Of a stretch of DNA of 32,570 bases, positions 1 to 32,570 are shown piece by piece (position 1 is the stretch's first letter; the number at the start of each line of letters is the position of its first letter). The stretch covers positions 1 to 32,570 of the forward strand of contig PFXI01000082.1 of assembly GCA_002791575.1 (NCBI GenBank), in the 5' to 3' direction. This DNA comes from Zetaproteobacteria bacterium CG_4_9_14_3_um_filter_54_145 (lineage in GTDB: Bacteria > Pseudomonadota > Zetaproteobacteria > Mariprofundales > Mariprofundaceae). The notes below the pieces were generated by a model. It worked only from the letters and a program-made list of their open reading frames with translations. It was not told where the DNA came from and ran no database searches. The translations under genes and the position numbers were made by a program.

Positions 1-91
1 CAGCAACAGGCTCCCAAAGGGGGTGTCGACTTCACCGGAATAGGGTGTCGCGTTCGACTGGAATCAGGTGCCGACTTCACCGGAATACGCA
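1..91. mobile_element. Terminal end of an IS21-family insertion sequence (truncated by window edge)
   Basis: Three imperfect direct repeats of the type GGTGTCGACTTCACCGGAAT lie at about 22-41, 44-64 and 67-86. The last is followed by ACGCA at 87-91. Read on the minus strand, the terminus begins TGCGTATTCCGGTGAAG, which resembles the multiple terminal repeats of IS21-family (IstA/IstB) elements as I remember them. The transposase genes would lie to the left, outside the window. The other end and any target duplication cannot be seen. The family assignment rests on repeat style and the TG...CA type terminus only. Confidence 0.6.
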
Positions 92-125
92 CTGGAGCCA
101 AGTTGAACAGAAACTTAGCTCCAGT
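91..125. terminator. Long hairpin downstream of the alcohol dehydrogenase gene
   Basis: ACTGGAGC (91-98) pairs with GCTCCAGT (118-125), and inside it AAGTT (100-104) pairs with AACTT (112-116). This gives a 13-bp stem with one mismatch and a 7-base loop. It lies 22 bases past the stop codon of the minus-strand dehydrogenase gene, as expected for a terminator. No T-tract follows on the minus strand because the IS21-type end begins exactly at the base of the stem. Confidence 0.45.
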
Positions 126-147
126 CATTCAGGATAATCAACACTGC

Positions 148-1149
148 CTAGCGTTTTAAGACAACCCGATAATGCGCCTTACCGCTTCTTACGCGCTCAA
201 TCGCCCGGTTAATATCAGCAAAATCATACATTTCGATCACGGGCTTAATGTTGTGAAGTTTGGCAAACGCCAGCATTTGCAACATGGTGGACGGGCTACC
301 TACCGGTGAGCCGGAAATGGAGCGTTGGCCACCAATCAAACCGAATACGCCAATATCCAGAGGCTCCAGTGTGGCACCTACAAAGTGTAACCGGCCTTTA
401 GCTTGTAAGGTGCTGAGATATAAATTCCAATCCAATTTCACGTTGACCGTCGAAATGATAAAATCAAAACGACCAGCCGCACTGGCAATCGCATCTGCAT
501 CACGGGAATTGAGTGTATCATGCGCACCCATGCTCAATGCTTCATCTCGTTTGGCGTCAGTTGATGTGAATGCTGTCACTTCACAACCCCAGGCGTTGAG
601 GAACTGCAATGCCATGTGCCCCAAACCACCAATGCCGATCACGGCCACTCTGTCCGTGGGTTTGACATCAAATTGAATCAGTGGATTAAACACGGTCACA
701 CCGCCGCAAAACAGAGGGCCGGCAGATTCCAGATCAATGCCATCCGGGATTGCCACCACACTATTGGCTTTGGCACGAACCTGTTCGGCAAAACCGCCAT
801 GATGGCCCATGATGGTTGCCGTCGCATTGCCACACAGGTTGCTATCACCTGTCCGGCATGGATGGCAGGTGCCGCAATAACCCGCATGCCAGCCCAGGCC
901 GACCACCTGACCGACTGCGAAATTGCTCACGCTGCTTCCCACTTTTGCAATCTTGCCCACCACTTCATGACCGGCCACGACAGGGTAGGGCATTGCGCCC
1001 CATTCACTGTCAATCACACTCACATCAGAGTGACAAATGCCGCAATAGGTCACATCAATTTCAACTTCATCACCGGCCAATGGGCCGGGATCGTATTCAA
1101 ACGGTTTGAGTTCGCCTTTTGGCTCGAATGCTGCATAAGCTTTAATCAT
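148..1149 (-). CDS. Zinc-dependent NAD(P)-linked alcohol dehydrogenase (MDR superfamily)
   Basis: This 333-residue protein is a medium-chain dehydrogenase that would interconvert alcohols and aldehydes using NAD(P)H in the cytoplasm. The catalytic zinc site is visible as CGICHSD (from Cys36) and GHE (His61, Glu62). Structural zinc ligands are Cys92, Cys95, Cys98 and Cys106. The Rossmann nucleotide-binding loop GIGGLGHMALQF lies in the C-terminal half. It looks closest to the YahK/cinnamyl-alcohol-dehydrogenase-like aldehyde reductases; the substrate is not determinable. The ATG is preceded by GGAG seven bases upstream, which supports the start. It stands alone, and its 3' side is bounded by a hairpin and an IS end. 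Confidence 0.9.
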   Translation of the reverse strand: MIKAYAAFEPKGELKPFEYDPGPLAGDEVEIDVTYCGICHSDVSVIDSEWGAMPYPVVAGHEVVGKIAKVGSSVSNFAVGQVVGLGWHAGYCGTCHPCRTGDSNLCGNATATIMGHHGGFAEQVRAKANSVVAIPDGIDLESAGPLFCGGVTVFNPLIQFDVKPTDRVAVIGIGGLGHMALQFLNAWGCEVTAFTSTDAKRDEALSMGAHDTLNSRDADAIASAAGRFDFIISTVNVKLDWNLYLSTLQAKGRLHFVGATLEPLDIGVFGLIGGQRSISGSPVGSPSTMLQMLAFAKLHNIKPVIEMYDFADINRAIERVRSGKAHYRVVLKR

Positions 1150-1347
1150 GACTATCTCCTGATGTTTCTTTTATGCTTTGATACTTTCATGGCTGCTCAT
1201 ATACCCACAGGGGCGAAAAGCATGTGGCGCATTCACGCTTGTGAGGGCGCCAAGACATAAGCGCCGACTATTGCGCCGCGTCGGGCGACGGGTGCTACAG
1301 TAGCATTGTTGCACATATTGATAGCCGGATAAACATAAGTCATCTGG

Positions 1348-1372
1348 CCCCGGGCTCCCCGGGCTCCGCCAT
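1348..1372. repeat. GC-rich short tandem/palindromic repeat
   Basis: The unit CCCGGGCTC occurs twice in tandem, so CCCGGG can also pair with itself across CTC. It lies 22 bases downstream of the DUF1415 gene (minus strand) and could act as a weak terminator stem. No T-tract follows. Confidence 0.3.
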
Positions 1373-1393
1373 CTAATCAGCCGGGCAACACAG

Positions 1394-1966
1394 TTACTTT
1401 TTGTACTGCTGCACTTCAGCCAGTCCTAAGGCATTCCAGCCATCGTGACCCAGCTTACGCATGGTTTCCATATTCTTCTCGAAGATCATCTCCGCTTCCG
1501 GAAAGACGGCAACTGCTTCATCGATGCTCTCTTCGCGGATCAGATGCAACGTCGGGTAGGGCGAGCGGTTGGTGAAGTTGGTGATCTCATCGGGTTCGGT
1601 ATCAGCAAACTGGTAGTCGGGATGCATACTGGCGACTTGCAATACACCGACCAGGTCGACCTCTTCCAGTGCTGTCTCCACCACGGAGAGAAAATCGTTG
1701 TAGTCGAGAAAGTCTGTGAGTACGTGCGGATGGATCAGCAGTATGGTATCGATTTTGTCGCGCGGCGTTTGGGCAAGCAGTTCCAGTTCATTGAGCAGAT
1801 CGGGCAACAGCTCATCCGGTGTTTGCGCTGCACTCACCACGTAGCGAATCTGTTTTTTGACGTGTACCGATTTGGCGAACGGGCACAGGTTAAGGCCAAT
1901 CACAGCCTTTTCCAGCCACTGCGTAGTCGCGCTGATGGCTTCTTCGTTGGTCACGTTGTGGTTCAT
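1394..1966 (-). CDS. DUF1415 family protein
   Basis: This 190-residue soluble protein matches the DUF1415 family of proteobacterial proteins by its opening pattern WLEKAVIGLNLCPFA and later motifs such as TILLIHPHVLTDFLDYN and SPYPTLHLIRE. No catalytic function is established for the family. A conserved cysteine sits in NLCPFA, and conserved His/Asp/Arg residues would suit an enzyme, but that is inference. The ATG is preceded by GGAGG nine bases upstream, a strong ribosome binding site. It is transcribed alone, away from the plus-strand methyltransferase. Confidence 0.85.
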   Translation of the reverse strand: MNHNVTNEEAISATTQWLEKAVIGLNLCPFAKSVHVKKQIRYVVSAAQTPDELLPDLLNELELLAQTPRDKIDTILLIHPHVLTDFLDYNDFLSVVETALEEVDLVGVLQVASMHPDYQFADTEPDEITNFTNRSPYPTLHLIREESIDEAVAVFPEAEMIFEKNMETMRKLGHDGWNALGLAEVQQYKK

Positions 1967-2067
1967 GATCGATCCTCCAAACCTTTCGGCCCGAATATAG
2001 CCGAAGACTTTGCTCGATTATTGGTTGGGTTCCGAAAGCGTGTTGAGTCCAAAGGGTCGAGTGTGAA

Positions 2068-2118
2068 GCAATAGCAACAAGACCAAATCCTGGCAGCGCA
2101 GGGGGCAATAGCAACAAG
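2068..2118. repeat. Pair of 14-bp direct repeats
   Basis: GCAATAGCAACAAG occurs at 2068-2081 and again at 2105-2118. The second copy touches the start of the REP-like sequence at 2118. They could be a duplication left by slippage or insertion; no function can be assigned. Confidence 0.5.
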
Positions 2119-2145
2119 GGTCTAGGCATGAGTGATTGAGTTATT
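2118..2145 (+). repeat. Diverged copy of the RAYT-flanking REP-like sequence
   Basis: The stretch around AGGCATGAGTGATTGAGTTA repeats the element that flanks the transposase at 2766-2790, in the same orientation, with one extra base and one substitution. It lies about 80 bases upstream of the methyltransferase gene, so three copies fall within 1.7 kb. Confidence 0.65.
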
Positions 2146-2222
2146 CGGCTGGAGGGTGATCATACCCATCTCCATAAAGACCTTACCTCTATTTGATGAG
2201 AAGCAGAAAGGATTGATACCGT

Positions 2223-2750
2223 ATGTTTGAGATCGGATTACTGACGATCATCGTACTGGCCGGGCTCTCTGTTGTCTGGTTTACGCTGCAACTCGGCATC
2301 TCGCCGATGCCGAGTTCCGCAAAGGCGACCCGTGCCATCCTCGCGGCCAGCGAAGCTGCGGGTGAGGGTGCCATCATTGAGCTTGGTTCAGGTTGGGGAA
2401 CGCTGCTCTTTGCGCTGGCGCGCAAATATCCGCATCGCAGGGTGATCGGTTATGAGCTCTCCTGGCTGCCGTGGCTCTATACGCATCTGTATAAAAGTAT
2501 CTTCCGGCTGCCGAACGTTGAGCTGTACCGGCAGAGCTTTCTGGCTGCGGATCTCTCATCGGCAACCCTGCTGGTCTGCTACCTGTTTCCGGAAGGTATG
2601 GAGCAATTGCAACAGAAACTGGCAGCAGAGCATGGTGCAAACAGGCTTCTGATCAGCAGCACCTTTGCCCTGCCCGCATCTACGCCGGAGCAAACGACCC
2701 GGCTGGATGATCTCTACAATACGCCGATCTATAGCTATCAACTGGGCTGA
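2223..2750 (+). CDS. Membrane-anchored class I SAM-dependent methyltransferase
   Basis: This 175-residue protein begins with one hydrophobic helix (about residues 5-24), which would anchor it to the inner membrane. A Rossmann-type S-adenosylmethionine motif I, IIELGSGWG, follows at residues 51-59. The acidic residue that would bind the ribose lies in VIGYELSW. It is shorter than most class I methyltransferases and lacks an obvious substrate domain, so the substrate is unknown. AAAGGA about 11 bases upstream of the ATG supports the start. REP-like copies at 2118-2145 and 2766-2790 bracket the gene. Confidence 0.75.
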   Translation: MFEIGLLTIIVLAGLSVVWFTLQLGISPMPSSAKATRAILAASEAAGEGAIIELGSGWGTLLFALARKYPHRRVIGYELSWLPWLYTHLYKSIFRLPNVELYRQSFLAADLSSATLLVCYLFPEGMEQLQQKLAAEHGANRLLISSTFALPASTPEQTTRLDDLYNTPIYSYQLG

Positions 2751-2765
2751 ATTGGCATCAACACC

Positions 2766-2790
2766 GGGGTCAGGCATGAGTTATTGAGTT
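2766..2790 (+). repeat. Left inverted repeat flanking the RAYT gene
   Basis: This 25-bp sequence has the core GTCAGGCATGAGTTATTGAG. Its exact reverse complement is at 3757-3781. It lies 28 bases upstream of the transposase start codon. Flanking REP-like sequences in opposite orientation are typical of REP-associated tyrosine transposases. Confidence 0.85.
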
Positions 2791-2817
2791 ATTTTACCGG
2801 TAGTCTAAAATCATATC

Positions 2818-3777
2818 ATGGCGCGCAAACCAAGGATTCATGTTTCAGGCGGATTGTACCATGTCATGCTTCGAGGCAATGGGGGAGAAGATATATTCTT
2901 TGCCCCGGATGATCGCTATCAGCTGTTTTTTCTGATCCAGAAGGGGATAGAGCGATTCGGCCATCGGGTGCATGCCTTTTGCCTGATGAATAATCATATT
3001 CACCTGGCTATTCAAGTGTCCGACAGTCCTCTTCCCAGAGTGATGCAGAACCTGGCTTTTCGCTACACACTATGGATCAATAAACGCTATCAGCGCATCG
3101 GCCATCTGTTCCAGGGGCGGTACAAGGCATTGCTGGTGGATGAAGATAGTTATCTGTTGGAGTTGGTCCGTTATATCCACCTTAATCCGGTGCGTTCGGG
3201 AATGGTTTCTCGACCCGAGGATTATGCATGGAGCGGGCATCGGGCCTACCTTGGTGATGATCATATTCCATGGCTGACATGCGATTCGGTTTTGGCTCAA
3301 TTCGGCAGCACTGTAGATGTCGCAAGAGATCGATATGTCAGTTTTGTCATGGATGGGGTGAGCGGGACACATCGCCCGGAATTTCATCAGGGTGGCGATG
3401 ACTCACGTATTCTCGGTGAAGATCTTTTTGTATCCCGGGTTATGACTCAGGCCGAAGAACCTGCACCAGTCAGAATTTCGCTGGATGCGTTGCTTATCAC
3501 TGTCGCTCAGGCATTTGGCATTGAGTATACAGATCTTACCGGCCCGAGCAGAGAAAGGAGTTTTGCCGCTGCGCGCGGCGTTGCGGCATGGCTTGCATCT
3601 GATTTGGGGCTGCATCCGTTAGCTGATCTGGCCCGTCGCATGAATCGTGATCCATCGGCACTAAGTCAATTGGCGAAAAAGACCAGAGAGCAGATGACAA
3701 ATGATCCCGAGTTTGCGTTAAAGGTAAGCCGGATGAAATCTGATCTGAGCTCAAACAACTCAATAACTCATGCCTGA
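2818..3777 (+). CDS. REP-associated tyrosine transposase (RAYT, Y1/HUH superfamily)
   Basis: This 319-residue protein has an N-terminal Y1 transposase domain. GGLYHVMLRGN lies at residues 11-21, the HUH metal motif is NNHIHL (His60, His62), and a tyrosine helix is YLLELVRYIHLNPVRSG (Tyr112 or Tyr119 as nucleophile). Such enzymes nick single-stranded DNA at REP hairpins. Residues about 220-300 resemble a DnaA-type helix-turn-helix (ADLARRMNRDPSALSQL), seen as a C-terminal addition in some RAYTs. The reading frame is intact. No good Shine-Dalgarno precedes the ATG at 2818, so expression may be low. The last codons and the stop lie inside the right flanking repeat. Confidence 0.93.
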   Translation: MARKPRIHVSGGLYHVMLRGNGGEDIFFAPDDRYQLFFLIQKGIERFGHRVHAFCLMNNHIHLAIQVSDSPLPRVMQNLAFRYTLWINKRYQRIGHLFQGRYKALLVDEDSYLLELVRYIHLNPVRSGMVSRPEDYAWSGHRAYLGDDHIPWLTCDSVLAQFGSTVDVARDRYVSFVMDGVSGTHRPEFHQGGDDSRILGEDLFVSRVMTQAEEPAPVRISLDALLITVAQAFGIEYTDLTGPSRERSFAAARGVAAWLASDLGLHPLADLARRMNRDPSALSQLAKKTREQMTNDPEFALKVSRMKSDLSSNNSITHA

Positions 3778-3781
3778 CCCC
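3757..3781 (-). repeat. Right inverted repeat flanking the RAYT gene
   Basis: This is the exact reverse complement of 2766-2790 over 25 bp. It encodes the last residues (NSITHA) and the stop codon of the transposase, so the repeat and the coding sequence are physically merged. The two copies define a unit of about 1.0 kb. Confidence 0.85.
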
Positions 3782-3908
3782 CGATTTTTCATGCACTGGC
3801 TACGCTGGGGGGTACAACTGTTGGATGCGCAAGTTTACTATTGGACGATATAACACGTTACAGTTGGACGGGGCTTTTTTACGCCCATATTGAGACTGGG
3901 GAGAGTGG

Positions 3909-4922
3909 ATGCTGTACCAGCGGATTGAACGGATGTGGTGGAATAGCAAACGCAAACCCAACCTGTTGCTGCGTGCTATGGCTGCTGTTTACGCACCGCT
4001 ATCGCGATTCGAGCAGCAGCAGCGCCTGAAAAAGATTGTGAGGCCGCCGATTCCGATGATCTCGGTCGGCAATATTACCGTTGGCGGCAGTGGTAAAACC
4101 CCCTTTGTGGTCTGGCTGGCTGGGGAGTTAAAACAGCACGGTTTTCATCCGGTGCTGCTATCGCGTGGCGATGGCGCGAACAATCAAACGCCGCACCTGA
4201 TATCCGAATATGCCAAAGCCCATGAAGTGGGTGATGAAGCGGTGCTGCTCTACAGGCTCAGTGGCTGCCCGGTTATTGCCGGGCGTGATCGTATTGCCGG
4301 CGCCAGACTTGCCGCAGACTATGGCGATATTCTCATTCTCGATGACGGTTTTCAGTACCGGCAGTTGCAGAGCGTCTGCGATATTGTACTGATCCCTGCC
4401 GAAGGGGTGGGTAACGGCTGCCTGCTGCCTGCCGGTCCACTACGGGAAGCGCTGCCGGCGCTGGATCGGGCCGATCTGATTGTCAGAAGCGGGGCAGGTG
4501 ATGAGGTTGTTACGCCGTTATCGCCACAGCAGGAGTGGCGTTGGTCGGCAACAGCCTGCCGGGTACGGGACTGGAACAACCGGGCGGATATGCTGCTGGA
4601 AGAATCAGCCTCTATCCATGTCGTGACCGGCATCGCACGCCCCTGGCGCGTGCTGCAGGATCTGAAGGCGCTGGGTTTTGCTGTTGCCGGTTATAGCGCT
4701 TATAGCGATCACCATGAATATTCCAAACAGGATATCCAGCAACTGTTACAGCACCAGAAACCGATGGTGACCACGGCCAAGGATGCGGTGAAACTGCTGC
4801 CGTTCTGGCCACCGGAGCGGGCATTGTGGGTGCTGGAGCAGAGTGCTGAAGCAGATCCTGCGCTTGCAGAACAGATCATTCACATCATCAAGGCAAGAGA
4901 GGGACATATCACCGCTTTTTGA
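3909..4922 (+). CDS. lpxK: Tetraacyldisaccharide 4'-kinase
   Basis: LpxK phosphorylates the 4' position of the lipid A disaccharide at the inner membrane, the sixth step of the Raetz pathway. The 337-residue length is normal. The P-loop is GNITVGGSGKTP (about residues 54-65), preceded by the conserved PIPMISV strand, and the Walker B-like ILDDGFQYRQL lies near residue 140. An N-terminal amphipathic segment (about 1-40) would touch the membrane. GGGGAGAG just upstream of the ATG supports the start. Unlike many proteobacteria, msbA and kdsB are not adjacent. The gene is followed by rnhA after about 130 bases. Its presence implies an LPS-bearing outer membrane. Confidence 0.95.
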   Translation: MLYQRIERMWWNSKRKPNLLLRAMAAVYAPLSRFEQQQRLKKIVRPPIPMISVGNITVGGSGKTPFVVWLAGELKQHGFHPVLLSRGDGANNQTPHLISEYAKAHEVGDEAVLLYRLSGCPVIAGRDRIAGARLAADYGDILILDDGFQYRQLQSVCDIVLIPAEGVGNGCLLPAGPLREALPALDRADLIVRSGAGDEVVTPLSPQQEWRWSATACRVRDWNNRADMLLEESASIHVVTGIARPWRVLQDLKALGFAVAGYSAYSDHHEYSKQDIQQLLQHQKPMVTTAKDAVKLLPFWPPERALWVLEQSAEADPALAEQIIHIIKAREGHITAF

Positions 4923-5052
4923 TGGCCTGCCGGCAAAAGCTGTGACCGCCATCAATTGCTTCGATCGCAACTGGCTATACACTCTCCGCCCGCATGCAGT
5001 GCGTGAAGCATGTGACGGTTATACTTTCCCCAACGACAGAGGTATCAATACA

Positions 5053-5832
5053 GTGGCTGTAAAAAAGTATTACGTAGTATGGCAAGGCCGGGAGACCGGC
5101 ATTTTCACCGACTGGAACAGCTGCAAAAAGCAGATCGACAAGTTTGCCGGTGCCAGATACAAATCTTTCATGACGCTGGCTGAGGCTGAAGCGGCATTTG
5201 GTGGTAGCAGCGTAAAGTCGGCCGCAGGCAGCACGGATGCTGCGCCGGTGAAAAAGCGCAGCGCCGGCCAACAGACGGTGAAGACCTATAGTGCTGCCGA
5301 GATCATGGCCATGAAGATCGATACAAAAATATTCACCGATGGCGGCTGTGAACCGAATCCCGGTAAAGCCGGTTCCGGCATTGCACTCTATCGCAACAAT
5401 AAGATTGATGAGCTTTGGTACGGTCTGTTTAATGCCAAGGGCACCAATAATACGGCCGAGTTGAATGCCCTGCATCAGGCCTTGATCATGGCCAGAGGTG
5501 AAATCAGCTCGGGTAAGTCGGTGGCTATTTTTTGCGACTCCAAATATGCCATCCAATGCATTACGCAGTGGGCGGTGAACTGGCAGAAGAAGGGGTGGAA
5601 AAAAGCCGGCGGTGAAATCAAGAATCTGGAGCTGATCAAGGCGATGTTTGCCCTCTACCAGAGTCTGAAAGAGAAGCTGCAGGTGTTGCATGTGAATGGT
5701 CATGTTGGCGTGGAGGGGAATGAGCTGGCTGACCGCATGTCGATTCTGGCCATTGAGTCCCGCAACAGTGATTTCACCCGCTATGCGGAAAAGCTGGATA
5801 TTGATGCGTTGTTGGCGATGCGAGCCGGTTGA
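5053..5832 (+). CDS. rnhA: Ribonuclease H1 with N-terminal hybrid-binding domain
   Basis: This enzyme degrades the RNA strand of RNA-DNA hybrids. Residues about 5-45 (YYVVWQGRETGIFTDWNSC) form the hybrid-binding (viroplasmin-like) domain found in eukaryotic-type RNase H1 and some bacteria. A linker rich in Ala, Ser and Lys follows, then the catalytic domain with the acidic residues in FTDGGCEPNPG, NNTAELNAL, FCDSKYA and GNELADRM. The GTG at 5053 is chosen because AGAGG lies 10 bases upstream and the hybrid-binding domain begins right after it, giving 259 residues. The same frame is open back to 4843 inside lpxK, but that part has no homology-like content. The stop overlaps the next ATG by one base (TGATG). 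Confidence 0.9.
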   Translation: MAVKKYYVVWQGRETGIFTDWNSCKKQIDKFAGARYKSFMTLAEAEAAFGGSSVKSAAGSTDAAPVKKRSAGQQTVKTYSAAEIMAMKIDTKIFTDGGCEPNPGKAGSGIALYRNNKIDELWYGLFNAKGTNNTAELNALHQALIMARGEISSGKSVAIFCDSKYAIQCITQWAVNWQKKGWKKAGGEIKNLELIKAMFALYQSLKEKLQVLHVNGHVGVEGNELADRMSILAIESRNSDFTRYAEKLDIDALLAMRAG

Positions 5833-6665
5833 TGTTTTCCGTTCATCACGTCGCACTGAGCGTACAGAGTCTGCATGCATCGGTTGCATTTTACGACGTG
5901 TTCGGCTTCAAGCCTGTCTACAGCTGGAGCAGTGAAGACGACAAGCTTACGATCGTACACCTTAGCCATGGCGACACACTGCTCGAGCTGTTTTGTTACC
6001 GGCAGCCGGATCCGGCACCGGACTCTTCACACGCGCTGGCTACTGATCTGCCGCGCATCGGCATCAAACATTTCGGTCTGCGTGTGCAGGATATTCATGC
6101 AGCCCACGCACATTTGCAGCAACTGGGCATGAGTGAAGGTGTAGCAATTTGTCATGGCCGAACCGGCATCGATTACTTCTTTATCAAAGACCCATCCGGC
6201 ATCCTGCTGGAAGTAGTGCAGGATGATCGGATGGCCACGTTAGACATCTGCCTTCGATCTCTATGCTCAGGGTATTTAATTCGTATCTACCGGTTCGAGG
6301 ATATGGCCGGCTATGGTCAGCTTGTCCGTTTCCAGTCCCTTGAAGACCGTAATGGTCTCACTGATCGTTGCCTTGTCAAAAGCCAGCCGGTATCCGTAGA
6401 TGTAGTAGTCACCGCGAAAGCGGGGGTCCTTCTGGCTGAAGGTCTGGCGAATTTCATTGAGCGCGCCATATTGATCGAACAACGTATTCAGTTCCTGTTG
6501 CCAGGCATGGCGATCATGCTCCTTGGAAAAGGCGGGATCATAGAGGGCGAGCAGTGTATCCCACTGTTTTGCCTTGAGCGCCTCATGGTACTGGCCGACC
6601 ATCTTATCGGCCTCCGATTGATTGGAGGCATTATACATCGAGCAGCCGAACAGCAGCGGTGGTAA
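5832..6665 (+). CDS. VOC (glyoxalase/bleomycin-resistance) family protein with unexplained C-terminal run-on
   Basis: Residues 1-133 form a complete vicinal-oxygen-chelate domain made of two beta-alpha-beta modules. It opens HHVALSV and closes with DPSGILLEVVQDD; likely metal ligands are His6, Glu52, His80 and Glu127. The substrate is unknown. The domain should end near 6235, yet the frame stays open for another 144 codons. That extension is exactly antisense to the lipoprotein gene at 6276-6695 and does not look like a protein domain. A one-base change near 6235 would give a stop at about 6240 in the +2 frame, so the original stop may have been lost. Its start overlaps the rnhA stop by one base, so the two are probably translationally coupled. 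Confidence 0.75.
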   Translation: MFSVHHVALSVQSLHASVAFYDVFGFKPVYSWSSEDDKLTIVHLSHGDTLLELFCYRQPDPAPDSSHALATDLPRIGIKHFGLRVQDIHAAHAHLQQLGMSEGVAICHGRTGIDYFFIKDPSGILLEVVQDDRMATLDICLRSLCSGYLIRIYRFEDMAGYGQLVRFQSLEDRNGLTDRCLVKSQPVSVDVVVTAKAGVLLAEGLANFIERAILIEQRIQFLLPGMAIMLLGKGGIIEGEQCIPLFCLERLMVLADHLIGLRLIGGIIHRAAEQQRW

Positions 6666-6695
6666 CAGCAGTAGCGAGATGAGCAGACGTTTCAC
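6276..6695 (-). CDS. Small lipoprotein with NTF2-like fold (putative)
   Basis: The 139-residue product starts with a lipoprotein signal: VKRLLISLLLLPP followed by the lipobox LLFGC, with the lipidated cysteine at residue 18. The GTG at 6695 is chosen because GGAGG lies eight bases upstream and the signal peptide starts there; the frame continues upstream to 6860 without signal-like content. The mature part is a pattern seen in NTF2-like/DUF4440-type domains (SEADKMVGQYHEALKAKQWD, then beta-strand-rich GDYYIYGYRLAF). It probably faces the periplasm. The function is unknown. It is convergent with and overlapped by the VOC reading frame. Confidence 0.75.
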   Translation of the reverse strand: MKRLLISLLLLPPLLFGCSMYNASNQSEADKMVGQYHEALKAKQWDTLLALYDPAFSKEHDRHAWQQELNTLFDQYGALNEIRQTFSQKDPRFRGDYYIYGYRLAFDKATISETITVFKGLETDKLTIAGHILEPVDTN

Positions 6696-7137
6696 AGGAT
6701 GGGCCTCCGTGGTGGTAGTAGTAATCGTGGAGCAGGCAGTCGCAACATTAACATAAAAGCCTGCATCTGACCGAGCGCTTGTTGATTCGCCTTGATCATT
6801 GCCGCGGGCTGTAGCAGGGCAGGGGGATGGATGCCCTCGCCATGTCAGATATAGCTTCATCCCGGATGGCCGAAAAAAATGGGCTCACCAAATGGCTCAG
6901 AATCGATTTTTCAGCACTGCTCCATACCGGATGTTCAAATCAGACCTGTAGCGCCTCACAGGTGCATATTTCCACGCATCGACCTGTGCTGCTGTTTCAA
7001 GATGCAGCAACGACCATGTAGCCTCTATTTTGTTGGTTTTTCTCCGGCAGCAGCCTACAATAGTGGCCAACAATAATCCGTTCATAGCCAGTAATATAAA
7101 CCAACAACAAAGAACCAATACACGGAGCAGCGGCAGC
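6696..7137. other. 442-bp intergenic region without a convincing gene
   Basis: It lies between the divergently transcribed lipoprotein and chimeric regulator genes and must hold both promoters. An inverted repeat CACAGGT (6957-6963) / ACCTGTG (6982-6988) is visible. A minus-strand frame at 6897-7139 encodes a hydrophobic N-terminus (LPLLRVLVLCCWFILLAMNG), but it would share its start codon region with the gene at 7138 and is not accepted. Confidence 0.5.
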
Positions 7138-7824
7138 ATGCCTTTATCTGACGAGCAGGTGAGAGAAACAACCATTCCCGAGGGAAAAAACCAGCTGAAA
7201 ATAAGCGACGGCGGGGGCCTCTATCTGCTGATCAAACCATCCGGTCGCTACTGGAAACTGGCGTATCGATTTGATGGAAAACAGAAATCACTGGCGCTGG
7301 GTGTCTACCCGGCAGTCTCGCTGCATGATGCCAGGGATAAACGGGCGACCGCCAAAGCTATGCTGGCCGATCATGTCGATCCGGGTCAGGTCCGGCAACA
7401 GCAGAGACGCCGGCAAATGGGCGCCGCCGTTGCCAATGAACAAGAGCTTATCAATCAGGCACAGGAACAGACGACTACAGATATGATGCAAGCACCACCC
7501 CCTGATCATCAACAGCAGCCACATCCGCTCAGCAGGAGCGCGCAACTGCAACTTGAAGAGCGCCGCCTGCGTATCCTGCAGATCATCAGGGATGCAAACG
7601 GTTATATCGCCAATGAACTGAACGTGCAGCAACTGCTGGATGAGGTGGGGCACAGGATCTCATTTGATCGACTGCGCACCGATCTGGCATGGTTATATGA
7701 GCAGCATCTGGTCTATCTTCAGACAGATACGCTCTGGGTGATCCATCTGACCAGGCAAGGCCTGGAGCTGGTGGATGGCCGCATCTGGGTGCCCGGTATC
7801 AGGCGAGCCGAACCTGTACTCTAA
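7138..7824 (+). CDS. Chimeric DNA-binding protein: integrase arm-type (DUF4102) domain fused to a Mu-like phage winged-helix domain
   Basis: Residues about 12-92 match the arm-type DNA-binding domain of P4-like tyrosine integrases (LKISDGGGLYLLIKPSGRYW, then LALGVYPAVSLHDARDKRA). The core-binding and catalytic recombinase domains are absent. A Gln-rich linker (about 95-135) leads to residues 137-228, which resemble the small winged-helix protein of Mu-like phages (VpaChn25_0724 family): LEERRLRILQIIRDANGYIA, FDRLRTDLAWLYEQHLV, LTRQGLELVDGR and VPGIRR. ATG 7138 has GGAG ten bases upstream, and the frame is intact at 228 codons. No other phage gene is nearby, which suggests a domesticated DNA-binding protein. 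The role is unknown; a regulator is inference. Confidence 0.8.
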   Translation: MPLSDEQVRETTIPEGKNQLKISDGGGLYLLIKPSGRYWKLAYRFDGKQKSLALGVYPAVSLHDARDKRATAKAMLADHVDPGQVRQQQRRRQMGAAVANEQELINQAQEQTTTDMMQAPPPDHQQQPHPLSRSAQLQLEERRLRILQIIRDANGYIANELNVQQLLDEVGHRISFDRLRTDLAWLYEQHLVYLQTDTLWVIHLTRQGLELVDGRIWVPGIRRAEPVL

Positions 7825-7833
7825 CACCTCCGT

Positions 7834-7866
7834 GTTGGTCTTTATTTAAATGCAATAAGAACCAAC
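7834..7866. terminator. Bidirectional hairpin between convergent genes
   Basis: GTTGGT at 7834-7839 pairs with ACCAAC at 7861-7866, and the stem continues inward as TTTATT with AATAAG. This gives 13 positions with one mismatch around a 7-base loop. It sits between the stops of the chimeric regulator (plus) and the DUF5610 gene (minus), where a shared terminator is expected. Confidence 0.55.
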
Positions 7867-7882
7867 CTATGCTTTTCGCGCA

Positions 7883-8428
7883 CTAGGCCCGAGCAGGATC
7901 CCCGTTTTGCACACCGAGCAGCACGGCAAGTCTGGATAAGCCGTCCTGTACCAGAGTATGGGTGGTATCCACTGTCTCTTTTGTGTCGCCCTTAAGCGCC
8001 TGCATGCTCTCAAGGATATCCCGCGCCTGCACAAAGCCCTGCTCAACACCTGTTTTCACATTGCTGAATAGTTGCTCCCTGCTGCTCTGTTCTGCTTTGG
8101 GCAGATCAAGCTGTGATGATTCAGCCCTGCCGATAAGCTGGGTGGCAAAACTAAGGATGCTGTCTGCAACCCCTTGCGGGCTCATGTCCTGCCCGGATGC
8201 GGCCGCTCGCTGGATGGCCCCGTCACCGAGATAGGGTTTGAATACTTCGTTAATCTTGTCCATAGCCGATTTGAGTATCAACTCGCTCGGGTCCGTTGCC
8301 ATAGTACTGCGACTGGCGGCTGGCGGTACTGCCAGTGGTGCCGAGACACCGGCTCTATCCGCTGGCTCGGGTCTGGTTGAAAAGAGCATGGCATTCACCG
8401 TGTTTGATGCAGAAATTGGCAGTGTCAT
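7883..8428 (-). CDS. DUF5610 family protein
   Basis: The 181-residue protein resembles the DUF5610 family, found in gammaproteobacteria and relatives without an assigned function. The conserved part is about residues 50-175: INEVFKPYLGDGAI, SPQGVADSILSFATQLIG, NVKTGVEQGFVQARDILESM, and a C-terminal helix. The first 45 residues are low in hydrophobic residues and probably disordered. There is no signal peptide. The family assignment comes from recalled motif similarity. The gene stands alone between a convergent and a divergent neighbour. Confidence 0.7.
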   Translation of the reverse strand: MTLPISASNTVNAMLFSTRPEPADRAGVSAPLAVPPAASRSTMATDPSELILKSAMDKINEVFKPYLGDGAIQRAAASGQDMSPQGVADSILSFATQLIGRAESSQLDLPKAEQSSREQLFSNVKTGVEQGFVQARDILESMQALKGDTKETVDTTHTLVQDGLSRLAVLLGVQNGDPARA

Positions 8429-8543
8429 TCGACCTCCGGCAAGGCTGTAGTGTTGTGGCTCCCTGATCTGCAGCCTCTATCTCTATATCTATCGCGGAAA
8501 CCGGCGGGGAGTGAAGTAATCTGATATTGAGTGGTATGCCGCA

Positions 8544-10583
8544 ATGGGTCACTATAGGCCGATGTATCAGACGATGGCATTACCGTTATCGGCGGTGAAG
8601 GGTGTGGGGCCGGCGCTGGCAAAGCGGCTGCAGCGGCGGGATATACGTACACTCGGTGATCTGCTGCTGCATTTGCCCAAAGCCTATATCGACGACCGGC
8701 AGCTTACCCCCATCCGCCTGCTGAGCGACGGCGAGCCTGCTCGCATTCAGGGGCGCATCCTGCACAAGGAAGCACGCGGTTACGGTAAAAAGAGGCAGGT
8801 GATCATTCATCTGGCCGATGATACAGACAGGATTCGGCTCAACTTCTTTCATTCCGGTTATATGATGAGCGATGCACGCCTGACAGAAGGGCGGGAAATT
8901 GCCGTGCGCGGCATAGCCGAGTGCTGGCAGGGCCATTGGCAGATGACGCATCCGGAGTGGTGCGTGGCCGAGGCATTTCAGCCGGGCTATCAGCCTGTTT
9001 ATGCGGCCATGGCAGGGCTTAGCGGCAAGCGCATGGCCACACTCATCCAGCAGGCGTTAACACTGCTGCCCGTGCCTGCTGCAAGCCCGCTGGATGAGGT
9101 GCTGGCCCGCCAGAGCCGTTTCTGCTCCCTGCGGCAGGCGCTCAAGCAGCTGCATGCACCGGCTAATCCGGATCAGGCCACCCTGCAGCAGGCTGCCGCG
9201 CGTTTGAAAAGTGAAGAAATTATCGTCTACCTGCATCTGATGCGGGAGAAAAAACGGCAGGCAGATTGCCCCGCCATAGCGATGCAGGCGGAGAGAGAGA
9301 GCAGCCTGCTGCATCAGAGTCTCCCCTTTGCACTGACAGATGCCCAGGCCGGTGCCTGGTCCGATATCAGCGGGGACCTCTGCTCCGGCAAACGCATGCA
9401 CCGTCTGTTGCAGGGTGATGTCGGCGCCGGCAAAACCTGGGTTGCGGCACTCGCCATGGCCAAGGCTGCCGGTTGCGGGCATCAGGCGGCCCTGCTTGCC
9501 CCGACCGAGGTACTGGCCGAGCAACATGCCGAAACTCTGCAGGCGCTGCTGGCGCCGCTGGGACTCAACATCAAACTGCTCACCGGCAGTACCCGCGCAA
9601 AAGCGCGACGTGAGCTGCTGGCTGAATTACAGAGCGGTGAGCTGAAACTGATTGTCGGTACGCATGCGTTGTTGAGCGATGATGTGGTATTCAATCATCT
9701 GGCACTGGCACTGGTGGATGAGCAGCACCGCTTTGGTGTGCGCCAGCGCTGGGCACTGGCTGACAAGCAGCGTGCTGGTCAACAGGCCGTACATCTGCTG
9801 GGTATGACCGCAACACCGATTCCGCGTTCGCTGGCTCTGGCACTCTATGGTGATATGGATCTTTCCATCATGCGCGGCATGCCGCCGGGCCGCAAACCGG
9901 TGGAGACGCGTGTTATTGCAGCGGACAAGATGAAGCCGCTGGCAGCAGGTATGCAGCGCATACTGGACGACGATGGCCTGATCTACTGGATTGTGCCGCG
10001 TATTGATGAGGATGAGGAAGAGAGCATTTCGGTGGATCAACGGGTTGATCTGCTCAGGAGCTATTTTCCCGAGGCGCATGTGCTCGGCCTGCACGGGCGC
10101 ATGAAATCGGCAGAAAAAAAAGCGACTCTCGACAGATTCAGTACCGGCCAGTGCAGGATTCTTGTCTCAACGACGGTGATTGAGGTGGGGGTGAATGTAC
10201 CTGCCGCTCGCCTGATGATCATTGAGGCGGCCGAATCCTATGGTCTGGCCCAGCTGCATCAGTTGCGCGGGCGGGTAGGGCGCTCATGCGAGCAGAGTTA
10301 CTGCATGCTGATTGCCGGTGAACAGGCAAGCCCGGCATCGATGACGCGGCTGCAGCAGATGGTCAATACACACGATGGCCTGGAGCTGGCGGAAGCCGAT
10401 CTGGCCCTGCGCGGCAGCGGTGATGCTGTCGGTACGCGCCAACACGGTGAAGCCGGTTTCCGGCTGTTGAACATGGCTGAAGATGCGCTGCTGATCCGGC
10501 AGTGGCATGAGCATCTGCCGGATTTTGAGCCGAGTGATGCGATGCTGCAGTTCTGGCGCCCGTACGCCGAATCCACCGACTAA
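8544..10583 (+). CDS. recG: ATP-dependent DNA helicase RecG
   Basis: RecG remodels stalled replication forks and Holliday junctions. The 679-residue length is normal. The N-terminal wedge/OB region contains GVGPALAKRL and LLLHLPKAYIDDR. The helicase core carries Walker A GDVGAGKT (about residue 290), DEQHRFG as motif II, GMTATPIPRSLALALYGDMD as motif III, and the C-terminal VGVNVPAARLMII and HQLRGRVGR motifs. In-frame ATGs at 8544, 8562 and 8574 are all possible, and none has a strong ribosome binding site. The first is given, although the conserved part begins just after the third. It is convergent with the diguanylate cyclase gene. Confidence 0.95.
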   Translation: MGHYRPMYQTMALPLSAVKGVGPALAKRLQRRDIRTLGDLLLHLPKAYIDDRQLTPIRLLSDGEPARIQGRILHKEARGYGKKRQVIIHLADDTDRIRLNFFHSGYMMSDARLTEGREIAVRGIAECWQGHWQMTHPEWCVAEAFQPGYQPVYAAMAGLSGKRMATLIQQALTLLPVPAASPLDEVLARQSRFCSLRQALKQLHAPANPDQATLQQAAARLKSEEIIVYLHLMREKKRQADCPAIAMQAERESSLLHQSLPFALTDAQAGAWSDISGDLCSGKRMHRLLQGDVGAGKTWVAALAMAKAAGCGHQAALLAPTEVLAEQHAETLQALLAPLGLNIKLLTGSTRAKARRELLAELQSGELKLIVGTHALLSDDVVFNHLALALVDEQHRFGVRQRWALADKQRAGQQAVHLLGMTATPIPRSLALALYGDMDLSIMRGMPPGRKPVETRVIAADKMKPLAAGMQRILDDDGLIYWIVPRIDEDEEESISVDQRVDLLRSYFPEAHVLGLHGRMKSAEKKATLDRFSTGQCRILVSTTVIEVGVNVPAARLMIIEAAESYGLAQLHQLRGRVGRSCEQSYCMLIAGEQASPASMTRLQQMVNTHDGLELAEADLALRGSGDAVGTRQHGEAGFRLLNMAEDALLIRQWHEHLPDFEPSDAMLQFWRPYAESTD

Positions 10584-10611
10584 CGCGGCCATAAGACGCC
10601 GCTATGTTTTT

Positions 10612-11961
10612 CTACCCCTGCCGGCTTTGCTCCACCCGGTTGCGACCACTGCTTTTGGCCAGATAGAGCGCAGTATCAACACGCTTGATCAGCTCATCCA
10701 TAGACTCCTCCGGCATGTATTCGCCAACGCCTGCGCTGATCGTGCAGGCAATACCCTGAAAGCCGTCGAGCTCGATGCCGGCTCTGATGCGCTCAGCCAG
10801 AATGCGAGCGCCCTCCAGATCGGTGACCGGCAGCATAATGGTGAACTCCTCACCGCCCCAGCGACAGAACACATCCGTCTCCCTGAGCAGGCTGCTTACA
10901 TATTGTACCAGCGCAATCAGGACCTGATCGCCAATCAGGTGGCCATGTTGGTCATTGATATGTTTGAAGTGGTCAATATCGATGATGATCAGTGCAAATG
11001 AGGGGGTGTGATAGCGCTTGATGCGACCGATTTCCGCTTCCATGGCATAATTGAAACGGCGCCGGTTACCGATGCCGGTTAATGGATCATTGAGCGCATC
11101 ATTTTCAAATCGCTTGGCCTTGGTCTCGAACATGCTCGCCATATCGGAGAGGGCACTGGTATGGGTCTGCACCAGCTGCGTCCAGTGATTGAAGGCAAAA
11201 CCGGCCAGATCACTCTGGCTGAGTACACCCAGTAGTTCCTCATCATCATCGACGACGATGGCCCGTTTGAATCGGGTCTCCTGCAGATAGTCCAGTACCT
11301 GACTGATGGTTCTCTCATGACTGACCGTATCCACCGGTGTACTCATGTAGCGGCTGACAGGCTCATTGATATCGAGATGGTTCTGAATAATGCCAATCAC
11401 ATCCTTGGCCGTGATAACACCAACCGGCTTGTCATGCTCGATAACAATCACGGCATGTTCAGCATTGCTCAGGTGATGCAGGATCTCTCTGGTCGGCGTA
11501 TCTGCCGTAGCCTGCAGGTGATGCCTAGGTTGCAGCACTTCACCGACGGTCTTCTTTTTGATAAAAATGCTCGGATCCAGCGCCGAGATCACATCAGAGT
11601 ATGAGATGATGCCTATCAGATCCTGCTGGTTATTGGTGACGCCGAGATAACGGTTTTTATCATTATCGAGCATGGGAAATATGTTCATGATATTCTCGTC
11701 TTCATGAACCATGACCAGTATATGGGCCGGCAACTGATCCAGCGTAATAGAGAGGTCACTCGATTGGCGGGTATAATCCAGCAGATCGGCAACGGTAAGT
11801 ATCCGGTGCACCTGATCGACGGTAAAGATCACATCCCTGACCTCGTTACGCAGCATCAGCCGGGTTGCTTCTTTCAGGCTGGTTTTGGCACTGGTGGTAT
11901 ATACCCCCAGGTGAGCGATCTGGCCGACTTTCGGGAATAGTGCCTTGTCTGCTTCTGTCAT
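10612..11961 (-). CDS. Diguanylate cyclase with four CBS domains and a C-terminal GGDEF domain
   Basis: The 449-residue protein has two tandem CBS pairs (about 10-65, 70-130, 137-195 and 201-256), which usually bind adenine nucleotides. After a short helix comes a GGDEF domain from about 285: NDPLTGIGNRRRF, LIIIDIDHFKHIND, and the active-site variant GGEEF at 369-373. An inhibitory RxxD site (Arg360-Asp363) lies exactly five residues before it. It should therefore make cyclic di-GMP from GTP, with product inhibition and perhaps adenylate control. No EAL domain and no membrane helix is present. The ATG at 11961 is chosen because AGGAG lies just upstream; the frame is open to 12006. Confidence 0.9.
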   Translation of the reverse strand: MTEADKALFPKVGQIAHLGVYTTSAKTSLKEATRLMLRNEVRDVIFTVDQVHRILTVADLLDYTRQSSDLSITLDQLPAHILVMVHEDENIMNIFPMLDNDKNRYLGVTNNQQDLIGIISYSDVISALDPSIFIKKKTVGEVLQPRHHLQATADTPTREILHHLSNAEHAVIVIEHDKPVGVITAKDVIGIIQNHLDINEPVSRYMSTPVDTVSHERTISQVLDYLQETRFKRAIVVDDDEELLGVLSQSDLAGFAFNHWTQLVQTHTSALSDMASMFETKAKRFENDALNDPLTGIGNRRRFNYAMEAEIGRIKRYHTPSFALIIIDIDHFKHINDQHGHLIGDQVLIALVQYVSSLLRETDVFCRWGGEEFTIMLPVTDLEGARILAERIRAGIELDGFQGIACTISAGVGEYMPEESMDELIKRVDTALYLAKSSGRNRVEQSRQG

Positions 11962-12120
11962 ATCAGCTCCTGCCAGTTTCAATGCTCTCCAGCATGAACA
12001 TAGCAATAATATCCATCTTTACGCCAAGGTCGATCATTTTGTCCGCAAAAAAGATATTCGTAATGAATTCGAAGTTGATTCGACTATAGTCCGGAACAGC
12101 CATGAACAGGGGATTTTTGC

Positions 12121-13086
12121 ATGCATGCAACATTACCATTATTGAAAAACAGTGATTTTCCGGCCATCAATCGCGGGCGACTGGAGACACTGCAGGTGAA
12201 TCTCGGCTATCTCTGCAATCAGAGTTGCCTGCATTGCCATGTGAGTGCCGGGCCTCGCCGCAAGGAGATCATGAGCCGCGAAACAGTGGAACAGGTGATT
12301 GCATTTCTTGCCGCCCGCAAGATCACCACGCTGGATCTGACCGGTGGCGCCCCTGAGATGAGTCCTCACTTCCGCTATCTGGTAGCAGAGGCCAGGGCAC
12401 TTGGCGTGCGGGTGATTAATCGCTGTAACCTGACCATTCTGGAAGAGCCGGGCTATGAAAAAATGGCTGCATTTCTGGCTCAACACAGCGTGGAGGTTGT
12501 CGCCTCATTGCCCTGCTATCTGAGCGATAATGTCGATGCCCAGCGTGGTAAGGGGGTTTTTCAGATCAGCATCCGGGCACTCAGACGATTGAATGCGCTC
12601 GGTTATGGCGTCGGTGGATCAGGGCTTACTTTAACACTGGTCTACAACCCGCAGGGGGCCAGCCTGCCGCCTGCGCAGGCAGAGCTGGAAGCGGCATATA
12701 AACGGGAACTGCATCTGCGCTATGGCATCGTTTTCAATCAGCTGTTTACCATTACCAATATGCCTATCCAGCGGTTTGGCAGCACACTAATTTCTCGTGG
12801 AGAATTCGCCAGTTATATGCAGCTGCTTAAAGATGCTTATAGCGAGGAGAATCTGGACGGCGTGATGTGCCGCAGCCTGATCAGTATCGACTGGCAGGGA
12901 TTTATTTTTGATTGTGATTTTAACCAGATGCTGGGTCTGCCGATGGCTGCTGCTGGCGGCGAAAAAATGCACCTCTCCGAGCTGCTGCACACGGATATCG
13001 AGGGGCGACCGATCATTGTCATGGAGCACTGCTACGGCTGTACGGCAGGACAAGGCTCCAGTTGCGGCGGGGCGCTCGAAAGTTAA
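12121..13086 (+). CDS. arsS: Arsenosugar biosynthesis radical SAM protein ArsS
   Basis: ArsS is a radical SAM enzyme that joins a deoxyadenosyl group to dimethylarsenic to start arsenosugar synthesis. The 321-residue protein has the cluster motif CNQSCLHCH, followed by DLTGGAPEMSP and later VINRCNLTILEEPGY. The C-terminal region is Cys-rich (CYGCTAGQGSSCGG), as in this family. AGGGGA eight bases upstream of the ATG supports the start. It lies 52 bases upstream of arsM on the same strand, the usual pairing, so the two likely form an operon. It is divergent from the diguanylate cyclase gene. Confidence 0.9.
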   Translation: MHATLPLLKNSDFPAINRGRLETLQVNLGYLCNQSCLHCHVSAGPRRKEIMSRETVEQVIAFLAARKITTLDLTGGAPEMSPHFRYLVAEARALGVRVINRCNLTILEEPGYEKMAAFLAQHSVEVVASLPCYLSDNVDAQRGKGVFQISIRALRRLNALGYGVGGSGLTLTLVYNPQGASLPPAQAELEAAYKRELHLRYGIVFNQLFTITNMPIQRFGSTLISRGEFASYMQLLKDAYSEENLDGVMCRSLISIDWQGFIFDCDFNQMLGLPMAAAGGEKMHLSELLHTDIEGRPIIVMEHCYGCTAGQGSSCGGALES

Positions 13087-13138
13087 TATGATCAACGCTG
13101 CTGCACTGAAATAAAACTACACATAACAAGGAATAATT

Positions 13139-13954
13139 ATGACTGTTGAAGCCGATAAAATACGCCAGCACGTACGAAAATCTTATGCGGATGTGGCCGA
13201 AGCCAGTAATGATGGCGGTTGTTGTGGTGTGGAGTCCAGCTGTTGCGGGGTATCCGATGATACGGCCATCAACACACTGATATCCACCCGTCTGGGTTAC
13301 TCCGCGGATGATCTCGCCAAAGTACCTGCGGGCGCCGATATGGGACTCGGTTGTGGCAATCCGCGTGCAATTGCCAGCTTGACGGCCGGTGAGGTGGTGA
13401 TCGATCTGGGCAGCGGCGGCGGCTTCGATGCATTTCTGGCTGCAGGTGAAGTAGGGGAGAGCGGTCACGTCATCGGCATCGATATGACCCCTGCCATGCT
13501 CTCCAAGGCGCGTGCCAATGCTGAGAAAGGGCGCTTTACCAATGTCGAATTCCGCCTTGGCGAGATAGAGCATCTGCCTGTGGCCGATAACACGGCCGAT
13601 ATCATTATCTCCAACTGCGTGATCAATCTCTCACCGCATAAGGAGCTGGTATTTCAGGATGCTTTCCGGGTCCTGAAAGCGGGCGGCCGACTGGCTATCT
13701 CCGATGTTGTCGCCACAGCCATCATGCCGGATGAGATGAAGCATGACCCGGTGCTGCATGCCGGCTGTATGGCCGGTGCCTCGTTGATTGAGGAGCTGGA
13801 GACAATGATGCGTCAGGCCGGTTTCGAACAAATCCGCATTGTGCCGAAGGATGAGTCACGCGAATTTATTCGTGACTGGGCTCCCGGCCGTGGTGTTGAG
13901 GCCTATGTTGTGTCGGCTTATATCGAAGCGGTAAAACCGGGCTGTTGCTGCTGA
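13139..13954 (+). CDS. arsM: Arsenite S-adenosylmethionine methyltransferase ArsM
   Basis: ArsM transfers methyl groups from S-adenosylmethionine to As(III), giving methylated and partly volatile arsenicals. The 271-residue protein has SAM motif VIDLGSGGGFDAFLA (about 87-101) and arsenic-binding cysteines in GLGCGNP (Cys72), ISNCVINL and HAGCMAGA. Extra cysteine pairs lie near the N-terminus (Cys28-29, Cys35-36), and the protein ends in CCC. AAGGA six bases before the ATG is a good ribosome binding site. With arsS upstream it forms a two-gene methylation and arsenosugar pathway. No ArsR-type regulator is adjacent. Confidence 0.95.
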   Translation: MTVEADKIRQHVRKSYADVAEASNDGGCCGVESSCCGVSDDTAINTLISTRLGYSADDLAKVPAGADMGLGCGNPRAIASLTAGEVVIDLGSGGGFDAFLAAGEVGESGHVIGIDMTPAMLSKARANAEKGRFTNVEFRLGEIEHLPVADNTADIIISNCVINLSPHKELVFQDAFRVLKAGGRLAISDVVATAIMPDEMKHDPVLHAGCMAGASLIEELETMMRQAGFEQIRIVPKDESREFIRDWAPGRGVEAYVVSAYIEAVKPGCCC

Positions 13955-13960
13955 CAGCAA
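13945..13960. terminator. Short hairpin between convergent arsM and the PilZ-like gene
   Basis: TTGCTG (13945-13950) pairs with CAGCAA (13955-13960) around CTGA. It overlaps the arsM stop and has no T-tract, so a terminator role is only suggested by the convergent arrangement. Confidence 0.25.
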
Positions 13961-13976
13961 GAGGTAACGACTGATC

Positions 13977-15617
13977 TCAGGATGTGCTGTTGTTGGTCGT
14001 GTTGGCCAGCACGATGTGGCAGCAGGTGTAGTTCAGCGCAGCCTGCTCAACATCGCTGACCTTGAACGGAGCCTGCCTGCCAGCCTGCGACAGCATGAAG
14101 GTCATCTCCCTGTAGATGCCGGTTTCCGGTAAAATCATGCTGCGCTTGCCCAGATATCGGCGAAGCAACACTGGCCATGTCCGCCGTGCCTCTGCGTCCT
14201 GACCGCCGCCTAACATCACGGCCTGAGCCAGCAGGTAGCCATCCTCAATAAAGGTGATCCCCAGTTGTTGTTCACCGGGCTTTACTGCCTTGATCCAGCG
14301 CACAATGCCTAGCCGTTTCAGCTCGGGAATCTGTTGCGGATTCTCTCTGCAAAATGGCAGGTCGGGCGGTACTTCAGGCAACAACCAGTGCAGTCCGACC
14401 AGCGCCCCGACAATCTGGGGTACGCTGCCTGAATCAACGCGCTCCAGGCAGACGCCGTCGGCATGCAGATTGGCTATACGCCATGTGTTGTTGGTTCTAT
14501 TTTGCTGAGTTGGTTCTTTTTTACCGTAACCATCATCGCCGGCAAAGGCCTGCTGCAGGGCTTTGGTCGCATGCAGTTGCAAGACAATGCGGGCATCAAT
14601 GCGGCTGCCTCGCTCATCCTGTCGCGGCTCTTCGTTCAGGGCATTGAGAATGGCGGTGCAGCCAAGCATGGTATTCTCCAGCTCGTGTTCGGTATGCAGC
14701 ACCTGCTTCTGCATGTCCGGCTGATGCAGAATAGAGCCTGCATGGTGCACAGCCATTTCCACGCGCTCGGTGAACGCGGCAAGAGGAATGACAAAGGCAT
14801 CAAAAGCCAGCGCTTCCGTGAGCTGCAAAGAGACCGATGCAGGATTGTTCGGACGATTCAGATTGGTCAGCAGCAGGGGGGCTGTGCATGTCGCGGCAGG
14901 TGATACGCCCTGTCGCAGAAACTGCGGCTGCAGTACGCCGACATGGAATTGCAGCTCCAGCCAGATCCGCTGTTGCATGGCCGGAGGATGGGCGAAAAAA
15001 TCCATTTTGCGCAGCAGTTCATGATTACAGATGGCCTTGAACAGTCGCGTTGTTGCCTCTTTGGGCAGATCCGTACATGCGGCTGCCACATCCAGTCCCA
15101 GCCTGGCCAGATCGAAAAACTGGCGGGTGGCGAGTACGGTTTGTGCACGGTATTGCTCCAGCGACAGACGCAGCAATTTGACGGAGAGCTCAATGGCATT
15201 GGCAACCATATCAATCAGTACGGGATAATAGTCCGGCTCGCTGCGTGCTTTTTCCTGCACCAGTATCACGCCGATCTTGTGGGCATTGAGCACCGCGGCG
15301 GTCATCTCGCCATCAAACAGGTTCAACTCCTGCTCAAAGCGGCTCAATACCTTAAGTCGGAACTTCAGCGGAATATGCGGATTGGCATTCAGCCGACCCA
15401 GATAGCTTTTCATGCTTTTGCGCAGTTGTTTGGCATCCAGCTCGCTGCTGCTCAGGGCCAGTTGCGACAAGCGACTTTCTATATCGGTAAATGGCAGGAT
15501 CAGTGCATCGGTCAGCAGTTCCGCCCGGCCCAGTTCCGGCCGCTGGGTATGCAGACGCAGATCTGACTGCAGCTCCAGCGGAGTGGACGATGTCACTGAA
15601 GGATCGTACTCAGTCAC
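13977..15617 (-). CDS. Hypothetical protein with possible C-terminal PilZ-like domain
   Basis: I do not recognise the full 546-residue protein. Residues 1-230 are mostly helical, with Leu-rich segments such as AIELSVKLLRLSLEQYR. The C-terminal third has a stretch resembling PilZ beta-barrels (WRIANLHADGVCLE, then RLGIVRWIKAVKPGEQQLGI), suggesting a cyclic di-GMP-related fold; the canonical RxxxR and D/NxSxxG motifs are not clear. No signal peptide or membrane helix is evident. The GTG start at 15617 overlaps the stop of the upstream nitronate monooxygenase-like gene by eight bases, so the two are translationally coupled. Confidence 0.55.
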   Translation of the reverse strand: MTEYDPSVTSSTPLELQSDLRLHTQRPELGRAELLTDALILPFTDIESRLSQLALSSSELDAKQLRKSMKSYLGRLNANPHIPLKFRLKVLSRFEQELNLFDGEMTAAVLNAHKIGVILVQEKARSEPDYYPVLIDMVANAIELSVKLLRLSLEQYRAQTVLATRQFFDLARLGLDVAAACTDLPKEATTRLFKAICNHELLRKMDFFAHPPAMQQRIWLELQFHVGVLQPQFLRQGVSPAATCTAPLLLTNLNRPNNPASVSLQLTEALAFDAFVIPLAAFTERVEMAVHHAGSILHQPDMQKQVLHTEHELENTMLGCTAILNALNEEPRQDERGSRIDARIVLQLHATKALQQAFAGDDGYGKKEPTQQNRTNNTWRIANLHADGVCLERVDSGSVPQIVGALVGLHWLLPEVPPDLPFCRENPQQIPELKRLGIVRWIKAVKPGEQQLGITFIEDGYLLAQAVMLGGGQDAEARRTWPVLLRRYLGKRSMILPETGIYREMTFMLSQAGRQAPFKVSDVEQAALNYTCCHIVLANTTNNSTS

Positions 15618-17010
15618 CAGTGCAGATGCGCTCGACCAACTCTCTTACCGTCGGGATAAAGCCATTGGCATAAAACGGATCCTGACCAAAACGATAGGCG
15701 GCGTGACCGGCGAACATCAGCTGTTCGTCCGGGTTGGCACCATGGGCGATCTCCTGCAGGGTTTTCTGGATGCAGAAGCTGCGCGGGTCAGCCTTGTGGC
15801 CGGTCGTACCCTGGTCATTGGCCGCCCAGTTACTGAACCGGCACTGCGACAGACAGCCCATGCAGTCGAGCTGATCCTGTCTGATCTCGCGGGCCTTTTC
15901 AGGCGTGACGAAGACCAGTGTTGAATCCGGTGTTGGCAGCGCCTTGGTGAAGCCTTCACTGATATACTCTTTGGCCTGCCTCAGATCTTTCGGCGAGAGA
16001 TAGACCTGTTTGTTGCGCACACCGAAGGTGAATTCGGCAATATGATCACCGGCAGGATGGTCAACAAACGCCACTTCGCGATCAGAGCGGGCATACAACT
16101 CATGCAGAAATGAGTTGTAGACGGCAGATGAGTAAAAACCGGTAGGGGAGAAGCGATTCAGTTTAATATCACCTTCCCTGAGGCTGAGCAGGCGCTGTTT
16201 CCATGCATCGGAAATAGGGCTCTCCTGCGTCAATAAGGGGCGCGTGCCGTACTGGAACGTGATGGCGCCAATTTCCGGATTATTCAGCCAGTTGGCCCAT
16301 TCACGCAGGAACCAGACACCGCCGGCCATAACGATCGGTACATGCTGCAGTCCGAACTCATTCATGGTCTTGCGCAGGGCGGCAACACGCGGATACGGAT
16401 CTTCCGGCTTGTCCGGACTCTCCGAATTGGAGAGGCCGTTATGGCCGCCTGCCAGCCACGGATCTTCATAGACTACGCCGCCAAGCAGGTCGGGCAATTT
16501 ACGATATGAACGCAGCCACAGGGCACGGAATGCACGCGCGGAGGAGATGATCGGATAGTAATGTACGTTGTATTTGGCTGCCAGTGAGGCCAGACGGAAA
16601 GGCATGCCTGCACCACAGGTGATGCCGTGAATCATGCCTTTGGCACCATCCATCACACCTTCCAGTACGCGCTCGGCACCGCCCATTTCCCACAGTACAT
16701 TCATATGCAGGCGGCCGGCGCCGCCGGACACTTCGTGAGCGATTTGTGCCTGGGTGATGCCGCCGGCAATGGCCTGGTTGACCAGTTCGTCAAAGCGCTG
16801 AATGCGGCTTTTTCCGTGATAAACTGTACGAATGACCTGACCATTCTCATCAACGCTGTCGGCATTAACGGCGGAGAATGTGCCTACCGCACCGGCAGCA
16901 GCCCAGGCGCCTGAACTTTCGCCAGTGGAGACAGCAACGCCTTTGCCGCCCTCAATAAGAGGGAGAACCTCTTTGCCTGAAATCATGATCGGTTGAAGCT
17001 CAAAAGCCAT
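15610..17010 (-). CDS. Nitronate monooxygenase-like FMN flavoprotein with an extra Cys cluster
   Basis: The 466-residue protein resembles the nitronate monooxygenase/2-nitropropane dioxygenase TIM-barrel family: SGGAGRLHMNVLWEMGG, GITCGAGMPFRLASLA, HVPIVMAGGVWFL and GAITFQYGTR. It is about 100 residues longer than usual. The added C-terminal part has four cysteines, 383, 386, 390 and 413 (CMGCLSQC plus SFCIQ), a spacing that would suit an iron-sulfur cluster. The true substrate is not known, since many members are not nitronate oxidases. The ATG has AAAAGGA nine bases upstream. It overlaps the PilZ-like gene downstream, suggesting a joint role. Confidence 0.8.
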   Translation of the reverse strand: MAFELQPIMISGKEVLPLIEGGKGVAVSTGESSGAWAAAGAVGTFSAVNADSVDENGQVIRTVYHGKSRIQRFDELVNQAIAGGITQAQIAHEVSGGAGRLHMNVLWEMGGAERVLEGVMDGAKGMIHGITCGAGMPFRLASLAAKYNVHYYPIISSARAFRALWLRSYRKLPDLLGGVVYEDPWLAGGHNGLSNSESPDKPEDPYPRVAALRKTMNEFGLQHVPIVMAGGVWFLREWANWLNNPEIGAITFQYGTRPLLTQESPISDAWKQRLLSLREGDIKLNRFSPTGFYSSAVYNSFLHELYARSDREVAFVDHPAGDHIAEFTFGVRNKQVYLSPKDLRQAKEYISEGFTKALPTPDSTLVFVTPEKAREIRQDQLDCMGCLSQCRFSNWAANDQGTTGHKADPRSFCIQKTLQEIAHGANPDEQLMFAGHAAYRFGQDPFYANGFIPTVRELVERICTGD

Positions 17011-17235
17011 GTCGAAGTCCTTTTCTGCCGGGTCGCAGTCGTCGGGCGAATACGCCAGTCTCTACAAAATGATTCAGTAGTAAGTATGGTTGGCGAGACT
17101 ATCAAAGCGCGACAGCAGTGGCAAAGTCGATCAGCAATCCTCACTGTGACATTTCCAGGAGAGCGACCTCATATTGATTTTCAACAGCGGAAACGCCAGC
17201 CTGTGAAATAGCATTGAAGAGGTGCGGCCCGGGCC

Positions 17236-17265
17236 TTGCCGTCTAGCCATACAGTAAAATATACA
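17236..17265 (+). promoter_or_regulatory. Possible sigma-70-type promoter of mazG
   Basis: TTGCCG (17236-17241) and TATACA (17260-17265) are separated by 18 bases and end 41 bases before the mazG ATG. Both boxes match the consensus at four or five positions. The 296-bp divergent spacer to the nitronate monooxygenase-like gene shows no small gene. Confidence 0.35.
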
Positions 17266-17306
17266 ACGTCGCATAATGGATATTATGTAAAGTCACAGGA
17301 GTATCG

Positions 17307-18113
17307 ATGCCTGATCGAATAAGCAGTAAAGACAACCATTACGACAAGTTACGTGAGCTTATGCGTATCTTGCGCCGCGAATGCCCGTGGGATCGTGAAC
17401 AAACCCTGCTCTCGCTGCGCCGCTATACGCTGGAAGAAGTACATGAGGTCATCGAAGCCATTGATAGCGCGGAGAACGGCGACTGGTTACCGCTCAAGTC
17501 AGAGCTTGGCGATCTGTTACTACAGGTTGTCTTTTACGCACGCATTGCAGAGGAAGCCGATGCATTCAACTTCGGAGATGTTATAGATACGCTGATCGAC
17601 AGAATGATTTACCGGCACCCGCATGTGTTTGATCAGGCTAAGCCTCACGACCTCAACCGCCAATGGGATGAACTAAAGGATGCCGAGCATCGTGATCGCA
17701 TCAGTCTGATGGACGGCATCCCCCCGCTGCCGGCATTGAAATACGCCCAGAAGCAGCAGCAACGTGCCGCCCGGGTAGGCTTCGACTGGCAAGAGGCCGC
17801 TGATGTGATGCTTAAAATGCGTGAGGAGATGGATGAGCTCGAAGTTGAAATAAACAGTAATGCCGGTATGGAGCGCCTGGAAGATGAGTTCGGTGATGTG
17901 CTGTTCACATTGGCAAACCTTGCCCGCAAACTCGATCTTGATGCCGAGCTCTGTCTGATGCGTACCAACCGCAAGTTTGCCCGCCGCTTTCGCGGCATGG
18001 AAGATGCAGCGGCAAGCCAGGCCATACCGATGGACCAGATGGATCTTGATGCACAGGAAACCCTGTATCAGGCGGTTAAGGCACAACAGGCCATGGAGAG
18101 CTCAAATGGATAA
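17307..18113 (+). CDS. mazG: Nucleoside triphosphate pyrophosphohydrolase MazG
   Basis: MazG hydrolyses nucleoside triphosphates to monophosphates plus pyrophosphate and protects against aberrant nucleotides. The 268-residue protein has two MazG repeats. The N-terminal one shows CPWDREQTLLSLRRYTLEE with the metal-binding EExxE and ELGDLL motifs; the C-terminal one shows EEMDELEVE and LEDEFGDVLFTLANLARKL. GGAG eight bases before the ATG fits. The stop lies past the start of the DUF3467 gene (eight-base overlap), so the genes are coupled. Confidence 0.95.
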   Translation: MPDRISSKDNHYDKLRELMRILRRECPWDREQTLLSLRRYTLEEVHEVIEAIDSAENGDWLPLKSELGDLLLQVVFYARIAEEADAFNFGDVIDTLIDRMIYRHPHVFDQAKPHDLNRQWDELKDAEHRDRISLMDGIPPLPALKYAQKQQQRAARVGFDWQEAADVMLKMREEMDELEVEINSNAGMERLEDEFGDVLFTLANLARKLDLDAELCLMRTNRKFARRFRGMEDAAASQAIPMDQMDLDAQETLYQAVKAQQAMESSNG

Positions 18114-18411
18114 TAATAATGCGGAACACAACGATGAGCTGCAAATCCAGTTACCACAGGAAGTGCAGCGTGGTGTTTATGCCAATCAGATGATGTTATC
18201 CCACACCCGCGAGGAGTTTGTACTGGATTTTATTCTGGCTACACCCCCTGTCGGACTGGTTAATGCCCGCGTACTGGTATCACCGTCACATGCCAGGCGC
18301 ATTGTCACTGCACTGCAGGAAAATATCGGCCGTTATGAGGCTGTGCATGGCGCGATTGAACCGGCTAACGCCACAATTTTACCAGCCAGCAACAACCAGC
18401 CATTGATATGA
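18106..18411 (+). CDS. DUF3467 family protein
   Basis: This 101-residue acidic protein matches DUF3467 by YANQMMLSHTREEFVLDFIL and ARVLVSPSHARRIVTALQENIGRYE. Family members are small proteins of unknown function in many bacteria and archaea. The ATG lies within the last codons of mazG (overlap of eight bases). In a frame also open upstream, this start is chosen because homology-like sequence begins right after it. It is followed 49 bases later by pgsA. Confidence 0.88.
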   Translation: MDNNNAEHNDELQIQLPQEVQRGVYANQMMLSHTREEFVLDFILATPPVGLVNARVLVSPSHARRIVTALQENIGRYEAVHGAIEPANATILPASNNQPLI

Positions 18412-18460
18412 TGACGATAAAGCCTTTACCGCTCTGCAAGTTCTGTGATACTGAGCGCAT

Positions 18461-19015
18461 ATGAAATGGACCATCTCCAATCAGTTGACCATAGGCCGGG
18501 TGGTAATTATTCCGGTTTTTCTACTTGTTTTCTATCTGCCCGGCACCACCGGTCACTGGTTATCGGCTATCCTGTTTACACTTGCTGCGATCACCGACTG
18601 GCTGGACGGCTATCTGGCGCGTTCGCGCGGTGAGGTCACGCCATTCGGCCGTTTCCTTGATCCGGTTGCGGATAAACTGCTTGTCGCTGCTGCACTGGTA
18701 CTGCTGGTATCGAGCGGTCAGGCACCGGCAGCGCTGGCGGTTATCATTATTGGCCGGGAGATCGCAATCGGTGCGCTGCGCGAGTGGCTGGCTCAACGGG
18801 CGACTGTTGTCCATGTATCGCAAATTGCAAAATGGAAAACAGCCATTCAGATGATCGCCATTGCCACCCTGCTGCTGCATGTGGATCTGGCCGGCGTATC
18901 GATGCATGAAGTCGGTCTGGTCCTGTTATGGATTGCCGCTGCGCTGACCTTGTGGTCCGGCTATGAATACCTGCGCGATGCATGGCCTGAGCTGATGGAT
19001 CACTCCGAAGAGTGA
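18461..19015 (+). CDS. pgsA: CDP-diacylglycerol-glycerol-3-phosphate 3-phosphatidyltransferase
   Basis: PgsA makes phosphatidylglycerol phosphate at the inner membrane, the committed step to phosphatidylglycerol and cardiolipin. The 184-residue length is normal. The CDP-alcohol phosphotransferase motif is complete, with Asp46, Asp49, Gly50, Ala53, Arg54, Gly63, Asp67 and Asp71 (DWLDGYLAR through GRFLDPVADK). Four to six hydrophobic segments surround it. No strong ribosome binding site is seen, so it may depend on upstream translation. It is the last gene of the mazG-DUF3467-pgsA set. Confidence 0.95.
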   Translation: MKWTISNQLTIGRVVIIPVFLLVFYLPGTTGHWLSAILFTLAAITDWLDGYLARSRGEVTPFGRFLDPVADKLLVAAALVLLVSSGQAPAALAVIIIGREIAIGALREWLAQRATVVHVSQIAKWKTAIQMIAIATLLLHVDLAGVSMHEVGLVLLWIAAALTLWSGYEYLRDAWPELMDHSEE

Positions 19016-19088
19016 AGCGCCAGAGTTGCTCAAAACGGCTTCATCTGTTCTGAAAACAGTGCGGTTTTCTGTTTGTTGAATCTTTTCA

Positions 19089-19116
19089 TTGACGAAGCCG
19101 GGACGTTCGCTATTGT
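19089..19116 (+). promoter_or_regulatory. Promoter of tRNA-Glu
   Basis: TTGACG (19089-19094) and TATTGT (19111-19116) are 16 bases apart. They are followed by a GC-rich discriminator (TCGCGGC) typical of stably transcribed RNA genes under stringent control. The tRNA begins 17 bases after the -10 box. Confidence 0.6.
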
Positions 19117-19132
19117 TCGCGGCGTCCAACAG

Positions 19133-19209
19133 GTCCCCATCGTCTAGTCGGCCTAGGACACCGCCCTTTCACGGCGGCAACACCGGTTCGAATCCGGTTG
19201 GGGACGCCA
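19133..19209 (+). tRNA. tRNA-Glu (anticodon UUC)
   Basis: Acceptor strands GTCCCCA and TGGGGAC pair fully. The anticodon stem CCGCC/GGCGG encloses CTTTCAC, giving anticodon TTC. The T-arm CCGG-TTCGAAT-CCGG is intact. The discriminator G and an encoded CCA (19207-19209) complete the gene. It reads codons GAA and GAG. Confidence 0.96.
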
Positions 19210-19227
19210 AATATAAACTATTAAATC

Positions 19228-19259
19228 AAGGAGTTGCAGAAATGCAGCTCCTTTTTTTT
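19228..19259 (+). terminator. Rho-independent terminator of tRNA-Glu
   Basis: GGAGTTGCA and TGCAGCTCC pair around GAAA, the stem extends by two A-T pairs, and eight T residues follow. It lies 18 bases after the tRNA 3' end. Confidence 0.85.
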
Positions 19260-19575
19260 ATGCCCGAAAGTGAAAAACAAGTGAGAACAAGAGCAGTCCT
19301 GGTTCCGGCCCCTTTACACCGCCCCCTCTTCGTTCCGTTAGTACCACTACTGATGGCAAAGAATGATCCGGAATATCTACCCGCGCATCACCCTGATTCA
19401 GTTGCATGGATGATAGAGCAGCAGGACAGAGCCCCCCCTGCCCCAGGCAGGCTCCCGGCATATGTCCTGAGACACTCAAGCGAGAACGTTGGGGCGATGT
19501 AAAAGCCTAGCTGCCAATGCGTTCGGTGTTAGTTATTCGTCACGGCGAATCTGCACAAGCATCGATCCCATTCCT
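19260..19575. other. 316-bp spacer between the tRNA terminator and the topoisomerase gene
   Basis: No convincing gene is present. A frame at 19517 opens MRSVLVIRHGESA, reminiscent of the N-terminal motif of histidine phosphatases. It then runs into the antisense of the topoisomerase gene, so at most a short remnant exists. No integrase or direct copy of the tRNA end is seen. Confidence 0.5.
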
Positions 19576-22500
19576 TCAGCATACCACCATGCCGTTCACT
19601 GCAGCCATGGGCAGTGGCGTTGGCGCCTTGGCCCTAGCCACCAGATATTCGGTTTCAATCTCCTCGGCCGTAATCGTGGTCGCCCGCTTCTCGGTCCCTA
19701 CCCTTATCCCCTCTGTCACCGTGATCGGTGCGGCATCACGTAGTCCTTTGGTGCCCTTCTTCATCGTGATGGCAGTCAGCCCTTTGCCCTTACCCAGCAG
19801 CGGAAACTCCTCTTTCCGGATCACAGCCATGCGTCCATAGGAGTCGATAAAGGCAAATGCGTCATGAACTGCTTCAATCTCCCTGATGCAGAGCAGTTTT
19901 GAGCTTGCCGGGAAGTTGATAAATGCTTTCCCTTTCTTGTTGGCTGATACCATATCACTGCCCAAAGCCCGGAATGCATGGGCGGCAGTGGTTGCCACCA
20001 GATACTCGGCATCGGGCCTGATCATGACCATGCGAGTCGGTGCTTCATTGATACTGAATATGAAATGTTTCGATACCGGCTCTCCATTACCACGACCGCC
20101 CGGCAGGTCTGCAGCAAGCATACTGAATGCTCGCCCCGTTCTGCCGATCAGAATAAGCTGATCGGTGGTATGGCCTGCAGCTGCGTCGAGCAGCTTATCG
20201 CTCTCCCGGAACCTGACAGCCGATACATCAATGCTGGAGCCGCGCATCCCCTTGAGCCAACCCTGTTTGGAGAGGATGGCGGTTACCGGCTCACGCGATA
20301 CGATCTGCTCGCGGCTCATCGGCCTGGACTTTGGCGCATCCGGATCAACGATCGTCCTGCGCTCATCGCCGAATTTCTTCAGCGCATCCCTTAACTCACC
20401 GGTGATATGTTTCCAGCGGTGAGCATCGTCATCCAGTACCTGATGCAGCCCGGCCGCTTCTGCACTCAGGCGGTCGTGCTCTCCCTGCAGCTTCATCTGC
20501 TCGAGCTTGCGCAGCTGGGAGAGGCGAATAGCAAGAATGGCATCGGTCTGGATCTCAGTGAGTGAATATTTCTCCATGATGATGGGACGCGGCTCATCGT
20601 TATCCAGGATGATCTCGACAATGTCCCGGATATTCGGATATGCCAGCAGCAGGCCGTCGAGTATATGCAACCGGGCCATGATTTCGGCCAGCCGCACCCT
20701 TGCCCGGCTCATCACCAGCTCCTGCCTGTAATCGAGAAATGAGCGGATCATCTTGTCGAGCGGAAACAGGCTCGGCAAGCGGTAACGCTCGCCATTGGGC
20801 GTGTCATGCCACTTCTCCAGTGCATAGGTGGCGTACTGGATGGTGACTTGCAGATTGGTGGCCGAAAACAGATGCAGCATGATCTGATCGGGATCGAGAT
20901 TCCTCGATTTGGGGAACAGGACGATGCGGATACCATCTTCCGCACTGGATTCATCGCGCAGATCATCAATCATCGGCAGCTGACGTGATTCGGCGATGGT
21001 TTTATCCGAAACACGCGCGCCCATCTCAATCAACAGCGGCGACTTCTCAATACCGTAAGGGATCTCCGTTACTACGATCTGCCACAACCCCTTGGGCAGA
21101 TGCTCTACATGCCATTTGGAGCGCAGCAGCATTTTGCCGTAACCCTTGGCATACATCGCCTCGAGTTCTTCATGCGTATTGGCAATGATACCGCCGCCGG
21201 GAAAATCCGGGGCGGTGATATGCTTGCGCACATCGCGGAAATCGGTGGGCGACTCCATCACCCCGGTCCTGCCCCGTTTTTTCGCCAGTGCAATGCAGGC
21301 GCCGAGCAGCTCCGTCAGGTTATGTGATGGAATCTCCGTTTTAAAGCCAACCGCCGGATTACCGGTGGACGAGTTCATCATCACCAGCGGAAATGGCGCC
21401 GGCAATACCATCGGCTCCTTGTCCTGATCATCGTAGTTCGGCTGGTACATGGTAATGCCTTCTTTCAGATCACCCGAAAGAATAGCCTCGGCAATGGGGG
21501 TCATGCGTGCTTCGGTGTAACGCATGGCGGCTGCCGAATCACCATCAATGGAGCCGAAGTTACCCTGCCCGTCGATCAACGGGTAACGCATCACCCAGGG
21601 CTGCGCCATACGCACCATGGCGCCATAAACAGCTGAATCGCCGTGCGGATGGTATTTACCGATCACGTCACCGACCACACGCGCGGATTTTTTTGTTTTG
21701 GTGTTTGAGCGGAGCTTGAGCATCTCCATGGCATAGAGGATGCGCCGGTGTACCGGCTTCATGCCGTCCCGCACATCAGGAATCGCCCGATCGCCCACAA
21801 CTTTAAGGCCGTAACTGCGATAGAGTTCGCGGAACACCGTTTCAAACGGCGCAATCGTATTTTGACCCGAGTCATAGGGTTTGAAACAGGCCGTCACATC
21901 CTCAACATCGTCTGTCACATCACATGGATCTTTGACGAACTCGGCGTCTTCAATCTCCTTGCCCATCAGCAGATCCCTGCGCTGACCGGCATCGTCCCCC
22001 ATCAGTTTGGTCATCAGCGCATCCATGCGCCGGGCATCTTCCGGACTGACCTGGATCAGCACCCGATTCTCGTAATCCATACAGGTCTCTTTCAGCTCCG
22101 GCGGGTTCATTTCGCCAAGACCTTTGTAGCGGATATATTCGATCTTTTTGCCTTCGGCCAGGGCCATGGCTTTCAGGCCGTCGAGTTCATCCTCGCTCTG
22201 TGCATAGTGTTTCTGCTTGCCTATCGTTGCACCGTAGAGCGGTGGCTGCACGATATAGACGCGCCCGGCCTCCACCATCGGCCGCATCTGCCGCCAGAAG
22301 AAGGTGAACAGCAGCGTCTGGATATGCGAGCCGTCGATATCGGCATCGGTCATGACAACGATTTTTCCGTATCGGCGCTTTTCGATATCGCAATGCTCAC
22401 CAATGCCTGTGCCGATGGCGGTAATCAGGTCCGCGACCGCTTCGCTGTTGCCGGCATCCTCCGACGTGACGCCCTCGCAGTTGAGGATTTTACCCTTCAG

Positions 22501-23832
22501 CGGAAAGATCGCCTGCAGGTCGCGGTCATTGGCCTGCTTGGCCGAACCACCCGCAGAATCACCCTCCACCAGATAGAGCTCTGTATGTTCAATATCGTTG
22601 CTGCGGCAATCGAGCAATTTACCGGGCAGCGGCGTGCGGCCGGTAAAGGTTTTACGGTCCACCTTCTTGGCTTTGCCACTTTCGGCCGCAGCACGGGCGG
22701 TGGCCCTGTCGATGATGAGTTTGACCCATGCGTCAGAGAGTTCCGCATCGCGGTTCAGCCAGAGGGTGGCCGAATCATGAATAACACCGCCGACAAACTT
22801 GCTTGCTTCAGCCGATGTAAGCTCCTGCTTGGTCTGCCCCTTGAATGAGATGTCCTGGATATAGACTGAAAGGCCCAGTTGCGAGTTCGCCATCACATCG
22901 GATGGCGCGATGCGGGTCGATCTGCCCAGGGCTTTTTTCAACTCGGGTCGCATGTCGATGTATTCGCGAACGGCCTTGATCAAACCGGCCTGGAAACCCT
23001 TTTCATGAGTGCCGCCCTGCGTGGTCGGGATGGTGTTGGCGTATGATCTGACGTAAGCAGGAATCGCTTCTTCAAAGGAGGCAAAGTGCCAGTGAACCTT
23101 TTCCATATCGCCGAGCTGGCCGGTAAACTCGAAGACGGGCGTGCCCTCCATCTGGGCAGTCATGAACTCGGACAAACCATTTTTGAAACAGAAACTCTCT
23201 TCCGCCAGACCAGGTGCTCTGAAGATCACTTCCAGTCCCGGGATCAGAATAGCTTTATCCATCGCCTGCTGGCGCACCTGCTGCACGCGGAACCTGGGTG
23301 ATTCATAATATCTGGGATTGGGAGAGAAGCGTATCTTTGTGCCGTGTGTACGCGGACCGGCCACGCCGATCTGCTTGAGCTTCTCAACAGTGCGCCCGTT
23401 CTCAAAGCGCATGCTGAACTCGCCCCCATCGCGTTTGACGGTTGCCTCCAGCCATGAAGAGAGCGCGTTGGTCACCGTGATACCTACACCGTGCAGACCA
23501 CCGGAGACCTTGTAGGCATCGTGATCGAATTTGCCACCTGCCTTGTCCTTGGTCAGAACCAGCTCGACTCCGGACATCCCCGCAGCATTGGCCTTGACCG
23601 GAATGCCCCGGCCGTTATCGGTAATGCTGATAACATTGTCAGACTCGAGTTCCACGATAATCCGGCTGCAAAAGCCGCCTATGGCTTCATCGCCACAGTT
23701 ATCGAGTACCTCCTGTGCAATATGATGGCAGCCAAGCTCCTTGCTTGTGTCAGAGTACATATTGGGACGCAACTGGATATGGGCGATACCGTCCAGGTCC
23801 TTGATCGAGTCAATATCGTAGTCTGCACTCAT
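19576..23832 (-). CDS. parEC: Natural fusion of topoisomerase IV subunits ParE and ParC
   Basis: One uninterrupted 1418-codon frame encodes both topoisomerase IV subunits. Residues 1-620 are ParE: GHKL ATPase with [13 protein letters not shown] (catalytic Glu41), TDNGRGIPV and [14 protein letters not shown], then TOPRIM with [10 protein letters not shown] (420-429) and [12 protein letters not shown] (492-503). The large insert of gammaproteobacterial GyrB is absent. After an acidic linker (about 625-665) comes Par[19 protein letters not shown] (681-698), [13 protein letters not shown], and the DNA-cleaving tyrosine in AMRYTEAR (Tyr772). A C-terminal pinwheel follows without a GyrA box. The enzyme would decatenate chromosomes. 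The start at 23832 has AAGGA about ten bases upstream. The order equals eukaryotic topoisomerase II. Confidence 0.93.
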
Positions 23833-24065
23833 AAGATGGCGTTCCTTTTTTTGTAGTTTTCTGCTTTTATCACCTGCCGGAAGATCGAACAAAACGCATG
23901 CATTGCAAAGAAAGAGCGGGAGCGTGAAACATGCATCGCTACGGCTGCACTAATGTACAACAAAAGCGTTCAATATTACAAAGAAATTTTATCGCATTCG
24001 AATAACATCCACCGCCAGCCTTTCACAAGGCCCGTCTCCATTTCCTTTTGCAAATCTGCGAAGAG

Positions 24066-24099
24066 TAAAAAAAAAGCCCCCGCATTCCTGCGAAGGGCT
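24066..24099 (-). terminator. Rho-independent terminator of the recA-alaS operon
   Basis: On the minus strand AGCCCTTCGCA pairs with TGCGGGGGCT (one bulge) around GGAA, then ten T residues follow. It lies about 25 bases past the alaS stop. The spacer from there to the topoisomerase start holds no gene. Confidence 0.85.
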
Positions 24100-24124
24100 C
24101 TTTTGATTTTCTGATGATGAGCAG

Positions 24125-26740
24125 TTACCCGCCAATCAGGCCGGGCACGGCAGCCAATGCCTGCTTCAGCTTGTCCGGCTCGGTGCCGCCTGCCATGGCC
24201 AGATCAGGTTTACCGCCGCCCTTGCCGCCACAGATCATGGCCACTTCACGCACGATATTACCGGCATGATAGGTGTTCAACAGATCCTGAGTGACACCGG
24301 CAATCAACTGTACTTTCTCACCATTCTTCATGCCGAATACCAGCACACCCGATTTCATTTTGCCCTTGGCCTTGTCCATGAAATCGCGCATATCTTTCAC
24401 GCCGCTTACTTCAACAGCCAACAGCTTCACGCCATTGACCTCTACCGCTTGCTTGATCAGGTCATCCAGCAATCCGGTCGCCTGTTTGCCGCGCAGTGAG
24501 TTGAGCTCTCTCTCCGTCTCTTTCAGCTTGCCCTGCAGTGCCAGCACAGCATCGGCTGTTTCAAAGGAGCGCACCTTCAGATGCCCTGCTGTCTCTTCGA
24601 GCACATTGATATCAGCAACCAGACTCTGGTATGCGGCTGATCCGGTTACCGCTTCGATACGACGCACACCTGCCGCAATACCCACTTCCGAAATGATGCG
24701 GAACGGACCGATATCACCGGTAGCGGAGACATGCGTGCCGCCGCACAACTCGGTGGAGAAACCGGCAGAGACAACACGGACTTCATCGCCGTACTTCTCT
24801 CCGAACAGGGCCATAGCACCCGATGCGACCGCTTCATCCTGTGACATCAGTTTTGTTTCAACCGGCTCATTGGCCCATATTGCGGCGTTTACTTCCGCCT
24901 CAATTGCCTTACGTTCTGCATCAGATACGGGCTGGAAGTGATTGAAATCAAATCGTAAACGCTGCTCATTTACAAGAGACCCTGCCTGCTTCACATGCTC
25001 GCCAAGCAGTTTGCGCAACACAGCATGCATCAGATGTGTGGCTGTATGATTGCGGCGAATGGCCGCACGCCGATCTTCATTAACGGCGAAGTGGACGACG
25101 CTGCCGCTGACAAATGAGCCTTTTACAACTTTGCCTGTATGCACAAACAGATCCGACAGCATCTTCTTCGTATCGCTCACGGCAAACAGCGCATCACCCA
25201 TGCTTATCAGGCCGGTATCTCCAGCCTGACCACCGGACTCGGCATAAAACGGAGTCTGGTTGGCAACCAGCCACCCCTCTTCACCGGCATTGAGTGTATC
25301 AACCGAGGCGCCGTCACAAATCAGGCCGGTAATCACCCCTTCCGAGCTCAGTGTGTCGTAACCCAGAAATTCGGTTGGACCATGCTGCTCACGTAATTCA
25401 AACACGGCCTTGGGCAGCGCCGACTCACCACTACCGCCCCAGGCAGCACGCGCCCGTGTCCGCTGCTCCTGCATACAGGTCTCAAATCCGGCCATATCCA
25501 GATTAACATTGGTACCTTTGAGAATATCGGCTGTCAGATCGGTAGGAAAACCGAATGTATCATAGAGTGCAAACAGGGTTTCGCCCGGAATCGTGCCGCC
25601 CTGCCCTGCCTTGGCAGCCGCCTGTTCGACCAGTTTCAAACCCTTGTCCAGAGTCTTGATAAAGCGCTCTTCCTCAATACGGATCACCTGTTCGATGTTG
25701 GCCTGGCTCTCTTTAAGCTCGCCAAAGTGATCGCCCATCTCCGCCACCAGTGCATCAACCAGCTTGTAGATGAATGCTTCATGCATGCCGAGTAGTCGCC
25801 CGTGCCGGCAGGCACGGCGCAGAATACGACGCAGCACAAAACCGCGCCCCTCATTGCTGGGCAATACACCGTCAGCCAGCAGGAAGGAGACAGAGCGCAG
25901 GTGATCGGCAAGCACACGCAAGGAGACGTCGGATACCGGATCATCACCCATGCGCACGCCGGTCACTTTACCTGCGACATCAATCAGCTTGACGAACAGG
26001 TCGATATCATAGTTATTATGCACATTCTGCATGACAGCTGCGACACGCTCCAGCCCCATGCCCGTATCAACACTCGGACGAGGCAGCGGCGTAAGCGTGC
26101 CATCCTCATCGCGATCATACTGCATGAAGACCAGATTCCAGATTTCTATATAACGGTCGCCATCTTCTTCAGGGGTACCCGGAGGTCCGCCCCACACTTC
26201 CTCACCGTGATCATAGAAAATTTCCGAACAGGGACCGCATGGACCGGTATCACCCATGGACCAAAAGTTATCCTTGGCCCCGATGCGGGCGATTCTATCG
26301 GCAGGAACACCGATCTCTTTCAGCCATATATCATAGGCTTCATCATCATCTTCAAAGACGGTGACAAACAGCAGCGCCGGATCGAGATTCAATTCAACGG
26401 TGAGAAAATCCCATGCATAGCGAATGGCATCATGTTTAAAGTAATCACCAAAAGAGAAGTTGCCGAGCATTTCAAAGAAGGTGTGATGGCGAGCTGTATG
26501 GCCGACATTTTCCAGATCATTATGCTTGCCACCGGCACGCACACACTTCTGACTGCTCACCGCCTTCATGTAAGGGCGGGATTCATTGCCGAGAAAAACA
26601 TGCTTGAATTGCACCATGCCTGCATTGGTAAACATCAATGTCGGATCACCATGCGGGACCAGCGAACTGGACTCGACAATGGTATGATCCTTTCCGGCAA
26701 AATAATCGAGAAACTTTTTACGAATTTCCGATGTTCTCAT
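24125..26740 (-). CDS. alaS: Alanyl-tRNA synthetase
   Basis: AlaS charges tRNA-Ala and edits mischarged Ser and Gly. The 871-residue length is normal. The class II aminoacylation domain opens RKKFLDYFAGKDHTIVESSS and has FTNAGMVQFKHVFLG. The editing domain has HTATHLMHAVLRKLLG and CGGTHVSATGDIG, which supply the zinc ligands. The C-Ala domain ends with GGKGGGKPDLAMAGG. ATG 26740 is chosen because GAGGGA lies four bases upstream and homology starts there; the frame is open to 26785. It follows recX by 16 bases, the conserved recA-recX-alaS order. Confidence 0.97.
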   Translation of the reverse strand: MRTSEIRKKFLDYFAGKDHTIVESSSLVPHGDPTLMFTNAGMVQFKHVFLGNESRPYMKAVSSQKCVRAGGKHNDLENVGHTARHHTFFEMLGNFSFGDYFKHDAIRYAWDFLTVELNLDPALLFVTVFEDDDEAYDIWLKEIGVPADRIARIGAKDNFWSMGDTGPCGPCSEIFYDHGEEVWGGPPGTPEEDGDRYIEIWNLVFMQYDRDEDGTLTPLPRPSVDTGMGLERVAAVMQNVHNNYDIDLFVKLIDVAGKVTGVRMGDDPVSDVSLRVLADHLRSVSFLLADGVLPSNEGRGFVLRRILRRACRHGRLLGMHEAFIYKLVDALVAEMGDHFGELKESQANIEQVIRIEEERFIKTLDKGLKLVEQAAAKAGQGGTIPGETLFALYDTFGFPTDLTADILKGTNVNLDMAGFETCMQEQRTRARAAWGGSGESALPKAVFELREQHGPTEFLGYDTLSSEGVITGLICDGASVDTLNAGEEGWLVANQTPFYAESGGQAGDTGLISMGDALFAVSDTKKMLSDLFVHTGKVVKGSFVSGSVVHFAVNEDRRAAIRRNHTATHLMHAVLRKLLGEHVKQAGSLVNEQRLRFDFNHFQPVSDAERKAIEAEVNAAIWANEPVETKLMSQDEAVASGAMALFGEKYGDEVRVVSAGFSTELCGGTHVSATGDIGPFRIISEVGIAAGVRRIEAVTGSAAYQSLVADINVLEETAGHLKVRSFETADAVLALQGKLKETERELNSLRGKQATGLLDDLIKQAVEVNGVKLLAVEVSGVKDMRDFMDKAKGKMKSGVLVFGMKNGEKVQLIAGVTQDLLNTYHAGNIVREVAMICGGKGGGKPDLAMAGGTEPDKLKQALAAVPGLIGG

Positions 26741-26756
26741 GTTTCCCTCTTTCCGA

Positions 26757-27239
26757 TCAATCATCAAATTGATCACACTTTTCATTCATTACGTGCACAA
26801 TGGTACCCGCGTCAAAGCCCTTGTTGTGCAAAAAACGGGCCTGGCGTTGCCAGAAATGCTCATCTGCATGACGCAGGCCCTGCGGGTCGCGTCTGTTGAT
26901 CAACTGCCGGCAACAGCTGGCGGCATCAAATTCAGCTTCTGCCTCATCCAGAGCCACCTGCAATGCTGATTCATCGACACCTTTCAAACGTGCCTTGATT
27001 GCCGCAATACGGGGGGTCTCCCCTTTTCTCATGCGGCTACGCAAAAACAGTTCGGCAAAGCGGCTTTCACTGAGATAACCATCTGCCACCAACCTTGCCA
27101 GCACCGCTTTAATCACTTCAGCGCTGTGTGCCTTTCCTGCCAGCTTTGCAGTCAGCTCGGCGGCGCAATATTCACGCATCGCCAGAAAACGAACGGCGGC
27201 ATTGTATGCCGCCAGCTCATCCTTATTCAGTCTCAACAT
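26757..27239 (-). CDS. recX: RecA regulator RecX
   Basis: RecX binds RecA filaments and limits recombinase activity. The 160-residue protein shows the three-helix repeats of the family: [40 protein letters not shown] and [16 protein letters not shown], with a third repeat toward the C-terminus ([16 protein letters not shown]). Its start overlaps the end of recA by 17 bases, so translation is coupled and RecX output follows RecA. Confidence 0.92.
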
Positions 27240-28233
27240 CCTTGCTACCGGTCAGGCCCAGCTGCTCACGTACGCCTGCCTCGATCTCCGCCAGCATATC
27301 CGGATGCTCTTTCAGGTAGGTCATTGCATTATCCCGGCCCTGACCGATGCGTTCACTGCCGCATGCATACCAGGCGCCACTCTTGTTCACCAATCCGTAC
27401 TGCACACCCATATCCAGCACTTCGCCGGCATGGGAGACACCCTCTCCATACATGATCGAGAACTGCGCCTGTTTAAATGGCGGCGCCACCTTGTTTTTAA
27501 CCACTTTCACGCGGGTATCGTTACCCAGAATTTCATCACCCTTCTTGATTGAGCCGATACGGCGCACATCCAGACGTACCGAGGCGTAGAATTTGAGCGC
27601 ATTACCACCGGTAGTGGTTTCCGGATTGCCGAACATGACACCGATTTTCATGCGAATCTGGTTAATAAAGATAATAATTGTATTGGAGCGGGAAATTGAC
27701 CCGGTCAGCTTGCGCAGTGCCTGGCTCATCAAACGGGCCTGCAAGCCCATATGTGAATCGCCCATATCGCCTTCAAGCTCGGCTTTCGGCGTCAATGCCG
27801 CCACCGAATCGACAACGATAATATCGACGGCACCCGAGCGGGTCAGCATATCGACAATTTCCAGCGCCTGCTCACCTGAATCGGGCTGTGAAACCAGCAG
27901 ATTGTCCACGTCCACACCCAGCCTCTCGGCATAGGTCGGATCCAGTGCATGCTCGGCATCCACAAAGGCTGCCTGTCCGCCCAGCTTCTGTGCTTCGGCG
28001 ATAGCATGCAGCGCCATCGTGGTTTTACCGGATGATTCCGGACCGTAGATCTCGATCACACGGCCGCGCGGATAACCACCGACGCCGAGTGCCGCATCCA
28101 GGGCCAGCGAGCCGCTCGGCACCACTTCCACAGGTACGCGGGCATGATCACCCAGCCGCATTACAGTTCCCTTACCGAACTGGCGTTCAATCTGGCTCAG
28201 TGCTGTGTCCAGAGCTTTGGATTTGTCTGACAT
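27223..28233 (-). CDS. recA: Recombinase RecA
   Basis: RecA forms filaments on single-stranded DNA, catalyses strand exchange and activates SOS cleavage. The 336-residue protein has Walker A GPESSGKT (64-71), Walker [11 protein letters not shown], the L1 region [15 protein letters not shown] and the L2 region [18 protein letters not shown]. The C-terminus is shorter and less acidic than in E. coli. AAGGGG six bases upstream of the ATG is provided by the last codons of thpR. No LexA-type CTG-N10-CAG box is visible in the short spacer upstream of thpR, so SOS control is not evident here. Confidence 0.98.
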
Positions 28234-28234
28234 A

Positions 28235-28831
28235 TTATCCCCTTACTCGGTACTGCGTTCGCGCACCCCGGCATTCAAATCTTTCCAGCTGACGATACTG
28301 CGCTCCGTCCGCATGCAACATGGACTGGAACAGGCACAGGTGATCAGCCTGCCAAGAGAGTTCCGGCACCGGCGGCAGCGCCTGCAAATCCAGCATTGCA
28401 GGCAGATGGCCGTTCGCCCGCGCCAGTGTGATATGGGCGCGAAATGGATCTTCTCTGGCAGTACGATTGCGAACGGTAACATGACCTGCCCGCCTGCAAC
28501 AACGGGCAAGATGCTTTAATGCCGGGTCGGCGGATGACGGCTGCACACCTGCCCAAAAAACGCGGGGGCGACTGGCCTGTGGATAGATGCCGCAGCCATC
28601 CAAACAGAGCTGCAGCGGCGGTGATGCATCGGCACAAACGGCAAGCATTTCGGCCAGATCATCCGCATCATGAGCGCTGACATCGCCGTAAAAAGCCAGT
28701 GTTATATGCCATCGGTGCGGCTTGATCGGCCGCCATTGATCGGGATCCAGGTGGTAACGAGCCTGCAACCACCACAGACATATTTCATCTGTTATTGCTT
28801 CGGGCAGTTCCAGCGCGGTAAACAATCGCAT
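28235..28831 (-). CDS. thpR: RNA 2',3'-cyclic phosphodiesterase
   Basis: ThpR (also called LigT) opens 2',3'-cyclic phosphates to 2'-phosphates and can join tRNA half molecules in vitro. The 198-residue protein has the two HxT motifs of the 2H superfamily: HITLAFYG (about residue 46) and HITLARANG (about residue 134). The N-terminus [13 protein letters not shown] is typical. The stop lies one base before the recA ATG, so recA is probably translated in coupling with it. Confidence 0.9.
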
Positions 28832-28876
28832 GCAGCCAATGATAACGATCTTCAGCAGCGTTCACTACACTAAACA

Positions 28877-29542
28877 CTATAGTGCGGTAGCCGTAATGGT
28901 GCTGGCTATGGTTCTGCTTAACTCCACGACATCCAGAGGTTTATTCAGCATTATCTGCCCTTCCGGCATCAACTCACAGGTCAGATCATGATCGCGATCA
29001 TATCCGGTGACAAAAATAATAGCGGCCTTGCCATTGAGCGCCCAGATGCGTTCTGCTGCCGCAACACCGCCGAGCACAGGCATCACCACATCCATGATCA
29101 CCAGCGCGATGGTTTCTCCGTGCTCGCGATAGAGCCGCACTGCCTCCATACCATTGGTTGCCACCATAACGCGATAGCCCAACGCAATTAACAGCGCGCC
29201 ATTGCTTTCAAGCAGGTCCTTGTTGTCATCAACCAGCAGTAACATCTCGCCCTGTCCGTTGACCGGCTGCACCTGCTGTTTGACAGTACTATCCACCTTC
29301 TCGGATAGCGGAAAATAGAGTGAAAAACATGTACCTTCGCCTACCCTGCTTTTCACATCAATAAAGCCGTGATGGGTCTGCATGGCACCGTATATCATGG
29401 CCAGTCCCAATCCCGTGCCCTTGCCCACTTGCTTGGTGGTATAGAACGGCTCGAATATATGAGACAGTACGTTTGCCGGAATTCCGCTACCATTATCGAC
29501 AACCGAGAGTACAGCCATAGGGGTGTTGTTTTGCCTTGGCAT
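28877..29542 (-). pseudogene. C-terminal part of a hybrid histidine kinase (ATPase G-boxes plus receiver), displaced by a frameshift
   Basis: This frame opens mid-domain and carries the ATP-binding boxes missing from the upstream frame: VDNGSGIP, FEPFYTTKQVGKGTGLGLAM and GEGTCFSLYFPL. A receiver domain follows with LLLVDDNKD, the phospho-acceptor Asp in VIMDVVMP, and a Lys in MLNKPLDV. It begins in the frame one base off from the kinase at 29493-30740, and the two overlap by 50 bases. As a pair they restore a normal hybrid kinase of about 620 residues. If not a sequencing error, the protein is split; internal restart at the ATG at 29542 would yield an incomplete kinase. Confidence 0.8.
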
Positions 29543-30740
29543 GCGTTTCTACAAAAGCCGCATCCGGCTCAAATTTACGCAGTGTCACGCGAATAACCGG
29601 CTTCGAGGTTCCTGCCAACGCATCGCGGGCATTATTCATCAAATTCATCAGCATCTGCTGAATCTGGGTGGCATTGCCGTTGATAAATAGCTTGCTGGCG
29701 CAGAAGTCCTGTTCACAGTGGATATGCTCGGCAATCGACACATTCGCCAGCTTGTAGGCTTCATTAAGAAAGATGCGCAGATCAAATCGCATCAATGCAA
29801 CTGAATCCTTGCGGGCAAAGGTTAACAGTTGCCGGATCATATCTGCTGCATGCATGATCAGATCCCCGATCTTGGCCAGTCGCTGTTGCGCCTGTTCAGA
29901 CGTCACCTCCCGCTGCACCAGGTAGAGGTTTGCGGTAATACCGGAAAGCATGTTATTGAAATCGTGCGCAATACCACCTACCAGCGTGCCAACAGCCTCC
30001 ATCCGTTGTGCGTGCTCGAATTTCTCTTCGCTCTGATGCATATGAACCAGCGCCTGCTCTTTTTCCAGGACCTCTTTAGCCAGACTGCTATTGGAGGCCT
30101 GCAGCTCACCGGTGCGCTGCGATATCTGCTGCTCCAGTCCTGCATTGACCTCTTGCAACGCCTGCTGACTGTCCGCCAGCTGCCTGTTCAGCTCTTGCAG
30201 CTGAACCATCTGCTTCTCAATGCGCAGCTGAAGTACACAGGCAAGCAAGGTGAAGAACAGATACATCGCCGGAGCAATCAGCAGCACACTCCCTTCATAA
30301 GGCAGTGTAATGAAGCCGTTCAGGGCCATGGTGAAACAGATCACCTGCAACAAGGCATACAGGCCGATCCAGCGCCAGCCGCTACGCACCCCCATTATCA
30401 GAAAAGCCAGAAACGGGAAACAGAGTGACCAGTAGATACCCATATTGCCGATACCGCCTACCCATGTCAGAGAGCCGAATACGATAAACGAGTTAATCAT
30501 CAGCATCTCGTGCGCATAAAACAGCTGCTGCCGTTTATAGCCCATACGCCAGTACAGACTTAACACCAACGCCACGGATGAGAGAATAATAGCCAGCTGC
30601 TCAAACCCGTAGAGCATGTTTACCAGTGTAAAAACAAGGGCCACAGGAATACAGATAGCCATCAGCTGAAGGATAGACTCCCTGTCCGCCTGCAGACTGA
30701 CATCCGGCTGGCTGTAGCCATTGATCAGGCGCTTGATCAC
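29493..30740 (-). pseudogene. N-terminal part of the hybrid histidine kinase (membrane sensor, H-box and N-box)
   Basis: The frame encodes six membrane helices (about 24-42, 47-64, 78-95, 98-117, 120-142 and 150-171). A coiled coil (172-235), the phospho-acceptor His259 in VGGIAHDFNNML and the N-box NLMNNARDAL (Asn370) follow. It then goes out of frame and stops after 20 foreign residues. The sensing domain is membrane-embedded, without a periplasmic loop large enough for ligand binding. GTG 30740 lies three bases after the symporter stop, so both are coupled; the kinase may respond to amino-acid transport, which is inference. Confidence 0.8.
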
Positions 30741-30743
30741 ACT

Positions 30744-32282
30744 TTACTCACGGCTGTTCACCACAGGTGTGATCTCCTGCTCCAGCTCACCACTGCGCAG
30801 ACGGGAGAGATACTCCTTCAGCGCCGCGGCCACCTTTCCCTGCAACAGGTAGAGCGCCAAAAAGTTCGGAAAGGCCATACCCAGTAGTAGCAGGTCAGAA
30901 AAATCGAGTATGTTGCCGGCGCTGACCAGCGAGGCGAGCACGATAAACATCAGAAACATGATACGATAGACCATCGAAAAGCGCTCGCCGAACACATAGG
31001 TCCAGCAGCGCTCACCGTAATAGGACCATGAAATCATTGTGGAGTAGGCAAACAACACAACCGAGACAGAGAGGATGATCGGAAACCAGGAGATCACCGA
31101 ACCGAAGGCAACAGCGGTTAGCGCCGCACCCTTGCTGGCCTCAACCAGTGCGTGCTGCTCCGGCGCGTTGTAAACCCCGGTCAGCACGATCACCAGCGCC
31201 GTCATGGTACAGATGATCACGGTATCGATGAACGGCTCGTACAGGGCGACAAATCCCTGGCGGACAGGATAGCGCACGGATGCTGCAGAATGGGCGATCG
31301 CGGCAGAACCGATACCCGCCTCACTGGAAAATGCCGCGCGTTTAAAGCCCTGCACAATGACACCGACCACGCCGCCGGCAACCGCAGTGGGGGCAAATGC
31401 CCCGGTGATGATCAAATTTACTGCCGCAGGGACATCTGCGGCATGCGATATAATGATCCACAGGCACGCCGAGAGGTAAATAAACACCATGGTCGGTACA
31501 ATGGCCTCGGCAGCATGGGCGATGCGTTTGATACCGCCGATAATCACCAGACCGACAGCGCCGGCCATAAATACGCCGAACACCCACGGGTAGATGGTGA
31601 AAAACGGCAACTCATTCTGCACGGCACCGAGTGCCTGCGACACCTGAAAAGCATTGCCACCACCAAAAGAGGCACCGACGCAGAGTACGGCGAAGAGGAT
31701 AGCCAGTATCCGGCCTGTGCCCGCCATGCCTTGTTCGGCAAAACCTTTCGACAGGTACTCCATGGCACCGCCCATAATGCGGCCATCGCTGCGGAACTCA
31801 CGATACATCTGAGCCAGTGTTACTTCGGTGAACTTGGATGTCATGCCGAAAAAACCGGCCACAATCATCCAGAATGTTGCCCCGGGTCCACCGATACTGA
31901 CGGCAATAGCGACACCGGCGATATTGCCCAGACCAACCGTGGCCGATAGTGCGGTGGTGAGTGCCTGAAACGGACTCACCTCACCTTTGTCGTCCGGTGA
32001 CTGATATTTACCACGAATAATCTGGAAGGCGTGGCCCATCATGCGCACATTGATGAAGCCGAAACGGAACGTCAGGTAGACTGCACCAATGACCAGCCAG
32101 GCAACGATAAACGGGACTTCAGATGCACCCGGCATAACATCATAGAACAGCACACTGCCCAGATAACCGTTGAGGATACCGAAAAAAGCATCGACGCCCG
32201 GTGCCGATTCAGCCTCTGCGGAGGCCAGTTGTGCCGGCAGCAGTAGCAACAGCAGGATGATCGGCTTGAGTAATGGTTTCAT
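30744..32282 (-). CDS. AGCS family sodium:alanine/glycine symporter
   Basis: The 512-residue protein is a sodium-coupled amino-acid carrier of the AGCS (DagA/AlsT) family, with about ten to eleven membrane helices after an N-terminal signal-like helix ending in AQLASAEAE. Family signatures include TALSATVGLGNIAGVAIAVS, GGPGATFWMIVAGFFGM, KFTEVTLAQMYRE and AAFSSEAGIGSAAIAHSAA. The ATG at 32282 has GGGGGA four bases upstream; the frame continues to 32324 without signal content. It is the first gene of the kinase-thpR-recA-recX-alaS series. No glycine-riboswitch pattern is seen upstream. Confidence 0.93.
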   Translation of the reverse strand: MKPLLKPIILLLLLLPAQLASAEAESAPGVDAFFGILNGYLGSVLFYDVMPGASEVPFIVAWLVIGAVYLTFRFGFINVRMMGHAFQIIRGKYQSPDDKGEVSPFQALTTALSATVGLGNIAGVAIAVSIGGPGATFWMIVAGFFGMTSKFTEVTLAQMYREFRSDGRIMGGAMEYLSKGFAEQGMAGTGRILAILFAVLCVGASFGGGNAFQVSQALGAVQNELPFFTIYPWVFGVFMAGAVGLVIIGGIKRIAHAAEAIVPTMVFIYLSACLWIIISHAADVPAAVNLIITGAFAPTAVAGGVVGVIVQGFKRAAFSSEAGIGSAAIAHSAASVRYPVRQGFVALYEPFIDTVIICTMTALVIVLTGVYNAPEQHALVEASKGAALTAVAFGSVISWFPIILSVSVVLFAYSTMISWSYYGERCWTYVFGERFSMVYRIMFLMFIVLASLVSAGNILDFSDLLLLGMAFPNFLALYLLQGKVAAALKEYLSRLRSGELEQEITPVVNSRE

Positions 32283-32360
32283 GATTCCCCCGTCAGCGTT
32301 AACCCTGCCGTAAAACAGGATCATTCGCCACGCCTCAACTCATTCTGTTCACCTGTCTGA

Positions 32361-32489
32361 TTAACGCATCTGGTGATAATTATGTTGCCCTCTTTCCACA
32401 TCAGTTACCGGAGATGCAGCGGGGGCGAATGCCAGAATAATAAGTGCAACGACCCCTAATATGCCAATTGCTATTCTATCCTGAATAAT
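32361..32489 (-). pseudogene. Small single-span membrane peptide frame lacking a normal start
   Basis: The 42-codon frame reads IIQDRIAIGILGVVALI, then LAFAPAASPVTDVERGQ and a charged tail ending QMR. This looks like a short membrane protein, but no ATG, GTG or TTG lies before the helix. An ATG at 32493-32491 with AAAGG upstream sits in the frame one base off. One indel near 32484-32490 would join them. It is either a frameshifted small gene, a non-canonical ATT or ATA start, or chance. Confidence 0.3.
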
Positions 32490-32570
32490 TCATAAACCTT
32501 TCAGGCGACCGATTAATATTGTTCACAAAATGGTTTAGTCTTATGCAATCGCCGTTATTTCGGCTCTGTT

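Follow-up and report, generated by a model that had tools for sequence, protein, structure and literature searches.

The window analysed here, a stretch of 32,570 nucleotides from an iron-oxidising marine zetaproteobacterium of the family Mariprofundaceae, encodes a fusion protein that we take, with a probability of about two in three, to be an integrase-derived, recombinase-free, self-repressing DNA-binding protein with an arm-site promoter. The 5′ portion of a P4-type integrase gene from a tRNA island would be its source, contributing the arm-site promoter, the start and the arm-binding domain; the core-binding and catalytic domains would have given way, in a single event, to a complete winged-helix protein like Mu gp26. 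Through its arm domain the protein would bind TGTTGGTYYTTTT sites that lie across the promoter and transcription start of its own gene, and their occupancy would repress the gene, giving the feedback of autoregulated integrases without recombination; the C-terminal domain would probably help in dimerisation, make a second DNA contact, or both. What is new is the binding-site array and where it comes from, and a literature search of open-licence papers returned no published report of this fusion or of TGTTGGTA arm sites. The protein would be a case of an integrase that lost its enzymatic part and retained its DNA-reading module together with the entire regulatory array, with sites predicted to the base.

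Domain architecture, distribution and origin

The N-terminal half aligns with the whole length of the PF13356 (Arm-DNA-bind_3) model (7.9e-22, 77.6-79.8 bits, cut-off 27) and retrieves the solved arm domains 3ju0 and 3jtz in sequence searches (2e-20 and 1e-16, respectively). Among solved structures, those of the HAI7 and HPI integrase arm domains are closest to it in both sequence and predicted fold. The C-terminal half covers positions 1-88 of the 88 in NF050184, the VpaChn25_0724 family (1.7e-22, 79.3 bits, cut-off 65), and matches phrog_436 (4.8e-23); gp26 of phage Mu itself scores 129 bits against NF050184, which places it in the same family. This domain takes up residues 135-228, and no recombinase domain, whether core-binding or catalytic (Phage_integrase), was detected in the fusion with Pfam, PHROG or NCBIfam. 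The initial annotation, made from the letters and open reading frames, had proposed just such a join of an integrase arm domain to a Mu-like phage protein, two different kinds of mobile element, in an intact frame with no catalytic core and no flanking phage genes, and it is borne out on each of these facts; only the ribosome-binding site that it called good is no better than fair (Table 1). Its interpretation is also largely supported. Of the two DNA-reading modules it envisaged, the N-terminal one is strongly supported, by computation, through the arm-site arrays described below, and the C-terminal one is a candidate by virtue of its winged-helix fold.

In the AlphaFold2 model (mean pLDDT 94, pTM 0.56, join flexible), a four-beta-strand arm domain is followed by a long helix (82-118) and a three-helix winged helix, with confidence falling to a pLDDT of 67-74 near amino acids 111-130 in the linker. 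The C-terminal fold resembles those of the regulators RosR, MftR, PadR and MarR, at weak Foldseek E-values (2.5e-3 or worse).

Table 1. Features of the fusion locus, in positions of the window.
Feature	Position	Strand	Basis or remark
Arm-type site TGTTGGTTTTT	7031..7041	+	TTGGTT at 7033-7038 can double as -35
Predicted -10 TACAAT	7056..7061	+	17 bp 3′ of TTGGTT
Degenerate half site CCAACA	7067..7072	-	Just 3′ of the -10
Arm-type site TGTTGGTTTATAT	7094..7106	-	Sequence pattern
Arm-type site TATTGGTTCTTTG	7108..7120	-	Sequence pattern
Ribosome-binding site GGAG	7124..7127	+	10 nt 5′ of ATG; sequence
Fusion gene	7138..7824	+	Open frame, ATG start, stop included; 228 aa
Arm-type DNA-binding domain PF13356, aa 3-89	7144..7404	+	Pfam match; PDB 3ju0/3jtz/3rmp by sequence or fold
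Variable linker, about aa 90-134	7405..7539	+	Fast-evolving; drop in model confidence
Phage Mu gp26 / VpaChn25_0724 winged-helix domain, aa 140-226	7555..7815	+	NF050184, phrog_436, predicted fold
Downstream arm-type site TGTTGGTCTTT	7833..7843	+	Sequence pattern
Downstream arm-type site GGTTGGTTCTTAT	7855..7867	-	Inverted relative to the 7833..7843 site

Across the 78 genomes of the class, the fusion is found at full length in 15 of 23 Mariprofundus genomes and in one genome of another genus of the same family; this occurrence in 16 genomes excludes chance or an assembly error. A peptide-pattern search found no full-length fusion elsewhere among 84,980 species. Among viral proteins, where matches to the C-terminal half were obtained with an alignment query and none with the bare half, no fused architecture was found, the longer viral frames being taken as upstream-open frames. 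The fusions form one group in the arm-domain tree (support 99/98) and one in the C-domain tree (99/96), and since each half is a single supported group, the simplest reading of these phylogenies is that the fusion arose once. In close pairs, purifying selection is strong, with dN/dS of about 0.05 for the arm domain and 0.2 for the C domain, and it is weakest in the linker.

The nearest genes in the window are lpxK, an RNase H gene, a glyoxalase-type ORF, a DUF5610 gene and recG, and neither phage genes nor a terminase context was found around the fusion. The DUF5610 gene (7883-8428, minus strand) lies between the fusion and recG; it is present in G005 and absent from that place in G003. The fusion precedes mazG-pgsA in seven genomes and recG, with or without DUF5610, in three, and lies elsewhere in the others. 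Its tree is discordant with that of RecG for G019 and G022, the G019 and G011 fusions are 85% alike while their neighbours are 70-78% alike, and between G001 and G015 the fusion is less alike than most neighbours. The discordance and the similarity contrasts suggest exchange, with misbinning of MAG contigs as an alternative. The gene had been called domesticated, and its intactness and the selection on it agree with this in part; however, the patchy distribution, the several chromosomal contexts and the RecG-discordant trees, with at least two apparent exchanges between species, speak against a simple vertical course of domestication.

Arm-type sites and the fusion promoter

Arrays of TGTTGGTTCTTTT-like sites in both orientations occur within about 300 bp upstream of the gene at all 16 fusion loci. 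Five loci (G000, G003, G002, G005 and G077) have clear downstream sites as well, and most orthologues have upstream sites only. The pattern TGTTGGTYYT is found 72 times inside the arrays against 4 times in 226 kb of flanks, a 470-fold higher density. Genus-wide there are 60 copies of the exact 12-mer TGTTGGTTCTTW, 50 of them at the fusion locus by coordinates and two more in the near-duplicate G014 promoter region; the eight genomes that do not carry the fusion have none. That region (L237:2010-2080, on G014:C34) is a near-identical copy of the fusion promoter array on G014:C38, either a duplication or a strain variant. The sites of the window copy are degenerate and include no exact 12-mer; the window nevertheless has two exact TGTTGGTYYTT matches against 0.03 expected. 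Its downstream pair could form a weak hairpin, no stronger than that of shuffled sequence (z -0.9). No genome-wide regulon of exact sites was found, six of the eight stray sites having been checked and all six lying in coding sequence, and a looser site pattern searched in the fusion's own genome gave 18 matches against 26 in the reversed control, thus not above it.

A matching motif emerges from integrases. K-mers were ranked, without use of the motif, in the 300-bp upstream regions of a dereplicated set of 50 full-length integrases whose arm domains are related, and the top 8-mer was TGTTGGTA, present in 34 of the 50 and 144-fold over background; the tRNA-end word GGTTCGA, expected for island attachment sites, was also recovered and acts as a positive control. 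Same-strand sites are most commonly spaced by 12 bp in integrases and fusions alike, and site orientation agrees between them. The annotated attP arm repeats of P4 also have 12-bp spacing, and their sequence, TTGGGGGCAT, is similar in register to the fusion sites. TGTTGGTTCTTTT sites also accompany a full-length integrase of Sulfuriferula (L076) that lies beside a tRNA-like gene. Taken together, the k-mer result, the spacing and L076 make an integrase promoter together with its arm sites, which stayed with the arm domain, the most plausible reading of the fusion array. As a separate observation, TGTTGGTA[TC] is widespread upstream of PF13356 island integrases across Proteobacteria (L009-L081, L194-L243), and may help to locate the attachment sites of uncharacterised genomic islands.

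The base that follows TGTTGGT varies with one residue of the arm domain. The fusions have Lys after a conserved Trp, and all 14 distinct fusions counted combine this Lys with T/C after TGTTGGT. Trp-Arg/His/Gln integrases have A at this position (34/34), whereas the two Trp-Lys integrases have a non-A base (2/2; p=0.0016 for the correlation). These two, L076 (from a Sulfuriferula MAG, 7919-7978) and L074 (from a Magnetococcales MAG), with T or mixed T/G, fall outside the fusion group in the arm tree, so the Lys/T match looks convergent. With two independent Lys integrases, we treat the Lys/Arg residue as a lead to a possible specificity switch of P4-type arm domains. Together with the core TGTTGGT, the Lys/Arg rule could point to the attachment sites of numerous genomic islands not yet characterised.

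The recognisable sites of resident Mariprofundus islands are A-type, TGTTGGTAT. Tandem TGTTGGTAT sites at G002:C18:159144 and G012:C36:107308, about 15-21 kb from an arm-domain integrase, are probably the far ends of such islands. On the viral contigs L338-L340, which have tandem T-type sites, no adjoining arm-domain integrase was recognised.

A predicted -10 element immediately precedes the sites at 12 of the 16 loci, making a plausible sigma-70 promoter, and in the window and in M. ferrooxydans one of the sites includes the -35 (TTGGTY). The prediction is weak at G077 and gave no clear promoter at G014 and G005, and the window -10 is unreported by a general promoter scan with a stricter threshold.

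Predicted autorepression and alternative roles

In KplE1, the integrase IntS represses its own promoter through overlapping arm-type sites (PMC2951348). Given this precedent and the promoter overlap at the fusion loci, autorepression of the fusion gene is the best-supported function that we would predict for the protein.

A main role against mobile elements was also considered. As an anti-integration or immunity factor, the catalysis-free arm domain would occupy island arm sites or int promoters in a dominant-negative manner, autoregulation setting its level. We consider this unlikely but a serious candidate. In its favour, the fusion keeps the arm-site core TGTTGGT that is common to many proteobacterial island integrases, T-type sites like its own accompany an integrase in Sulfuriferula, the stray sites checked in the hosts gave no clear second target locus, and the gene shows a patchy distribution and exchange, a frequent trait of defence genes. 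Against it, the resident islands are A-type while the fusion residue and sites are T-type, so the fusion may be insulated from those islands; nor does it match PADLOC-DB or stand in a defence-island context. That a host-maintained, recombinase-free derivative blocks or controls the integration of incoming elements, separated from resident islands by an Arg-to-Lys shift, is a little more doubtful still.

It is improbable that the gene and its flanking sites form a non-autonomous mobile islet, recombined by an integrase acting in trans. The five loci with sites on both sides of the gene, its several chromosomal contexts and the transfer inferred for G019 and G022 would be in keeping with such an islet, but most orthologues have sites upstream only and seven genomes share the conserved spot before mazG-pgsA. 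Moreover, neither a core or crossover duplication nor an adjacent tRNA was seen at the window locus, the tRNA-Glu being 11 kb off; for an empty-site comparison at recG, informative relatives were not found.

Less credible again is a regulator that finds its key targets through the Mu gp26 winged-helix domain and needs the arm half for nothing but autoregulation or tethering. The C domain is complete, conserved under selection and folded like DNA-binding regulators; its Mu gp26 relatives, however, come without a known target motif, and in phages the gene's place immediately ahead of the terminase genes would suit packaging no less than regulation. A decaying, functionless integrase remnant can be dismissed: although all eight other short arm-domain frames sampled run on into integrase core-binding sequence and are truncated or frameshifted integrases, the homologues of the fusion are intact in 16 genomes, with low dN/dS, no core-binding remnant and a complete second domain.

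Comparison with known systems

The fusion is close to the P4-type integrases (HPI/HAI7, 3jtz/3ju0/3rmp; P4 Int), with which it shares the sequence and fold of the arm domain, in-register arm sites, the 12-bp tandem spacing, an inverted site near the start codon and the overlap with the promoter. It differs from them in having no core-binding or catalytic domain and a Mu gp26 domain as its C-terminal half, in a site extension TCTTTT where theirs is commonly A[TC], and in lying outside any island or prophage. Like KplE1 intS (PMC2951348), it has arm-type sites over its own promoter, which predicts negative feedback, but here the feedback protein cannot recombine, and there is no attL or tRNA at the fusion locus.

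In Mu, phage B23 and the Mu-like prophage of M. ferrooxydans (L127), the free-standing gp26 gene lies directly before the terminase genes. That prophage and its gp26 relative (G003:C3, L127:6980-7276) coexist with the fusion in the same genome. The phage members of the Mu gp26 / VpaChn25_0724 family are free-standing proteins of about 98 amino acids; the fusion retains the whole domain, including its G-R-x-x-V/I-P-G-V/I end, as a C-terminal domain outside a phage. With RosR, MftR, PadR and MarR the likeness of this domain is at the level of fold, with no sequence family match. With its sites predicted to the base, the fusion opens a direct test both of what the poorly understood Mu gp26 family does and of the code by which P4-type arm domains read DNA.
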